From Thermoproteota archaeon (GTDB lineage Archaea; Korarchaeota; Korarchaeia; Korarchaeales; Korarchaeaceae), in assembly GCA_027491435.1 (NCBI GenBank), contig JAOZFG010000035.1, forward strand, positions 1 to 64,000: a stretch of 64,000 nucleotides of DNA, written 5' to 3'. Positions 1 through 64,000 of this stretch are shown piece after piece. Below the pieces are notes generated by a model. That model worked only from the letters and a program-made list of their open reading frames with translations. It was not told where the DNA came from and made no database searches. Both the position numbers and the translations under genes were made by a program. Numbering within the stretch: the stretch's first letter is position 1; each line of letters begins with the position of its first letter.

Positions 1-1447
1 CTAGATGCTCTCCACTCGCCCCTTCCATTCCCCCTCTAAGGCCCCAGGGCCTGAGCTTGACCCTCTCACAGGCTATTGACAGGGTAGCCCTCTCCGACAA
101 GACCTTGAACTTTCTAGTTATGCCCAGACCTCCTCTGTATTGACCTGGACCCCCTGAGTCCTCCCTCAGGCTGTACTCCACGAAGAGTATGGGATACTCG
201 CGCTCTATTACCTCTATAGGGGTGTTCATCGTGTTTGTCATATGGGTGTGAACGCCGTCAACCCCATCCTTGCCTGGCCTGCCTCCCATTCCTCCACCTA
301 TTGTCTCGTAGAAGGCCCAGCCTGAGCCCTGGTGAACCCCTCCTACCATGACGTTGTTCATGCTACCGTGGCTGGCCGCAGGTATCCTGTCGGGAAGTGG
401 CACAGATAGAGCCTTCAGGACAGTCTCTGCTATCCTCTGAGAGGTCTCCACGTTGCCAGCCGCTACTGGAGCTGGCTTCTTCGGGTTTACAAGGGTCCCC
501 TCGGGAGCTGTTATGTTAACCACCTTGAAGAAGCCGTAGTTCATCGGAAGCTCCGGGTCCAAGGCCGCCTTTATGGCGTAGGAGGAGGAAGCCACAGTAA
601 CCCCGTAGACCGCATTTATCGGGACGTCCACCTGCTTATCAGTGCCAGTGAAGTCCACCTCCAGGCCTTCCCTCACCCTTAACGTGACCCTTATCCTTAT
701 CAGGCTGTCATCGGCTTCCATGTAATCCTCAGCCACGTACTCCCCTTCCGGAAGCTCACCTATCTTGTTCCTCATGTAGTTGGCGGTGTACTCTATCGAC
801 CTGTTCCACGACTCCAAGACAGTGTCCAGCCCGTACTTCTCCACCATCTCCATTATCCTCTTCTCCCCAACGTTTAAGGCCGCGATTTGAGCCTTTATGT
901 CGCCCCTAGTGTACTTAGGAACTCTCACGTTGTTGAGGAGGAGGTTCATCACCTCCTCGTCAAGCCTGCCCCCCTTCACTATCCTGATCGGGGGGATGAC
1001 CAGGCCCTCTTGTATTAACTCTCTAGCCTTACCGCTTATGCTACCTGGGACCATCCCTCCCACGTCTACGTGGTGGGCCTTGTTGGCCACGTATGCAAAT
1101 ACCTCATCGCCGTAAAAGAGGGGCTTTATCATAGTGACGTCGTTCAGGTGGGTCCCAGCTATGTAGGGGTCGTTGACCACCACAACGTCCCCTTTCCCCA
1201 GCTCTATTCCCTTCTGCCTCAGGTAGCTCACGGTGTTCTTCACTCCCACGGCCATGCTCCCCAAGTGGACGGGTATATGCTCTGCTTGAGCTACTAGCTC
1301 CCCTCCAGGCATGAGAATTGCACAGCTGTGGTCCATTCTATCCCTTATGTTCGGGGAGTAGGCTGCGTTCCTCAGGACTACCCCCATCTCCTCGGCTATG
1401 TAAGTGGAGGAGCTCCTGATCACCTCGACGGTGACGGGATCTACCAT
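1..1447 (-). CDS. hyuB: Hydantoinase/oxoprolinase B-type subunit (HyuB), 3' end missing
   Basis: This is the second subunit of an ATP-dependent N-methylhydantoinase/5-oxoprolinase/acetophenone carboxylase-type enzyme. The frame is open from an ATG at 1447 (N-terminus MVDPVTVEVIRSS) to the left edge, 482 codons, with no stop, so the C-terminus lies outside the window. Family landmarks read in translation are ARDRMDH-like IRDRMDHSCAI, the segment GDVVVVNDPYIAGTHLND (metal/active-site region of the family), and ETIGGGMGGRPG with the following VHTHMTNT. The gene starts four bases after the hyuA stop, so the two are translationally coupled. The substrate could be hydantoin, 5-oxoproline or a related cyclic amide or ketone, and the sequence does not decide it. 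Certain as family, uncertain as substrate. Confidence 0.93.
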   Translation of the reverse strand, partial: MVDPVTVEVIRSSSTYIAEEMGVVLRNAAYSPNIRDRMDHSCAILMPGGELVAQAEHIPVHLGSMAVGVKNTVSYLRQKGIELGKGDVVVVNDPYIAGTHLNDVTMIKPLFYGDEVFAYVANKAHHVDVGGMVPGSISGKARELIQEGLVIPPIRIVKGGRLDEEVMNLLLNNVRVPKYTRGDIKAQIAALNVGEKRIMEMVEKYGLDTVLESWNRSIEYTANYMRNKIGELPEGEYVAEDYMEADDSLIRIRVTLRVREGLEVDFTGTDKQVDVPINAVYGVTVASSSYAIKAALDPELPMNYGFFKVVNITAPEGTLVNPKKPAPVAAGNVETSQRIAETVLKALSVPLPDRIPAASHGSMNNVMVGGVHQGSGWAFYETIGGGMGGRPGKDGVDGVHTHMTNTMNTPIEVIEREYPILFVEYSLREDSGGPGQYRGGLGITRKFKVLSERATLSIACERVKLRPWGLRGGMEGASGEHL

Positions 1448-1451
1448 AGGA

Positions 1452-3479
1452 TCACCTCCAGATTACCAGGTTGCCGAACCCGTCTACCTTGAACCAGTAG
1501 TCTGGGGGCACCAGGGTGGAGCTGTCGTACTCCTCAATTATTGCGGGGCCCTCCCGAGAGGCCCCGGGCCTCAGCTTCTCCCTTTTGAACAAGGGAACCT
1601 CCACCCACCCCAGGTCCTCGAAGTAAACCTTTCTGACCCCCTCCTTGAATGGTTTATGCTCCCTCTCCCGCTCCGCCTTTAGCTCCGGTTTGGGAAGGGT
1701 CCCTATCAAGGCCAGCCTCAGGTTCACCAGCTCTACAGGCTCATCTGGCGATGAATAGCCGTAGAGGGCCTCATGCTTCGCGTGGAAGGCTAATTGCGCC
1801 TCATTAATCGACCCAGTCCAGGGGACGTTTATTTCGTAGGCCTGTCCCTTATACCTGAGGTCCAGAGTCTTTATGGCCGTGACCCCGCTGACCTCAAGCT
1901 CTTTTTTAGCGTCCTCCTCCATCTCAGCAAAAACTGATTCTATTTCGCTTTCATCTACTTCCTCCAGCAGCTTTATCAACCCCTTTACCCTGTCCACCCT
2001 ATAATCTGTCAGCAGTAAGCCCATAGCAGAGAAGACGCCTGGGTGCTTCGGCACTAAGACCCTATAGACTTCCAGCTCCCTGGCCAAGTCTACCCCGTGA
2101 AGTGGACCTGCCCCTCCGAAGACGAACATGGTAAACTCCCTAGGATCATGCCCCCTCTCCACCGTCACTATCCTTAAGGCCTTGGCCATGACCGTGTTAG
2201 CTATCTTTATAATGCCCAAAGAGGTTTCCTCCACCGACAAGCCAACCTGATCAGCTATCTCCTTAACGGCCTTCGTGGCTAGCTCCTTGTGAAGCTTGAA
2301 CCCCCCGGCCAAGGTGTCTCCGAGCCTGCCCAGTAACAGGTTAGCGTCCGTTATAGTAGCTCTCTTTCCCCCCTTGTTGTAGCACGCCGGACCTGGGTCG
2401 GCTCCAGCGCTTATCGGTCCCACCCTTAAAGCGCCTCCCTCGTCCACCCAGGCTATGGTGCCTCCTCCGGCGCTGACCTCTGCCAGGTCTATGAAGGGGA
2501 ACCTGACTGGGTAGCCGGAGCCCTTCACCAGCCTGCCCGCGTGTATTTTACCGCCGACCTCGTACTCCGTAGTGACCGAAGGTTCGCCCCCAACTATCGT
2601 AGAGGCCTTGGCGGTGGTGCCCCCCATGTCAAACCCTATCACCTTCTCCAAGTTCAGAACCCTGGAGTAGTAGGCCACCGCCACCGCCCCGGCTGCTGGC
2701 CCCGATTCTATGAAGGCTGCAGGCCTTTCTACGGCGTTTTCCACCTTTGAGACCCCTCCGCTGCTCTGCATTATGAGGAGGTTTCCCTCGAACCCCTCCT
2801 CCCTTAACCTCCTCTGGAGTTTCCTCATGTATGTGGAGACGAGCTTCTTTAGGAACGCGTTGACGGCCGTAGTGCTGGTCCTCTCATACTCTTTATGCTC
2901 CGGGTTTACTTCAGAGGAAATGACCACGTCAATTCCTGGACATCTTTCCTTAATTATCTGCTTTATCCTCCTTTCATGAATGTCATTAACATAGCTGTTT
3001 ATAAGGGAGACCGCTATAACCTCATATCTTGAACACAGTTCATCTATTAGCTTAATAACTTCTCTCTCATCTAGAGGTTCAATTATTTCACCTTTCGGCC
3101 CAATTCTCTCGCTTACTTCGTACCTGTCCCTCCTCTTTATCAAGGGCGCGGGTTTTTCAAAGAATAAGTTATAGAGCTCCGGCCTCCTCTGCCTACCAAG
3201 CTCTAACACGTCCCTAAATCCCTTAGTCGTTATCAGAGCAACTTTTGGAGGGGTCAACCCCTCCTGGCCCAGGAACATGTTAGTTCCCAAGGTGGTGGCG
3301 TGGACTATCATGCTCATCTCATTTAGAGAGATCCCGGATTTCCTTATCCCGTTCATCACGCCTTCAGTTGGCTCCTTTGGAGTGGTGAGAACCTTCACTA
3401 CCTTAAGTTCACCGCTCTCCTCGTTCAGAAACACCAGGTCGGTGAACGTACCACCTATATCGATGCCCGCCCTCCACAT
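1452..3479 (-). CDS. hyuA: Hydantoinase/oxoprolinase A-type subunit (HyuA)
   Basis: A 675-residue ATP-binding subunit of the hydantoinase A/oxoprolinase family. An N-terminal acetate-kinase-like nucleotide site is seen as IDIGGTFTDLVF (residues about 7-18), and the second phosphate motif as GFDMGGTTAKAS (about residue 285). Further family motifs are ESGPAAGAVA and GGAGPLHG. The family couples ATP hydrolysis to ring opening or carboxylation together with HyuB. Length is normal for the family (about 650-700). It is the first gene of the hyuAB operon, and its promoter faces away from livK across a 160-base divergent spacer. The neighbouring importer and racemase-family gene suggest import and degradation of an amino-acid-like cyclic compound (inference). 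Confidence 0.93.
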   Translation of the reverse strand: MWRAGIDIGGTFTDLVFLNEESGELKVVKVLTTPKEPTEGVMNGIRKSGISLNEMSMIVHATTLGTNMFLGQEGLTPPKVALITTKGFRDVLELGRQRRPELYNLFFEKPAPLIKRRDRYEVSERIGPKGEIIEPLDEREVIKLIDELCSRYEVIAVSLINSYVNDIHERRIKQIIKERCPGIDVVISSEVNPEHKEYERTSTTAVNAFLKKLVSTYMRKLQRRLREEGFEGNLLIMQSSGGVSKVENAVERPAAFIESGPAAGAVAVAYYSRVLNLEKVIGFDMGGTTAKASTIVGGEPSVTTEYEVGGKIHAGRLVKGSGYPVRFPFIDLAEVSAGGGTIAWVDEGGALRVGPISAGADPGPACYNKGGKRATITDANLLLGRLGDTLAGGFKLHKELATKAVKEIADQVGLSVEETSLGIIKIANTVMAKALRIVTVERGHDPREFTMFVFGGAGPLHGVDLARELEVYRVLVPKHPGVFSAMGLLLTDYRVDRVKGLIKLLEEVDESEIESVFAEMEEDAKKELEVSGVTAIKTLDLRYKGQAYEINVPWTGSINEAQLAFHAKHEALYGYSSPDEPVELVNLRLALIGTLPKPELKAEREREHKPFKEGVRKVYFEDLGWVEVPLFKREKLRPGASREGPAIIEEYDSSTLVPPDYWFKVDGFGNLVIWR

Positions 3480-3518
3480 CTAGCTACGTGACCTATGACA
3501 GCTTAAAATTATTTACGT

Positions 3519-3595
3519 TGTATATAATTTTAACTCCATATTAGGTAGGGCTTTTTGACAAAAATTTTTACAGATCTATAGAAAGCTATATATCT
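3519..3595. promoter_or_regulatory. Divergent promoter region hyuA/livK
   Basis: The AT-rich spacer between hyuA and livK holds two TATA-like elements. One (TTATATA on the minus strand, about 3520-3533) lies about 43 bases before the hyuA ATG. The other (CTATATATC, about 3586-3594) lies about 46 bases before the livK ATG and is followed by a strong GGAGGTG ribosome binding site at 3629-3635. The distances imply short 5' leaders for both transcripts. No clear operator palindrome is visible. Confidence 0.5.
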
Positions 3596-3639
3596 AAGAC
3601 CCCCCGTCTAACACACAGCCTAATTGCGGAGGTGTTAGT

Positions 3640-4932
3640 ATGAGATCTGGAATCAGTAAGACGCTCCTAGGAGCAATAGTGGTCATATTGATAATCATCA
3701 TAGCGGCAGCGGCCTTCATGATGATGAAGCCCAGCGGAGGGGAGGAGAAGGTAGTCAAGGTAGGGGTCATACTGCCGCTGTCGGGTAAGCTTGCGGAGAC
3801 CGGGGCAGACCTCAAGAGGGGAATTGAGTTTGCAGTTGAACAGATAAACGCTCAGGGAGGAATAAAAAGCCTTGGAGGGGCTAAGATAGTGCTCGTCTAC
3901 GGTGACAGCGCTGGAAAGCCCGAGACTGGAGCAGCAGAAGCTGAAAGGCTAATCACCGAGGAGAAGGTAGTGGCCATAATAGGCGCTTACCAGAGCGCCG
4001 TGTCGAAGACCGTTAGCGAGGTCTGCGAGAGGTATAAGGTGCCCATGCTCAACCCCGACTCCACCTCACCTACGTTAACGGCTAGAGGCTACAAGTGGTT
4101 CTTCAGGACAACTCCACACGATGAGACCTTCGCCAAGCAACACGTGGAGTTCGTGAAGTGGCTCAACAAGAAGTTCGGGAACCAGATAAAGACCGTAGCC
4201 ATAATACACGAGGACACCGAGTGGGGAACGGCTACCGCCAACGCCTGGAAGAAGTACTTCACCGAGGCCGGCTTTAAAGTGGTCAAGGTGGTCAGCTACC
4301 ACGCTGCCACGGTGACCTCACTGGATAGCGAGGTTGAGAGCCTTAAGGCCGCTAACCCAGACCTGTTACTGGCAGCTAGCTACGTATCTGACGCCATACT
4401 GTTGGTTCAGACGATGAAGCAGAAGGACTTTAACCCTAAGGCCGTGCTCGCCCAAGACGCTGGCTTCATAAACCCAAGCTACGTGAAGCAGGTTGGCAAG
4501 GACGGGTTCTACATATTCAGCAGAGAGGTGTTCAACTGGGACCTGATAGAGAAAATACCCAAGTTGAAGCAGGTAAACGACGCCTATAAGGCTAAATACG
4601 GAGTCGACCTGAACGGTAACTCGGCTAGAGACTACACTGGCGTGTGGGTGCTCTACTACGCTTTAGAGGAGGCTGGGAAGAAAGCTAAGCCCTCCGACCT
4701 GGAGGCCTTCAGGAAGGCGATAAGGGATGCCCTGGCCAACATAAACATACCAGGAAGCGAGCTCATAATGCCTTGGAAGGGAGTGAAGTTCGGACCAGAC
4801 GGTCAGAACATGTTGGGACAGGGAATAGTAGTGCAGATGATGGACGACGGCAAGTACCACACGGTTTATCCGGAGGACTTCGCCACTGCACAGCCCGTGT
4901 TCCCCATGCCCAAGTGGAGTGAGAGAGGCTAA
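3640..4932 (+). CDS. livK: Amino-acid-type ABC transporter substrate-binding protein
   Basis: A 430-residue periplasmic-binding-fold lipoprotein or membrane-anchored receptor (Leu/Ile/Val-binding family, type I). An N-terminal hydrophobic helix at residues 9-29 anchors it outside the cytoplasmic membrane. The mature domain starts with KVGVILPLSGKLAETGADLKRG, typical of LivK. The receptor would capture an amino-acid, amide or short branched compound and deliver it to LivHM. The ATG has a GGAGGTG ribosome binding site five bases upstream. It heads the livKHMGF operon. A T7 tract lies between this gene and livH. Substrate specificity cannot be read from the sequence. Confidence 0.93.
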   Translation: MRSGISKTLLGAIVVILIIIIAAAAFMMMKPSGGEEKVVKVGVILPLSGKLAETGADLKRGIEFAVEQINAQGGIKSLGGAKIVLVYGDSAGKPETGAAEAERLITEEKVVAIIGAYQSAVSKTVSEVCERYKVPMLNPDSTSPTLTARGYKWFFRTTPHDETFAKQHVEFVKWLNKKFGNQIKTVAIIHEDTEWGTATANAWKKYFTEAGFKVVKVVSYHAATVTSLDSEVESLKAANPDLLLAASYVSDAILLVQTMKQKDFNPKAVLAQDAGFINPSYVKQVGKDGFYIFSREVFNWDLIEKIPKLKQVNDAYKAKYGVDLNGNSARDYTGVWVLYYALEEAGKKAKPSDLEAFRKAIRDALANINIPGSELIMPWKGVKFGPDGQNMLGQGIVVQMMDDGKYHTVYPEDFATAQPVFPMPKWSERG

Positions 4933-4942
4933 CCCCCATCCC

Positions 4943-4949
4943 TTTTTTT
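4943..4949 (+). terminator. T7 tract between livK and livH
   Basis: Seven consecutive T residues follow the livK stop by ten bases and precede the livH GTG by three. Archaeal RNA polymerase terminates on T-rich tracts without a hairpin, so this could be a partial terminator giving more receptor mRNA than permease mRNA. That is inference from position and sequence only. Confidence 0.4.
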
Positions 4950-4952
4950 AGG

Positions 4953-5837
4953 GTGGTCCTTTTGCTGATAGGCGCTGAGAGCGTCCTGAGCGCTTTAGTG
5001 GACGGAGTTCTAATTGGCAGCATTTACTCCCTGATAGCCATGGGGCTAGCTCTCATATGGGGGATCATGGACGTAATAAACTTCGCACAGGGAGACTACA
5101 TGATGCTGGGGGCCTTTCTCACCTACTGGCTCTATGTATTGGCTGGGATAGACCCCCTGCTCAGCATACCACTGTCCTTCGCAACCGTGTTTGTTATGGG
5201 GGTAATCACCCAGAAGGCGGTGATAGACAGAATACTAGACGCCCCAATGGTGAGCCAGATCACCGCTACATTCGCAGTCCTCCTGATAATAAGGTACGGA
5301 GCTGAAGTGGTGTTCGGCCCCTACACCAGGAGGCTTACGGTTAGCTACCTCAGCGAGGTACTTCGGTTCGGCCCGATAGTGGTTCCTATGAACAGGCTGG
5401 TGGCCTTCTTGGTGTCCATAGTGGTAACCGCCGTCCTATTCCTGTTCCTGAAGATGACCTACACAGGAATTGCTCTGAGGGCCGTCTCCCAAAACAGGGA
5501 GGCCGCATATCTAATGGGGATAAACGTGAGCAGGATGTACTGGATAGCCTTCGGCATAGGGGTGGGCATCTCGGCTATAGGTGGAACCTTGCTCGCTACT
5601 TTCTACCCGATACACCCTGAAATGGCAGCATTCTTCACGCTATTGGCCTTCATAATAGTGGTTTTTGGTGGGTTTGGGAGCGTCTTCGGGGCTTACATAA
5701 GTGGGATAATTATAGGGGTCACCGAGTCTGTCAGCGCCCTCTTCATATCTCCCACGTTAAAAGACGTGGTCGCCTTCCTGCTTTTCATAATAGTGATACT
5801 GGTGAAGCCAACTGGCCTGTTCGGTAAGGAGCAGTGA
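4953..5837 (+). CDS. livH: ABC transporter permease LivH
   Basis: A 294-residue integral membrane permease of the branched-chain amino acid importer family, with about eight hydrophobic helices. The N-terminus contains the family segment GSIYSLIAMGLALIWGIMDV followed by NFAQGD, diagnostic of LivH. EAAYLMGINV before the last helices is the EAA-like loop that contacts the ATPases. The start is GTG at 4953. A downstream TTG at 4962 is an alternative. It pairs with LivM to form the translocation channel for LivK cargo. Confidence 0.93.
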   Translation: MVLLLIGAESVLSALVDGVLIGSIYSLIAMGLALIWGIMDVINFAQGDYMMLGAFLTYWLYVLAGIDPLLSIPLSFATVFVMGVITQKAVIDRILDAPMVSQITATFAVLLIIRYGAEVVFGPYTRRLTVSYLSEVLRFGPIVVPMNRLVAFLVSIVVTAVLFLFLKMTYTGIALRAVSQNREAAYLMGINVSRMYWIAFGIGVGISAIGGTLLATFYPIHPEMAAFFTLLAFIIVVFGGFGSVFGAYISGIIIGVTESVSALFISPTLKDVVAFLLFIIVILVKPTGLFGKEQ

Positions 5838-5846
5838 GGTGATTCC

Positions 5847-6878
5847 ATGAACCTCCTGATTAACGCGATTAGGAAGAACTTGAACTACCTCATCCTGGTG
5901 AGCGTCATCCTCTTGATAGCCCCAGCGGCCTTCATGAAGCTGAACTTGCCGTTCCCTGCTAACGCCCTCTTCCTCTGCTTGATGTACGCAATTATGGCTA
6001 TGGCTTGGAACCTGCTGGCCGGTTACGGGGGTCAGCTCAGCATAGGACATGCGGTCTTCTTCGGAGTCGGCGCCTACACGACCATGATACTCATGCTCTA
6101 CTACCAGGTGACCCCATGGGTGGGCATATTCGTTGGGGGCTTCGTGGCTGCCATCACTGGGTTGGCTTTGGGGATCCCCCTTTTCAGGCTGAGGAGTCAC
6201 TGGTTCACCCTCGCTACCATAGCCGTCGGGGAGATATTCAAGCTGGTGTTCATCACCTGGGAGTGGGTGGGAGGTTCTAGAGGGCTGCAGCCTCCAATAG
6301 CCAAGAGCGATTGGGAGGCCCTTTACTTCATCCAGTACGCCGGGCCCTACGTTTACGTGTACATAGCCCTAGGAGTGCTGGCCCTTGAGCTCTTGGTCCT
6401 TTACTTGGTGGTTAACAGCAAGATCGGCTTCTACCTTCAGGCTATAAGGGAAGATGAAGATGCAGCCATGAGTTTGGGAGTTAACCCGTTTAACTACAAG
6501 ATGGTAGCCATGTTCATAAGCGCTTTCTTTACCGGAATGGGCGGTGGGCTCTACACGATAAGGTTCAGGTTCGTCGATCCATTTGCCGTGTTCGACCTAA
6601 TCACCATCTCTGTGTACATAACGGTGGCCGGGATCGTAGGTGGGATTTACTCGTTCATAGGGCCAGTGGTGGGATCTTTCGTGTTCGTGCCTGTGAGCGA
6701 GTACGTGAGGGCTCAGATAGTGTCTAGATTTCCCAGGTTCTACGGGCTCCACGTGTTCGTGTTAGGGGTGCTCTTACTCATAATATCGCTGATAGCCCCA
6801 GATGGCATAATGGGCTGGCTGGAGAAGAAAGGAGTTGTGAAGAGAAGGGTTGCCATACCTGTTGAGGAGGTGGAGTGA
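5847..6878 (+). CDS. livM: ABC transporter permease LivM
   Basis: A 343-residue permease, second channel subunit of the Liv importer. About nine to ten hydrophobic helices are visible. The family motif MAWNLLAGYGGQLSIGHAVF is near residue 50, and the cytoplasmic EAA loop reads IREDEDAAMSLGVNP near residue 200. It begins nine bases after livH. Its stop overlaps the livG ATG by one base (TGATG), so translation is coupled. Confidence 0.93.
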   Translation: MNLLINAIRKNLNYLILVSVILLIAPAAFMKLNLPFPANALFLCLMYAIMAMAWNLLAGYGGQLSIGHAVFFGVGAYTTMILMLYYQVTPWVGIFVGGFVAAITGLALGIPLFRLRSHWFTLATIAVGEIFKLVFITWEWVGGSRGLQPPIAKSDWEALYFIQYAGPYVYVYIALGVLALELLVLYLVVNSKIGFYLQAIREDEDAAMSLGVNPFNYKMVAMFISAFFTGMGGGLYTIRFRFVDPFAVFDLITISVYITVAGIVGGIYSFIGPVVGSFVFVPVSEYVRAQIVSRFPRFYGLHVFVLGVLLLIISLIAPDGIMGWLEKKGVVKRRVAIPVEEVE

Positions 6879-7594
6879 TGCTACTGGAAGTCAAGGGGGT
6901 TGTGAAGAGGTTTGGAGGGCTAGTCGCCGTGGACGACGTGAGCTTTGACGTCGATAAGGGTGAGATAGTCGGCCTGATAGGCCCCAACGGGGCCGGAAAG
7001 ACCACTCTATTCAACGTGATCTCCGGCTTCTACAAGCCCAACAAGGGTAAGGTGATCTTCAAGGGCATTGACGTGACGGGTAAGAGGCCCTATGAGATGG
7101 CCAGGCTCGGACTCGGGAGGACCTTCCAGATAGTAAAACCCCTTATGGGACTTACAGTCGCTGAGAACGTGGCTATAGGGGCTATGATAAAGTATCCTGA
7201 CGCGTCTGAAGCTTTGAGAAAGGCCCTTGAAGTTCTGGAGTTCACCGGACTTTATGACAAGAGGTTTGCTCTAGCTAGGACCCTCAATCTGGCTGAGAAG
7301 AAGAGGTTAGAGCTTTCCAGGGCCCTTGCCATGGAGCCAGACCTCATGCTGCTGGATGAGGTCATAGCCGGGTTGAACCCAACCGAGGTGGATATGGTGC
7401 TTGACCTGTTGAAGGAGGTGAACAGAAAAGGCATAACCATCCTGATGGTGGAACACGTGATGAGGGCCGTCATGAACATCTCACAGAGGATAGTAGTCCT
7501 TCACCACGGGCAGAAGATAGCTGAGGGAACCCCTGAAGAGGTGGCCAACGATCCCAAGGTCATAGAAGCCTACCTGGGGAGGGAGGAACTATGA
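6878..7594 (+). CDS. livG: ABC transporter ATPase LivG
   Basis: A 238-residue nucleotide-binding subunit of the Liv importer. Walker A is GPNGAGKT (about residues 36-43), Walker B is LMLLDEVIAGL, and the H-loop is MVEHVM. The signature loop is degenerate (LNLAEKKRLELSRAL in place of LSYGQQ), a common LivG variant. The ATG at 6878 is chosen because it overlaps the livM stop by one base. An in-frame GTG at 6875 is the alternative. Its stop overlaps livF by four bases. Confidence 0.93.
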   Translation: MLLEVKGVVKRFGGLVAVDDVSFDVDKGEIVGLIGPNGAGKTTLFNVISGFYKPNKGKVIFKGIDVTGKRPYEMARLGLGRTFQIVKPLMGLTVAENVAIGAMIKYPDASEALRKALEVLEFTGLYDKRFALARTLNLAEKKRLELSRALAMEPDLMLLDEVIAGLNPTEVDMVLDLLKEVNRKGITILMVEHVMRAVMNISQRIVVLHHGQKIAEGTPEEVANDPKVIEAYLGREEL

Positions 7595-8301
7595 GCCTCT
7601 TGGAGGTTAAGGGTATAGACGTCTTCTACGGCGAGATCCAGGCCCTTTGGGGAGTCACCTTCAGCGTTGAGAAGGGGACTATAACTTCGATACTTGGGGC
7701 CAATGGGGCGGGAAAGACCACGACTTTGAAAACCATATCGGGACTTCTCATACCGAGAAGGGGGACCATAAAACTGAACGGTGAGGACATAACCAAGGAA
7801 GAGCCCCACAAGAGGGTAGAAATGGGCATAGCCCACGTTCCGGAGGGGAGGGGCCTATTCCCCAGGTTGACCGTCCTGGAGAACCTAAAGGCAGCCGCTT
7901 ACACCAAGAGGGCCAGGGAGAAGTTTCACGATACCCTGGAAATAGTGTACAATCACTTCCCTATCCTTAAAGAGAGGAAAGACCAGTTGGCCGGAACCCT
8001 GAGCGGTGGAGAGCAACAGATGCTCGCCATTGCCAGGGGTTTGATACAGAGGCCGCTCCTCCTCATGCTAGACGAGCCAAGCCTGGGGTTAGCCCCCAAG
8101 CTCGTGATGGAAGTTTTCCTGTTAACCAAGAGGTTAAAGGAGGAAGGGTATACCATACTCCTGGTGGAACAGAACGTCTACCAAGCTTTGAGGCTATCGG
8201 ACATGGCTTACATACTCGAGATAGGCAGGATAGTTAGGAAGGGAACTGGTGAAGAACTCCTGGGCGATGAGGCCGTTAAAAGGGCTTATCTGGGGCTGTA
8301 G
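7591..8301 (+). CDS. livF: ABC transporter ATPase LivF
   Basis: A 236-residue second nucleotide-binding subunit. Walker A is GANGAGKTT, the signature is LSGGEQQMLAIARGL, Walker B is LLLMLDEPSLGLAP, and the H-region is LLVEQNV. The segment HVPEGRGLFPRLTV is typical of LivF. ATG overlaps the livG stop (ATGA). With LivG it powers import through LivHM. Confidence 0.94.
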   Translation: MSLLEVKGIDVFYGEIQALWGVTFSVEKGTITSILGANGAGKTTTLKTISGLLIPRRGTIKLNGEDITKEEPHKRVEMGIAHVPEGRGLFPRLTVLENLKAAAYTKRAREKFHDTLEIVYNHFPILKERKDQLAGTLSGGEQQMLAIARGLIQRPLLLMLDEPSLGLAPKLVMEVFLLTKRLKEEGYTILLVEQNVYQALRLSDMAYILEIGRIVRKGTGEELLGDEAVKRAYLGL

Positions 8302-8309
8302 GTGGTACC

Positions 8310-9023
8310 ATGTACGGTTGGAGGGGTAGGGTGGGACTAATAGTCCCATCTTCCAACACGACCATGGAGGAGGAGTTCAGGGCTTGGCTGCCTGACGGCG
8401 TGTCCCTCCATGTTTCTAGGATAAGGCTGAGAAAGGTGAACGTGGAGGAGCTCAAGTCAATGAAGGAAGGGGTAAAGATGGCCTCCTCCCTACTCGCCGA
8501 CGCCGGCGTAGACGTCATAGTTTATGGATGTACCACCGGTAGCTTGGTGGGTGGAAAAGGTTACGATGAGGAGATAAGGGCTGAGATAGAAGGGGAAACG
8601 GGTGTGAAGGCCGTAGCCACGGCGACTGCTGTTCTAGAGGCGCTAAGGGAGTTAGGCGTGAAGAAGGTGGCTGTAGTCACGCCCTACATTGAGGAGGTCA
8701 ACGAGAAGGAGAGGGAGTTCCTAGAGGACAACGGATTTGAGGTTACTGCGATGAAGGGATTGGGAATAGAGGATAACTTGGAGATAGGGAGACAGCCACC
8801 TGAAGTGGCCTATAGGCTGGCTAGAGGGGTGAACCTCAGCAGGGCGGAGGCCCTCTTCATAAGCTGCACCAACTTTAGGACGTTTGAGGTCATAGATTCC
8901 TTAGAGCTTGACATGGGAGTTCCGGTTATATCTAGCAACTCGGCCACCTTATGGGCTACGTTGAGGGCCCTTAACGTGAGGGAGGACATATTGGGATTAG
9001 GTGAGCTTCTGTTAAGGCTGTAA
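8310..9023 (+). CDS. Asp/Glu racemase superfamily enzyme (maleate isomerase/arylmalonate decarboxylase type)
   Basis: A 237-residue cytoplasmic enzyme of the Asp/Glu/hydantoin racemase superfamily, closest in pattern to maleate cis-trans isomerase and arylmalonate decarboxylase. The N-terminus reads GRVGLIVPSSNTTMEEEF, which is characteristic. Two active-site cysteines sit in GCTTGS (Cys74) and SCTNFRT (Cys186), as needed for two-base chemistry. It starts eight bases after livF behind an AGGTGG ribosome binding site, so it belongs to the liv operon. Next to hydantoinase genes the likely roles are hydantoin racemization or maleate isomerization in cyclic amide degradation (inference). The motif fits maleate isomerase better than HyuE racemase. 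Confidence 0.8.
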   Translation: MYGWRGRVGLIVPSSNTTMEEEFRAWLPDGVSLHVSRIRLRKVNVEELKSMKEGVKMASSLLADAGVDVIVYGCTTGSLVGGKGYDEEIRAEIEGETGVKAVATATAVLEALRELGVKKVAVVTPYIEEVNEKEREFLEDNGFEVTAMKGLGIEDNLEIGRQPPEVAYRLARGVNLSRAEALFISCTNFRTFEVIDSLELDMGVPVISSNSATLWATLRALNVREDILGLGELLLRL

Positions 9024-9098
9024 CTCGCTTTCCCACTATTTTTATGCACTTAGCTGGAAAGCTTTTTCTAGGTATGTCAGGGTGTACCCAGGGATTAA

Positions 9099-9515
9099 AT
9101 GCTTGAGAGGATACTCAGGGCTGCCATGATAGGTTATATGTACGGAATTGAGAACGCCGTGGGATCTGCTTCTCAAGTGGCTTCCAACATAGCCGGAAGA
9201 GTCGTTGGGAAAGAAATCCTGAAGGTTTACAGGGAGACCGGCTTTAAAGGTGAGGTTGAGGAAGTGCCGGAGATGTTGTCAATTTTTGGAGAGTTAAGCC
9301 TGAATAGGAGAGAATTCGGCTGGCTAGCCGAGGTCTCCAACTGTAAAATATGTCCGAAACGCGTTGGCGGCTATCAGTTCGAGGGAACTGCCTGCCCTTG
9401 GCCCGGGATCCTGGTGGGGATGCTAGAGGAAATAACTAGGGAAAAGTTTAGCATAACAGCCAAGCTCACCCCGGGCGAGGTCTGCGTGATCAAGATAGAG
9501 AGGAAGACCGAATGA
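9099..9515 (+). CDS. V4R-domain (4-vinyl-reductase-like) small-molecule sensor protein
   Basis: A 138-residue protein that looks like a stand-alone V4R domain, a fold used to bind hydrophobic ligands or metal. Three cysteines fit the pattern seen in archaeal V4R proteins: Cys82 and Cys85 (NCKICPKR) and Cys99 (FEGTACPWPG). The C-terminal half is compact and basic. A TATA-like stretch (about 9057-9068) lies near 30-35 bases before the ATG. Its stop codon touches the stop of the Roadblock gene on the other strand with no gap. The pairing suggests a ligand-sensing/GTPase-switch module (inference). The family call rests on the cysteine pattern and overall shape. Confidence 0.6.
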   Translation: MLERILRAAMIGYMYGIENAVGSASQVASNIAGRVVGKEILKVYRETGFKGEVEEVPEMLSIFGELSLNRREFGWLAEVSNCKICPKRVGGYQFEGTACPWPGILVGMLEEITREKFSITAKLTPGEVCVIKIERKTE

Positions 9516-9881
9516 TCACACAACGCCCCTGAGCTCCTCAGCGGTCTTCATGGCCGCCAACATCAGGGCACCTAGCTTTGCCTGAGGGTCGGCCAGTATC
9601 ACCAGGAAGGCCCTCTCGCTCAAGGGGATCATGAAAACGGTCCCTTTATCTCCTTTTATGCTTATATGCTTGATTGGCTCTATACCAAGCTCCTGTGAAA
9701 CCTGTTGAGCTACGCTTATCACTATAACGGATCTGGCGGCGAAGAGATCCTCCTCATCTGTCTCAAGCCCGTCTGAAGCCACTATGAGCCCATCGCTGGT
9801 TATCACGCCCGAGGCCTTTATCCCGGGGGCGATAGCCTTCATCTGGTGAAGCTTGTTAACAATTTCAGTTTGGAGGGACAT
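9516..9881 (-). CDS. Roadblock/LC7 domain protein
   Basis: A 121-residue single-domain protein of the Roadblock/LC7 (MglB-like) superfamily, which regulates small GTPases or assembles as a scaffold. The beginning, KLHQMKAIAPGIKASGVIT, followed by DGLIVASDG, is the typical first helix and strand pair. AFLVILADPQAKLGALML is the C-terminal strand and helix. No GTPase gene is visible in the window. It converges on the V4R gene with adjoining stop codons. Confidence 0.85.
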   Translation of the reverse strand: MSLQTEIVNKLHQMKAIAPGIKASGVITSDGLIVASDGLETDEEDLFAARSVIVISVAQQVSQELGIEPIKHISIKGDKGTVFMIPLSERAFLVILADPQAKLGALMLAAMKTAEELRGVV

Positions 9882-9996
9882 AACTACACCTCGTAAACGA
9901 TGGAATTTACTCTTAATAACCTTTATCCCCTGGGGGACAGGTGCCAGCTCCCGACAGGTCAGTTACCTTTTTCAAAGCGATAAGTGTTGAGGATCG

Positions 9997-10518
9997 ATGT
10001 ACAAACTGTTAATAGCGTTAATGCTGCTGCTCCCCGTGAACGCCGTCCAGCTCAGGTTGGACGTCCCCCAGAGGGTGATCCCTGGAAGTGATGTCAAGGT
10101 GAAGATATTCATCAGAAACCCGGGGGGAGAAGAGGTTTTTGTGGAGGAAATTAGGGCAGAGATCTACTCGGAGAGGGTGTTCTGCCTCCCCTTGAAGGTC
10201 CCCCTAGGCCGCTACATACTGCCCTTACAGGTTAGGGTGCCTCCTGGAGAGGAGAGGGTTATCGAGAAGGTCCTTGAAGTCCCATACGTGCCCCTGGCGG
10301 GCGACTTTGAGGCCGATGTCAGGGCCTATGGGAGAGGCGAGCTCGGCTCCTGCTCCGTGAGGTTCTCCCTAGACTACACACCCCTATCTTTGGTAGTGGC
10401 TTTGATCCTCACAGCCGCTTTAGCGGGTATCTTGCTGACCGTTTATCGGAAACTGTCAGAAATAAGGGAGGAGATTAAGGAGAGAAGGAGGATAAATTTA
10501 TCCGTTATCGTCTCCTGA
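9997..10518 (+). CDS. Secreted membrane-anchored protein of unknown function
   Basis: A 173-residue protein with an N-terminal signal peptide (hydrophobic residues 3-16), an extracellular beta-rich region resembling a single immunoglobulin-like or CARDB-type domain (about 20-125), and a C-terminal transmembrane helix (about 131-150) followed by a basic cytoplasmic tail. Two cysteines (in RVFCLPL and GSCSVRF) could form a disulfide outside the cell. It precedes the PEBP-family gene by seven bases, probably one operon. I do not recognise a specific family. Confidence 0.7.
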   Translation: MYKLLIALMLLLPVNAVQLRLDVPQRVIPGSDVKVKIFIRNPGGEEVFVEEIRAEIYSERVFCLPLKVPLGRYILPLQVRVPPGEERVIEKVLEVPYVPLAGDFEADVRAYGRGELGSCSVRFSLDYTPLSLVVALILTAALAGILLTVYRKLSEIREEIKERRRINLSVIVS

Positions 10519-10525
10519 ATTCACG

Positions 10526-11086
10526 ATGAGGGTCTCTGTCATCCTGGCTATAGTCTCTTTGACAGCCCTGATTTTCCTGCTCATGTGGAGTCAGCAGCCA
10601 GCCCCTCAACGGCCGGCTGCTGGGGAGGTGAGCAAGTTGGAGTTGAGGTCCGTCTTCGGCTATGGGGAGAGGATACCTGTCAAGTACACCTGTGACGGGG
10701 AGGATGTATCTCCTCCCCTCGAGTGGGAGCCCCTAAAAGGGGTGAAGTCTTACGCCCTCATAGTTGAGGACCCGGACGCCCCCATGGGCACCTTCACCCA
10801 CTGGGTCCTATACGACATCCCGGGAGACGTGAGGTCCTTGCCGGAGGGAGTTCCTAAGGAGGGGGAGACCCGATACGGGAAACAGGGATTGAACGACTTC
10901 GGGAGGATAGGTTATGGAGGCCCCTGTCCCCCTCCAGGGAAACCCCACCGCTACTTCTTCAAATTATACGCCTTGGACACCGTCCTCAACCTTAAGCCCG
11001 GGTTGAAGAGGGGCGAGGTGCTGGCAGCCATCAAGGGGCACGTAATAGCCCAGGCAGAGCTCATGGGAACCTATGGGAGAGGCTAG
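10526..11086 (+). CDS. YbhB/YbcL-type PEBP family protein
   Basis: A 186-residue Raf-kinase-inhibitor-like/phosphatidylethanolamine-binding protein. An N-terminal hydrophobic helix (residues 2-21) marks it as exported and membrane anchored. Family motifs are YTCDGEDVSPPLEW, VEDPDAPMGTFTHWVLYDIP and GYGGPCPPPGKPHRYFFKLYALD. Archaeal and bacterial homologues are thought to bind small anionic ligands or inhibit serine proteases. It follows another exported protein closely. Its 3' end overlaps the convergent endonuclease-like gene by 26 bases. Confidence 0.93.
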   Translation: MRVSVILAIVSLTALIFLLMWSQQPAPQRPAAGEVSKLELRSVFGYGERIPVKYTCDGEDVSPPLEWEPLKGVKSYALIVEDPDAPMGTFTHWVLYDIPGDVRSLPEGVPKEGETRYGKQGLNDFGRIGYGGPCPPPGKPHRYFFKLYALDTVLNLKPGLKRGEVLAAIKGHVIAQAELMGTYGRG

Positions 11087-11918
11087 CCACCGCCTCCAGG
11101 AACATCTCCCTCATTTTTAGGGCGTCCCTCTCCAACAAAGGGGATTCAGATACGACGAGCCATTTAGGCCTTACTTCAGCCATTATCTCAGCTAGAGGCC
11201 TGAAGTCCGGCCCGTAGCCTGAGCCTATCTCGTGATGCATCCTCTCACCGAAGCCAGACTTGGTGGGCTCGACCTCTGTGAAGTGTATCACTAGGCCGTC
11301 TAGGGTTCCTAGACCATCCTCTAGCTCTTGTATTACCCTCTCGTAATCTGCCTTACCCCTCAACACGCCCCCGTCCCTGACGTGAATGTGAGCGAAGTCA
11401 ACGGTGGGCACTACTAGATCCACTTCCTGTGCCATTCTTATGACGTCCTCTAGGGAGCCTATCTGAGATCTCTTACCAGTAGTTTCCGGCCCCAAGTCTA
11501 CCTCCAACCCCAGATCTCCCACCTCCTTGGCCACCTCAGATAGCTCCTTTATGGCCACCTTTAACGCCTCTTCCCTGCCCATAGACCCGTAATATCCTGT
11601 ATGAAACGTGACGTGTTTAGCTCCCATCTTATGAGCCGCTTTTGCCGCTCTGATTAACCTAAGAACGCTGGCCTTCCTCTTCTCATCGCTCTCAGACGCC
11701 AAGTTTATGGCGTAGGGGGCGTGAAGTGACAGGGCTATGTCGTTTTTCGACGCTTCCCTCCTTATCCATAGGAGGGTGGACTCCCTCCTGGGGATTGAGC
11801 GGACCGCCTGATATTCCATGCCGTCCAACCCTATCTCCTTCAGATATGAGAAGGCCCTCTCCTTTGGGGAATCTATCGGATAGCCTGCAGGCCCGAACCT
11901 CAACCTGTCCAGCTTCAT
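11061..11918 (-). CDS. Endonuclease IV-like AP endonuclease (TIM barrel)
   Basis: A 285-residue AP-endonuclease-family-2 TIM barrel. Candidate metal ligands appear in the expected order: His in LSLHAPY, His in TFHTGYYG, Glu in LGPETTGK, Asp/His in PTVDFAHIHVRDG, His in LVIHFTEVE, the MHHEIGSGYGPDF segment, and Glu in VVSESP. The family (Nfo) incises DNA 5' of abasic sites with a three-zinc centre. Length matches. It lies directly downstream of the nucleotide kinase-like gene (no gap), suggesting a two-gene operon. Confidence 0.88.
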   Translation of the reverse strand: MKLDRLRFGPAGYPIDSPKERAFSYLKEIGLDGMEYQAVRSIPRRESTLLWIRREASKNDIALSLHAPYAINLASESDEKRKASVLRLIRAAKAAHKMGAKHVTFHTGYYGSMGREEALKVAIKELSEVAKEVGDLGLEVDLGPETTGKRSQIGSLEDVIRMAQEVDLVVPTVDFAHIHVRDGGVLRGKADYERVIQELEDGLGTLDGLVIHFTEVEPTKSGFGERMHHEIGSGYGPDFRPLAEIMAEVRPKWLVVSESPLLERDALKMREMFLEAVASLSHRFP

Positions 11919-12491
11919 CTAGACACCCTGCGGGCATATTCCCAGGACCATCGAGACCGCCTTCCACCTGAGTTCCTCTATGGAGCCCGCGTTAACCAGG
12001 AAGTCGTCGGCCATCGCAATCGCATCCCCTAAGTGGAACATCACTATCTCTTTGTAATCCTCTTCCTGGAGTTTTTCAGCGCTTGAGACGTCGAAGCCCC
12101 TTCTACCTCTCTTCAGCAGCCTCAACAGCCTTATCTTCTTTGGGGCTAGTACTCCCAAGACCATTACCTGCTCCCCGAACCTCTTTTTAAACTCCAATAT
12201 TTCCTCTACATTCCTTATACCATTTATCACGTAGCTTCTGCCGTCTTCCATCTTCTCGATCACCAGCTTAGCTATTGCAGCCGGTCCCATTCTCTCCCTG
12301 AGCTCTATCCCCAGCTTCCTCATGTTCTCCCTGTTGACCTCCACTCCTCTTCTCTCCAGCTCCTCTCTTAGCACGTCGCTCATTCCCAGAATTTCGTAAC
12401 CCAGTTCCTCGCTAAGAGCCCTGGCAATTTCATCCTTCCCACTGCCTGGCAGTCCTACCAAGAGAACAACCCTTTTACCTAGCCCCTTCAT
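11919..12491 (-). CDS. Archaeal P-loop nucleotide kinase-like protein (UPF0200/dephospho-CoA kinase-like)
   Basis: A 190-residue P-loop NTPase. Walker A is VGLPGSGKDE (about residues 12-21). The following region SDVLREELERRG and the basic lid KRGRRGFDVSSAEKLQEED are typical of archaeal UPF0200 proteins related to dephospho-CoA and adenylate kinases. The acceptor substrate is unknown. It starts at an ATG 33 bases from a TATA element shared with cas6. It abuts the endonuclease IV-like gene. Confidence 0.8.
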   Translation of the reverse strand: MKGLGKRVVLLVGLPGSGKDEIARALSEELGYEILGMSDVLREELERRGVEVNRENMRKLGIELRERMGPAAIAKLVIEKMEDGRSYVINGIRNVEEILEFKKRFGEQVMVLGVLAPKKIRLLRLLKRGRRGFDVSSAEKLQEEDYKEIVMFHLGDAIAMADDFLVNAGSIEELRWKAVSMVLGICPQGV

Positions 12492-12517
12492 GCATTTACC
12501 CTTAGTAGGTGATCACC

Positions 12518-12530
12518 CTTTATTAAAAAC
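12518..12530. promoter_or_regulatory. Shared AT element between kinase-like gene and cas6
   Basis: The only AT-rich block (CTTTATTAAAAAC) in the 65-base divergent spacer sits about 33 bases from each start codon (12491 on the minus strand and 12557 on the plus strand). It could serve as TATA box in both directions with nearly leaderless mRNAs. Confidence 0.4.
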
Positions 12531-12556
12531 GGGACCTCCTATCCCTGGGGAAAAAC

Positions 12557-13375
12557 ATGATAACTGTGATAGAGGTCAGCGCCGTAAGCGACAATGAAGG
12601 TATAATACCCTTCTCGGGTCCCCCCTTTAGGAAGGCCTTGGTGAGCTCCCTCTCGTCCCAGGACCCATTAGTGGCCAGAGTAGTCGAGATGCACTCTAAC
12701 AAGCTCATTGTGACCCCCCTTCTTAGAGATAAGGACTACGTGACCTGCGGCTACCAAGAGGAGATAGTCTATCCAGGGGTTACCTACAGGGGGAGGGTGG
12801 TTATACTCGGGGAGGAGCTCGTTAACCCAGTGAAGGGTTGGCTCTACAAGAAGCCAACCATAAAGATAGGGGAGGTCTCCTTTAGGGTATCCGGCTATTC
12901 AGTCACTCAGAAGGACGTCAGGGAGTTTATCCAGGAGAAGCCCTGCAAGAACTTCAGGATAAGGTTCAAGACCCCCACGTGTTTTAGGAGGGCTACTACA
13001 CCTTACTGCAGCCTCTACCCCAGAATGGGCCAGATAGTGGCATCCGCAATGAGGTCTTGGAATCAGGTGGCCCCTGACGACTTAAAAATAAGGGATTACA
13101 GGATCCTCACGGTGTGGTCTGACCTCAGCGTCGTCGAAACCGGCTACAACCTGTGTACAACGAAGCCTGTGGAGATAGGGGAGGGAAGGGGAATAGTGGG
13201 CTTCGTTGGGTGGGTTAACTACAAGGTTGTTGACCATCCGGAGTGGCACGCCGGGAGCCATGAGGAGATGACGACTTGGATGAACACCCTGCTGACCTTC
13301 GCCAGCTACATAGGTGTAGGCTACTTAAGGAGGGCTGGTTTTGGTGTAATATCGTACGAGGTTAAAAGAAGCTGA
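12557..13375 (+). CDS. cas6: Cas6-family CRISPR RNA endonuclease (orphan)
   Basis: A 272-residue Cas6-like protein. The central segment FRIRFKTPTCFRR matches the Cas6 core strand, and the C-terminus carries the glycine-rich loop GVGYLRRAGFGVI (about residues 253-265, GhGxxxxxGFG). Cas6 cuts CRISPR repeat RNA into guide units. No repeat array or other cas gene is visible in this window, so any array must be elsewhere. Candidate catalytic histidines near the N-terminus are not obvious; His46 in EMHSNK is one possibility. It converges on speH with adjoining stop codons. Confidence 0.82.
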   Translation: MITVIEVSAVSDNEGIIPFSGPPFRKALVSSLSSQDPLVARVVEMHSNKLIVTPLLRDKDYVTCGYQEEIVYPGVTYRGRVVILGEELVNPVKGWLYKKPTIKIGEVSFRVSGYSVTQKDVREFIQEKPCKNFRIRFKTPTCFRRATTPYCSLYPRMGQIVASAMRSWNQVAPDDLKIRDYRILTVWSDLSVVETGYNLCTTKPVEIGEGRGIVGFVGWVNYKVVDHPEWHAGSHEEMTTWMNTLLTFASYIGVGYLRRAGFGVISYEVKRS

Positions 13376-13756
13376 TTATGGGACCGTGAGGACGGCCCTC
13401 TCTGTGAGCAGGATGCCGCTCCTCAACTCCATGGCCTGATAATCCCTGGCCCTAAATATTTCCTTTAGCTCCCAGAAGACCTGCCAGGTGCTTTCGGGGT
13501 CCTTGCACGAGGATACCGTGACGGTTACCTTCCCCTGGTCTGGCCAAGTGTGCACGGCCACGTGCGACTCCCCTATAATGGCTATGCTCAGCACCCCTCC
13601 TTCATCCCTCTTCATAGTGAGCACTTCAAATAGGGTTAGCCCAGACCTTATCACGGAGGTTACCACCGCCTCCTGCACGAACTCCTGGTCGTTCAGCATG
13701 GCAGGGTCGACACCAACCATCTCACCGATCACGTGGAACTCGAAGGCCTCTACCAT
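13376..13756 (-). CDS. speH: S-adenosylmethionine decarboxylase proenzyme (SpeH)
   Basis: A pyruvoyl enzyme precursor of about 126 residues. It makes decarboxylated AdoMet for polyamine synthesis. The self-cleavage site Glu-Ser is in IGESHVAVHTWPD, where the Ser becomes the pyruvoyl group. The downstream His in HTW and a Cys in SSCKDPES match the processing and catalytic residues of the class 1B family. The ATG at 13756 is preferred because a GGAGGTGCGGTGG purine-rich region precedes it; a GTG at 13774 is in frame. Some TACK archaea use a paralogue as arginine decarboxylase, so that activity is an alternative. Confidence 0.9.
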   Translation of the reverse strand: MVEAFEFHVIGEMVGVDPAMLNDQEFVQEAVVTSVIRSGLTLFEVLTMKRDEGGVLSIAIIGESHVAVHTWPDQGKVTVTVSSCKDPESTWQVFWELKEIFRARDYQAMELRSGILLTERAVLTVP

Positions 13757-13789
13757 TTTCCACCGCACCTCCACCTTCCTCCGGTTCTA

Positions 13790-14159
13790 AACATACAACT
13801 CCTCTTTAAAAACATTATGGGAAGCCAGCTCCTTCATTATCTCGCTTAGATTAACTCTTAGAATATGATTCCAAGCTTCATGAAGTCCTCTAATAGGTTC
13901 TATATTAACTTAAACGGTAAAGATAATGGTTTCAGGCCTGTAAGCGGCTCTAATATGAGCTGAAGCCCAGTTAACGACTCAGAATATGAATTTCTTTAAT
14001 TAAACGTCTCTTATAAGGCTCTTTTTGCCGTAAAAGCAGTAGATTGTGCCCAGATTGTCAAGTTGGATCAGGAGGGGGGTAGGGGGGGAGGGTGGGTTAA
14101 TATAGTCCCCCCCTGGGCCGGGAGGGGGGAGGAGGGGGTCATTAGAAAGTTCGGTCATA
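13790..14159. other. 370-base gene-free region before speH
   Basis: This spacer holds an AT-rich part (13800-14035) and a very G-rich part (14071-14137, listed separately). On the minus strand a 40-codon frame without a start codon runs into a stop at 13787, directly upstream of speH, and may be a gene remnant. A TATA-like CTTATAAGG at about 14010-14018 on the plus strand points toward the G-rich block. No complete gene is supported. Confidence 0.5.
14071..14137. repeat. G-rich block with 8-bp perfect inverted repeat
   Basis: AGGGGGGG (14081-14088) and CCCCCCCT (14107-14114) form a perfect 8-bp stem with an 18-base loop. Additional G-runs (14073-14079, 14091-14096, 14120-14137) could form quadruplexes. 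The block lies just after the 3' end of the unknown gene at 14160-15224 and could be a structured RNA, a terminator or a DNA-structural site. Confidence 0.6.
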
Positions 14160-15224
14160 TCAGAAGTAACCCTCTAAGCTCCCGCTGACCCTAGAGTACT
14201 CCCCTCCCACACTCCTGATGAGCCTTTCAAGGAACCTGCTTTGTCTGTTAAGCTCCGGCTCCCCCCTAATAGCCAGCTCATTTGCCTTCATCCACCTTGA
14301 GATTATCTTGTTTACGCCATTGTAGGTCAGCTCTTTCCACTTAACTGGATCGTCGAGGGGCGCGGGCTCCTCGTCCAGGGAAATCCTGCCCATCTCTTGG
14401 TAGACTTCCCCCATGAAGGACTCGCCCGTCTGCCTCCTGTTTAGCAGGTAGGATATCCAGTCTAGGACTAGCTCAACCTTCACCTCAGCCTTCAAATTCC
14501 ATGGTGAGATTTGAAAGGTCTCCTCCCTGAGGGCCACGAACTCGTCCACCCTGACCAGCTCGTTGTACTTGTCGAACTCCTGCTGTGCCTGTTCCTCGAT
14601 AACCCTTATAGCCTCTAGGGGGAGGGAAAACTCCTTTGAAAAATCGCTAACGTTCCACCTTCCCAGAAACACGTTTATTCTGCCGCCAGCTTCCATCTCA
14701 ACGTCAGGAAGCAGCGGAGGAATCCTCCTAGCTAGCTTAAGTATCTCCTCAGGCCTCCTCTCCCCGACTACAGCCGAAGTTCCCCTCGACCCCTCGCTCC
14801 ACAGCCCATCCAGGTTTTCATAAGTCTCAAAGACGTCCTTGAACAGGTTAGAGTTGGCTATGACTTTTTTGGCCACGTCAAAGGAGGGGCCCGGCCTTAC
14901 CATTATCAGGGGATCCTGGCCGAAGGCCGCCGACGTGCCCCTGCCGGCTATCCTTCCGAGGAGCCAAATGGAGTCTATGACCCTCCACCCGTCTCCAAAC
15001 TCGATGGCCACAAACGGGTCCACCCTGCCGTATGTGCCCCCCCTCTCTAGAGAGGACTCTGTCCTTAAAAGCAGGCCTATCTTGACCTGATGACCTTTAA
15101 GCTTCAAATTCCTGAAAGCGTAAATGAAGAGGCCAGCTCCCAGGTCCAAAATCCAGGGAGATTTCTCATTGAGGGAATTTAGCAGATAGGTGGAATACTC
15201 GTGCCTCATCATTTCAATCTTCAT
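14160..15224 (-). CDS. Unknown conserved-looking soluble protein (NurA-like DNA-end family possible)
   Basis: A protein of about 354 residues that I do not recognise. It has no signal peptide or membrane segment. The N-terminal third is alpha/beta with LDLGAGLFIYAFRNLKLKG and an Asp-containing strand VDPFVAIEFGDGWRVIDSIW. The C-terminal half is helical with many Glu, Trp and Lys residues. The TATA-like GCTTATATAC (about 15268-15277 on the minus strand) lies some 30 bases before an in-frame GTG at 15239. An ATG at 15224 preceded by GGGGAGGTGG is used here. Codon usage resembles neighbours, so it is a real gene. The NurA comparison is only a vague resemblance of size and acidic motifs. Confidence 0.65.
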   Translation of the reverse strand: MKIEMMRHEYSTYLLNSLNEKSPWILDLGAGLFIYAFRNLKLKGHQVKIGLLLRTESSLERGGTYGRVDPFVAIEFGDGWRVIDSIWLLGRIAGRGTSAAFGQDPLIMVRPGPSFDVAKKVIANSNLFKDVFETYENLDGLWSEGSRGTSAVVGERRPEEILKLARRIPPLLPDVEMEAGGRINVFLGRWNVSDFSKEFSLPLEAIRVIEEQAQQEFDKYNELVRVDEFVALREETFQISPWNLKAEVKVELVLDWISYLLNRRQTGESFMGEVYQEMGRISLDEEPAPLDDPVKWKELTYNGVNKIISRWMKANELAIRGEPELNRQSRFLERLIRSVGGEYSRVSGSLEGYF

Positions 15225-15314
15225 TATTACCCGGGCCACCTCCCCTCATCAATACGGAGGGCAATAGTATATAAGCAATCTCCCGGTTTAAATTGGACAC
15301 TTAGCTTAAAATCG

Positions 15315-15362
15315 ATTAGGGATGCTCCCGAACTCCGGCCCGGCGCGGCCCGGCAGTTCCCT
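15315..15362. other. GC-rich structured element upstream of adk
   Basis: Within an otherwise AT-rich spacer, 15318-15360 is strongly GC-rich and self-complementary. AGGG and GAACT at its 5' side pair with AGTTCCCT at its 3' side, CCGG pairs with CCGG further in, and GGGATGCTCCC forms its own small hairpin. It sits just before the TATA-like element of adk (15369-15380). It may be a small structured RNA; expression is not shown. Confidence 0.4.
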
Positions 15363-15406
15363 GGAAAAGGTTAAAGATTTCAAGTAGGATATCGGGCGGT
15401 GGTCCC

Positions 15407-16054
15407 ATGAAGATCGTCCTGCTTGGACGGCCTGGGGCGGGCAAGGGCACCCAAGGGAAGAGAATTAGTGAAACGTTTAACGTACCCCTTCTGGTAATGA
15501 GGGAGATCTTAGAAGCTGAGATCGAGAGAGGGGGTGATCTAGGGGAGAGGATAAGGGGGTACATGCTGGAAGGGAAGCTCGTGCCTGACGAAATAATATT
15601 TGAAGTGTTGAGGAGGGAGCTCTCTTCAAGAGATAGTTTCATCTTAGACGGCTTTCCTAGGACGATTAGACAGGCTGAATGGTTAGACAAAGTGCTCTCA
15701 AGTGATGGCGGGCTGACAGCTGCCCTCTACTTAGAGGTGGATGAGATAAACGTGTTGAGGAGGATCATGGGGAGGCTCAGGTGCAAGTGGTGCGGCCGGT
15801 ATTATAACGTCTTCTTCGACCCGCCCGAGGACATCAGGCGTTGTGAATGTGGCGGCCCGCTCTACCAGCGGGAGGACGACAGATATGAGGTGATAAAGAA
15901 GAGGTTGGACGTGTTTAACGAAGAAACCGCCCCGATCATAGAGTATTATGAGAGGCAGGGGAAGCTTGTTAGGGTAGATGCCAACGAGAACGACATAGAT
16001 GCCGTGTGGAGGAGGGTTAAGGAGGCCGTCGAGGCGCTGACCTCTCATCAGTAA
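15407..16054 (+). CDS. adk: Adenylate kinase
   Basis: A 215-residue adenylate kinase, which balances AMP, ADP and ATP. The P-loop is GRPGAGKGTQGKR (residues 8-20). The DGFPRT motif and the zinc-ribbon lid (CKWCGRYYN then RRCECGG, four cysteines) are present, typical of the long bacterial-type enzyme also found in some archaea. The gene has a GGTGG ribosome binding site before the ATG. The guaB promoter overlaps its stop codon. Confidence 0.95.
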   Translation: MKIVLLGRPGAGKGTQGKRISETFNVPLLVMREILEAEIERGGDLGERIRGYMLEGKLVPDEIIFEVLRRELSSRDSFILDGFPRTIRQAEWLDKVLSSDGGLTAALYLEVDEINVLRRIMGRLRCKWCGRYYNVFFDPPEDIRRCECGGPLYQREDDRYEVIKKRLDVFNEETAPIIEYYERQGKLVRVDANENDIDAVWRRVKEAVEALTSHQ

Positions 16055-16062
16055 AATTTATT
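16052..16062 (+). promoter_or_regulatory. TATA element of guaB overlapping adk stop
   Basis: TAAAATTTATT begins inside the adk stop codon and is centred about 28 bases before the guaB ATG, the spacing expected for a leaderless archaeal transcript. Confidence 0.5.
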
Positions 16063-16084
16063 CCCCCTTTAGGTACTGACATAT

Positions 16085-17521
16085 ATGCCTTGGGATAAGC
16101 TGGCTAACGCCGATATAGCGTACACGTTTGGAGACGTGATACTGCTCCCCGGAAAGACCGAAATTGAGCCGTCTGAGGTGGATGTATCGACCCGGATCGG
16201 CCCTATGAGCTTTCACATACCCTTGATTTCATCCCCAATGGACACGGTGACTGAAACCGAGATGGCCATAGCGATGGCCAGGCTAGGGGGGCTAGGGATT
16301 GTACACAGGAACTGCTCAGTTGAGGAGCAAGTGGCCATGGTGAAGGCCGTAAAGAGGGCTGAATCCTTCATAATAAGGGACGTTGTGACGGTCAGCCCTG
16401 AGGACACGGTAGAGAGGGCTAAGACGATAATGAAGGAGATGAGGATTTCCGGACTTCCCGTAGTCGAGGACGGCAGGTTGAAGGGTATCTTAACCAGAAG
16501 GGACATATACTTCGCTGAAAACGGCAGGTACAAGGTTAAGGAGGTGATGACTAAAGACGTCATAACTGTGACGGAAGATATCACCCCAGAGGAGGCTAGG
16601 AAGATAATGGCCAAACACAAGATAGAGAAGCTGCCTGTAATAGACTCTGAGGGAAGGCTCATAGGGCTCATAACGGCCAAGGACGTGTTCGCCAGGGAGT
16701 CGTTCCCGTTTGCCTCCCGAGATAAGGAGGGAAGGTTGAGGGTAGGGGCTGCCATCTCCCCGTTCGACCTGGAGAGGGCAAAGGCCCTAGAGCCTTATGT
16801 GGACGTCTTGGTCACCGACGTCGCTCACTTTCATAACGAGAACGTGATAAGGGCTGCTAAGAGGGTGCAGGATGAGGTGTCGGTACCCCTTATAGTGGGC
16901 AACTTGGGGACTTACGAGGCCGCCGAAGAGGTCCTCACCAGGTTAGACCCCATAGGCCTCAGAGTAGGCATAGCCAGTGGGAGCATATGCACCACCGGCG
17001 AGGTTACAGGGGTCGCCGCTCCAACTCTCTATGCTGTAGCCAAAGTGTCAGACGCCGTCCTTAATTACGGAGCTGACGTAGCTGTAATAGCGGATGGAGG
17101 TATAAGAGGGCCTGCTGAGGCTGCCAAGGCCTTCGCCGTTGGAGCCGATGCTGTCATGCTTGGCTACGCTCTAGCCGGAACTAAGGAGTCTCCGGGATCC
17201 CCAATAATAGTCGGGGGCAAGATGTACAAGATGTACAGAGGTATGGGAAGTCCCTCAGCTAGGGCTAAGAGGTTCGCTTTGGACAGGTATAGCAAACCCG
17301 CCAAGGGGATACCTGAGGGGATAGAGGGGCTGGTTCCCTACAGGGGGGACGTGGCAACTGTAGTTAATGAGTTCGTCGCCGGTCTGAAGGCGGCCTTCGG
17401 TTACGTTGGAGCTGCCAACATAAAGGGGATGAAGGAGAAGGCCAGGCTTGCCATCGTTACCTCAATAGGTAAAAAAGAAATAGCCCCTCACGACGTTAAG
17501 CCCATGGAAACCAGGCCTTGA
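16085..17521 (+). CDS. guaB: IMP dehydrogenase
   Basis: A 478-residue enzyme that oxidises IMP to XMP with NAD in guanine nucleotide synthesis. Tandem CBS domains occupy about residues 95-215 (RDVVTVSPEDTVE and KDVITVTEDITPE). The catalytic cysteine is in GIASGSICTTGEVTGV. The substrate loop GADAVMLGYALAG and the mobile flap MYKMYRGMGSPSA follow. Length is typical. It is transcribed from its own TATA element inside the adk stop. Adk and GuaB adjacency fits purine metabolism. Confidence 0.96.
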   Translation: MPWDKLANADIAYTFGDVILLPGKTEIEPSEVDVSTRIGPMSFHIPLISSPMDTVTETEMAIAMARLGGLGIVHRNCSVEEQVAMVKAVKRAESFIIRDVVTVSPEDTVERAKTIMKEMRISGLPVVEDGRLKGILTRRDIYFAENGRYKVKEVMTKDVITVTEDITPEEARKIMAKHKIEKLPVIDSEGRLIGLITAKDVFARESFPFASRDKEGRLRVGAAISPFDLERAKALEPYVDVLVTDVAHFHNENVIRAAKRVQDEVSVPLIVGNLGTYEAAEEVLTRLDPIGLRVGIASGSICTTGEVTGVAAPTLYAVAKVSDAVLNYGADVAVIADGGIRGPAEAAKAFAVGADAVMLGYALAGTKESPGSPIIVGGKMYKMYRGMGSPSARAKRFALDRYSKPAKGIPEGIEGLVPYRGDVATVVNEFVAGLKAAFGYVGAANIKGMKEKARLAIVTSIGKKEIAPHDVKPMETRP

Positions 17522-17831
17522 GCTTCGAACCTTTAAGTATCCCCCGCGACTCCCTAATGCTCCCTCCCTTTCCTCAAAATTATTTAAATAGGTTACCCGA
17601 TTGACGCTTAAGCAATTAGTTAACCTCCGCCATCAGCCCTTATCATTATTAATTTTCCCCATGAAATCGACGGAAGAGGGGTTAGCGAGACGCACTCCGT
17701 TCCATTCCACGTATCGCTTAAGACGAGCTCTTAACGTTCCATGGGGCTTGAAGTTACATCAACGTTGCAGAGTAAGGTTCAGGGGGATGAAATCGAAAAG
17801 TTGATATATCCAGGAGCGGAATCCCGGTCTC
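17522..17831. other. 310-base gene-free spacer before membrane gene
   Basis: No convincing gene is seen. A 67-codon plus-strand frame (17601-17804) lacks a ribosome binding site and has no protein-like composition. A TATA-like GTTGATATATCC (about 17801-17812) lies 25 bases before the ATG at 17832 and is probably its promoter. Confidence 0.5.
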
Positions 17832-18413
17832 ATGGCCGGGATAATGGGTGTGACCGGAGTAGAGCTGCTACCGCTGGGTAAGCTGGCAATCTCTGCGTCC
17901 CTGCTGCTGATTGGTTACCTAGTGGGAAAGCTCTCCAGCTCCTTCATCAAGGCGACAGTTGACCTCATGGGCCTTGACAAGTGGTTGAGGATGAAGGGGT
18001 TCGTCGAGGTTGAGGGGGTGACCGTATCCCGGCTCCTCTCCTTCCTGATGAGGTGGTTCTCCTACCTGCTGTTCCTGAACTTGGCCCTCTCCCTGTGGAT
18101 GGACCTGTCCCTAATGGATCTCTTCATGATCTACGGTAGGGTGTCCGCTCTTCTGGTCTCCCTATACCTATCCCTCTCTTTCATCTACTCTTTAAGGGAG
18201 AGGTTCAAGGAGGGGCCTCTCAGGGCCCTAATTTACAGCCTGTCCAACCTGTCCTCAGTTGCACTCGTCTGGGTGCTTGTCTCGGTGCTATTACTGGGAA
18301 TTGACACTGCAACAGTGCTTAACGTCACCTTCTACCTGATTGTGAGCTTTCTAATACCGTTCAGCGCCATATTTGGGGCGTATACTGCGATTAAGGTGTT
18401 CAGGAAGGGTTGA
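17832..18413 (+). CDS. Small integral membrane protein (MscS-helix-like), unknown function
   Basis: A 193-residue protein with about five transmembrane helices (roughly residues 16-36, 67-88, 95-117, 137-160, 165-188). The first helix and the loop VGKLSSSFIKATVDLMGLDKWL resemble the conserved TM-helix repeat next to MscS-type channels, but there is no channel domain. Its stop overlaps the start of the following transporter gene (TTGA), so the two are probably coupled. Function is unknown. Confidence 0.65.
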   Translation: MAGIMGVTGVELLPLGKLAISASLLLIGYLVGKLSSSFIKATVDLMGLDKWLRMKGFVEVEGVTVSRLLSFLMRWFSYLLFLNLALSLWMDLSLMDLFMIYGRVSALLVSLYLSLSFIYSLRERFKEGPLRALIYSLSNLSSVALVWVLVSVLLLGIDTATVLNVTFYLIVSFLIPFSAIFGAYTAIKVFRKG

Positions 18414-19645
18414 AGTTGAACCGGTACGTGGTCTACTCAATACCCAGGGTCGTGGCCTCAATAACCTTGCAGCTCCTCCCACTCTATATAGCGAGCGAGG
18501 GTAGCCCTGAGCACCTCTCCATAGCTTTCGCCCTGATGTACCTAGGAAACATGATCTCCAGCGTCTACACAAGCTTACTTGATGGTAAGGAAGTTGTAGG
18601 AATTGTTTTGGGCCACGTAATGTTGACAGTTCCCCTGCTGCTGATGGTACAGGGGATAAACCAGGCCCTTATCGCCACCTTCATGGCCTCCGTGATAGCC
18701 TCACTAACCTATTTTTCGGGCATGCTTCACATGCACAGGTACGAGGGCGACCAAGCGGCTTGGAAGTTCGAGAGAATTAGCAGGTGGAACTGGCTCTTGG
18801 GCCTAATACTGGGCGCTTTAGGGGTGGGGACGTTAGGGGTTAAGGGCACGGCCATATCGCTGGCCGCCATTAATTTGGCCCTCACCTTCCCGTTAATAGC
18901 TTGGACAGATCTGAGGCCCAAGCTTAACAAGGCCTTCCATGAGATAAGGAAGGACGGTCTGTTACCGGCCATGGAGGAGGGGATAAACGCCTTGAGCCGA
19001 GCTGAGGAGAGGTCTTTAAGGAGCTTAACCGTAAAGCTCAAGGCACACAGCCCTCTATTCCCTAGGCCCACCTTCATCAGCTTGGGTAAGCCGAGCAAAC
19101 TGACTCTAAAGGCTTCCATAGCCTTCTTCGGAATGGGCCTTGTCTACTCACAGCTTGTAGGTTATGAGAAGTCATCTGGCGTTAGTGACTCCACGATCTT
19201 CCTGCTCTCAGCCCTCAGCTCCCTGATAACGCTCATCAGCTACAAGAAGGCCTCCGGTTACAGTAACTTGGACGTTCCCATACTGGGAAGGAGCCTCACC
19301 TTCATAATGCTGGCCTCAATGGCCCCAAGCCTTCACGTGTTTCTGATATTCCACGTGGTCGAAGGGATCACATGGGCGTTCTTGATAGTTCCCCTCTACG
19401 AGATAGCCCTCAAGAAGTCCACCAGGCAGTTAGGGTTCGTTAACTTCGTTAGATTCCTGTTCTGGATGTTGGGATCTTTAGTGAGCCCCTATATAGTCTC
19501 CTTAGGTTACAGGCCACTGTTCTTGACGTCTGCAGTTGTCTTACTGGCCTCGACTAACGTGAAAATAGGGGAGGGGAGGGGCTTAGTGAGGAGGTTAGTG
19601 TCTAGGGCCTCCTCTCTGGCCCCCTCTCCCCCTCCACCCTCCTGA
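18410..19645 (+). CDS. MFS-like multi-pass membrane transporter
   Basis: A 411-residue protein with about ten to twelve hydrophobic helices separated by a long polar central loop (about residues 165-230), the layout of major facilitator superfamily proteins. No specific substrate motif is recognised. It starts with TTG at 18410 overlapping the previous stop. The 3' end overlaps the convergent DUF2202 gene by 51 bases, so its last 17 codons are also used on the other strand. Confidence 0.6.
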   Translation: MKLNRYVVYSIPRVVASITLQLLPLYIASEGSPEHLSIAFALMYLGNMISSVYTSLLDGKEVVGIVLGHVMLTVPLLLMVQGINQALIATFMASVIASLTYFSGMLHMHRYEGDQAAWKFERISRWNWLLGLILGALGVGTLGVKGTAISLAAINLALTFPLIAWTDLRPKLNKAFHEIRKDGLLPAMEEGINALSRAEERSLRSLTVKLKAHSPLFPRPTFISLGKPSKLTLKASIAFFGMGLVYSQLVGYEKSSGVSDSTIFLLSALSSLITLISYKKASGYSNLDVPILGRSLTFIMLASMAPSLHVFLIFHVVEGITWAFLIVPLYEIALKKSTRQLGFVNFVRFLFWMLGSLVSPYIVSLGYRPLFLTSAVVLLASTNVKIGEGRGLVRRLVSRASSLAPSPPPPS

Positions 19646-20293
19646 CTCCATTATCCTCTGATATTCCTCGGGAGTCAGCACCTGCGGCTGATAGTCGACC
19701 CCGTAGGACTTTAGCGTGGAGGTGAAGGCCCTCAAGTGGTTCTCGCTCCCGTGCATGAGGTTTTTGAACACCTGCTCCACGTCGAAGTTCACCACCTGGA
19801 GCCACTTCCTTATGTCCTTTATGTCGATCTCCTCAATTAGAGCGCCTACCTTCAAGGCTTCCTCAACGGAAGAGGACCCCCTTCTAACTAGTTCATTGTA
19901 GAGCCCCTGCAGTTCTTGATTTGTGAACTTCCCCCTTTCTAAGGCGGGGTCCTCCAGGCCGTACCTGTCTATTAGCGCCTTGACCATGTCCATATGCCTC
20001 TGCTCGCTCCTAGCTATGTTATTGAATATGGGCAACCCCCACCTCTCGTATAAAGCCAGGTAAACGTCCCTGGCCAGCTTCTCCTCCTCCCTCATGTAGA
20101 GTATGGCCACCTTTTCCTCCTCACTGAGCTCGCTTCTTGCGGCCGAGTAGGTTGGGGCACCTCCGGGCGGGGCGCCCTCCCCTACATACCCCTTTCTCTC
20201 AGGGGGGTTGCTAGCGTATAGCCCCTTCCCGTTGATCAGGTATGCGAACCCCGCTATTACGATTAGCAGGATCCCTAGCATGGCCTTATTCAT
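19595..20293 (-). CDS. DUF2202 ferritin-like secreted protein
   Basis: A 232-residue protein with an N-terminal membrane anchor or signal (residues 5-19) and a DUF2202 ferritin-like helical domain (about 55-215). Putative diiron ligands are in YMREEEKLARDVYLAL, ARSEQRHMDMVKALI, EEIDIKDI and HGSENHLRAF. The arrangement (ExxR/ExxH on four helices) suggests metal binding outside the cell. A TATA-like CTTATATAGG lies about 30 bases before the ATG. Its real substrate is unknown. The 3' end overlaps the transporter gene. Confidence 0.85.
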   Translation of the reverse strand: MNKAMLGILLIVIAGFAYLINGKGLYASNPPERKGYVGEGAPPGGAPTYSAARSELSEEEKVAILYMREEEKLARDVYLALYERWGLPIFNNIARSEQRHMDMVKALIDRYGLEDPALERGKFTNQELQGLYNELVRRGSSSVEEALKVGALIEEIDIKDIRKWLQVVNFDVEQVFKNLMHGSENHLRAFTSTLKSYGVDYQPQVLTPEEYQRIMESGGWRGRGGQRGGPRH

Positions 20294-20500
20294 GGTATCA
20301 CCAAATCAACAGAGCATAACGGCCTATATAAGTAATATAGACAAATTGTTCATCCATTTTTCTTCATATAAATTTAGACTTTATCAGTTTACCAAAAATT
20401 TTTTGTGTGATATAGGGGAGCCCCTCCTAAGGCTTCGCAGCTGAGGCCCGACCCAAACTTTTATCTTGACGCTTCACCTAGTCCCGACGAAGGTGAGTCC

Positions 20501-21577
20501 ATGGAACAGGGCTTCAGTGAGAGGCTATTGAACGACCTTAAGAGGAACAGGGAACTTGTTGATAGGCTTATAGAGGAGCTCTTCCCCAGGACCATTGACC
20601 ACGGTTACTTGGAGTGGTTGCTGGGGGAGGCCAAGTACAGGTACGACCCTGACACGATTAACGAGACCGTATTCAAACCCATGTGGGACCTCCTTGACAG
20701 AGGGGGGAAGAGGTGGCGTCCCTGGCTTTTCCTAACTCTTGCCAAATGCTTCAACGTAAAGGTGAAGGGTTACGAGTACTTGGCTACTGCCATTGAGCTC
20801 ATACACAACGGTTCCTTGATAGCCGACGACATCGAGGACGGGGCCGAGGTTAGGAGGGGGGATAAGGCTATACACATAAAGTTCGGCGAAGACGTGGCAA
20901 TTAACCTGTCCTCAGCGATGTACTTCATGCCTATGAGGGCCCTCTCCAAAGTTGAGCTTAACAAAGACACTTACAAGAGGCTGCTGAACGCCTACCTGGA
21001 CGACATGATAAGGATCCACTTTGGCCAGGCTACAGACATAGGGTGGCATAGGGGGGTTAAGGATCCCGAGCTCATAACTGAGGAGGAATACATGCAGATG
21101 TGCGCCAACAAGACGGGGGTGTTGGCAAGGTTAGCGGCCAAGTTCGCCGCCATACTTGCCAACCTAAGCGATGAAGAAGTTGACAGGATAGCCAGCTTCG
21201 CCGAGAACATAGGGGTCGCTTTCCAGATCCAGGATGACATATTGAACATAACTGAGGCAGAGGGGCTGGGAAAGGAGCTGGGGGAGGACATAACCGAGGG
21301 CAAGATAACCCTGATGGTCATACACACTTTGAAGAAGGCTACCCCAGGGGATAGGAGGAGGCTCAAGGAGATCTTGTCCATGAAGACCAGGGACAGGAAG
21401 CTCATAGCCGAGGCGATCGAGATAATGAGGAGGTATGGAGCAATAGAGTACGCTAAGGCCAGGGCTAGGGAGATAGTTGAGAAGTCCTGGAAGGAAGTCG
21501 AGCCCCTACTCCCAGAAGGCGAGTGTAAAGAGCTATTGAAGGAGTTCGCCTACTTCCTCATAAATAGAAGGGTATGA
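20501..21577 (+). CDS. idsA: Geranylgeranyl/polyprenyl diphosphate synthase
   Basis: A 358-residue trans-isoprenyl diphosphate synthase that builds the C20 chain of archaeal lipids. The first Asp-rich motif is LIADDIEDGAEVRRG and the second is FQIQDDILNIT. The GGKRWRPWL basic segment binds IPP. The start ATG has a GAAGGTGAG ribosome binding site, with a TATA-like CTTTTATCT about 38 bases upstream. Product length cannot be fixed by eye. Its stop abuts the nurA stop on the other strand. Confidence 0.93.
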   Translation: MEQGFSERLLNDLKRNRELVDRLIEELFPRTIDHGYLEWLLGEAKYRYDPDTINETVFKPMWDLLDRGGKRWRPWLFLTLAKCFNVKVKGYEYLATAIELIHNGSLIADDIEDGAEVRRGDKAIHIKFGEDVAINLSSAMYFMPMRALSKVELNKDTYKRLLNAYLDDMIRIHFGQATDIGWHRGVKDPELITEEEYMQMCANKTGVLARLAAKFAAILANLSDEEVDRIASFAENIGVAFQIQDDILNITEAEGLGKELGEDITEGKITLMVIHTLKKATPGDRRRLKEILSMKTRDRKLIAEAIEIMRRYGAIEYAKARAREIVEKSWKEVEPLLPEGECKELLKEFAYFLINRRV

Positions 21578-22741
21578 TCACTTTGGGAAGTAGAGCCAGT
21601 ACTTCTGAACGTTCTGTATCCCTAGGATCCTCAGGGGCTTTCCCTTATATTTCAACTTGTTAGCGTATTTCTTGCCCCTAAAGGCCGTGTTCAGGGCGTT
21701 GAACATCACTAGGTCGGGCTTCATGTGCCTGGCGTGCTCTAAGCAGGCCATGTCGGCCAGGTTTATGTAGTCAGGGAACTGACCCCCGGCCGTGCTCAAC
21801 GCGGAGAAGGAGGCGAAGTCCACCAGATCGAGGTTAAACCCGGTTAGCTTCACCGGCCCAGGGTTGTGGGTCCTAGGCTTGTAGTAGACCACTTGAACCT
21901 CTTTGAAGAGGGGGTACTCCTCAAGCCTCTTCTCTATCCCTTCCCTGTGTTTCTCCCTGTCCTTTATCCTCAAGCTGGAGAAGTAACCGGCTATGAAGCT
22001 GCTTCCATTGAACTCGTCTCCATACTTCTCCAGGAGTAAGTACTCGCCTGGTTCCAGGAGGACGTTGGCCAGCATTGAGTCAGAGAGGAGGTCCAAGGCG
22101 AACCTCCTTATTCTCGGATCCAAAGAGTCCAAGAACCCTTGAAAGTCGTCCATGAACCTGTAAGCGATGAGGGAGGTGCTTATCCTCTTGACCAGTCCAG
22201 CAACTCCCTTCCCAAGCTGTCGAACTATCTTCATGACCTCATGAGAGGCCTCTGCTAGCTTCTTCCTGCTTCTGGGGAATATCGTGTAAGTTGGAGGGAA
22301 GTCCCCGTCCCTAACTATGACGTCGAAGTGTTCGCTGTGCCTCTTGATAACCTGTTTCATCATCAACACTTCCCTGTACTTCACCTCGAAAGAGGGCGTA
22401 TACTCCTCGTCCTCAAACGTGTTTCTGACAGGGAAGAAGCTGAATATAGGCCTTCTAGGGTCTGGGTAGAACACGGCTGCCAGAAGTATGAAGTTGGCCT
22501 TGTAGCCCCTCAGAGCTAGGGCTGACGTGAAGGTAGAGTCCACCGCTGAGACCCTGTAATTAGGAGGCCTCTCCCTAAGGTTGCCCTTGACAGACGAGAG
22601 CTTTGATTCTACCTCCTCGTAGGCCGGTTTAACCAGCTCCCAGGCCTCCAGGAACTTGTCTAGTATCCTCTCAGCGGACTTCTTGGCTAAAACGTAGATG
22701 TCTGGGAAGAGAACCTCGTCTTCAGGCTCAGGCAGTTCCAA
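21578..22741 (-). CDS. nurA: NurA 5'-3' nuclease
   Basis: A 387-residue NurA nuclease, partner of HerA in DNA end resection with Mre11-Rad50. The N-terminal active-site aspartate lies in YRVSAVDSTFTSALALRG, a second acidic motif is VIVRDGDFPPTYTIFP, and the C-terminal catalytic block is DFASFSALSTAGGQFPDYINLADMA (read as separate short motifs). It follows herA by four bases on the same strand. Mre11 and Rad50 genes are not in this window. Confidence 0.9.
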   Translation of the reverse strand: MELPEPEDEVLFPDIYVLAKKSAERILDKFLEAWELVKPAYEEVESKLSSVKGNLRERPPNYRVSAVDSTFTSALALRGYKANFILLAAVFYPDPRRPIFSFFPVRNTFEDEEYTPSFEVKYREVLMMKQVIKRHSEHFDVIVRDGDFPPTYTIFPRSRKKLAEASHEVMKIVRQLGKGVAGLVKRISTSLIAYRFMDDFQGFLDSLDPRIRRFALDLLSDSMLANVLLEPGEYLLLEKYGDEFNGSSFIAGYFSSLRIKDREKHREGIEKRLEEYPLFKEVQVVYYKPRTHNPGPVKLTGFNLDLVDFASFSALSTAGGQFPDYINLADMACLEHARHMKPDLVMFNALNTAFRGKKYANKLKYKGKPLRILGIQNVQKYWLYFPK

Positions 22742-22745
22742 GGGA

Positions 22746-24194
22746 TCACCCGTAGGTATGCATCAATATGGGCCTCCTGAACGGGGACATGAGCCCTGTC
22801 ACGTAGAAGTCGCCCTGTCCCAGTACGTCGACGTCCACGTTGCTCACGTTCACTATCTTAGCTATTTCCTCCATGTCCGTGGAGGCCTGAAGGGAGCTGA
22901 AGAACACGCTATTTATGTTGGCCCTTATGCTCGGGTCTATATCGTAGACCCACCTCTGGCTCACAAGCACGAGCCCTACCCCCCATTTCCTGCCCCTTCT
23001 GGCCACGTCTGCCAGTACTGAGGCGGTTATCTGGCCCTTGGAGGCGTAGATCTGTGCCTCGTCTATAACTATGGCCAAGTTAAGCCTGGACTTCCTCCTC
23101 TCAGCCACCCTCATTATCTTTGAGATGACCCCCTTCATTACGCCGAACCTTATGGGGAGGGGCTCATTGCTTATGTCTAGAACCGTGAGGTTCCAGTCGT
23201 TGAGGATTAAGTCCACTAGCTCGTCTATCAGGTAGGACCTGTCGTTAAACGAGCTGAGGGAGATCCCAGAGTTGAGGAACCTTATGAAGGCCTTGGCCTT
23301 GGTGTGAGGCCTCCTCTTCACCTGGTCCATCACGTAATCCAGGACCTGGAGGAACTTGAGGTCGTCCCAAGTGATGTCCCTGGGATCGACGTCCTGCTGG
23401 TAGGCCTCCAGCCCCTGCCTAGTCCCGAAGAGTGAAGCCAAGTCCAGCTTTCCACCAAGTCCGAGGGTTTTCAGGTAGTTGATAGCCTTATTAACGTCCC
23501 CTCCTCCCTTGAGGTAAGCGTCCAGCGCTATCTCCACGTCATCTGCTATGTCCATCTCGAAAACCTCGTCGGCTAGCACCCTAGCCATTGACTGGATGTC
23601 CGGCATTATCTCCTGATCCCTGATTACGTTCACGCTAAAGTGGGGCGCGTAGTCCTCACCGGTATGGTCAAAGGCCAGCACCTTCACCCCCTTCTCCACT
23701 AACTCCTTTATTAGAAGCCTAACTAGGTGCGACTTCCCCGAGCCTGTAGAGCCTATCACGGCCACGTGGTAAAATACGGCCTTGGGGTTGATCGGTATAT
23801 GCCAGTAGGAGGTAGGGTGATAGCCCACGTTCATCGGGTCGTCCACCAAGTTTAGGCCGTCTAGGTCGCCCTGCTCTACCAGGTAAACGGGGGCTCCTGT
23901 CTTTATCGCGGCTACAACCCTGGGCTGAAATCCGTCTTCAGTTAAAGTGCCGTAAAGCTCCACATTGGCGTTTAGGTACTCGAAGGCCCTCACAGCATTT
24001 GTGTCGGAGGGCATGAAGGGCGAGTAGGGGGACATGGTGGGGTTTGAGTATGAGGTAGACCTGACTACGCCTAGGAGGTTGTTCCCTACCCTGACTAAGT
24101 CGTTTATGGAAACCTCCGATTCGACCTCCTTATCGAGCCTGACGGTCACCCACTTGGTGGAGGTCCTGCCCACTGTTATGCCTATCTGCTTCAT
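22746..24194 (-). CDS. herA: HerA bipolar DNA helicase/translocase
   Basis: A 482-residue FtsK-HerA ATPase. The N-terminal HAS-barrel domain (about residues 1-100) precedes Walker A GSTGSGKSHL (about 148-157) and Walker B VIDEAQIYA. The sensor segment SQRWVYDIDPSIRANIN is typical. HerA forms a hexamer that pumps DNA into the NurA nuclease. A TATA-like CTTTTTATC lies about 28 bases before the ATG, so the herA-nurA mRNA is probably nearly leaderless. Confidence 0.93.
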   Translation of the reverse strand: MKQIGITVGRTSTKWVTVRLDKEVESEVSINDLVRVGNNLLGVVRSTSYSNPTMSPYSPFMPSDTNAVRAFEYLNANVELYGTLTEDGFQPRVVAAIKTGAPVYLVEQGDLDGLNLVDDPMNVGYHPTSYWHIPINPKAVFYHVAVIGSTGSGKSHLVRLLIKELVEKGVKVLAFDHTGEDYAPHFSVNVIRDQEIMPDIQSMARVLADEVFEMDIADDVEIALDAYLKGGGDVNKAINYLKTLGLGGKLDLASLFGTRQGLEAYQQDVDPRDITWDDLKFLQVLDYVMDQVKRRPHTKAKAFIRFLNSGISLSSFNDRSYLIDELVDLILNDWNLTVLDISNEPLPIRFGVMKGVISKIMRVAERRKSRLNLAIVIDEAQIYASKGQITASVLADVARRGRKWGVGLVLVSQRWVYDIDPSIRANINSVFFSSLQASTDMEEIAKIVNVSNVDVDVLGQGDFYVTGLMSPFRRPILMHTYG

Positions 24195-24273
24195 CCCCCT
24201 AAGGTCTCCGGCAGGCGATAAAAAGGTTTGTAAGCTTAAGAGAATATCGCATAATATTCAATAAAAAGAGGGG

Positions 24274-25872
24274 TTAGAGAGGAGCGGCCTCCTTGGCCAA
24301 CTCCTTCTCCAGCTGATCTATCTCCTGGAAGAGCTCTGGATTCTCCTTCTCCAGTTTCTTAATCCTGAGCAGGTAGAGCTCTTCTGAGTTCTTTGTGAGC
24401 AGGTCCATTATGGAGACGCCGAGGGTCTTAGCTCCGAACTTAAGTGAGAATATCAGCAGACCCACCCAAAGCAGTATGTAGAGGGCCCATATCACTATCT
24501 GTCCTACACGGTCCAGCGTTATTAGGGCTGGCAGGAAGGTAGTAGGCGAGTAGGGGCAGCAGCCCATAAGCGGGTCCCAGAAGTTCCTAGCCAAGGTGTA
24601 GGGCAGGTATCCCAAGTAGAAGAATGGCCATATCAGTAGTCCAGTTATGTAAAGCATGCCAGTCCTTCCGTAGTTTCTGAACTCGCAGCCTAGCATGAAC
24701 ACCGTGCCCATTCCCAGCAGGAAGCCGCCGAATAGGTCCATGGGCAGGGTAGTCTGAGTCCTTATCGTCTTCTCGGAAAGGCCTACGCTGTGGAACTCTA
24801 GTCCGGTGGCCTTGGTAAAGGCCTCAGCAAACTCCTTAGTGGCCCAGTGGTGCCCTTCCATTATTCCAAAGGCGGCAAACCCTATGAAGAAGGCGGTGCT
24901 AGCCACTATTATGTGAACTGCCAACGCCGTGAAGGGTTGCATCGCCAGGAATATTGTCCTGATTGAGAAGGGCATCTTCCACTTCTTGGCAAAGTTTAGC
25001 TCGTCCTTAGATATTATTGGACCCATCTCGGCATTGAGAACAGCGCACTCTGTTCCTATCCCAGTCTTGGCCACTGCTATGCCTAGAAGGGCTCCTACTA
25101 TCATGAGCATTATTATGTTGGGCAAGTTGTGGGCGGTGAGCATGCTCTTCCATATCTTAGTCTTCTCTAGGCTCTCGGCCCATCCCATCTTGATGGCGTA
25201 GTCCACGCCGAACAGCGCGTTGGCTATGATGACTAGGGCGAAGATCACCCAGAAGGCATAGAGAGCCAGCCTCAGCCAGTCCTTCTTGGTGTCATAGCTG
25301 TTATCTAAAGTGAGCCCGTCAGCCCACCCCCTTTCCTTAGCCATCTCTACGTACCACTTGGTCTCCTGAGACTTAAAGTACTGGACTAGCCCAAACTTGC
25401 TCATTATCATTATGCCTATGCCCGCTGCTATAGTGGCTGTTATCATGACTACAAAGCTCTTGACGTTCATAGCCGCCCAGCCGCCAAGCAGATGGTGTAA
25501 CGTACATCCTCCTGCCACCCTAGTTCCCCACGCGAACATGAAGGCTCCCAGAGCTGTGAACACCAAGAAGCCCTTGGGATATCTGGCCCAGTCCCTTAGC
25601 TCCCCCTCGAGCCAAGATATTAGGAGGGCAGCTAGTAAGGCCCCGATTATGATCCACTGAATTGCTGGCTGGTAGTCGGGCTTAGTGGCTATTAAGCTGT
25701 GTCCAGTTAGCCTAGCTTCGAAGCCAGCTAGCATCCTAGCCATTCCTGAGGTGACTCCGATGAACTTATGTTTAGGGTGCCCTAACGGGATAAACCAGTA
25801 GTTTATGGCCTCAGCAAGTCCAGTAAGCAGGCCCGCAGTCCACCAAGGCCATTGCTTCTTCAGGAAGCTCAT
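24274..25872 (-). CDS. YeeE/YedE family sulfur-compound transporter
   Basis: A 532-residue membrane protein with about twelve helices, member of the YeeE/YedE (DUF395) family that imports thiosulfate or other sulfur/selenium compounds. The conserved cysteines appear in RVAGGCTLHHLLGGWA, GIGTECAVLNAEMGP and FMLGCEFRNYGRTG. The C-terminal tail is acidic and helical. It lies directly before a ComA-like/winged-helix gene on the same strand, across a 371-base spacer. A cluster of five A residues just downstream (T5 on its strand) may terminate it. Confidence 0.9.
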   Translation of the reverse strand: MSFLKKQWPWWTAGLLTGLAEAINYWFIPLGHPKHKFIGVTSGMARMLAGFEARLTGHSLIATKPDYQPAIQWIIIGALLAALLISWLEGELRDWARYPKGFLVFTALGAFMFAWGTRVAGGCTLHHLLGGWAAMNVKSFVVMITATIAAGIGIMIMSKFGLVQYFKSQETKWYVEMAKERGWADGLTLDNSYDTKKDWLRLALYAFWVIFALVIIANALFGVDYAIKMGWAESLEKTKIWKSMLTAHNLPNIIMLMIVGALLGIAVAKTGIGTECAVLNAEMGPIISKDELNFAKKWKMPFSIRTIFLAMQPFTALAVHIIVASTAFFIGFAAFGIMEGHHWATKEFAEAFTKATGLEFHSVGLSEKTIRTQTTLPMDLFGGFLLGMGTVFMLGCEFRNYGRTGMLYITGLLIWPFFYLGYLPYTLARNFWDPLMGCCPYSPTTFLPALITLDRVGQIVIWALYILLWVGLLIFSLKFGAKTLGVSIMDLLTKNSEELYLLRIKKLEKENPELFQEIDQLEKELAKEAAPL

Positions 25873-26243
25873 AAAGACACCTGAGCTAAGCAGTTAGCGA
25901 GACCTAATAAGTTAGCATCTGTCTAAAATGCATTCGACACTAATTTATCTTATGCATGACTTGCAGGGAGACTCTACAGATGAACCATGTATAATATATA
26001 TAGATAAACTAGCCAGTTCCCCCGGATAAGGGAGCGTTTTCATCTGATACCCTCCGCGACCCCGTCAACATGACTATAAGAAATTCGCTCACTAGAGGAA
26101 TGAAAAACCTGTTAGCTTTTTTATAAGGCAAGGCCTTGCAACTCCCCTCAAGAAGGAAACATCGGAGTGACAAAAAAGCCTTCTAGTGGTTAGAAGGCGT
26201 TGTAAAGCCACCTCTATTCTACATAATCTTCAGGATTAAATGT
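25873..26243. other. 371-base spacer between sulfur transporter and ComA-HTH genes
   Basis: No protein gene is seen. The spacer contains AT-rich promoter-like sequence for the transporter (about 25930-26010), a perfect 12-bp palindrome GCAAGGCCTTGC (26128-26139), and a hairpin with T6 tail on the minus strand (26172-26198, separate entry). The palindrome is a possible operator for the neighbouring winged-helix protein (inference). Confidence 0.45.
26172..26198 (-). terminator. Hairpin plus T6 tract after ComA-HTH gene
   Basis: On the minus strand GCCTTCTA, a five-base loop and TAGAAGGC make an 8-bp perfect stem followed at once by TTTTTT. It begins about 45 bases downstream of the ComA-HTH stop. 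The layout equals a bacterial intrinsic terminator. Archaea usually need only the T tract. Confidence 0.6.
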
Positions 26244-27215
26244 TCAAGTTATGAACCATATAGGCCTTTTATTAAACTCTTGTTTGTCAACTAGCCCTCT
26301 TTCCCTCAAAGACTTGAGGGCTTTGTATATGGTCCTAGGGGGCAGGCCCGTCTTTTCCCTTATGTCCGATAGAGTCATGGGGCCGAAGTGCTTCAAGACG
26401 TAGTAGACAAACTTCTCTGAAGGTGAGCCAGTTATTGCATGGACATTCCTCATAAGGAAGGTATCTCCCCTTAGACCCCTCCTTAAACTCTCCAGGGATA
26501 ACACATCTTCCATCTTAACGTTCCCCAGGTTGACGTTGGGCCCTATCCTCTTGATCAACTCTATCTGTTGTTTTACCAGAGGAGCTTCAAAGATTAGATC
26601 CTCTGGCGGCGCCACAGAGGTTATGGCCGCCAACCAGTCCTCCTTTATGTCCCCCTCGCCGTCGTAAATGCAGGAAGACACTCCGAATTCCCTGCCCTCT
26701 ATTACGACCTTCCACACGTGCTCCGAGCTGATGGCCCTGCTTATCTCCTCTAAGACAACTGGCTGAGTCAACCTCTTCATCGGGTTCTTCTTGCCAACTT
26801 CGAAGGTCACCTTAAATCCCATCTTTGCGGATAGCTCAGCTATTTCCAACCTCCTCTCTAAGCTTATGTCTACTATTCCAGCGCTAACCTCTATCACATC
26901 AATCCCTAGATTCCAGGCCTCCCTAAGCAGCTTTTCCAGCTTTCCTCTTAGTTCGAACATCTCCAGTACAGTTCCGCCTATCCCTACGTCGATATCGTAA
27001 TCGTGGTAGAGCTTTATCCTTTGAGACAACCTTTCCCTTTTCATTATGGTAGAGAGCCCCCAGCCTATCTTGACGTAGTCTACGTAATCGGCTATATCTT
27101 CTAAGATCAGGCACTCGTTAGGGGTCGATATCTTGTCTAGTACCATGGTTATGCCAGTTGACCTAGGCTTGACCGGCCTGCTGACTGGGCTTATCCCTTC
27201 AATGGGCAGCGACAT
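26244..27215 (-). CDS. Phosphosulfolactate synthase-like (ComA) domain fused to winged-helix DNA-binding domain
   Basis: A 323-residue two-domain protein. Residues 1-252 are ComA-like (PEP + sulfite to phosphosulfolactate, the first step of coenzyme M synthesis): VKIGWGLS, DVGIGGTVLE, VTFEVGKKNP, VIEGREFG, FEAP and the closing block SLESLRRGLRGDTF. Residues 265-323 are a winged helix (VLKHFGPMTLSDIREKTG then RTIYKALKSLRERGLVD). The usual SDG of ComA reads SAG here, so activity may be altered. A TATA-like ACTTTTTATTTG lies 25-30 bases before the ATG, suggesting a leaderless mRNA. The fusion implies a metabolite-sensing regulator of sulfur metabolism (inference). Confidence 0.85.
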   Translation of the reverse strand: MSLPIEGISPVSRPVKPRSTGITMVLDKISTPNECLILEDIADYVDYVKIGWGLSTIMKRERLSQRIKLYHDYDIDVGIGGTVLEMFELRGKLEKLLREAWNLGIDVIEVSAGIVDISLERRLEIAELSAKMGFKVTFEVGKKNPMKRLTQPVVLEEISRAISSEHVWKVVIEGREFGVSSCIYDGEGDIKEDWLAAITSVAPPEDLIFEAPLVKQQIELIKRIGPNVNLGNVKMEDVLSLESLRRGLRGDTFLMRNVHAITGSPSEKFVYYVLKHFGPMTLSDIREKTGLPPRTIYKALKSLRERGLVDKQEFNKRPIWFIT

Positions 27216-27237
27216 CCTCGACTACCTCATGGTTCAC

Positions 27238-27276
27238 AAATAAAAAGTTTCGAAGGGCGTAACACAAATTTAAAAA
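27238..27276 (-). promoter_or_regulatory. sdh T5 terminator tract and ComA-HTH TATA element
   Basis: On the minus strand, T5 at about 27272-27276 follows the sdhB stop and could end the sdh mRNA. A second AT element (about 27238-27249) is placed correctly to start the ComA-HTH transcript. The two genes are thus probably separate units. Confidence 0.4.
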
Positions 27277-27287
27277 GGAGGGAGGGG

Positions 27288-28145
27288 CTACTGCCCCTTC
27301 TTAGGAAGGGAAGCTGGGGCTAGCTCAGCCGGTTTATGGGGCTTTCCTCCAAAAGACGTCTTGAGTATAAGCCCTTTAAGCAGCTGTATGCCCTGAGCTG
27401 GATCTACGGCCCTGGGACATACGTCTGAACAAGCAGCCGCGAAGTGACATCTCCAGCACCCGTGGGCCGTGTCCACCACGACTACCCTCTCCTTGAACCC
27501 CTCATCCCTAGTGTCGACCATGTACCTGTAAGCCTGAGCTAGCGCCTGAGGCCCTAAGTACTCCGTGTCAGTGGCAGTCACCGGACAGGCCGCATAGCAG
27601 GCCCCGCACTTGATGCAGTCCACGAACTGTGAGTACTTATGATACTCGTCCGGGGATTGTAAGTACTGACCGGTTGGATTTTCCAGCTCTTCAACGTCCT
27701 TCCTTATTATCCAAGGCTTTATCTTCTTATGTTTCTCGAAGAAGGATGTGAAATCTGCCGCTAGATCCCTCTCAACGGGGAAGTTGTCCAGGGGCCTAAC
27801 CTCTATCACGTCGCTGTCTAACTCCATAACCCTAGTTTGGCACGCTAAAGCCGGCCTTCCATTTATCATCATAGCACATGATCCGCATAGCCCCATCCTA
27901 CAGGAGTACCTCATTGAAAGCGTTTGATCCAGTTCCCCCTTTATGTAAAGCAAGGCGTCCAAGACCGTCATTCCTTTGGAAACCTCCACCTCGTACTCAT
28001 CCCAGTGAGGGGCGTAGTCCTGCTTGGGGTTGTACCTATAAACCCTGAACTTTACCTTCTTCACGGGTTTCCAAAGCTCCTCAGCTGCCTTCTTGGCAGC
28101 CTCTAGCAGGTGAGGATCTATCTTATAGACTTCCTGATCAGACAT
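27288..28145 (-). CDS. sdhB: Succinate dehydrogenase/fumarate reductase iron-sulfur subunit
   Basis: A 285-residue iron-sulfur subunit. The [2Fe-2S] cysteines are 82, 87, 90 and 102 (YSCRMGLCGSC). A ferredoxin-type set is 177, 180, 183 and 187 (CIKCGACYAACP). A third set is 233, 239 and 243 (CHFAAACSDVCP), giving the usual [4Fe-4S] and [3Fe-4S] centres. It carries electrons from SdhA to quinone in the membrane. Gene order sdhA-C-D-B places it last, 12 bases after sdhD. Confidence 0.95.
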   Translation of the reverse strand: MSDQEVYKIDPHLLEAAKKAAEELWKPVKKVKFRVYRYNPKQDYAPHWDEYEVEVSKGMTVLDALLYIKGELDQTLSMRYSCRMGLCGSCAMMINGRPALACQTRVMELDSDVIEVRPLDNFPVERDLAADFTSFFEKHKKIKPWIIRKDVEELENPTGQYLQSPDEYHKYSQFVDCIKCGACYAACPVTATDTEYLGPQALAQAYRYMVDTRDEGFKERVVVVDTAHGCWRCHFAAACSDVCPRAVDPAQGIQLLKGLILKTSFGGKPHKPAELAPASLPKKGQ

Positions 28146-28157
28146 TCATACACCCCC

Positions 28158-28478
28158 TCATATAAGCCCAACAGAAAGCAAGATCGTCTGCATTCCAGCT
28201 AAGAAGGTTAAGATCCCTATTAGGAGCACTGCCCAGCCTATCAGCTTAGTCCAGCACTTGTTAGGGATTAGCTCTATTAACACCACCCTTACCCCGTTAA
28301 ATCCGTGGAACAGCACGGATGCTAGGAACACGGCCATGTTAGCCACATAAAAGTAGACATTCCCCTTTATCATTGGTCCTATGACTGGATCGTTGTTGGC
28401 GAACAAGTGTATAAGGCCAGTTATCACGATCAGCACGGCGGTAATGTAATGAATTAGCATTATTTTGGACTCCCTCAT
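28158..28478 (-). CDS. sdhD: Succinate dehydrogenase membrane anchor subunit SdhD
   Basis: A 106-residue protein with three hydrophobic helices. His residues in IHYITAV, GLIHLF and VLFHGFNGVRVV resemble heme- or quinone-site histidines of SdhC/D. Position between sdhC and sdhB and size define it. It has no strong similarity that I can name beyond the anchor fold. Confidence 0.85.
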   Translation of the reverse strand: MRESKIMLIHYITAVLIVITGLIHLFANNDPVIGPMIKGNVYFYVANMAVFLASVLFHGFNGVRVVLIELIPNKCWTKLIGWAVLLIGILTFLAGMQTILLSVGLI

Positions 28479-28482
28479 GACA

Positions 28483-28893
28483 TCACCCCACTACCACCAG
28501 GGCATAATAAGCCCAAATCAGCAGAGTCACGAAGAATAGCAGTAAGGCGAACATTAACAGGTATTTTTGAGGTCCGATTATGGATATTGGCCTTTGAGAG
28601 GGCTTCTTTACTGCCAGGGGCTTACCTACAGCTAGACCAAGCTCCACCAGTATTAGCCTGATTCCGTTGGCCACGTGGAAAGTGACCAAGATTCCCAATA
28701 TCACGTCCCCCCATGATCCAGGATGCCAGCCCACGTTGAAGAAGTGAGCTAGTAGGAAGGCCACTATGCCGAGCCCAGTTATCCTGTGAAGTATATACAG
28801 GGTCCTCTCCAGGGAGTACTCCTTCACCTTAAACCAGCCAGTGATTCCAGCCCTATTAAGGGCATAATACTCCTTATACTCCTGCTCCTCCAT
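28483..28893 (-). CDS. sdhC: Succinate dehydrogenase cytochrome b subunit SdhC
   Basis: A 136-residue membrane anchor with three helices. The N-terminal helix SLERTLYILHRITGLGIV is the classic SdhC signature (S-x-x-HRxTG), and His in FLLAHFF and TFHVANGIRLI are heme b candidates. It follows sdhA by 12 bases and precedes sdhD by four. Confidence 0.92.
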   Translation of the reverse strand: MEEQEYKEYYALNRAGITGWFKVKEYSLERTLYILHRITGLGIVAFLLAHFFNVGWHPGSWGDVILGILVTFHVANGIRLILVELGLAVGKPLAVKKPSQRPISIIGPQKYLLMFALLLFFVTLLIWAYYALVVVG

Positions 28894-28905
28894 AACGACA
28901 CCCTC

Positions 28906-30663
28906 CTAATACTTCCTCTCCTGAGGTGGCCACTTGGTTATCACCACGGGTAGGTAGTCAAACTTAGGCTCTCCATCGGCTCCCCTGTAGATCATCGTAT
29001 GCTTTAACCAGTTTTCATCATCTCTCTTTGGATAGTCAGTTCTAGTGTGGGCTCCCCTAGTCTCCGTCCTGTTAAGGGCTGCCATAGCTGTCACATAAGC
29101 TATTTCGAGCATTGCGTCAAGCTCCAACACGTGCACCAAGTTTATGTTGTACTCCCTACTCTTATCGGCCACATGACCTTCGCCGAACCTCTCCCTAAGT
29201 TCTTTAAGCTTCTTTATGGCCGTTTTCAAACCTTCCTCATTCCTAAAGACGTACACGTAGTCTCCCATTGTCCTTTGCATCTCAGTCCTTATGTGGTAGG
29301 GGTTTTCGCCAGTTGAGCCTTTAAGCATCCTGTCAAATATCCTCTTCTCCTCAGCCTCCACTCTTTCCATGGGAACGTCTTTTAGACTGGTGTTTAGGGC
29401 GTAGTCAGCGGCCTGTCTACCGGTTAGCATTCCGTAGACTAAGCAGTCAGAGCTGGAATTCGTTCCCAACCTATTAGCCCCGTGAAGGCTAACACAGGCC
29501 ACTTCTCCGGCGGCCCAGAGCCCTTTAGCTGGAGTTGCCCCGTACTTGTTCGTGTGTACCCCTCCCATGGAGTAGTGAGCTACGGGCCTCACCGGTATCG
29601 GCTCCTCTACAGGGTCCACTCCAGCAAACCTTATGGCTAGCTCCCTGATATGGGGTAGCCTCTCATCAATTCTGTCCTCCCCTAGATGTCTCAAGTCTAG
29701 TAACACGTAATCTAGCCCTCCAGGTCCCTTGAACCCCCTTCCTTCAAGGATCTCAGTCATCTCGGCCTTGGAAACTACGTCTCTGGGAGCTAGCTCCATC
29801 CTCTCTGGGGCGTACTTCTTCATGAACCTTTCTCCCTCTTTGTTTATCAGATAGCCGCCCTCTCCTCTAGCGGCCTCTGATATGAGGATTCCAGATGGGA
29901 CTAAACCTGTTGGGTGGAACTGGAAGAACTCCATATCTTTCAGAGGAAGTCCTGCCCTGTAGGCCATGGCCATGCCGTCTGCAGTCGAGGAGTGCGAGTA
30001 CGTGGTGAACGGGTAGAGCCTGCCGGCACCTCCAGTAGCCAAAATCCCGGCCTTGCCTTTGAACACGTAGAAGTTGCCTGTCTTTAACTCTATGGCGGTC
30101 AATCCCCTGAACTCGTTGTTTTCTAGCAAGATGGACGTCACGAAGTACTCGTGATAGAACTTTATGTTGTCGTACTTCAAGGCCGTGTCGTAGAGAGTCT
30201 GCATGGCGTATAACCCAGTTTTATCGGCGGCGAAACAGGCTCTAGGGAATGAGTGACCCCCAAATTTTCTCTGGGCTATCTTTCCGTCGGGCCTCCTGCT
30301 CCAGGGCATGCCCCAGTGCTCTAGCTGCATAACCTCCTGGGGGGCAAGTCTGACGAAGAGCTCTACGGCATCCTGGTCGGCCAACCACGCAGCTCCCTTA
30401 ACCGTATCCCATGCGTGTAAGTCGTAACTATCGCCCTCATCCAAGTAGAGGGCGGCGCCGGTGCCTCCTGCGTAGGCCACAGAGTGGGACCTCATGGCAT
30501 GTACCTTCGTTAGGACGGCTATCTCAAGCTTCCCCTTGCTCCTTCTAGCCGCTTCAATGGCTGCCCTTAGCCCCGCTAGACCGGAGCCCACAATAAGCAC
30601 ATCCGCACTAATAAGCTCTACCAAAGTTTTTCCCTCCCAGAGCTGGCTATGGTCACATGGCAT
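28906..30663 (-). CDS. sdhA: Succinate dehydrogenase/fumarate reductase flavoprotein subunit
   Basis: A 585-residue flavoprotein that oxidises succinate to fumarate. The Rossmann motif VLIVGSGLAGLRAAIEA is at about residues 23-39, the covalent FAD site region is MRSHSVAYAGGTGAA, and the active-site segments are FFQFHPTGLVPSG and RPVAHYSMGGVHTN. It is the first gene of sdhACDB. The operon is divergent from the Rieske/cytochrome b operon across about 410 bases. Direction (SDH or FRD) is not decided by sequence, but the neighbouring Rieske/cyt b fits an oxidative role. Confidence 0.95.
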   Translation of the reverse strand: MPCDHSQLWEGKTLVELISADVLIVGSGLAGLRAAIEAARRSKGKLEIAVLTKVHAMRSHSVAYAGGTGAALYLDEGDSYDLHAWDTVKGAAWLADQDAVELFVRLAPQEVMQLEHWGMPWSRRPDGKIAQRKFGGHSFPRACFAADKTGLYAMQTLYDTALKYDNIKFYHEYFVTSILLENNEFRGLTAIELKTGNFYVFKGKAGILATGGAGRLYPFTTYSHSSTADGMAMAYRAGLPLKDMEFFQFHPTGLVPSGILISEAARGEGGYLINKEGERFMKKYAPERMELAPRDVVSKAEMTEILEGRGFKGPGGLDYVLLDLRHLGEDRIDERLPHIRELAIRFAGVDPVEEPIPVRPVAHYSMGGVHTNKYGATPAKGLWAAGEVACVSLHGANRLGTNSSSDCLVYGMLTGRQAADYALNTSLKDVPMERVEAEEKRIFDRMLKGSTGENPYHIRTEMQRTMGDYVYVFRNEEGLKTAIKKLKELRERFGEGHVADKSREYNINLVHVLELDAMLEIAYVTAMAALNRTETRGAHTRTDYPKRDDENWLKHTMIYRGADGEPKFDYLPVVITKWPPQERKY

Positions 30664-31072
30664 AGTGAATAAGATAAACGTTACATGGCGACCACTAGTT
30701 TTTCCTAATTCGCCTGTTATATCGTTTGAGGAGGTAAACCCCTAGATTGCTTGGAACGCCCTGATGGTCTCTATTAATCCCGTGTTGAGGCCATAGTTCG
30801 TCCTTCCATCGTCTTAGAAGCCATCGAGGCCTTATTCACCCATCTGATTTAATTTATATACTTGCATTCCTGGAAATTCTATCCCTCTTCCCTGAGGGGA
30901 AGCCAAGGTGTTCTCAAGTCACCCAAGTAATCATTCCAATGAGTCATTTAACTGATCGAGGCCCTTAGATCCCCTCACGTTGCGAGATGAGCCTTCGTCG
31001 ATGATGGTTAACTATTTAAAGTACTGTCGAAGTTTAATCCTTAACCGAAGAGGGGGAAGGGGTGTTTCGATC
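30664..31072. other. 409-base divergent spacer between sdh and Rieske/cytochrome b operons
   Basis: No gene is supported. TATA-like AACTATTTAAAG (31010-31021) points to the small-membrane-protein gene, 52 bases before its ATG, and an AT block at about 30670-30682 serves sdhA. A 6-bp hairpin (CTTCCC/GGGAAG, 30887-30902) and several short CTGA boxes are present without a convincing C/D sRNA pattern. Confidence 0.45.
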
Positions 31073-31261
31073 ATGTTGATGTTAAGTCAGTTAGGGAACG
31101 TCATGAAAAATGTTTTTGCAGCGACGTCAGCGTCGTTCAACACGATGACTATGTGGACGCTGGTGGGAGTAATCGGCATGTTCATCTTGGGCACGATAAT
31201 CTACACCTGCTACTCTAGGTACTTGGGATTCCCGGATGAGGAAGGTGATTCGAATGAGTGA
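31073..31261 (+). CDS. 62-residue single-pass membrane protein of the Rieske/cyt b operon
   Basis: A small protein with one transmembrane helix (about residues 26-46, MWTLVGVIGMFILGTIIYTC) and an acidic C-terminus. It starts at ATG 31073 behind a GGGGGAAGGGG purine run; in-frame starts further upstream would put codons over the TATA element. Its stop overlaps the Rieske ATG by eight bases. It is likely a small structural subunit of the complex (inference from operon position). No family is recognised. Confidence 0.75.
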   Translation: MLMLSQLGNVMKNVFAATSASFNTMTMWTLVGVIGMFILGTIIYTCYSRYLGFPDEEGDSNE

Positions 31262-31772
31262 TGATGGAAATGTGGTGAGCAGGAGGGATTTCATTAAAGG
31301 GGGCTTCGCAGCCTCGGTGGCCCTAGCGGCCGCCGCTGTAGGGGCTCCCCTAGTTCAATACATCCAATCGGAGAAGGTGGTAGTGGGTAAGGTATCTGGC
31401 GAGCAGAAAAACAAGTTACCGATGAAGATAGCTAACGTCAAGGATCTAGAGCCTAACTCGCAGGTACAGTTCGTGATGCCAGTGAACCCGGACGGCAGCA
31501 AGGGCAGACATCCCTGCATTTTGATAAGGCTTAAGCCTGACCTAGCAAGTAAGGCTGGAACCGAGTTTAAAGCCTTCAGCGCCATATGCACCCACCTAGG
31601 TTGTATAGTTCACCTGGATCCTGAGAGCTCTACCATCTACTGCCCGTGCCACGCCGGCTACTTCGACCCTGTAACTGGAGGGGTAATCAGCGGTCCTCCT
31701 CCAAAGCCCTTGCCTGAGGTCAAGCTTAGGATTGATGAGAATGGAGACATATGGGCTGAAGGGTGGGCTTGA
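31254..31772 (+). CDS. Rieske iron-sulfur protein
   Basis: A 172-residue Rieske subunit. The N-terminus has a twin-arginine signal (SRRDFIKGG) and a transmembrane helix, placing the cluster outside. Cluster ligands are CTHLGC and CPCHAGYFDP, and the Pro-loop follows as GPPPKPLPE. It starts at ATG 31254, overlapping the upstream gene. It is co-transcribed with cytochrome b and moves electrons from quinol to an acceptor outside the membrane. Confidence 0.95.
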   Translation: MSDDGNVVSRRDFIKGGFAASVALAAAAVGAPLVQYIQSEKVVVGKVSGEQKNKLPMKIANVKDLEPNSQVQFVMPVNPDGSKGRHPCILIRLKPDLASKAGTEFKAFSAICTHLGCIVHLDPESSTIYCPCHAGYFDPVTGGVISGPPPKPLPEVKLRIDENGDIWAEGWA

Positions 31773-33178
31773 TGGGTAGAGAGGAAAAGGGGTGTATCTC
31801 CTACTTCGTTGACTGGATAATAGATAGAATGGGGGCGAGGGAGTTCACAGAATCGATAGTGTCAAGACACGCCCTACACCCCATGTACAGCTTGGGAGGC
31901 CTAACGACCACCATGTTCATACTCCAGGCTATAACAGGCGTCCTATTGCTGATTTTCTACGTGCCCCTTTTCGGGGAGACCAACATAGCCTACGACAGCA
32001 TAGTTAGAATTAACGAGGAAGTGGCTTACGGTTACGTTATAAGGAATTTGCACTCGCTAGGGGCTAACTTGATGATCTTCCTGGCCATGTTGCACTTCAT
32101 AAGGGTTTACCTGACCGGCAGCTACAAGAGGCCCCATGAGATAACGTACATAGTGGGCATACTCACTGGAGTGCTGGCCATCCTAGCAGGAGTGACGGGT
32201 TACTCGCTTAGAATGGACCACATAGCGGCTGAGGCCATAAACATAGGGAGAAACCTCGTATCTCACCTGCCTGGCGGCAATATACTGTCTTCCCTGGTTT
32301 ACGGGACCGGTTCTCCCGACGAGATAGTTGGAAGATACCTGGCCTACCACATACTGGTGGCTGGTCTGATTCTAATACTAATGCTTGTGCACTTCTTCTC
32401 AATACATCAGCACCACATATCACCGCCTTACGACGACTCTGAGCCCGAGCCGGCCGTGCCATTCTTCCCTAACCACTTGTTAACGGAGGTCTCCGCCATC
32501 TTCGTGGCTCTAGGGGCCTTAATATTGTTGGCAGCGGTCTTGCCCCCGGAGATTGGGGAGAAGTTCCTGCCCACCAAGGAGCTGCCTGTAGGACAACCTG
32601 AGTGGTACCTGATGACCGTTTACGCGATAATAAAGACGGGCATTGACCCGGTCCTGGCGGGCGTGGTAATACCTGGCATAGGGATGCTCATCTTTGTGCT
32701 GATGCCTTGGATAGACCCCGCCTACTCTAGACACCCCAAGAACAGGAGAATAGCCACCACTTACTTCGCTATTTTCATCTCAGAGTTCATAGTCTTCTTC
32801 ATCTACGGCACCGTGACTCCGGGACAGCAGATACCTCTGATTAACGCCATAGCAGTGGCCCTCGTGGTGGCTTTGGTTTCTGGTGCACTGGCCCTCAAGT
32901 ACACCTCAAAGCCCAGGCCTCCGACCGAAAAGCCTAGGGTGAGAAGGGTTAGGATTTACCCGCAGATACTGAAGTGGCTCCCCTACATATTCTGGGTGCT
33001 GGTTATACTGCAGGCGGTAACCCTGGGTTACGCTGTGAGCTATCACTTAAACGAGATGTACGACATGGCAGCTGCCCTATTTGGCCTCTCAATAGTTCTG
33101 TTCGGCTGGGCTTTCTTCACTGCCAAAGTATACCTGCTCGATTACAAGTATATCACCAAGCCCGTGCCGGCCGAGTAA
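31772..33178 (+). CDS. Cytochrome b of a Rieske/cyt b complex
   Basis: A 468-residue cytochrome b. Heme ligands are in LHSLGANLMIFLAMLHF (H-x13-H) and YHILVAGLILILMLVHF (H-x13-H). The quinol-oxidation PEWY motif is present (GQPEWYLMT). Additional C-terminal helices (about residues 380-460) extend it beyond the minimal protein. The ATG overlaps the Rieske stop by one base (TGATG); GTG at 31763 is less likely. No cytochrome c1 or c-type gene is in the operon or window, so the electron acceptor is unclear. Confidence 0.95.
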   Translation: MGREEKGCISYFVDWIIDRMGAREFTESIVSRHALHPMYSLGGLTTTMFILQAITGVLLLIFYVPLFGETNIAYDSIVRINEEVAYGYVIRNLHSLGANLMIFLAMLHFIRVYLTGSYKRPHEITYIVGILTGVLAILAGVTGYSLRMDHIAAEAINIGRNLVSHLPGGNILSSLVYGTGSPDEIVGRYLAYHILVAGLILILMLVHFFSIHQHHISPPYDDSEPEPAVPFFPNHLLTEVSAIFVALGALILLAAVLPPEIGEKFLPTKELPVGQPEWYLMTVYAIIKTGIDPVLAGVVIPGIGMLIFVLMPWIDPAYSRHPKNRRIATTYFAIFISEFIVFFIYGTVTPGQQIPLINAIAVALVVALVSGALALKYTSKPRPPTEKPRVRRVRIYPQILKWLPYIFWVLVILQAVTLGYAVSYHLNEMYDMAAALFGLSIVLFGWAFFTAKVYLLDYKYITKPVPAE

Positions 33179-33188
33179 CCTCCCTTAA

Positions 33189-33194
33189 TTTTTT
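33189..33194 (+). terminator. T6 tract after cytochrome b
   Basis: Six T residues begin eleven bases after the cytochrome b stop, a typical archaeal terminator. The next gene has its own TATA element at 33224-33235. Confidence 0.45.
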
Positions 33195-33223
33195 GGCTTT
33201 GAAGGGAACGACTAGCAGGGGCT

Positions 33224-33235
33224 AAAGTATTTAAG
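33224..33235 (+). promoter_or_regulatory. TATA element of the secreted LolA-like gene
   Basis: AAAGTATTTAAG is centred about 26 bases before the TTG at 33255. This spacing supports a leaderless transcript and the TTG start. Confidence 0.5.
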
Positions 33236-33254
33236 TCGTTGGGGCCGGGCCCAC

Positions 33255-34067
33255 TTGAAGGTGTGGGCCTTGAACAAAGATATGCTCGTAGTTCTGGGCG
33301 TCATCGTGATCATCGTAGGCGTTCTGGGCTACTTCTACTACAACGTATCCAAGGGAGTTGCCCCAGGCCTTTTAAAGGAGGAAGCTCAAACCAGTCAAGC
33401 ACAAGCTGAGGGAGGCGCTAAAGGCACTAAAACCACCACGAAGGCTGGACAATCTCCTGTCTCGGGCTCCTCTGGGAGCCCGCCGGACTTCGCGTCCCTG
33501 TTTTTGAAGACCAAGGAGTTCAAGGCCACCTATGACTACTACGTGAAGAAGGTCAAGAAGGGCCAGATCACTTACTACATGAAGGGAGATAAGAGGAGGA
33601 TGGACATCTCCACCGATAAGGGCAAAATCATAAGCATATACTCGAAGGACAAAACGATATTCTGTATGAAACAGAGCGAGAGCAGCCAGTGGGTCTGCTA
33701 TTCCCTTAAAGCCGGGCAGAAGCCCCCGCAGCAGCAGGAGCAGAGTGGAAGCTCCGCTGAGGATCCAGTGGAGGTCTCTCAGAAGAAGTTCACTAAGCCG
33801 GTTTACAACGGCACCAGGAAGATAGCAGGCAAGACTTGCCACTGCTATTACGTCAAGACCACTGAAACTCAGCAGGGGAAGAATTACAAGGTCACCTACG
33901 AGATTTGTGTAACTACCGACGGGATATTCGCTTACTTCTACTATAAGGCGGTGATAGGCAATCAGGCTAGCGTCTACTGGATGGTCCTGAAGTCATACAG
34001 CACGAAGGTATCGGATATAGCCTTTAACCCGCCAGTCCAGCCTCAGGAGCTTCCAACGTCGTCCTAG
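33255..34067 (+). CDS. Secreted, membrane-anchored protein (LolA-like fold possible)
   Basis: A 270-residue protein with an N-terminal helix (about residues 10-30), a Thr/Ser/Gln/Gly-rich linker (40-75), and a C-terminal beta-rich domain (80-265) with two pairs of cysteines (FCMKQ, WVCYS, TCHCYY, EICVT). The pattern of short beta strands with MKGDKRRMDIS and KIISIYSKDKTIFC resembles LolA/LppX-type lipid-binding domains, and I can say no more. The start is TTG 33255, supported by the promoter spacing; ATG 33282 is the alternative. The gene follows the respiratory operon but has its own promoter. Confidence 0.65.
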   Translation: MKVWALNKDMLVVLGVIVIIVGVLGYFYYNVSKGVAPGLLKEEAQTSQAQAEGGAKGTKTTTKAGQSPVSGSSGSPPDFASLFLKTKEFKATYDYYVKKVKKGQITYYMKGDKRRMDISTDKGKIISIYSKDKTIFCMKQSESSQWVCYSLKAGQKPPQQQEQSGSSAEDPVEVSQKKFTKPVYNGTRKIAGKTCHCYYVKTTETQQGKNYKVTYEICVTTDGIFAYFYYKAVIGNQASVYWMVLKSYSTKVSDIAFNPPVQPQELPTSS

Positions 34068-34657
34068 CCCCCGGAGTCGAGTACCTTCACTCACGGCTCC
34101 TTCCCCAAAATTTCATGATGTCCTGCAAGCTAGCCTAAGTCCACGCCCTCAAGCTCCTGCAAAGTCAACTTCCGGCGAGGAATGGGTTCAACTCTCTCCC
34201 AAGGGGTTTATTGTCCCCTAACACCCTTCAGGTAGGGGTTAAATGACCCCTTCTATATACTCCACCGCCTCCCTCAACGTAGTTCCTTCTTACCTACTAA
34301 TTCAATTCCCCCCAAAGTCTCCGGCCCCGCTGAGTAGGATGATCGTCAAGCGTCCTTCCATCCTTATGGCCTGAGTTTTGAACCTACACGAAGCTACCCA
34401 CAATTCTTCGCGTGAAGCGTTTACGTGAGCTACGTGGGCGCTGTTTCTCCTAAGATAACGCCTCAAGCAAGGGGTAGACCAGGAATGTACACCTTTCCCT
34501 AAATGGATTAAAATATATCAATATTTTATGACAGAGTGGTGAATTGATTTTAAGTAAAAGTTTATAGTCTAGACCCGTCTCAAAGTTCGATATGATATAG
34601 TTATATAACAAGAATTTTGACTTATAAGTGAGGCCTCCCTAATTATAGGGGGGTGAG
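34068..34657. other. 590-base region without an intact gene
   Basis: The longest gap in the window. It contains a possible decayed minus-strand gene (34239-34520, separate entry) and AT-rich promoter-like sequence in its last 130 bases, including ACTTATAAG (about 34619-34628) some 32 bases before the ATG at 34658. Nothing else is supported. Confidence 0.5.
34239..34520 (-). pseudogene. Possible frameshifted gene remnant
   Basis: On the minus strand three protein-like segments line up in different frames: FRERCTFLVYPLLEAL, then VNASREELWVASCRFKTQ with RLTIILLSGAGDFGG, then EGTTLREAVEYIEGVI ending in a stop at 34239-34241. Joining them needs shifts near about 34465, the six-base run at 34307-34312, and again near 34287. 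The order and composition look like a decayed gene, or a gene broken by assembly errors. The family is not recognised. No start codon is assigned. Confidence 0.35.
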
Positions 34658-34915
34658 ATGTTGATAGTGACCGAGCTGGAGTACGGATACAACGCCGTCA
34701 TGATGGAGCTCAGGTCCTACCTGATGGGCGATGACTCCAAGTTTGAGGAGGTGATCAGCGTCATCAGGATGCTCCCAAAGGAGGTCAGGTCTGAGCTCTT
34801 GAGGGTAGCTGAGAGCAACCTGAGGACTTGGTATAACATGGGCGTCCTCGACGATAGGGGGTACGAGGAGGCCAGAAGAAGGCTTAACAGGCTTATCTCT
34901 TCGCTAGAGGACTGA
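34658..34915 (+). CDS. Small helical protein of unknown function
   Basis: An 85-residue mostly alpha-helical acidic protein (MLPKEVRSELLRVAESNLRT in the centre) with no signal or metal motif. ATG with a GGGGGGTGAG ribosome binding site, and an ACTTATAAG TATA about 32 bases upstream. It precedes pyrG by 50 bases, which include a separate pyrG TATA element. Function is unknown. Confidence 0.6.
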   Translation: MLIVTELEYGYNAVMMELRSYLMGDDSKFEEVISVIRMLPKEVRSELLRVAESNLRTWYNMGVLDDRGYEEARRRLNRLISSLED

Positions 34916-34932
34916 AGGGGAAATCCCCCATC

Positions 34933-34945
34933 AAACTTTATTAGG
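34933..34945 (+). promoter_or_regulatory. TATA element of pyrG
   Basis: AAACTTTATTAGG is centred about 26 bases before the pyrG GTG, consistent with a leaderless transcript and with GTG as the true start. Confidence 0.45.
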
Positions 34946-34965
34946 GTCCTTGAACCCTGATTTAC

Positions 34966-36591
34966 GTGCCAACCAAGCTGGTAATCATAACAGGAGGGGT
35001 CATCAGCGGCCTTGGAAAGGGAGTAATATCAGCCTCCGTGGGCAAGCTGCTTCAGTCTATGGGCCTTTCAGTCTCAATGATCAAGATAGATCCTTACCTC
35101 AACCCGGATCCCGGCACCTTAAATCCTGTGGAGCACGGGGAGGTATTCATAACCGAGGAGGTGTGGAACTTCAGCCCTGGAGGCGGCGTATCATTTAAGA
35201 TAGCTGAGATAGACGAGGACTTTGGACATTATGAGAGGTTTCTGGACGTATACATGCACCCCTCTAACAACATAACCAGCGGCCAGGTGATGTTGAGCGT
35301 CATATTGGGGGAGAGGAAGGGCGAGTACCTAGGCAGGACAATCAGGCTCATACCTCACGTCACGGACAAGATCAAGGAGAGGGTCAAAGAGGTTATAGAT
35401 AGGGAGAGGCCCGACGTCGTCATAGTTGAGTTAGGAGGCACGGTAGGAGACTACGAGGCCATGCCCTTCGTTGAGGCCTTGAGGCAGTTGAAGCTTGAGT
35501 TCGGCAACGGCAACTCCATGCACATACACGTAACCTACGTTCCCTACGTTCGGACGGTGGGTGAGTTCAAGACCAAGCCGGCTCAGCTCTTCTTCAGGGA
35601 GGTGTTAGCTGCCGGCCTTCCGCCTGACGTGGTCATAGCAAGGGTGGAGGGCGGCCTCCCTCCTGATGTTAGAGACAAGTTGGCCCTCTACGCTAGCGTG
35701 CCTCCAGATGCAGTCTTCGAGGACCCTGACTTGGACACCGTTTATGAGCTCCCCCTATACCTTGAGGAGAAGGGCTTCAGCAGGATACTTAAGAAGAAGC
35801 TTCGCATAGATGGCGAAGTTAACTTGGCCGAGTGGAAGGCCATAGTGGACTCCTTCAAGAGCTGTGACAGGGAGCTCAAGGTGGCCATGGTGGGAAAGTA
35901 TTGGAGGATGTCCGACGTTTACATCTCAATAGTGGAGGCTTTGAAGCACGCGGGTGCCTACAGAGGGGCTCACGTAAACATAGTGCCAGTAGACTCAGAG
36001 GAGCTTGAGAGGGGGAACGACTGGAATCTCTTGGAGGGGGCCGATGGTGTTCTCCTGACTCCTGGATTTGGGTCCAGAGGAACTGAGGGTATGATAAAGG
36101 CTGCTGAATGGGGGCTCGACTCGGACAAGCCCTTGCTGGGAATATGTTTTGGAGCCCAGCTGTCTACGGTGGCCTTCGCCAGGAAGGTGATGGGGTGGCG
36201 GGAGGCTAACTCCACTGAGATAGATCCAAGCACCCCCTATCCAGTGATAGACTTGTTGCCGGAGCAGAAGAGCGTGGAACTCATCGGGGGGACGATGAGG
36301 CTTGGAGGACATGAGGTTAAGCTGCTAGGCGGCAAGTTGAGGGAAGTTTACAGCAGGGAGGTGGTGGTGGAGAGATTCAGACACAGGTACCACATAATGA
36401 ACGATTACGCTTACAGGATGGAGGATAAGGGGTATAGGGTAGTGGCCACCGACTTGAGCGGTGAGATAATAAACGCCTTTGAGGTGGAGTGGCACCCCTT
36501 CTTCCTAGGGGTTCAGTTTCACCCGGAGTTCAAGTCTAGGCCCGGCAAGCCGAGCCCCACATACCTGGCCTTCGTGGAGGCGATGCTATGA
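34966..36591 (+). CDS. pyrG: CTP synthase
   Basis: A 541-residue enzyme that makes CTP from UTP with glutamine. The N-terminal synthetase shows IITGGVISGLGKGVISAS and KIDPYLNPDPGTLNPVEHGE. The C-terminal class I glutaminase has the nucleophile Cys in LGICFGAQLS and the His-Glu pair in FHPEF. GTG start. Length and domain order are standard. It overlaps the HAD gene by four bases. Confidence 0.96.
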   Translation: MPTKLVIITGGVISGLGKGVISASVGKLLQSMGLSVSMIKIDPYLNPDPGTLNPVEHGEVFITEEVWNFSPGGGVSFKIAEIDEDFGHYERFLDVYMHPSNNITSGQVMLSVILGERKGEYLGRTIRLIPHVTDKIKERVKEVIDRERPDVVIVELGGTVGDYEAMPFVEALRQLKLEFGNGNSMHIHVTYVPYVRTVGEFKTKPAQLFFREVLAAGLPPDVVIARVEGGLPPDVRDKLALYASVPPDAVFEDPDLDTVYELPLYLEEKGFSRILKKKLRIDGEVNLAEWKAIVDSFKSCDRELKVAMVGKYWRMSDVYISIVEALKHAGAYRGAHVNIVPVDSEELERGNDWNLLEGADGVLLTPGFGSRGTEGMIKAAEWGLDSDKPLLGICFGAQLSTVAFARKVMGWREANSTEIDPSTPYPVIDLLPEQKSVELIGGTMRLGGHEVKLLGGKLREVYSREVVVERFRHRYHIMNDYAYRMEDKGYRVVATDLSGEIINAFEVEWHPFFLGVQFHPEFKSRPGKPSPTYLAFVEAML

Positions 36592-37241
36592 GGTGCCTAA
36601 TTTTCGACATGTGGGGAACCCTAATACACCCCGTGGACGACGACGCCTATTACAGGCTCCGGGTTAGAGAGCTCCTCAACTTGGTTGACGAGCCAGTCGA
36701 CGAGGAAGTGGCCCTGAAGGTGTACCTTAAGGTTAGGGATGAGTTAGACGCTTACAGGAGGTACACTCTTAACGAAATACCCGCTATTACAGAGATTAGG
36801 ATGCTCTTCAAATCCTTGGGCATAAGAGAGAATGTGAGCGACGAGGAGCTCCTTAAGGCTTACTCCACACCATTCATAGAGCTAACTAGGTTCTCTGGAG
36901 ACGTGATCAGGGAGGTCAGCGGTATGAGGTTGGGCGTCCTGTCCAACTCCCCCTACCACAGGATGGTGGTGGATAAACTCAGGGTTGAGGGCGTGCTCCA
37001 TCTGATCGACGCTGTGGTGACTTCTGAGAACTTGGGGAGGAGGAAGCCCTCCCCAGAGCCTTTTAAGGCGATCCTCGAGTCTTTAGGCTGTCAATCATGG
37101 GAATCCTTAATGGTGGGCGACTCTGACGATGACTCCTGCGGCGCCTGGGGAGTTGGGATGAGGTCTGTCAGGCTGGGACAGGGGAGGTGCGGTGATTACT
37201 TTATCAAGTCGCTCGATGAGCTTTTGAGGGTGATAACTTGA
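36588..37241 (+). CDS. HAD-family hydrolase
   Basis: A 217-residue haloacid-dehalogenase-type phosphatase. Motif I is FDMWGTL with the nucleophile Asp, motif II LSNSP, motif III Lys in GRRKPSPEPF, and motif IV GDSDDDSCG. The W after the nucleophile is common in archaeal HAD proteins. Substrate is unknown. It is coupled to pyrG by a four-base overlap and to the next gene by four bases. Confidence 0.85.
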   Translation: MRCLIFDMWGTLIHPVDDDAYYRLRVRELLNLVDEPVDEEVALKVYLKVRDELDAYRRYTLNEIPAITEIRMLFKSLGIRENVSDEELLKAYSTPFIELTRFSGDVIREVSGMRLGVLSNSPYHRMVVDKLRVEGVLHLIDAVVTSENLGRRKPSPEPFKAILESLGCQSWESLMVGDSDDDSCGAWGVGMRSVRLGQGRCGDYFIKSLDELLRVIT

Positions 37242-37522
37242 GGAGGAGACTTCTGGACTTCTTAGCCTGTCCCAACTGCAAACACTTTCCGCTCAAGCTT
37301 GAAGTTTTCCATGAAGAGGTGGTTGATGAGTTTATAGAGAGGCCTGAGAAGCCGCTTTGTGAGAGATGGTGCGCCTACACACAGAGTAAGCCCTCCAACC
37401 CAGACCTTTGTGTCGAATGCATGAGGTTAGAGGTCATGTCGGGCGAGCTTATCTGCGAGAAGTGCGGGGCTAAGTACAAGATAGAGGCCGGAGTTCCCAG
37501 GATGGTGAAGCCCGGGGAGTGA
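37238..37522 (+). CDS. Trm112-like zinc-ribbon protein
   Basis: A 94-residue zinc-ribbon protein. The first knuckle is LACPNCKHFP and the last is ICEKCGAKYKIEAGVPRMV, as in Trm112-family methyltransferase activators. Between them is an insertion with four additional cysteines (CERWC, CVEC), longer than the standard domain. The start is TTG overlapping the HAD stop. It may activate a tRNA or rRNA methyltransferase (family knowledge). Confidence 0.75.
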   Translation: MRRRLLDFLACPNCKHFPLKLEVFHEEVVDEFIERPEKPLCERWCAYTQSKPSNPDLCVECMRLEVMSGELICEKCGAKYKIEAGVPRMVKPGE

Positions 37523-37523
37523 G

Positions 37524-38153
37524 ATGACTGAGGAAGTCGAGGCCTTGATAAACAAGAGGAAGAGGACTGTCAAGTTAATAATGATAGCAGTCGTGGCCTC
37601 CGGCCTAGTCATCTTCCTAATACTGTTACACCTCTACTTTTCCCTGGGAGTAAGCGAGCTCCTTATACCGGCTTTCTTCATACTTGCTACCCTCCCAGTG
37701 GACGTGGCCCTTGTCTACCACTTGATGAAATCGGCGGTTAGGAGGGAGAGGGAACTCCTAGAGTGCGTTATTCGCTTACTCGGTAGGCCCGGCATAAGAG
37801 ATTACTGGGGAGGGGTCATATTCACCTCCAGGGTGAGTGGAGGCTACCTGGCCATCAAGATCTCGGGAAACACTGTTGAAGTCGTCAGAGTGACTGGTGG
37901 ATGGGCTGAACCCACCTCTAGCTTCAGGTACAAGCTTGTCCCCTTCTGGGGCGCCACCTCAGCTGGATACCTTGGAGGGTGCTACTGGAAGAGGTTTGAA
38001 GGTAGCTGGGAAGTCAGGATACCTACCCCCGTCGGAGGGGGCGCCATCAGAATAAGTGGCGGATCTTGCGTCGCCATCAGGGCTAGATGTAGGAGAGGAA
38101 TTAGCTGCCCTGACTTGAAGGAGTTTCTGGAGATGGTGAGCGGCCAGGCGTAG
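37524..38153 (+). CDS. Two-helix membrane protein with soluble C-terminal domain, unknown
   Basis: A 209-residue protein. Two transmembrane helices at about residues 16-38 and 44-66 are followed by a beta-rich domain (about 75-209) with repeated glycine-rich strands and five cysteines. It begins one base after the Trm112-like stop and is probably the last gene of the pyrG operon. Function is unknown. Confidence 0.65.
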   Translation: MTEEVEALINKRKRTVKLIMIAVVASGLVIFLILLHLYFSLGVSELLIPAFFILATLPVDVALVYHLMKSAVRRERELLECVIRLLGRPGIRDYWGGVIFTSRVSGGYLAIKISGNTVEVVRVTGGWAEPTSSFRYKLVPFWGATSAGYLGGCYWKRFEGSWEVRIPTPVGGGAIRISGGSCVAIRARCRRGISCPDLKEFLEMVSGQA

Positions 38154-38188
38154 CCCCCGCCCTTCGACAGTGTGGCTCGGGTTAGGGG

Positions 38189-38203
38189 TTAAATTAATAT
38201 ATT
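38189..38203 (+). promoter_or_regulatory. TATA element of tRNA-Tyr
   Basis: TTAAATTAATATATT ends 22 bases before the mature tRNA 5' end and is the only AT block in the preceding spacer. Confidence 0.45.
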
Positions 38204-38225
38204 GGTCAGGGTGAGATCAAGACGG

Positions 38226-38343
38226 CGGGGCGTAGCTCAGCCTGGCAGAGCGGCCGGCTGTAGTGGGCGCGGTGCTCCGTGCTCCGGCAGCGGCCGCCCT
38301 GACAGATACCGGCAGGTCGGGGGTTCAAGTCCCCCCGCCCCGA
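38226..38343 (+). tRNA. tRNA-Tyr (GTA) with 44-base intron
   Basis: The acceptor stem CGGGGCG pairs with CGCCCCG (38336-38342). The D arm is GCTC...GAGC, the anticodon stem is GCCGG/CCGGC, the anticodon GTA is at 38260-38262, and the T arm is GGGGG TTCAAGT CCCCC. CCA is encoded at 38344-38346. The intron is 38264-38307, at the canonical position after nucleotide 37, and is GC-rich and able to fold for the splicing endonuclease. The discriminator is A. The 3' end overlaps the convergent gene at 38325-38687. Confidence 0.95.
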
Positions 38344-38687
38344 CCACCCAGCTTCCTCATTATGTAGGAGCCTAGCGGCGTCCTCTCCAAGTTGGAGGCT
38401 ACGATCTCGTTTACGTAATCCTCAAGCTCCACGTACATCATGTCAGCCACTCTGTAGGCTATTTCCCTTATGGAGTCGTGCTCGTAGGTGAGCAGGAAGA
38501 GGTCCTCGTCCACTTCCCTTATGCCCATAGCTATCAGCTTTACCAGGCAGTCCTTCATCTCCAGGGCCAGGGGAAAGAGCTCATCGAACCTCGACCTGAA
38601 CTCCTCCCAGAAGCTCAACACCTCCTCCTTGCTCAACCTCTCGGAGCAGGCCTTCCTCAGTAGCTCTAAGGCCCTGTCCTGCATCAC
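38325..38687 (-). CDS. Small helical protein of unknown function, 3' end inside tRNA-Tyr
   Basis: A 120-residue acidic, mainly helical protein with no recognised family. Residues about 30-80 (FDELFPLALEMKDCLVKLI and DEDLFLLTYEHDSIREIA) look like a helical bundle. Its last six or seven codons (GGRGGGT) are read from the antisense of the tRNA T arm and acceptor stem. It has a weak start context. Composition is protein-like, so I keep it. Confidence 0.6.
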   Translation of the reverse strand: MMQDRALELLRKACSERLSKEEVLSFWEEFRSRFDELFPLALEMKDCLVKLIAMGIREVDEDLFLLTYEHDSIREIAYRVADMMYVELEDYVNEIVASNLERTPLGSYIMRKLGGRGGGT

Positions 38688-38715
38688 CTTTTTATGAACT
38701 TTCCACTTTTAAGCA

Positions 38716-38780
38716 GGGGGGATGAAAGACGGCCGGCTTACCTGACGCAATGAAGAGGTGGTCCTCCTTTCCTGACCCCC
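38716..38780 (+). ncRNA. Probable C/D box sRNA
   Basis: GGGGG (38716-38720) and CCCCC (38776-38780) form the terminal stem. Inside are a C-like box (GGGATGA, 38719-38725, one mismatch, overlapping the stem), D' CTGA (38742-38745), a weak C' (CAATGA, 38748-38753) and D CTGA (38772-38775). Guide spacers are about 16 and 18 bases. This is the order and spacing of an archaeal 2'-O-methylation guide. It lies between two divergent genes. Confidence 0.55.
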
Positions 38781-38794
38781 GTTAGGGTGTTCTT

Positions 38795-39430
38795 ATGACA
38801 TCGGAGATTCTCAGGAAAGTGATTCATATAGTTTTCGCTTTCCTTCTGCTCATCCCCCAACTTTTGAGTGAGCTACTGGACCCCATGATAAGCTACGGGC
38901 TGCTGCTAATGATAGCGGGTTGGATCTACTCAATCCAAGTCAAGGGACCCCCTGAGTGGCTGCACACCTTCCCCCAATGGATTAAGCAGCCCCAGCTGAA
39001 GGGGGTGGACTTTCTCCTAGAGCAGTTCTACAAGTACATAAGCATGGTGGAGAGGGATTACGAGAAGAGAGCGGGCTGGTTGGGGGTCTTAGCTGGCGTT
39101 ATAGGGGTTGTCTCATCTTACGCATTATTCTTGCAGGCCTCCTTCTTCGGAATAACGGCCCTGGCTCTAGTAGATGGAGTTAGTTCCATAGCGGGCAGGC
39201 TAGTTGGTAGGACCAAAATACCTCTGTCCGATGGAACTCTAGAGGGAGCTCTGGCAGGTGCACTCTCATACCTGGCCTTCTTGATGGCCTTAGGGTTTAA
39301 CCCCTTAGACTCTTTGGTCGTGTCAGTTGCTGCCTCTTTGGCCGAGCTCTACGGGGGTGAGGATAACGTCTCAGTGCCTATACTGGCCTCCGCTGTCGCT
39401 AGCCTGCTTCATCTAGCTTCTCCCATATAA
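38795..39430 (+). CDS. Phytol/dolichol kinase-like membrane protein
   Basis: A 211-residue membrane protein with about five or six helices. The motif DGVSSIAGRLVGRTKIP followed by DGTLEGALAGALSYL is the active-site region of CTP-dependent polyprenol kinases and CDP-diglyceride-synthase-like proteins (dolichol kinase/VTE5 type). It would phosphorylate an isoprenoid alcohol for recycling or lipid-linked sugar carriers. The 3' end overlaps the convergent 926-residue gene by 32 bases. Confidence 0.75.
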   Translation: MTSEILRKVIHIVFAFLLLIPQLLSELLDPMISYGLLLMIAGWIYSIQVKGPPEWLHTFPQWIKQPQLKGVDFLLEQFYKYISMVERDYEKRAGWLGVLAGVIGVVSSYALFLQASFFGITALALVDGVSSIAGRLVGRTKIPLSDGTLEGALAGALSYLAFLMALGFNPLDSLVVSVAASLAELYGGEDNVSVPILASAVASLLHLASPI

Positions 39431-42179
39431 CTCCACCGTCTGCCACTAACACCCTTATGCGGGACTCCCCCATCCTAATGACTCCCTCACCGCTGTTTAT
39501 CAGCACGCTCTTGGCCACTATTTCAGGGGTCCTCATCATTATGAGGGCCCTCTTAGCCACCTTGTTCCCCTGATAGTAGACCCCATTTCTCAGGCTTAGT
39601 AAAACGTAGAAGCCGGTGCCCCCTACCACCCTGACGGAGCCAGCCTCTATCACAACTTCAGTCCCTGGAGCGGGGCCTCCAAGCCACCCCCTGATCAACC
39701 GGCCCCTCACCGAAGCGATCAGGAAGTCCATGCCGAGGGAGGCGTTATACCTCCTTTCAAGGTCGGAAGGAACGCCTGAGAACTTTAGGAAATCACATCC
39801 CTCGCCCAACAATATCTTGGGCATACATGAGGTGAGATTTATCACGTTATCCCCTGAAAGCACCCCGTGGACGTCCAGAAAGGTGTGACCCTTCAGCCTT
39901 TCCAGGGGCCAGCTATTCACCAGGTGATAACCGCTCACCATTCCGTTCACTTTGAAAGTGGCGTCCCCCCACCCGCTTATCCCGAGCAACCCTCCCTTCA
40001 CCCCTTCAACCTTCCTCTCGAAGTTGGCGTACCTTAGCCTCACCCCAGACTTGGACACCTCCACCTCCAGCTTAGCACATGCCCTCTCTAGCTTGGTCTC
40101 TACTGAGTAGGAGTCCACCATAACCCCGTTCACGTAGTTCCTGTAGAAGAGGTAGGGCCTCTCATCAACGACGGCTAAACCAAACTCCCTGTAGTTGTAC
40201 TCGTTCTTCCAGCCGAAGATTAGGCTGAACCCCCCATTTCTTAAGGGCTTCTCGGGGCAGAACCTGGCCCAATAGCTTCCGGAGTCTATTTCCCTGTAGA
40301 GGATAGCCAAAGCTTTACCCTTTCCTTCCCTCCTGAGCCCATCTGACCAATTACCCTTGATCATTACCCATCTCAGGTCGTCAGGGGATGTAGGCAAGGG
40401 CTCCCTGACGGTTATGTTCTTGGCCCCTGGCCCTATCACCAGGGCCCTTTTAATCACTTCAACCTTAGGATCGTTCGAGTAGAGGATAGTGTGTCGAGGT
40501 AGACTGCCCATGATGCTCATGTAAACGGCCAGGGCTAAAACCCTCTCAGAGTAGTCCCATGGAAGTATTACAGCGTAATTTGAATCCGGATCGAGAGAGG
40601 GGGCCCTGTACTGTATGAACCTCCCCCTAGTAAACCTGTACAGGAACTTATCGGTCATGTTTCCGTTCATAAGGGCTTTCAAGTCTCTATCAGCCAAGTA
40701 GGGCGTGAAATTCCCGGACAACATGATTAGGGGCTCAGGACCGGAGGAATTCCACAGGACGACGTGGTTAAGGACTCTCTTAGGCCTCATCAGCAGGGAG
40801 TAGAAGGTTGAAACGTCGCTCACCGTCACTAGGTCCCCCTCCACCCTGACCCTTGATAGGAAGGAGAGCTCCCTCCAATCTACTTTAACTTCTCCTCTAG
40901 AGAATCGCAAGCCGACGTAGGCGGAGAAGGGGATTAAAGCGAACACGAGAAGGGCAGCCATGGCCTTCCTCGAGAGGGAACCGAAGGAGGGGGCAAGGGA
41001 CGCCTGGGCCAACAGGTTAGAGTGTTCTGACAGGGGAGTTAAGGCTCCCAGGAGGGAGAGTCCAGACTTCCTTTTGGAGAAGAAGAACGCAAGCAAGCTG
41101 GCCCCGGCAGCCAGCAGGGACGCCCCTGTGATTAACGAGTAAAGGGTGGAAAGGAGCATTACAGGGACTATTCTAGACCTCACGTCAGTTCTCTTCATTA
41201 AAGATGAGAGGGGGATGAGCAGCATTGGAGATGGGCCGGCCAACAATGAGATGGCAGCTATAACCAGGCCCTCCTTCAGCCCCAAGGAGCCAGTTAATAT
41301 TAGGTAGATTGGGAATAGCAGGGTGAACGGCGGGCCGTACAGGGCCCCCACAAAGGAGCCCACTAACAGGCCCGCTAACCTCAGCTTCCCCTCGTCGTTG
41401 AGAAAGTAGATGGTTACCAAGGTTATGACGGAGCTTATCGCCCAGGGTTCACCCAGATCAAGTATTCCCGGCGGAAATAAACCTGTTATCCAAGCTCCTG
41501 TGAAGAAGAGGGCTGCTAGAATTGATTCTGGGTATCCCAACCACTTCCTGAGGGCCAGCGCTGCGAAGGGCACCAGAGCCAAGTTGAGCATGCCAGCAGC
41601 AATTGAAGCGTCTACAGCCCCTCCAAGGTAAAGTGACCTGACTAGGCAAGTGAAGGGCTCATTCACGCAAAGGTAGGGGGTTGGATTGACGGACCAAGCT
41701 CTCCACTGAAGGATAACCAGCTTGCTTCCCATAGAGAGGGCGTTTCTGTAAAGGTAAGCCGAGAAAATCGCCGTGTAAACCGTGAAGGTGGTGGCAAGGT
41801 AAATCAGCTCATCTTTACCGAACCTCTCGCCCTCGTAAGGAGGGAGCAGAAGCAGAACCCCACCAACTAACAGGAGCGCCCTGGAGTCTAGCCCTACACA
41901 GGGGAGGAAGGTGGAAAGGAGGATTGACACCGGAAGGGAAAGGAGGATTGACTCCCTGAGCCTCCCCGTAAGCCTGTGAACGGGGCCTAATGCTGAGAAG
42001 GTAATGGCAATAGGAGATAGGAGGGGGAAGGCCAGGGAAAGAAGTAATATGGCCGATAGGGCGGCCTTGACCAATAGAACGTTTAGAGTTATCGCCTCCC
42101 TCTCCAGAGTTATTAGGGTTACGGATGCGAGCAAAGTCAGGGCGTACCAGAAGGCCACGTGCACCAACGCTGACGTCAT
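39399..42179 (-). CDS. Large 926-residue membrane protein with extracytoplasmic C-terminus (GT-C-like, unknown)
   Basis: About twelve or more transmembrane helices fill residues 1-425. The loop after the fourth or fifth helix is long and the arrangement recalls GT-C glycosyltransferases, but no DxD motif stands out. Residues 430-926 are soluble, outside the membrane, with N-glycosylation-type N-x-S/T sites (NFTP, NMTD, NVINLTSC) and a stretch (about 650-760, WKNEYNYREFGLAVV onward) that reads like a LamG or concanavalin-type sandwich. It overlaps the THUMP methyltransferase gene by four bases at its start. I do not recognise the whole protein. Confidence 0.7.
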   Translation of the reverse strand: MTSALVHVAFWYALTLLASVTLITLEREAITLNVLLVKAALSAILLLSLAFPLLSPIAITFSALGPVHRLTGRLRESILLSLPVSILLSTFLPCVGLDSRALLLVGGVLLLLPPYEGERFGKDELIYLATTFTVYTAIFSAYLYRNALSMGSKLVILQWRAWSVNPTPYLCVNEPFTCLVRSLYLGGAVDASIAAGMLNLALVPFAALALRKWLGYPESILAALFFTGAWITGLFPPGILDLGEPWAISSVITLVTIYFLNDEGKLRLAGLLVGSFVGALYGPPFTLLFPIYLILTGSLGLKEGLVIAAISLLAGPSPMLLIPLSSLMKRTDVRSRIVPVMLLSTLYSLITGASLLAAGASLLAFFFSKRKSGLSLLGALTPLSEHSNLLAQASLAPSFGSLSRKAMAALLVFALIPFSAYVGLRFSRGEVKVDWRELSFLSRVRVEGDLVTVSDVSTFYSLLMRPKRVLNHVVLWNSSGPEPLIMLSGNFTPYLADRDLKALMNGNMTDKFLYRFTRGRFIQYRAPSLDPDSNYAVILPWDYSERVLALAVYMSIMGSLPRHTILYSNDPKVEVIKRALVIGPGAKNITVREPLPTSPDDLRWVMIKGNWSDGLRREGKGKALAILYREIDSGSYWARFCPEKPLRNGGFSLIFGWKNEYNYREFGLAVVDERPYLFYRNYVNGVMVDSYSVETKLERACAKLEVEVSKSGVRLRYANFERKVEGVKGGLLGISGWGDATFKVNGMVSGYHLVNSWPLERLKGHTFLDVHGVLSGDNVINLTSCMPKILLGEGCDFLKFSGVPSDLERRYNASLGMDFLIASVRGRLIRGWLGGPAPGTEVVIEAGSVRVVGGTGFYVLLSLRNGVYYQGNKVAKRALIMMRTPEIVAKSVLINSGEGVIRMGESRIRVLVADGGVIWEKLDEAG

Positions 42180-43324
42180 TTCCCTCTCCTGCTTAGGACT
42201 AGAAGCTTAGCTTCAATTCCTCCCATCGTGACCCTCTTGACAATTAAAATGTTCATTACCCTGGCAGCCTCCATGAACTTCTTGATGGCCGGACCCCCAA
42301 CGACGACTGACATCTTGAGCTCCAGCTTCTCTGAGAGGTGTTTCATCATCTCTCTGAAAGTCTTGCCCAGTTTCCTAGACGGCCCAAGCCTCAACTCGTA
42401 GGGCGGGTTCATGGAGACAGCGCCTATCCTCTTGAGCCTCAGGCCCAGCTCTGAAGCGTCTGCTACTGAGAACCTCAGCCTTACCCCAGCGCTGATTGAG
42501 TTTGTTATCGCCCCGACCAGGTACTTAGGGCTTATGTCCATGCAGTATACTTCAGGGTTCATCTCCCTTATCTGCTGATCTATTGACCTGAACAGCTCCT
42601 CCTGAGAGATTCCCGAGAACTGTTTGACGTGATCTACTGGGTACTTCCTCCTCCAAAATCCAGGAGGTACGTTTTTAGCGGCCAGAGCGGCCTCTATAGC
42701 AATAGTACCACCTCCACACATAGGATCTACGAAGTTATGGTCTTTAAAGGCCCTTAGCCAGCCTGTGGCCCTGACTAGGGCTGAGGCCAAGCAGGGGTTG
42801 AGGGGGGCCCTGTGCATGAACTTCCTGTAGCCCCTCATGTGCAGGCTTTTACCCGTCGTGTCTATGCCCAGCAAGAACAAGTTTTCAGAAACGTATCCCC
42901 TTATTATGACGTCTGGTTCCCTGAGGTTGGCCCTTATTCTGCTGCCTTGAGCCATGAAGTGATCAACTACTGCTTTTCCCACAGTAGCGGCTACTTCAAC
43001 GCTGGTGAAGTCGTGTTTCCCGTGTCTGTCCACCCTGACGGCGAACGTCGAGTTTGGGTCAAAGTAATCCGACCAGGACACCTCTGATGAGACCCTGTAA
43101 ACCTCTTCCAGGGTGAGCCTCTCAGACTCCCACTTTGCAAGGAGGAGAAGAAACCTGTGGGCTATCCTTGACCTGTAGTTCAGGGACAGCAGGGTCTCTG
43201 GGTCTGTTGAGAACTTCAACTTGCCCGGAAGTACTATCTCAGAGTTTATCCCGTGAAGCTCCATGAGCTCCTCTGCCAGGAAGTCCTCTATCCCCGGTAC
43301 TGTCACGGCCAGGGCTTCGTACAT
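42176..43324 (-). CDS. THUMP-domain RNA (guanine-N2) methyltransferase, Trm14-like
   Basis: A 382-residue protein. An N-terminal ferredoxin-like/THUMP region (about 1-160) is followed by a Rossmann methyltransferase with AdoMet motif FVDPMCGGGTIAIEA and catalytic NPPY (SMNPPYELRLG). The family (Trm14/TrmN, RlmL-type) modifies guanine N2 in tRNA or rRNA. The start is about 23 bases from the AT element shared with the divergent aminotransferase. Substrate is not settled by sequence. Confidence 0.88.
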   Translation of the reverse strand: MYEALAVTVPGIEDFLAEELMELHGINSEIVLPGKLKFSTDPETLLSLNYRSRIAHRFLLLLAKWESERLTLEEVYRVSSEVSWSDYFDPNSTFAVRVDRHGKHDFTSVEVAATVGKAVVDHFMAQGSRIRANLREPDVIIRGYVSENLFLLGIDTTGKSLHMRGYRKFMHRAPLNPCLASALVRATGWLRAFKDHNFVDPMCGGGTIAIEAALAAKNVPPGFWRRKYPVDHVKQFSGISQEELFRSIDQQIREMNPEVYCMDISPKYLVGAITNSISAGVRLRFSVADASELGLRLKRIGAVSMNPPYELRLGPSRKLGKTFREMMKHLSEKLELKMSVVVGGPAIKKFMEAARVMNILIVKRVTMGGIEAKLLVLSRRGK

Positions 43325-43342
43325 CGCCGGTATGGGAAAGGG

Positions 43343-43352
43343 TATAATATAG
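43343..43352. promoter_or_regulatory. Shared bidirectional TATA element
   Basis: TATAATATAG is the only AT block between the divergent starts at 43324 and 43376 and sits 20-30 bases from each. It can serve as TATA box for both directions with nearly leaderless mRNAs. Confidence 0.45.
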
Positions 43353-43375
43353 GTGAGTGCCTATCCGAGATGTCC

Positions 43376-44506
43376 ATGATACCCATAGCCAGACCCTGTC
43401 TCGGAGATGAAGAGATCCTGAAGGTTTCTGAAGTTCTCAGATCTGGAATGCTAGCCCAGGGATCTTTAGTGAGGGAGTTTGAGGAGAGGTTCGCCGAGTA
43501 CGTCGGGGTTAAGTACGCTGTGGCCGTATCCAACGGCACAGCGGCGCTACACGTCGCCCTCCTCGCCATGGGAGTGGGCCCTGGGGACGAGGTCATTGTG
43601 CCCAGCTACACGTTTTACGCTACGGCCTCCACGGTGATACTCTCAGGGGCCAAACCGGTGTTCGTGGATGTCACCGATAACGGGACCATGGACCCCGAGG
43701 ACCTCAGGGGTAAGATAAATGATAGGACGGTGGCCGTGATACCCGTCCACATACACGGTCACCCAGCTGACCTGGACTCGATAAGAGACGCTATAGGCGA
43801 TAGGGAGGTTCAGGTCCTAGAGGACTCGGCGCAGGCACATGGGGCCCTGTACAAGGGCAGGAAGGTGGGCTCCCTGGGCGAGGCCGGAGCCTTCAGCTTC
43901 TACCCAACTAAAAACATGACGACGGGTGAGGGGGGAATCATAACCACTGACGATGAAGAGCTCGCTGAGAGGGCAAGGGCCATAAGGGATCAGGGCCAGA
44001 CTGCAAAGTACTTGCACGAGTACGTGGGGTTCAACTACAGGATGACTGAAATCAACGCAGCCATTGGGTTGGTCCAGCTCTCCAAGCTAGACGAGTTCAA
44101 TAGGAGGAGGAAGGAGATAGCCAGTAGGTACACTGAGGAGCTATCGGGGGTGGTTCAGCCCCTCCCAGTGGCGGAGTGGGCAGATCCCGTCTGGCACCTC
44201 TATCCCGTTAGGGTGCCCCCGGAGAGGAGGGACAGGTTCGTTAACGCCCTTAGGGAGAGAGGAGTTCTAGCCAGGCCTAGCTACCCAATGCCCTTGTACA
44301 GGCAACCGGTGATGGGTAGGATCTCGGACAGGAGGTACAACTACCTCAGCGTCCTCTTCGAGGGCGTTAGTTATGAGGGCGTTGAGACCCCCAACGCTGA
44401 AAGGTTGATAAGAGAGCTGGTCTACCTCCCGATATACCATTGCATGAAGGACGAGGAGGTCGATCAAGTCATATCTGCAGTTAGAGAGGCATCGAAGGAG
44501 GTGTAG
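43376..44506 (+). CDS. DegT/DnrJ/EryC1 family PLP aminotransferase
   Basis: A fold-type I sugar aminotransferase of about 376 residues. The internal-aldimine Lys is in FSFYPTKNMTTGEGG, the cofactor Asp region is VQVLEDSAQAHGALY, and the substrate loop FNYRMTEINAAIG follows. Such enzymes make amino sugars for glycans. The start at ATG 43376 (MIPIARP) is chosen because it begins the domain and lies about 28 bases from the TATA element. ATG 43370 or a distant upstream start would extend it. No other sugar genes flank it, so the sugar is unknown. Confidence 0.88.
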   Translation: MIPIARPCLGDEEILKVSEVLRSGMLAQGSLVREFEERFAEYVGVKYAVAVSNGTAALHVALLAMGVGPGDEVIVPSYTFYATASTVILSGAKPVFVDVTDNGTMDPEDLRGKINDRTVAVIPVHIHGHPADLDSIRDAIGDREVQVLEDSAQAHGALYKGRKVGSLGEAGAFSFYPTKNMTTGEGGIITTDDEELAERARAIRDQGQTAKYLHEYVGFNYRMTEINAAIGLVQLSKLDEFNRRRKEIASRYTEELSGVVQPLPVAEWADPVWHLYPVRVPPERRDRFVNALRERGVLARPSYPMPLYRQPVMGRISDRRYNYLSVLFEGVSYEGVETPNAERLIRELVYLPIYHCMKDEEVDQVISAVREASKEV

Positions 44507-44508
44507 CC

Positions 44509-44760
44509 ATGGAGAAGGTGCCTTACAAGTACGAGGTGCCGGTAAAACAGGCTAAGAGGGCTTTAAGAGTGCCTAAGGAGCTGAAGGAGCAACTAAAGGA
44601 GCTCTACGGTAAGAAGGTAGTGTCCAAGTTCTCCAAGGATTACGTCGAGTGTCCAGTGAGGAAGAAGGAGGTTAGCTTTCTCATCTGCCTCAGCTGTCCT
44701 AACTACGTTAGGAGGTTCAAGGGAGTCGTTCACTGTAAGGGAGAACCACTAGAAGGGTGA
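44509..44760 (+). CDS. Small basic cysteine protein, unknown
   Basis: An 83-residue Lys-rich protein with four cysteines (CPVRKKEVSFLICLSCPNY then VHC), a likely zinc or Fe-S site. It begins two bases after the aminotransferase stop. Its stop-proximal 44 bases overlap the convergent HTH gene. No family is recognised. Confidence 0.6.
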   Translation: MEKVPYKYEVPVKQAKRALRVPKELKEQLKELYGKKVVSKFSKDYVECPVRKKEVSFLICLSCPNYVRRFKGVVHCKGEPLEG

Positions 44761-45310
44761 TTACCCCCGCCAGCAGGGAGGCCAATAGCACTAAGAGCGG
44801 AGTCACATGAGGCCTTTCCGGAACCCTTTCAGGGATCCAGGTGGTCCTTCCGCTCTCCTTCACCGGGGAGGTGGGATACACGTGAGGCCTCTCGCCCAGC
44901 AGCAGCGTCGGAACCGCTAGAACCATCCCTATTAATAGTGATACGAGGAGGGTTTTCGCTAGGGCCTTCTTCAGGTTCACCGCTTTCTCCATCAAGGATT
45001 TGAAGAACTCCCCCTTCTCCTCTGAGGACGTTGGGACTATAACTATGGCCGGGACCTTTAAGGCGTACAGGGTCTTCCTGCCCCTCTTGCCCGGGGCCTT
45101 ACCTATGGGCTCTATGAGCCCGGCCTTGGTGAGCCTGTCTATGTGAAAAACTATGGTGGTTAGCGGGACGTTCAGCTCTTTAGACAGATCGTTGGGGCTC
45201 TTGGGGAACTCCCTTAATGATCTAAGTATTTTCCTGCTCACCTCATTGGCTAGCTCCATTCCGAGGAGCTCCAACTCCTCGTCATCCATACCTAGGAGCT
45301 TCCAGTTCAT
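44717..45310 (-). CDS. Membrane-anchored winged-helix transcription regulator
   Basis: A protein of about 197 residues. The N-terminal ArsR/MarR-like winged helix (residues about 15-85: SRKILRSLREFPKSPNDLSKEL and TTIVFHIDRLTKAGLIEPIG) is followed by two transmembrane helices near the C-terminus (about 117-138 and 171-192), linked by a polar segment that would lie outside. ATG 45310 overlaps the HAD stop (TGATG). A tethered DNA-binding protein suggests membrane signal reception (inference). Confidence 0.8.
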   Translation of the reverse strand: MNWKLLGMDDEELELLGMELANEVSRKILRSLREFPKSPNDLSKELNVPLTTIVFHIDRLTKAGLIEPIGKAPGKRGRKTLYALKVPAIVIVPTSSEEKGEFFKSLMEKAVNLKKALAKTLLVSLLIGMVLAVPTLLLGERPHVYPTSPVKESGRTTWIPERVPERPHVTPLLVLLASLLAGVITLLVVLPYSERLP

Positions 45311-46035
45311 CAAGTTACTTGATCCCTCTTCAATATATTTGTGGCGAGCCACTTCATCAGGGCCCTCCTCACCTGACTGTAGTCCCGGGCCACTAAATCG
45401 GCCAGCTCCTCTATCTCCCGGTTTCTGGGCCTGAAGGCGACCTTCAACCCTATGTTAGACCTGAACACGTGAATATCGCTGAAATCATCGCCTACGAAGG
45501 CCACCCTGCTCAAGGGCACACTTAACCTCTCAGCCAAGCCCACCAAGATCTTGAACTTGTCCTTCGGTGAGATCGTGGACTCTATTCCCTTTATCACCCC
45601 TCCCTCAACCTTAAGCCTGCCCGAGGCCCAGAAGTCCAAGTCAAGCTTCTCAGCCACTTTCCTGGCTATGACGTCCAGCCCTGAACTTATCATCCCAGTT
45701 ATCACGCCCAAAGACTTAAGTTCGGAGATGAGCTCTGGCACTCCCTCGTGGGGTTCGAACTCAACGCCGTCTAGGGCTTCATCTACCCTTCTGCCTACCC
45801 AGAGCGACACGTCCAGCCTGGCCCATTCCTCATAGCTTATCTTGCCCTGAAAGAAGAGGTCCATGTGCTTTCTGGTAACCTCGTAGGTGCCAAACCTCCT
45901 GTGGAGAAGCTCCCAGGAGCTCCCCAAGGGTATGAGGGTGCCGTCCATGTCGAAGGCAACTATTGCCGGAGCAACTCCCTTATCAGCTCCACCGGCACCA
46001 AGACGTAGCCGTCCTCGTACTTGCAGCCCCTCCAC
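45310..46035 (-). CDS. SerB-like HAD phosphatase
   Basis: A 241-residue HAD hydrolase resembling phosphoserine phosphatase. Motif I is VAFDMDGTLIP, motif II GMISSGLD, motif III Lys in SPKDKFKI, and motif IV GDDFSDI. Its domain begins about 25 residues after ATG 46035, where an unrelated reading frame (45960-46199) overlaps. The true start is uncertain: the nucleophile Asp requires initiation before FDMDG, and no better in-frame start codon lies inside. Substrate may be phosphoserine or another phosphomonoester. Confidence 0.8.
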   Translation of the reverse strand: MEGLQVRGRLRLGAGGADKGVAPAIVAFDMDGTLIPLGSSWELLHRRFGTYEVTRKHMDLFFQGKISYEEWARLDVSLWVGRRVDEALDGVEFEPHEGVPELISELKSLGVITGMISSGLDVIARKVAEKLDLDFWASGRLKVEGGVIKGIESTISPKDKFKILVGLAERLSVPLSRVAFVGDDFSDIHVFRSNIGLKVAFRPRNREIEELADLVARDYSQVRRALMKWLATNILKRDQVT

Positions 46036-46199
46036 TGGAATCCCTCCACCCTGTCCATAAGCTTGCCCCTTCCCTTGAAGTACCTGAACAGGGCCCTAAC
46101 CTCTATCTTAACTACCTCCTGTCCCTCTGGCAGGTTGGCCAAGATCCTACGCCCATGAACTTTCAGGTAACTTATCAGGGTCTCCTTGACGTCCTCCAA
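45960..46199 (-). CDS. Small protein of unknown function upstream of HAD phosphatase
   Basis: A 79-residue protein (alpha/beta, 20 percent charged) whose last 76 bases overlap the HAD gene in another frame. TATA sequence lies between its ATG and the divergent dys start. It has two overlapping frames by position only, and I cannot name it. The overlap could instead mean that the HAD start is later. Confidence 0.55.
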   Translation of the reverse strand: MEDVKETLISYLKVHGRRILANLPEGQEVVKIEVRALFRYFKGRGKLMDRVEGFQWRGCKYEDGYVLVPVELIRELLRQ

Positions 46200-46207
46200 G
46201 GTATCAC

Positions 46208-46218
46208 CTTATATTTTA
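46208..46218. promoter_or_regulatory. Shared TATA element between the 79-residue gene and dys
   Basis: CTTATATTTTA is the only AT-rich block in a 37-base divergent spacer and lies about 24 bases before the dys ATG at 46237 and nearer to the minus-strand start at 46199. Leaderless transcription of dys is likely. Confidence 0.45.
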
Positions 46219-46236
46219 CGCCGGGCCTTCCGATGG

Positions 46237-47211
46237 ATGAGCCTATTAAAGGATGAGGTCGTTGACTTCACCCTGTACCCGGGAATGAGGGTCTCCGAGA
46301 TAGTCGAGCAAATGGGTAGGGCTGGGGGATTCACCGCAAGGTTCATCAACGAAGCTGTCGAGGTTCTGGAGGTCATGATCAGAGATGAGTCTTCAGTAAA
46401 CTTCTTGGCCTTTCCAGCGGCCATCGTGTCCACTGGAGTGAGGGGGATACTTAGGGACATGTTGGACAGGCAGCTTTTCGACGTGGTGATAACTACGGGA
46501 GGCACAATTGACCATGACGTAGCCAGGTGTTACGCCAAGTACTACAAAGGTTACTTCGAGGCTGACGACGAGCAGCTCTATGAGAGGGGCATCCACAGGT
46601 TGGGCAACGTTTTCATTCCCCTGGACTCATACGGGCCGCTTATAGAAAGTAAAACTAGAGAATGGGTTAGAGAGGCTGTGTCCACTCTTGGCGAGAGATT
46701 CTCGCCTTCAGAGCTTCTAAACTTCATAGGAGGCAAGATGTGCGAAGGGTCCATACTCAGGGCTGCCCACAAGAGGGGGATTCCGATCTTCTCCCCTGGA
46801 CTGCTTGACTCCTCCTTCGGCACCGCCGTATCCTTCCTCAGGGAGGAGATTAATTTCCACCTGGACTTCATCAAGGACATGTTGAAGCTAGCGGACCTAT
46901 CATTTACCATGGAAAAGAGCGGGGCTCTCATATTGGGGGGTGGGATCTCCAAACATCACACGATCTGGTGGAATCAATTCAAGGGAGGGCTTGACTACGT
47001 CGTTTACGTGACCACCGCAGTTGAATGGGACGGCAGTTTAAGCGGGGCTAGGGAGAGGGAAGCTATAAGCTGGGGTAAGGTTTCTAAGACAGCTAAGAGG
47101 GCCTTTGTGCCCGGGGAGGTAACGGCCCTCCTTCCCTTTATGTACGTGGCCCTTCTGGAGAGGATTTCCGGGTTCAGCAGAAGGGGCAAGTCCCTAACAA
47201 ATTTAAAATAA
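46237..47211 (+). CDS. dys: Deoxyhypusine synthase
   Basis: An enzyme of about 324 residues. It transfers aminobutyl from spermidine to a lysine of aIF5A. The catalytic Lys lies in LGGGISKHHTIWWNQF, the NAD-binding core is TTGGTIDHDVAR, and VYVTTAVEWDGSLSGAREREA follows. The ATG at 46237 is preferred because it starts the domain and fits the TATA spacing; an upstream GTG-type start would run into the divergent gene. Polyamine supply is consistent with speH in the window. Confidence 0.95.
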   Translation: MSLLKDEVVDFTLYPGMRVSEIVEQMGRAGGFTARFINEAVEVLEVMIRDESSVNFLAFPAAIVSTGVRGILRDMLDRQLFDVVITTGGTIDHDVARCYAKYYKGYFEADDEQLYERGIHRLGNVFIPLDSYGPLIESKTREWVREAVSTLGERFSPSELLNFIGGKMCEGSILRAAHKRGIPIFSPGLLDSSFGTAVSFLREEINFHLDFIKDMLKLADLSFTMEKSGALILGGGISKHHTIWWNQFKGGLDYVVYVTTAVEWDGSLSGAREREAISWGKVSKTAKRAFVPGEVTALLPFMYVALLERISGFSRRGKSLTNLK

Positions 47212-47222
47212 GTTTGTCGTGA

Positions 47223-48377
47223 GTGGTCCTGAAGGTGGTAGCGGAATTGATCCAGATGATCCTGATGCAAGCCAACAATCAAAGCGACTGGCTCTCCTGG
47301 ATCTACTTCATAATCTTCATCATGATAATGCAGTTTTACGCTAACAAGATACAGGTCCAGATCTGGATGGGTGAGATAAGCAAGGCCCTGAACAAGTTAG
47401 AGAGATACGCCAACGACGCCACTAACAAGTTCGTAGAGGAGGCCTCTAAGTATGGAAGGAGTAAGGAAGATGTCAAGAAGATGGTTGAGAGGATAAAAGG
47501 GTTCTTCTTGATAGGCCCTGTTACCTTGGACCCCGCGGGGGCTATAAAGAGGCTGGAACACCTCCTGGATGAGTACAGGGACTACATGAACAAGTATATG
47601 GATGAGCTGTCCCCTAAGGCCTCTGGATGGAAGAAGAGCAACCTGAGGGATCAGCTCGCCGGTGTGCTTGCCCTCGACACGATATTCAGGATAGTCAGGC
47701 ACTACTTCATCTTGGGCAAGAGAACCCAGAACTTGATATACATAGCCCAGATCCAGATGCTGTTGCCTGAGATCCTTAGAATAGCCAGGGCCTACTGGAG
47801 AGCTAGCGAGGCCTTCAGGAGAGGGGTTCCCATAGGGGACAGCATAGGCCCGCTAGTGGCCCTCAAGCTCATAGGCGATAAGGAGACCTTTGAGCTGGCC
47901 GAAAACATAATAGGGGCCTGGACCGACGTCGAGGGGAGGAAAGTACTGGTGATAAAGGCTAAAGGTCCAGGTTCTGAAGTGGGTAAGCCTGGATTGGCCA
48001 TAGAGAAGGCCATAGAGGATAGGAATGGTGACTTCGCCAGGGTGATAATGATCGATGCCGCCTCCAAGTTGGAGGGGGAGAAGACTGCTGAGATAGCTGA
48101 AGGCGTTGGCGCGGCCATTGGAGATCCAGGCCCGGAGAAGTACAGGATAGAGGAGGTCACCACCAAATACGGGATACCTTTGGATGCCATAGTGATCAAA
48201 GAGGACCCCCTAGACGCCATAACAGCAATGAGGGAGGAGATAGCCAAGGCCGCCGACGAAGTCATAGAGAGGGTAAGGCTCCTGATAAGGACTAGGACCG
48301 ATCCGGGCGACTACGTGATAGTCGCTGGCATAGGCAACACTATAGGGGTTGGAAACAGATTGGAGGTGGTTTCTTGA
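47223..48377 (+). CDS. DUF1512 archaeal membrane-anchored protein
   Basis: A 384-residue archaea-specific protein. A transmembrane helix at about residues 26-42 (IYFIIFIMIMQFY) precedes a helical region and a C-terminal alpha/beta domain (about 210-384; TDVEGRKVLVIKAKGPGSEVG and IDAASKLEGEKTAEIAEG). The family function is unknown. The GTG at 47223 lies close to the dys stop; GTG 47235 or ATG 47256 are possible. It is the first of four tightly linked genes with a zinc-ribbon, Nudix and UppP protein. Confidence 0.82.
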   Translation: MVLKVVAELIQMILMQANNQSDWLSWIYFIIFIMIMQFYANKIQVQIWMGEISKALNKLERYANDATNKFVEEASKYGRSKEDVKKMVERIKGFFLIGPVTLDPAGAIKRLEHLLDEYRDYMNKYMDELSPKASGWKKSNLRDQLAGVLALDTIFRIVRHYFILGKRTQNLIYIAQIQMLLPEILRIARAYWRASEAFRRGVPIGDSIGPLVALKLIGDKETFELAENIIGAWTDVEGRKVLVIKAKGPGSEVGKPGLAIEKAIEDRNGDFARVIMIDAASKLEGEKTAEIAEGVGAAIGDPGPEKYRIEEVTTKYGIPLDAIVIKEDPLDAITAMREEIAKAADEVIERVRLLIRTRTDPGDYVIVAGIGNTIGVGNRLEVVS

Positions 48378-48778
48378 GCGTTGAAGAGAAGCAGCTATTA
48401 GGCGCTTATCTCCTCTGGGCGCTAATACTGGTTGTAATCTCGTTAATATCACTGGCCTTCATCTACCTGGGATGGGACAGCATGCTTAACCAGGAGGACT
48501 ACGTGAACGGCCCCTTTTACCTGCTGATGGGGATTGCTGGCCTGGGGATAGCAGGTAAGATAGCCTATGACATGAGTAAAATGAGGGCCCAGAAGGAGGA
48601 GAGGGAGCAGAAAATCTTCACCCACCTGGAGTGCGTCAACTGCGGTTGGAAGCTTGAGAGGGAGTTCAGAGAAGGGGATTACGTGGGCAGGGTGTCGCCT
48701 AACGACAAGTGCCCCAAGTGCGGGTCGTCCATGAGGGTGATGGCCATCTACACCAGGGTTAAGGAAAAGAGGGCATGA
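48374..48778 (+). CDS. Two-helix membrane protein with C-terminal zinc ribbon
   Basis: A 134-residue protein. Two transmembrane helices (about residues 9-32 and 46-64) are followed by a zinc ribbon (ECVNCGWKLER and CPKCGSSM). It starts with TTG, overlapping the DUF1512 stop by four bases. The family is unknown; the co-occurrence with DUF1512 suggests a complex (inference). Confidence 0.72.
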   Translation: MSVEEKQLLGAYLLWALILVVISLISLAFIYLGWDSMLNQEDYVNGPFYLLMGIAGLGIAGKIAYDMSKMRAQKEEREQKIFTHLECVNCGWKLEREFREGDYVGRVSPNDKCPKCGSSMRVMAIYTRVKEKRA

Positions 48779-48779
48779 C

Positions 48780-49235
48780 ATGAGCGGGAAGAGGATAAAG
48801 ATACATGTGGTCCCATGCTTGGCCATCTTTAACAGAGAGGGCAAGATCCTACTGATGAAGAGGGCTCACAGCAAGAGGAATGGCGGAAAGTGGGAGATAC
48901 CTGGAGGGAGCCTGAGGTTCGGGGAATCTCCGAGGAGGGGGGCTTTGAGGGAGGTTAGGGAGGAGACAGGATTCAGGTTGGACCCGTTAAGCGTGATACC
49001 AGTGGACACCTTCGGCATAGTATACCCGGAGCTCAAGGTAGAGTTCGTCATACCCTTGTACGCCACCGTTGTTAACGGCGGAGAGCCTGTGTTAAGGCCT
49101 GAGGAGCACGAGGACTGGGGGTGGTTCTCCCTCAAGCAGATAAGGGACATGGAGTTTAGGGAGGAGGCCATGAAGGGCATTTACACCATGGTAACGGCGG
49201 CGATGAAGGCTCTGAAGGAGAGGGGCCTCCTTTGA
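48780..49235 (+). CDS. Nudix hydrolase
   Basis: A 151-residue Nudix enzyme. The Nudix box is GGSLRFGESPRRGALREVREETGF (shown as two pieces: GGSLRFGESPRRG and ALREVREETGF). Substrate may be a nucleoside diphosphate derivative or an oxidised nucleotide. It starts one base after the zinc-ribbon gene and overlaps uppP by four bases. Confidence 0.92.
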   Translation: MSGKRIKIHVVPCLAIFNREGKILLMKRAHSKRNGGKWEIPGGSLRFGESPRRGALREVREETGFRLDPLSVIPVDTFGIVYPELKVEFVIPLYATVVNGGEPVLRPEEHEDWGWFSLKQIRDMEFREEAMKGIYTMVTAAMKALKERGLL

Positions 49236-49969
49236 ACTGGGGCTTGCTAGCGTTGAGCGTCGCCCAGGGAATTTTAGAGTGGCTTCCGGTGAGTAGTGAG
49301 GGTCAACTCTTTCTGATAGGAAGGATCGTAGGCTTTAAGGCGGTAGAGGCCCTTAAAATAGCTTTGTTTCTTCACCTAGGGACTTCCTTGGCCGCCTTCA
49401 TCTACTACAGGAGGGAGTACTTGAGGGCCTTGAGGAAGGGGGAGGGCCTGGACTTTTTAGTGGTGGGCACCGCCTCCTCACTAGTCACCGCCGCCCCCAT
49501 AGCCCTATTCCTGGAAGAGGTCGCCAACAGTTACGAGAATTTGCTCTCCATCAGCGTGGGCCTCTTCTTGATAGGCGTAGGGCTCCTGCTGAGGAAGGCT
49601 GAGTTGAACGTTAAGAGCAAGGAGAGGCCTGACCTTAAGGACGCCCTTTTGACGGGGCTGGTCCAGGGACTGGCCCTAATGCCGGGGGTCAGCAGGTCTG
49701 CCGTGACGATATCTACCCTGATGTTGAGGGGGTTCGACCTGCGCTCTTCCTTCAAGTACTCGTTCATGTTAGGGGGTGTAGCCACGTTCATGGCTGGCCT
49801 GTCCAAGTCTGGGGATCCCGAACTCTGGTGGGTTATCCTGCCAACTTTGATCACGGGCCTCTTGACCCTTACCGCGTTGGACAGGGTTTCAAGCAGAATT
49901 AGGATGTCCACCTTCGCCATATCTTTTGGGGTCCTTTCCTTGATCCTAGCGGCCGTAAAAATTGGTTAG
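49232..49969 (+). CDS. uppP: Undecaprenyl-diphosphatase-type lipid phosphatase
   Basis: A 245-residue membrane protein of the BacA/UppP family, which dephosphorylates polyprenyl diphosphate. Active-site motifs are ILEWLPVSSEGQ and LMPGVSRSAVTISTLMLRG. About eight helices. The start is TTG, overlapping Nudix. In archaea it likely recycles dolichol-type carriers, matching the polyprenol kinase-like gene. Its last four bases overlap the convergent flavoprotein gene. Confidence 0.92.
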   Translation: MNWGLLALSVAQGILEWLPVSSEGQLFLIGRIVGFKAVEALKIALFLHLGTSLAAFIYYRREYLRALRKGEGLDFLVVGTASSLVTAAPIALFLEEVANSYENLLSISVGLFLIGVGLLLRKAELNVKSKERPDLKDALLTGLVQGLALMPGVSRSAVTISTLMLRGFDLRSSFKYSFMLGGVATFMAGLSKSGDPELWWVILPTLITGLLTLTALDRVSSRIRMSTFAISFGVLSLILAAVKIG

Positions 49970-51141
49970 GAGGGCTCTATACCCAACCTGGTGATGGGCT
50001 GCCTCCTCATCATGGTCAGGAGGACGTCTATGCTCTTCCACTTCACGTCGTCCTTGGAGACTGCGCTAAAGCCCAAGACCCTCTTCGTCTTCTTGTCGTA
50101 AACTATGTAGGCCTTATCGCCCCACCCGTTGCCTGAGACCTCCACCCTGTCGGCGTCGAACCCTTCCTTCTGGGCCTCCACGCTTGTCAGCCCCACGGAG
50201 GTCATGTGTATCCCGCCGAAGAACACATCTTTCTGGTATCTAGGGACTCTCATAGCTGCCTTGTGGCCTGCGATGGCTCTGGCGGCGTTCAGCGACATTA
50301 TAGATGCCGCTGTGCCTATTCCCAGGTACATTGGCTTGCCTGTGAGGAAGTCGTGAACTATAGCGTTATCCCCTACGGCGAATATGTTGGGATCTGAGGT
50401 CCTCCCATGCTGATCAGCGTTTATCACCCACCCCTCGTAGAGGTCTAAGCCTATCTGCTTGGCCAGCGCTATGTTAGGGTCAACTCCAGTGGCTATGTAT
50501 ATCAGATCCGCCTTGACCTCCCTCCCGTCGTCTAGCACGACCGCTCCGTCCTTGACCTCCTTAGGAGTCCCCTTGACGAATTCAACTCCCTTCTCAGCTA
50601 ACCTGTTCTGAATTTCCTCGGAGAGCTCGGGCTCTAAGGCCTTTCTCATAACCCTAGACCTAACTATGACGTAAGGCTTGGCCCCGATCCCCCTAGCGGC
50701 GTCAGCCACGTGTAAGGCTACGAAGCTTGCCCCTATTATAGCTACTTCCGAAGGTGACTCATCAATGAGTTTTTGAACGTCTTCCAGCCTCCTGAAGCCC
50801 AAGGCCTTATCAGACCCCTTTATCCTCTTACTCCTAGAGGGATGGGATCCCGTCGCCAATATGAGGTAATCGTAGGGTATTGTCTCCCCGTTCTCCAACA
50901 CTACCTCCTTCTGCTCCCTCTTCACCTTGGTGACCCTGCCCTGTATTATTTCCACCTCAGACTCTATGTGCGACGTCCTTACTTTGATGTCAATACCTTG
51001 AGTTACCAGCCTCAACTTGTGTCTCACGTAAGGTAGCTCATCACCTATTAAGGTGATCTTAGCGTCAGGGACGAACTTGAGTGACTTGAAAGCAGCGCCA
51101 AGGCCGCCAATACCCATGCCTACGATGACTATCTTAGGCAC
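49966..51141 (-). CDS. FAD/NAD(P)-dependent pyridine-nucleotide-disulfide-type oxidoreductase
   Basis: A 391-residue flavoprotein. FAD motif VIVGMGIGGLGAAFKS (residues 4-19), NAD motif VAIIGASFVALHVADAA, and FAD closure FAVGDNA. It lacks the redox cysteine of coenzyme A disulfide reductases (the loop reads GDELPYVRHKL), so it is closer to ferredoxin reductase/NADH oxidase-type enzymes. Acceptor is unknown. It stands alone with its own start at ATG 51141. Confidence 0.9.
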   Translation of the reverse strand: MPKIVIVGMGIGGLGAAFKSLKFVPDAKITLIGDELPYVRHKLRLVTQGIDIKVRTSHIESEVEIIQGRVTKVKREQKEVVLENGETIPYDYLILATGSHPSRSKRIKGSDKALGFRRLEDVQKLIDESPSEVAIIGASFVALHVADAARGIGAKPYVIVRSRVMRKALEPELSEEIQNRLAEKGVEFVKGTPKEVKDGAVVLDDGREVKADLIYIATGVDPNIALAKQIGLDLYEGWVINADQHGRTSDPNIFAVGDNAIVHDFLTGKPMYLGIGTAASIMSLNAARAIAGHKAAMRVPRYQKDVFFGGIHMTSVGLTSVEAQKEGFDADRVEVSGNGWGDKAYIVYDKKTKRVLGFSAVSKDDVKWKSIDVLLTMMRRQPITRLGIEPS

Positions 51142-51195
51142 GCTATCACCGATCAGCGGGGTATAGGAAATTGATAAAACTATCCACTTTTCTCA

Positions 51196-52485
51196 CTAGC
51201 CGAAGACCAAGGACTCCCTGTCGAACATCTTAGAGCTTAACACCAGGAATACGGCTAAGTACAGTAGAGTAAAGGCTAGAGAGGTGAGCACGTTTGTCCA
51301 ATTGGGGTTCACTATCAAATCCCTGGCTAACATAGCTAGCGAGGCTATTGGCAGTAACCTCATGAGCCAGTAGAGTGATTGAGGAACGTATGGAACAGCT
51401 ATCATCGGGACCATCAGGATCATCACCAGGAAGCCCACGTACTGCTGGGCCTCCTTGAAGCTCTTCGCCAGGGAGGCGGCCATAACCATTATGGCATTGC
51501 CGGTAAGACCTCCCAGCACCACCGTTAGAAGCACCCCAGATATGAACAGGGGAAGCCTGCTGGGCTCTATTATCTGGGTGGCCATGGCGGCGGTCTGGTT
51601 ATCGTAGGGCACTGCCATGGGGGAGACCATCAGTGAGACGCCCACTAGTGAGGAAACTATCGTGGAAACTCCACTGAGGAAGGAGAGCAGTGTTAGGGTG
51701 GTGAACTTGCCTAGAAGTATCTCTATCCTCTTAACTGGAGCCGTTAGGAGGGCCTCTATGGTTTTCCTCTCCCTCTCCCCAGCTATCATGTCTATGGCAA
51801 AGGTTCCCGCCCCCGTTATGGCTATGATCCCAACCATCAAGGGGATTATCATGGCGGCCATTATCTCGCCAGGACTGACCTGCTCCCCCTCGGCGGTCAC
51901 CTGCACGCTTATGGATTGAACCGGCGATATGTACTCTTCGGTAAGGTTGACCGCTTCCAGCCTCCGCTTGAGCACCTTCTCCGAGTAGTCGTTGATGGCC
52001 TCCTGTACCAAGGACATGGCCAAGGTGGACCTCATCTGGTAGGGATCGTAATAATAGTAGATGACCCCACTCCCCCCAGAGGAGACGTTCGAGTAGAAGC
52101 CTTGGGGCACCTCCACCACTAAGTCGTAGCCCTGGTTTATTATCAGGTCTGTCACGTTAACTGGCTCCACCTTTATGGTCAGGTTGACGTCTTTCAGCTC
52201 CCTGAAGTAGTTCGCTATTTCTATGGCCTCCGGGTCCTGGATGCTCACCATGATCCTAGGAGGGACGGTCTTTGGGCTCATTATCATCATGGGCAGCGCT
52301 ATGAAAATGGGCATCATTATGGCTGGCAGCAATATGACGTTTACTATGGTCCTCCTGTCCCTTAAAGCTTCAACTAGTTCCTTCCAGGCAACTACCAGCC
52401 AAGGTTTATCGGGTAAAGAGTAACCAAGCTGTCCCAGCCCCCTAGTAACCCTGACCACGCCCGAGCTTCCCTTAAACAGCCTCAC
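51196..52485 (-). CDS. ABC-2 type exporter permease (NatB-like)
   Basis: A 429-residue membrane protein. An N-terminal helix is followed by a large extracytoplasmic domain (about 65-215) and five to six C-terminal helices, the NatB/ABC-2 layout. The loop IAGERERKTIEALLTAPVKRIEIL is the coupling motif. It overlaps the ATPase gene by 14 bases and makes one exporter with it. Substrate (Na+, drug or lipid) is not visible. Confidence 0.88.
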   Translation of the reverse strand: MRLFKGSSGVVRVTRGLGQLGYSLPDKPWLVVAWKELVEALRDRRTIVNVILLPAIMMPIFIALPMMIMSPKTVPPRIMVSIQDPEAIEIANYFRELKDVNLTIKVEPVNVTDLIINQGYDLVVEVPQGFYSNVSSGGSGVIYYYYDPYQMRSTLAMSLVQEAINDYSEKVLKRRLEAVNLTEEYISPVQSISVQVTAEGEQVSPGEIMAAMIIPLMVGIIAITGAGTFAIDMIAGERERKTIEALLTAPVKRIEILLGKFTTLTLLSFLSGVSTIVSSLVGVSLMVSPMAVPYDNQTAAMATQIIEPSRLPLFISGVLLTVVLGGLTGNAIMVMAASLAKSFKEAQQYVGFLVMILMVPMIAVPYVPQSLYWLMRLLPIASLAMLARDLIVNPNWTNVLTSLAFTLLYLAVFLVLSSKMFDRESLVFG

Positions 52486-53212
52486 CTACCTCACCCTTAA
52501 CCAGCTTGACGAAGACCTCCTCAAACTCCTTGCTCTCAGATAGCCTCTTCAACTCTTCCACGCTTCCCAGGTGCTGCAACTTCCCCCTATTTATTATCGC
52601 CACGGTCTTGCAGAGCCTCTCCACTTCCCACATGTTGTGGGAGGAGAATATGATAGTACTGCCTTCTTGGGCGTATTGCCTTATCAGAGACCTTATCTCC
52701 CTGGCGCTCATGACGTCCACCCCAGAAGTGGGTTCATCAAGTATTAGAAGGGGCGGCTTATTCAGAACAGCCCTGGCGAAGGCCAACTTTCTTTTCTGAC
52801 CCTTCGACAGCTTATCGGCTATAACGTACCTCTTCTCCTCTAGGTCCAGTGCCTCTAGCAGCTCCTTAACCCTCCTCCTCAGCTCGGCCTCATCCATGCC
52901 TTTAAGCTTGCCGAAGTAGATCAGGTTCTCCTCGGCCGTTAACCTGGGGTAAACGCTGCTCTCTTCCGGGAGCACTCCCATGTAAGACCTGGCCTTCACG
53001 GGATCCCTGACTACGTCGACGCCCATCACTCTGACCGTCCCTCTGGTCGGCCTTAGCACCCCGTATATCATCCTAAGGGTGGTTGTCTTGCCGGCCCCGT
53101 TAGGCCCTAAAAGACCGAAGATGTCGCCCTTATCAACGTGGAAGGTTAACCCGTCCACGGCCACTAGCTCCCCGAACCTCTTGGTAAGTTCTACGACTTC
53201 TAAAACCTTCAT
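52472..53212 (-). CDS. ABC exporter ATPase (NatA-like)
   Basis: A 246-residue ATPase. Walker A GPNGAGKTTTLRM (about residues 35-47), signature LSKGQKRKLAFARA, Walker B LLILDEPTSGVD, and H-loop FSSHNM. It is the first gene of a two-gene ABC-2 exporter operon, divergent from the secreted protein gene at 53273, with a CTTTTTATTT TATA-like block between them. Confidence 0.93.
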   Translation of the reverse strand: MKVLEVVELTKRFGELVAVDGLTFHVDKGDIFGLLGPNGAGKTTTLRMIYGVLRPTRGTVRVMGVDVVRDPVKARSYMGVLPEESSVYPRLTAEENLIYFGKLKGMDEAELRRRVKELLEALDLEEKRYVIADKLSKGQKRKLAFARAVLNKPPLLILDEPTSGVDVMSAREIRSLIRQYAQEGSTIIFSSHNMWEVERLCKTVAIINRGKLQHLGSVEELKRLSESKEFEEVFVKLVKGEVGEAV

Positions 53213-53272
53213 CGTTGTTTACTGAACCTACAGCCTTTTAACTTTTTATTTGAGTTCCGTGGGCTTCAAGGG

Positions 53273-54541
53273 ATGAGGTCTACCCTGCTGTTGGCGGTCA
53301 TGCTGCTACTTTCAACTACAGTACTGGAGGCTAAGGGACAAAACGTTTACGTTGCGACCTCCGCAGATGAAACTCTGGCCGGTCAGCCAATAGCCCTCAC
53401 CCTGAGGTTCGAGAAGGGGCATAGGGGAAAAATAGTGGGCTTCCACCTGGAAGTGCTTGTCCCAAAGGACTGGAAGAGGGAGCTAATAGAGCTAGAGGTC
53501 ATAAATCCTGAGGGGGAGTACCTGAGCAAGGACGTCAAGGTGATAAATGAGACTATCTTCGAGTACCGTGGGGAGGAGGTCTCCGCCGGGCATATGACGA
53601 TAAAGCTAACCCCTCCTGTTTACTCGCCGACCAAGACCTACAAGTTCGAGGTCATGGGCTACCTGGAGCTGGACACCCCCTTAGGAATTCAGAGAGCTTA
53701 CGTTACTGGGGAAGCCAAGGTTCTGGTGAGGCACTGGGAGCCCTTCGTCCTGATGAACCTCTCGAAGGGCGTGGCGATACCCCCTGATATAGTGGTGGTC
53801 CACGTGAAGGTGGCCTCAAGCCCCCCCTTGCCTAAGGCCGACATGAAGGACGTGAACGTCCTCATAACCTCGTCGGTCACCGGGGTAGTCTTCAACAAGA
53901 CCATACTCTACTGGCCTTACGGACATCCTGCTGCGATCTGGAGGATCCCCATAAAGGTGCAGCCTGATACTAAGCCTGGAGAGCACCTGATAAAGGTTAA
54001 GGTGAGCTACACCCTTGGGAAGAACAGGTATTCGACTGAGGTAAATGGTAGCTTCATCGTGGAGAAGCCCTCAGTCGTCAGGGCTGAGGAGGTGAGTTAC
54101 ACGAAAGAGATCGAGCCAGGTAAGCCTGCTTGGGTTAACTTAACCTTGGTGAATCCCTCGCCCTTTCCAGCATACGACGTAGAGGTTCACGTCAGGCTTG
54201 GCAAGAAGCACGTTGTCAAGACCATTAAAAAGCTCGAGGCCGCTCAGTTCAAAGAAATAAGCTTCAAGTTCAGGACAGATGCTTTAAAAGAGGGAAATCT
54301 ATCCCTCCAAGCCTGGCTGGTGTGGAAGAGCGAGTACCCGAGGGAGACGAGGGAAAAACCCTTCCTGAACGCCACCATCAGGATAGCTCCCGGAGGGGGC
54401 GTCGACTATAATATTGTTGCCCTAGCCGTCCTGGCGGTGCTTGGAGTTGCGGCAGTTAAGTACGTGGTTAAGAGGAGAGGAGATAAAAAGGTTAAGGGAA
54501 CTGGGCCTGAAGAGGGGATACCTGAGGCCAACCAAGTCTGA
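53273..54541 (+). CDS. Secreted CARDB/Ig-like protein with C-terminal membrane anchor
   Basis: A 422-residue protein. Signal peptide (residues 5-20), three beta-rich regions resembling CARDB/NEW3-type domains (about 22-150, 155-270, 275-370), and a C-terminal transmembrane helix (about 378-398) with a basic tail. Several N-x-S/T sites could be glycosylated. It is next to the ABC-2 exporter but divergent. The last 101 bases overlap the start region of the RNase gene. Confidence 0.78.
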   Translation: MRSTLLLAVMLLLSTTVLEAKGQNVYVATSADETLAGQPIALTLRFEKGHRGKIVGFHLEVLVPKDWKRELIELEVINPEGEYLSKDVKVINETIFEYRGEEVSAGHMTIKLTPPVYSPTKTYKFEVMGYLELDTPLGIQRAYVTGEAKVLVRHWEPFVLMNLSKGVAIPPDIVVVHVKVASSPPLPKADMKDVNVLITSSVTGVVFNKTILYWPYGHPAAIWRIPIKVQPDTKPGEHLIKVKVSYTLGKNRYSTEVNGSFIVEKPSVVRAEEVSYTKEIEPGKPAWVNLTLVNPSPFPAYDVEVHVRLGKKHVVKTIKKLEAAQFKEISFKFRTDALKEGNLSLQAWLVWKSEYPRETREKPFLNATIRIAPGGGVDYNIVALAVLAVLGVAAVKYVVKRRGDKKVKGTGPEEGIPEANQV

Positions 54542-55145
54542 GTGGGAGTTATTTCGGTTGGAATCCCCTGAAGGGAAGGCCATAGTTTACAAGAGCGGCA
54601 AGGTCGTCTTTCACGAGCCCCTTAGGGGCTTAATCCTCTCCTCTTTGATGGAAGAACCTGGCGTAGAGGTCGGGTCCGATGAGGCAGGCAAGGGAGAGAG
54701 CGAGGGCGCAATAGTAGTGGCAGCGGTCGCCCTGGATGATAAAGCTAGAAAGGAGCTCAGGTCGTTGGGCCTCCTAGAAAGTAAGTCAATACCTAAGGCT
54801 AGGATTCCGGAAATCTTCAGGGAGATAAGTGCTAGAGCCTTGTACGTATCGGCTAAGGTCGTGACCCCCGAGGAGTTCAGGTCCCTTTGGAGAGAGGGTA
54901 ACCTGAACGATCTGCTGGCGAGCTGGCATAAACAGGTCGTCACGGACTGCCTCACCCACGTCAAGGTTGACAGGGTCATTATCGACTCTTTTGACAGAAA
55001 GAGGCTTGAGAGGGCCTTTTCGGGCCTGGGAATCCCCGTAACCCTTGAGGCCGGCGCCGACAAGAAGTACGTGAGCGTGGCGGCCGCCAGCCTAGTGGCC
55101 AGGTACTTGAGGGACCTCAATTCAAAGGGGAAAAAGTGGTCATAG
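54441..55145 (+). CDS. rnhC: Ribonuclease HIII-like
   Basis: A 234-residue RNase H. An N-terminal substrate-binding segment (about 25-60, [22 protein letters not shown]) precedes the catalytic domain with [35 protein letters not shown] and [30 protein letters not shown] marks RNase HIII rather than HII (DEAGRGP). RNase HIII is rare in archaea. The start is not clear: TTG 54441 overlaps the upstream gene by 101 bases, and TTG 54447 is a close alternative. Its end overlaps the convergent adenosine kinase gene by six bases. Confidence 0.85.
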
Positions 55146-55640
55146 GGGATGCTTGTAACCTATCTTCCTGAGGAACTCCACCCTCTCCTTCACGTCCTCC
55201 TCCTTCTCAACCCCGGTCGGGGTGCCCCCGTCTATCACCCCCAGGATCCCCCTGCCGTCACCTACGTCCGCTACCACTACCTTAAGCGGGTTAGCAGTGG
55301 CGGCATGAATTGTGACTATCTCCGGTACGGTCCTAAGCCTGGGCAACACGTTGATAGGCCACGCGTCCTTCATTATTATAATTAGGCAGTGGCCTGCTGC
55401 CACCTTCTGAGCCCTCTTAACGGCTTCCTCTACCAGCTGAGGATCGTTTCCCCCTTTCCTTATCAGCCTTGGACCAGACGACTCGCAAAAAGCGAAGCCG
55501 AACTTTATGGTGGGGGCTGAGTCAGCTAACGCTTCATAAACGTCCTCTACGGTCTTTATGAAGTGAGAGGTGGCCAATATTATGTTAGTCCCCTCGGGAG
55601 GAGAGATGTCCACAACCTCCAGCTTGAGGTCCATACTCAC
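55140..55640 (-). CDS. Adenosine-specific kinase (DUF355 family)
   Basis: A 166-residue protein of the archaeal adenosine-specific kinase family (PF04008): [30 protein letters not shown] is split here as [19 protein letters not shown], with [20 protein letters not shown] and [13 protein letters not shown]. It lacks ribokinase features and is compact. It begins at GTG 55640 (ATG 55634 also possible) and is coupled to the ArsR gene by a four-base overlap. Role is nucleoside salvage (family knowledge). Confidence 0.9.
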
Positions 55641-56023
55641 TCCTCCCCAACTATTTCTATCATCTTCTTCAACATTTCCACGAGTTTATCCTTCCTCAAA
55701 CTGTAGATCCTGAACTTGCCCTTAACCTTACCCTTAACTATACCTGCAGCCTTAAGGTCGGATAGGTGATGGGAGATCAAGGACTGGTCCTTCTCCAGGA
55801 GGTTCGAGAGAATGCACACCGGGAAATCGCTGGCAGCTAACAAAAACACTATCTCGAGTTTGGTCTGATTGGAAAGGGCTTTGAAAACTTGGGCCATCTC
55901 CTCAGTATCCTTGACCTCTTCCAGCTTCTCCAACGCTTCCTCTATTCCAGGTAGAAATTCTGAAGCGTTTTCGGCGCATCTCTCCTGAATTTTCTTTAAA
56001 ACCTCGCTAACCTGTTCGGCCAT
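55637..56023 (-). CDS. ArsR-family winged-helix regulator
   Basis: A protein of about 128 residues. A helical N-terminal arm (residues 1-45) is followed by an ArsR winged helix (about 46-115): [47 protein letters not shown] and the wing [15 protein letters not shown] 56023 is preferred because AGGTGGT precedes it by about six bases; an upstream ATG at 56059 is also in frame. It likely controls its own two-gene operon with the adenosine kinase (inference). A cysteine in FPVCILS could sense metal or redox. Confidence 0.85.
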
Positions 56024-56247
56024 ACATACCACCTGAACATATGTATCTCTGTTAGGCAACAGTTCTATTAATTAAGTTTTACCTTACCCACCGAGACAAG
56101 CGCTTATATGTCGATTGGAAACTGGTTCACACATCATATTATTTATTCTTTACGGCCCTAAAAATTCAGGAAAATACCTATCATGTACGGGCCCCACCCT
56201 CAGTCACCCGTTACTGGTGAGGAGAAGTAAAAAGTAATTATTTAACT

Positions 56248-56262
56248 TTACGTAATCCGTAA
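56248..56262. promoter_or_regulatory. Inverted repeat between TATA and start of GGR-like gene
   Basis: TTACG and CGTAA separated by five bases form a small inverted repeat just downstream of an AT-rich TATA-like block (about 56237-56246) and 39 bases before the ATG at 56301. It could be an operator for the ArsR protein or another repressor. The evidence is position only. Confidence 0.3.
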
Positions 56263-56300
56263 GAAGCAGGGTTATATTAGATGTTGGGGGCGATGACCAG

Positions 56301-57395
56301 ATGTGGGACGTAGCTGTCGTCGGAGCAGGGCCTGCTGGGTCTGTCTCAGCTTACCTACTGTCAAAAAAGGGGTTTAAAGTTCTGCTCCTGGACAGGCAAT
56401 CGTTTCCCAGGGACAAGCCTTGCGGAGGAGGCATAACCTTCAGGACGCATAAGGTGCTCAGGGAGGTTGGGCTGGAAGATTACCCTGTGGAGAGGCCCCA
56501 CTCAGAGGTGTTGATAAAGGGCTTCGGTTTTGAGGTCAGAGTCGAGCATAGACCGTTCGCAATAAACCTGGTTAAAAGGGAGAGTTTTGACCACTTTCTA
56601 ATGGAGAGGGCGGTCGAGGAGGGGACCACCTTCAAGAGGGGAAACGTGACAGCCGTGAAAAGCGAACCCGAAGGGGTTAAGCTGCTGGGCGTAAACGAAT
56701 ATGCTTCTTACGTTGTAGGTGCTGACGGGGCCAACTCATTAGTGGCCAGGTCTTCAGGGCTAAGGAATGGCTGGGGTAAAGAGGAGACAATATACGCTTT
56801 GGAGGGATCGGCCCCCCTGAGCGAGGTGCTCACCTTCATAGTAGACGCCGCCCCCATGGGATACGGGTGGATATTCCCCAGGGCTTCAGATTCCAACGCA
56901 GGCGTCGGGGGATTGGCCACTAAGGCTGTGGAGATTAAGAGGGCCTTCCAGGAGTTCTCCAAGAGGCACGGGATTAGGGACGTGAAGGCAGCTATAATAC
57001 CAATTGGGGGGATTGACTTGCCCTCCTCCGCTCACAGGATCTTCTTGGTAGGGGATTCCGCCGGGATGGTAGATCCGCTGACCGGTGAGGGCATTTACTA
57101 CGCCGTGAAGGAGGCTACTCTCCTTTCCAAAGCCTTCGAAGCTGATGATCCGGTGAGCAGGTATGAGGAGCTCCTTTTAGAGGTTAGGGAGGAATTAAGG
57201 CTCAAGAGGAAAGCGTTCAGGATAATAGTCCCTAGAATAGGCTTTTTCTTCAAGATATTCGCCGCCTACCCTGAGATAGCCAGGAGGTACATGCTAACCT
57301 CTATAGGAGAGATACCGTTTAAGGACTTCTGGGGGTGGGCCGTCAAGAGGATACCTAGGGCCTCCTTTAGCCTTCTGTTCCACAGGTTCAAGTAA
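56301..57395 (+). CDS. Geranylgeranyl reductase-family flavoprotein
   Basis: A 364-residue FAD enzyme of the geranylgeranyl reductase family. FAD motif VAVVGAGPAGSVSAYLLSKKG (residues 4-24, cited as VVGAGPAGSVSAYLL), the conserved RDKPCGGGIT segment, DGANSLVARSSG and GDSAGMVDPLTGEGIYYA. The family saturates archaeal isoprenoid lipid chains. Alternatively it reduces other isoprenoids. The 3' end overlaps the convergent CxxCxxCC gene by 102 bases. Confidence 0.9.
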   Translation: MWDVAVVGAGPAGSVSAYLLSKKGFKVLLLDRQSFPRDKPCGGGITFRTHKVLREVGLEDYPVERPHSEVLIKGFGFEVRVEHRPFAINLVKRESFDHFLMERAVEEGTTFKRGNVTAVKSEPEGVKLLGVNEYASYVVGADGANSLVARSSGLRNGWGKEETIYALEGSAPLSEVLTFIVDAAPMGYGWIFPRASDSNAGVGGLATKAVEIKRAFQEFSKRHGIRDVKAAIIPIGGIDLPSSAHRIFLVGDSAGMVDPLTGEGIYYAVKEATLLSKAFEADDPVSRYEELLLEVREELRLKRKAFRIIVPRIGFFFKIFAAYPEIARRYMLTSIGEIPFKDFWGWAVKRIPRASFSLLFHRFK

Positions 57396-57854
57396 GCCGT
57401 GCGTCAGCCTCTGTTCCCTCCTTACGCCTAACCATATATCTATCGCCTCCTTCACCGTCTCCTCCACCCTTAGATTCGCCTTTCCCCTCTTAACCCCGGG
57501 GCATCTGGCGTCGAAGTAGACGTAGAAGGATCCCCTGTAGTTTATGTAAGCTTCCTCAGCGTGTCCGTGAACCGGCCTCTCGTAAACGTAAATGGGCCAG
57601 AGCTTACAGGCCACTGGCTTAATCCCCATTAGGTCCAGAGAGCAGAGCTCCTTGCCGCCAGCCCTAAAGAGAAAGGGGCATTGGGTGCCTGGCTCCTTAC
57701 CTATGTAGACTTTGCCGGCGATAGTCTTCAAAGGGGCTCCCAAGGAGGCCAAGATTTTGGCCTCTATGGGCTTCAGGGGGACCATAAAATGGTAACAGCA
57801 CAGGCCACACTGGTAGCAGGTGAAGGATGACACCCTCCTCCACGGAAGGTGCAT
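57294..57854 (-). CDS. YkgJ-type CxxCxxCC metal-binding protein
   Basis: A 186-residue protein. The N-terminus carries the CxxCxxCC motif (SFTCYQCGLCCYHF), with further cysteines in TQCPFLF, KELCSLD and VACKLWP, as in YkgJ proteins that bind zinc or iron-sulfur. The C-terminal region is basic. It converges on the GGR-like gene with a long overlap, which could constrain both. Function is unknown. Confidence 0.82.
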   Translation of the reverse strand: MHLPWRRVSSFTCYQCGLCCYHFMVPLKPIEAKILASLGAPLKTIAGKVYIGKEPGTQCPFLFRAGGKELCSLDLMGIKPVACKLWPIYVYERPVHGHAEEAYINYRGSFYVYFDARCPGVKRGKANLRVEETVKEAIDIWLGVRREQRLTHGLLEPVEQKAKGGPRYPLDGPPPEVLKRYLSYRG

Positions 57855-57877
57855 CTGCAGTATGAGTTGACCACCCC

Positions 57878-57886
57878 CTTTATTAC
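57878..57886 (+). promoter_or_regulatory. TATA element of aroA
   Basis: CTTTATTAC is centred about 26 bases before the ATG at 57908, supporting that start and a leaderless transcript. Confidence 0.45.
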
Positions 57887-57907
57887 GATTATCCGTAGGT
57901 GGCCGAG

Positions 57908-59152
57908 ATGAGGGTCAGACCTTCCGTGATCACGGGGAGCGTTAAAGCTCCTCCCTCAAAGAGTTACACTCACCGAGCCCTGACAGTTGGTCTTATAGCT
58001 TCTGGACGTTCTAGGATATGGAATCCCTCGTTAGGCAGGGACGTCAAGGCCACTTTAAGGGCCTTGGAGCTCTTCGGAGCCACGATCAGCGGATCTAACC
58101 CCTTGGTGGTGGAGCCCCCAGAGAGGCCCCAGGTGCCGGATGATGTGGTAAACTGTCAGGGATCTGGAACCACCATCAGGTTCATGACGTCAATAGCCTC
58201 CCTCACCCCTAAGGGGTACACCGTGCTCACGGGGAATGAAAGCCTCAGGAGGAGGCCCATGGGCCCCTTAATTAGATCTCTGGAGGACTTGGGAGTGAAG
58301 GCCTTTAGCACCAGGTTGAACGGCTTACCTCCGGTGGTGGTCAGGGGAGGAGGGCTTAGAGGCGGGAGTACCGAGATGCCCGGCCAGATAAGCTCGCAGT
58401 TCTTCTCGTCCCTCATGATAGCAGGAACCAGCTCGGAGATTGGCGTTAAGGTGAGGCCTCTGGGGGAGCTGGTCTCTAGGCCCTACCTTGAGATGACCTC
58501 TGCTGTGCTCTCCACGGCTGGTGTGAAGGTTGAATTGGGTGAGGAGATAATCGTGCCACCTGAGAGGCCCCAGGGGTTTGACTTCAAGGTGCCCGGGGAT
58601 TTGGGCCTTGCAGCTCCCTTAATGGTGGCCGCCTCAGTGACGGGGGGCAGCCTCAGGGTGGAGGTTGACCTCTCCCTCCCACAGGCGGACAACGCCGTCC
58701 TGCAGTTGCTTAGGGAGTTTGGAGTTCACGTTGAGGTCGGCGATGGGTACGTCTTGGTTGAGGGGAGGCCCAGAAGGGGAGCCAGGGTGGACCTGAGGGA
58801 TTTCCCTGACTTGCTCCCCTCAATGGCTGTTCTGGCCGCTTACAGCCCTGGCAGAAGCTTGATAACGGGAGTAAGACATGCCAGGTACAAGGAGAGCGAC
58901 AGGCTGTCAGTCATGGCCAGAGAGCTCAGGAAGGCAGGAGTTAATGTGGAGGAGCTGGAGGACGGGCTGGTAATTGAGGGCGGTAACGTTAGGGCGTCTA
59001 GGTTCAACGCTGAGGGGGATCACAGGGTCTTCATGGCCCTGATGGCCTTGGCCCTTGGGGCGGATGGTGAAAGCGAAATTGAGGGTGAAACCTACGTCTC
59101 GGACTCCTACCCCGAGTTCTTCGAGGACCTCAATAAGTTAAGGGGGGCTTAG
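57908..59152 (+). CDS. aroA: 3-phosphoshikimate 1-carboxyvinyltransferase (EPSP synthase)
   Basis: A 414-residue enzyme. It joins shikimate-3-phosphate and PEP for aromatic amino acids. Motifs are APPSKSYTHRAL, CQGSGTTIRFM, RRRPMGPL and ARYKESDRLSVM. Length is normal. ATG 57908 is chosen by TATA spacing (GTG 57899 also in frame). The stop codon lies in the 3' end of the 5S rRNA gene on the other strand. No other shikimate genes are near. Confidence 0.95.
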   Translation: MRVRPSVITGSVKAPPSKSYTHRALTVGLIASGRSRIWNPSLGRDVKATLRALELFGATISGSNPLVVEPPERPQVPDDVVNCQGSGTTIRFMTSIASLTPKGYTVLTGNESLRRRPMGPLIRSLEDLGVKAFSTRLNGLPPVVVRGGGLRGGSTEMPGQISSQFFSSLMIAGTSSEIGVKVRPLGELVSRPYLEMTSAVLSTAGVKVELGEEIIVPPERPQGFDFKVPGDLGLAAPLMVAASVTGGSLRVEVDLSLPQADNAVLQLLREFGVHVEVGDGYVLVEGRPRRGARVDLRDFPDLLPSMAVLAAYSPGRSLITGVRHARYKESDRLSVMARELRKAGVNVEELEDGLVIEGGNVRASRFNAEGDHRVFMALMALALGADGESEIEGETYVSDSYPEFFEDLNKLRGA

Positions 59153-59267
59153 CAGCTTCCGCGTTTCCCGAGCCCTTGCGGAGCTCAGTACTCCGCGGAA
59201 CGTGGCCGGGCTTAACTTCCGGGTTCGGAATGGGTCCGGGTGTGTCCCCGGCCACTATGGCCGCTCG
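59151..59267 (-). rRNA. 5S ribosomal RNA
   Basis: On the minus strand the conserved 5S core CCCATTCCGAACCCGGAAGT followed by TAAGCCCGGCCACG is present. The terminal helix AGCGGC (59260-59265) pairs with GCTGCT (59151-59156). Ends are placed by this helix and could vary by a few bases. The gene stands alone without 16S or 23S, as often in Thermoproteota. Its 3' end covers the aroA stop. Confidence 0.9.
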
Positions 59268-59286
59268 CCCCTCTCATGGGAGAGGG
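59268..59286. repeat. Perfect hairpin before 5S rRNA
   Basis: CCCCTCTC and GAGAGGGG (extendable by G-C to nine pairs) flank an ATGG loop directly next to the 5S 5' end and below its TATA element. It may be a processing or initiation-region signal. Effect unknown. Confidence 0.6.
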
Positions 59287-59293
59287 GCTTCAA

Positions 59294-59301
59294 TTTATAA
59301 A
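59294..59301. promoter_or_regulatory. Palindromic TTTATAAA between 5S and ileS
   Basis: This self-complementary TATA box lies about 27 bases upstream of the 5S 5' end and about 42 bases before the ileS TTG. It may act in both directions. Confidence 0.45.
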
Positions 59302-59339
59302 CTTTAGGGGGGTCGTCCAGGTTGAGAGGGTGAAGTGCC

Positions 59340-62263
<2,924 letters not shown>

Positions 62264-62282
<19 letters not shown>

Positions 62283-63538
62283 GAGTTCACGGTTGGGTTA
62301 GCGAGATCAGGGAGTTGGGCAAGATCAGGTTCATCGTGCTGAGGAATTGGGAGCAGAAGGCACAGCTCACCTTAAAGAAAGGCGTGGTCCCAGATGAGCT
62401 TTTCAAGATAACGGACGAGCTAACCCAGGAGTCTGTTATAGAGGCTGAAGGCGAGCTAGTTAAGGAGAAAAAGGCCAAGGCAGTGGACGTTGAGGTTATC
62501 CCCCATAAAATAGTGGTGCACTCAATCTCAAGGCCCCAACTGCCCCTAGACCCCAACTGGAAGGTTCAAGCCCTCACCCCAACCAGGTTCGATAACAGGC
62601 CCCTAGACCTGAGGAGGCCTGAGATTCAGTCTATATTCAAGATAGAGCACACCCTAATAAAGGGAATGGAGGACTGGCTCAGGGAGAACGGTTTCTTAAG
62701 GGTATTCACCCCTGCGATAATAGGGGCCGCTAGCGAGAGTGGAGCTGAGGTCTTTGAGGTGAAGTACTTTGACAGGAAGGCTTACCTTAGGCAGGATCCA
62801 CAGCTCCACAGGCAGCTGACCATAATAGGTGGATTTGAGAGGATATACGATTTGGGAGTCAACTGGAGGGCGGAGTTGAGCCACACGCCCAGGCACCTAA
62901 GCGAGTTCAGGTCCATCGCTGTGGAGATGGCCTTCATAAGGGATGAGACCGACGTCATGAGAGTTGAGGAGGAGCTCGTGAAGGCTGGAATAAAGGCGGT
63001 GGTGGAGGAGAGACAGAAGGAGCTTGAACTTCTGGGAGTTAACCTGGAGGTCCCCAAAACCCCGTTCCCCGAGCTCAGGTTCCCCAAGGTCTACGACATA
63101 CTTGAAGAGATGGGCAAGCACGTGGAGTACGGCGAGGATTATGACACGGAGTCCGAGAGGCTCCTGTGGAAGTACGTGAAGGAGGAGTACGGCTCTGACT
63201 TCTTCTTCGTGAACAGATTCCCGTTCGCAGCCAAGCCCTTCTACGTTATGAAGGCCGAACCTCCCTGGGCCAGGAGCGTGGATCTCCTATACAAGGGGCT
63301 TGAGCTGAGCTCTGGTGGGCAGAGGGAGCACAGATACGAGGTGCTCATGGAGCAGATAAGGGAGAAGGGGCTCAGCCCCAAGAGCCTGGAGTGGTTTACC
63401 AAGTTCTTCGCCTACGGAGCGCCACCTCACGGAGGCTTTGCCATAGGCATAGAGAGGCTCATGATGAAGATGTTGAACCTTCAAAGCGTTAAGGAAGCCG
63501 CTCTCTTCCCGAGAGATCCAGAGAGGGTTCTGCCATAA
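62264..63538 (+). CDS. aspS: Aspartyl-tRNA synthetase
   Basis: A 424-residue class II synthetase of the archaeal type. An OB-fold anticodon domain (residues 1-100, RVHGWVSEIRELGKIRFIVL) precedes the catalytic domain with FRSIAVEMAF (motif 2 region) and GGFAIGIERLMMKML (motif 3). The short OB-fold and lack of a GAD domain mark the archaeal form. Whether it also charges tRNA-Asn cannot be told by eye. The ATG at 62264 lies within ileS. Confidence 0.95.
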
Positions 63539-63610
63539 AGGGGAAAGGTCCTCATTCGACGTTAGACGTTCAAACGTAAAATAGGGTGCTGCGGGGAAAA
63601 GGTTGAAGAA

Positions 63611-64000
63611 ATGAGGGCCGCCATACTGCTAACACTCCTGCTGCTGTCTCCTGTCGGAGCAGCGCTAGCTAGCGACGTCGTGTACTACTATGGGGAAGTA
63701 GTGCTGTTTGGGAGGGGGATCTCAGCACCTCCAACGGCCCACATTGGTTCAGCTGTAGTTTATGAGGTGGAGGTCCTCGCCGTCGGTCAGGGCGAAGAGC
63801 TGTCAATTTCCATCCCCCACTATAACAAGGTCAGGGTGAGCGGGCCCAACCTAACCTTCCTGTTTTCTGGAGAAGAGGAAGCCTACCAGGGTTTTCACAG
63901 GATAAAGCCGGTGATGGTGAAGGTCAGCCAAGAGATTGAAGGTGTATACGTGGAGAAGGGTAGAGAAGTTGTGAGCACGGTGGCGGCTGAGGTAGGAGGC
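63611..64000 (+). CDS. Secreted protein, N-terminal part only
   Basis: An open frame of 130 codons from ATG 63611 to the right edge with no stop. It starts with a signal peptide (MRAAILLTLLLLSPVGAALA) and continues as an extracellular beta-rich domain. A TATA-like CGTAAAATAGG (about 63575-63585) and GGTTGAAG precede it. The family is unknown because the rest is outside the window. Confidence 0.7.
   Translation, partial: MRAAILLTLLLLSPVGAALASDVVYYYGEVVLFGRGISAPPTAHIGSAVVYEVEVLAVGQGEELSISIPHYNKVRVSGPNLTFLFSGEEEAYQGFHRIKPVMVKVSQEIEGVYVEKGREVVSTVAAEVGG

Follow-up and report, generated by a model that had tools for sequence, protein, structure and literature searches.

The 64,000-nucleotide stretch of Korarchaeia DNA analysed here (the window) contains a gene (26244-27215, minus strand) whose product joins the barrel of ComA to a winged helix, raising the question of whether the protein acts as an enzyme, as a regulator or as both. 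ComA, the (2R)-phospho-3-sulfolactate (PSL) synthase, joins sulfite to phosphoenolpyruvate (PEP). The open reading frame encodes 323 residues. Residues 13-251 (26463-27179, minus strand) match the Pfam ComA profile PF02679 at 242.6 bits (cut-off 25.2), and residues 266-315 match the TrmB winged-helix profile PF01978 at 37.3 bits (cut-off 25.6). An AlphaFold2 model built with 17 relatives (mean pLDDT 86) predicts a (β/α)8-type barrel followed by an H-H-H-E-E winged helix at residues 265-322 (26250-26423, minus strand), and a winged helix is also found at the end of a second predicted structure model. The best Foldseek match is M. jannaschii ComA (1QWG; TM 0.90 on the target, E 1.9e-21), and the ComA motif SLESLRRGLRGDTF is present as had been predicted. 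By profile and fold, the protein is thus a member of the ComA superfamily, with a tail of the winged-helix kind found in transcription regulators. It is not a TrmB family protein, as the match is confined to the winged helix and lies at the C-terminus. The original prediction of a ComA domain and a winged helix within one gene is therefore borne out, as is its claim that stand-alone ComA proteins lack such a tail, since none of those aligned has a winged helix.

A search of archaeal genomes revealed that the fused architecture recurs in Korarchaeia, in another Thermoproteota lineage and in Nitrososphaeria. The full two-domain protein occurs in seven of 29 genomes of the host phylum (the host G000, G001, G007, G008, G016, G018 and G020). 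Among 398 Thermoproteota genomes, 12 have a ComA-family match, and most of these proteins are fused as well, with a length of about 330 residues; G398, from a different phylum to the host, represents a further lineage with a fused gene. One Nitrososphaeria order carries the fusion in 28 of 101 sampled genomes, with 36 full-length copies that belong mostly to ammonia oxidisers. AmoA was found in the tested f74 and f8 genomes, identifying these as ammonia oxidisers, and was not found in the deeper lineages G464, G471 and G467, nor in G398. Comparison by hhalign shows the winged-helix tails to be homologous between Korarchaeia and Nitrososphaeria (probability 99.1). The design proposed from the window alone is therefore recurrent, but it is not peculiar to the host organism and extends to ammonia-oxidising archaea.

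The gene neighbourhood points to sulfur uptake. Immediately downstream, and in the same orientation, lies the gene for a YeeE/YedE-type sulfur transporter (Sulf_transp, PF04143; 24274-25872, minus strand), as originally noted; we propose it as a target. YeeE/YedE also lies directly behind the fused gene in G016 and G020, and is found two genes away in G398, with one small gene between. A 189-residue protein with no Pfam or NCBIfam match is encoded behind YeeE in G398 (L087 3375-3944) and G020 (L031 13457-14218), and hence occurs in two phyla. In G007, G008 and G018 the gene following the fusion encodes a Tat-exported split-Soret cytochrome c (closest PDB entry 1H21), and YeeE as the sole partner was rejected on this basis. 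A reading of the cytochrome gene as a sulfite oxidase, suggested by its Tat signal, was ruled out by Pfam and PDB searches. Across the 29 genomes of the host phylum, YeeE is present in 6/7 genomes with the fused gene versus 3/22 without (p=0.0011), and the split-Soret cytochrome in 5/7 versus 1/22 (p=0.0010), both values being uncorrected for relatedness.

Further features of these neighbourhoods were observed. YeeE and the cytochrome are both non-adjacent to the fused gene in G001, where a ChrB C-terminal domain protein (L027 8102-8632) is encoded nearby. The host genome contains two split-Soret cytochrome c genes, at G000:C31:2570-3520 (L064) and G000:C17:10823-11701 (L068); the latter is interrupted by two stop codons and has the appearance of a pseudogene. 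Within the window, the fused gene is preceded on its strand, at a distance of 72 bp, by a four-gene succinate dehydrogenase/fumarate reductase-like operon (27288-30663, minus strand), a linkage seen in none of the relatives. A HerA-like ATPase (22746-24194, minus strand) adjoins a 387-residue protein with no Pfam match (21578-22741, minus strand), which occupies the place expected of NurA.

In Nitrososphaeria, a gene for an SsuA-family sulfonate-binding protein lies within 5 kb of 23 of the 36 fused copies (about 1% expected), with ATPase and permease genes behind it. Twelve of these SsuA neighbours are divergent from the fused gene, the arrangement of most close pairs, and several of the remaining fused copies are on contigs without SsuA. 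In genus g130, second ComA-HTH paralogues (L091, L095) are found at a distance from SsuA and close to a gene for a CAP-domain protein.

An inverted repeat, GCA-N5-TGC, first noticed in the Nitrososphaeria divergent regions, was then tested in Korarchaeia. In the window, a candidate operator of this form (GCAAGTCATGC; 25954-25964, minus strand) precedes the YeeE promoter's TATA-like box (CTTATTAG; 25904-25911, minus strand) by 42 bp; the box aligns with CTTATAAA of six related YeeE promoters. When the seven host-genus YeeE promoters are aligned, both GCA-N5-TGC and a second element, AGACAGATGTCT, stand out as conserved against variable surrounding DNA. The second element is specific to YeeE and lies just upstream of TATA at the genus promoters (L054-L059); in the window, next to the fused gene, its copy is degenerate (AGACAGATGCTA; 25913-25924, minus strand). 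The repeat lies 40-42 bp upstream of TATA at the host-genus YeeE promoters, with a decayed copy in G003. G016 and G020, which are members of another genus, have the repeat at the same spacing in their YeeE promoters, as do G007 and G008 in their cytochrome promoters. Korarchaeia DNA totalling 232 kb contains 76 TATA-like sites. Ten of these, all at YeeE or linked-cytochrome promoters, have the repeat 40-42 bp upstream, and none of the others does. We scanned for inverted repeats with 3-bp arms and spacers of 0-12 bp, requiring presence at one spacing in at least six of the seven YeeE promoters, in G016 and in the cytochrome promoters. GCA-N5-TGC was the sole repeat common to the three promoter groups, a result equalled in 0 of 3000 shuffles. 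The operator had originally been sought in a 12-bp palindrome at 26128-26139. This palindrome does exist, but it is unconserved and was rejected as an operator because it is absent at all related promoters. None of the seven Korarchaeia fused genes has GCA-N5-TGC in the 300 bp preceding it, and autoregulation in Korarchaeia was rejected on this ground.

The match between repeat and regulator is imperfect, and this bears on the strongest of the alternatives, namely that the fused protein is a regulator with targets elsewhere and that some other, unlinked factor binds GCA-N5-TGC. G005 and G015 (98% complete) have no detectable fused gene, yet keep the repeat at YeeE, and G003 (86% complete) has no fused gene and the decayed copy. 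The site in these genomes may therefore belong to another factor, or may have outlived its regulator. Conversely, G018, G398, G464, G471 and G488 possess the regulator but have no copy of the repeat at the linked promoter. Nitrososphaeria likewise have the repeat at SsuA promoters in 7/20 genomes without the regulator; because the background there is high (21/78 intergenic runs), the motif does not count as strong evidence in that class. In genus g13 (L148, L153, L154), genomes that lack ComA-HTH conserve GCAAGCACTGC/GCAAGTACTGC upstream of SsuA, which suggests another regulator with a similar site. What argues against a different factor is that, in two Korarchaeia genera and at equal spacing, the site precedes whichever gene follows the fused gene, be it YeeE or the cytochrome. 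We consider an unlinked factor unlikely, though not negligible. Sites without a regulator and regulators without a site leave room for such a factor; the case for the fused protein as a regulator is not weakened by them.

Does the barrel remain an enzyme? In a tree of barrel domains, ten stand-alone ComA proteins form one clade (100/99) with every fused protein outside it. The tree was rooted at the midpoint, with the G398 branch weakly placed, and is consistent with a single fusion event. The original prediction saw a possible loss of catalysis in the SDG motif (residues 111-113). The motif does read SAG in the window (A112; 26880-26882, minus strand), with serine at this position in the six other Korarchaeia copies. 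As proof of inactivity this was rejected: the change is weak evidence because the B. subtilis PSL synthase (1U83) has N in place of the aspartate, and E or N occurs there in other fused proteins. The telling loss is instead that of the lysine on the active-site face that follows strand β7 (M. jannaschii K209). This residue is V214 in the window protein (26574-26576, minus strand) and is lost in 19/19 fused proteins examined, while being kept in 12/12 stand-alone ComA (ten aligned proteins plus 1QWG and 1U83). The scores against the NCBIfam arch_ComA equivalog TIGR03849 (cut-off 280 bits) follow the same division, with four stand-alone archaeal ComA at 293-353, the window protein at 234 and other fused proteins at 164-254.

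These data bear on the possibility that the protein is bifunctional, retaining PSL synthase activity while binding DNA in the manner of an enzyme-repressor. Such a protein would account for the retention, by all seven Korarchaeia copies, of 40 of the 60 positions conserved among stand-alone ComA, including E109, E139, K143, R175, E210, R245 and R249, and residual catalysis may persist given the many pocket residues kept. Against bifunctionality stand the loss of the lysine from every fused protein examined and the position of every fused protein scored below the curated enzyme cut-off. Furthermore, ComB (PF04029), which would use the product, was not found in the host genome (1.64 Mb, 99.46% complete), whose only ComA is the fused protein. 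Among the 29 genomes of the phylum, ComB occurs only in G026, which also has the sole stand-alone ComA; there the two genes share a coenzyme M-type comA-comB-TPP-enzyme cluster. Ammonia-oxidiser copies carry further replacements at W52, E139, R175, N232, R249 and D251, which also speak against retained synthase activity. A bifunctional protein is thus improbable.

The same replacements, progressive through the active site, would favour the view that the barrel of a DNA-binding regulator is a ligand-free dimerisation scaffold, with another signal such as redox at C182. This cysteine (26670-26672, minus strand) is invariant in the Korarchaeia and G398 copies and is Gly in 10/10 stand-alone ComA aligned. 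It is, however, not conserved in Nitrososphaeria. In addition, the charged pocket residues are strongly kept in Korarchaeia and in f104, where most of the pocket other than the lysine is intact, which suggests a ligand site under selection. We regard a pure scaffold as no better a candidate than bifunctionality. Chance, fusion artefact or misassembly is excluded, since the two-domain protein recurs across Korarchaeia (seven genomes) and Nitrososphaeria (dozens of copies).

The reading that best accounts for the data is that the fused protein is an enzyme-derived, one-component regulator that controls transcription of genes for the uptake of sulfur compounds, probably by activation, in response to a sulfite-, sulfonate- or PEP-like effector; we consider this likely. 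In support are the conserved fusion, its separation from the enzyme clade, the loss of an otherwise invariant lysine, the absence of ComB, the recurrent linkage to transporters of oxidised or organic sulfur and the inverted repeat shared between promoters at a constant distance from TATA. The core of the original prediction, an enzyme-derived regulator of sulfur uptake, thus holds, and the protein is very probably a sensor and switch for sulfur uptake that has gone undescribed. Under this model, the barrel, in which most pocket residues other than the lysine are kept, would no longer make PSL. It would instead bind sulfite, PEP, PSL or another sulfonate as a ligand related to what the enzyme once used or made, and this would alter the grip of a winged-helix dimer on GCA-N5-TGC. 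Archaeal activators typically have such a dimer site, a short inverted repeat, approximately four helical turns before TATA, unlike a repressor that blocks TATA. We propose that YeeE is most likely activated, because the site lies 40-42 bp upstream of TATA and not over it. In relatives, the gene for the split-Soret cytochrome c would also be a target, or, among Nitrososphaeria, the genes for sulfonate uptake of the SsuABC type. The complete scenario, an ancient conversion of ComA into a sulfite/sulfonate-sensing regulator that in Korarchaeia activates through GCA-N5-TGC approximately 41 bp upstream of TATA and that controls SsuABC in ammonia oxidisers, is more tentative, and we give it a little less than an even chance.

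If correct, this model would explain the presence of an annotated coenzyme M biosynthesis enzyme in archaea that apparently do not make coenzyme M, and many such annotated ComA genes would probably be regulators. We know of no regulator of organosulfur use in ammonia-oxidising archaea; the fused protein would provide a candidate sulfite/sulfonate sensor for these organisms and for Korarchaeia, together with a candidate operator and target genes. It would also offer a graded series for the conversion of an enzyme into a transcription factor, from the intact enzyme, via the near-intact pocket of Korarchaeia, to the rewired pocket of ammonia oxidisers.

Regulators derived from enzymes are already known from archaea. 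A search of the literature accessible without subscription found no description of a ComA-HTH protein or of a ComA-derived regulator. In comparison with ComA itself (PF02679, TIGR03849; 1QWG, 1U83), the barrel fold and most conserved pocket residues are the same. The fused protein differs in the added C-terminal winged helix, the missing lysine and the score below the TIGR03849 cut-off, and its gene lies outside a com gene cluster and without ComB. The winged helix matches the TrmB profile (PF01978) above cut-off, but in TrmB proteins the winged helix is N-terminal and sugar is bound by a C-terminal domain, whereas the fused protein carries its winged helix at the C-terminus and has the ComA barrel as putative sensor. 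The proposed control of sulfonate uptake would be a feature shared with the bacterial Cbl, SsuR and TauR, which control ssu/tau sulfonate uptake genes. These are LysR-, ROK- or GntR/MocR-type proteins and are unrelated to ComA, in contrast to the ComA-derived fused protein. The closest parallels in principle are the archaeal RbkR (riboflavin kinase plus HTH) and ThiR (ThiN plus HTH), in which an enzyme domain joined to an HTH senses a compound of its own pathway and controls genes for uptake or synthesis. The fused protein would follow the same principle with a different enzyme family, in a sulfonate/sulfite pathway, and with the HTH at the opposite end of the protein.
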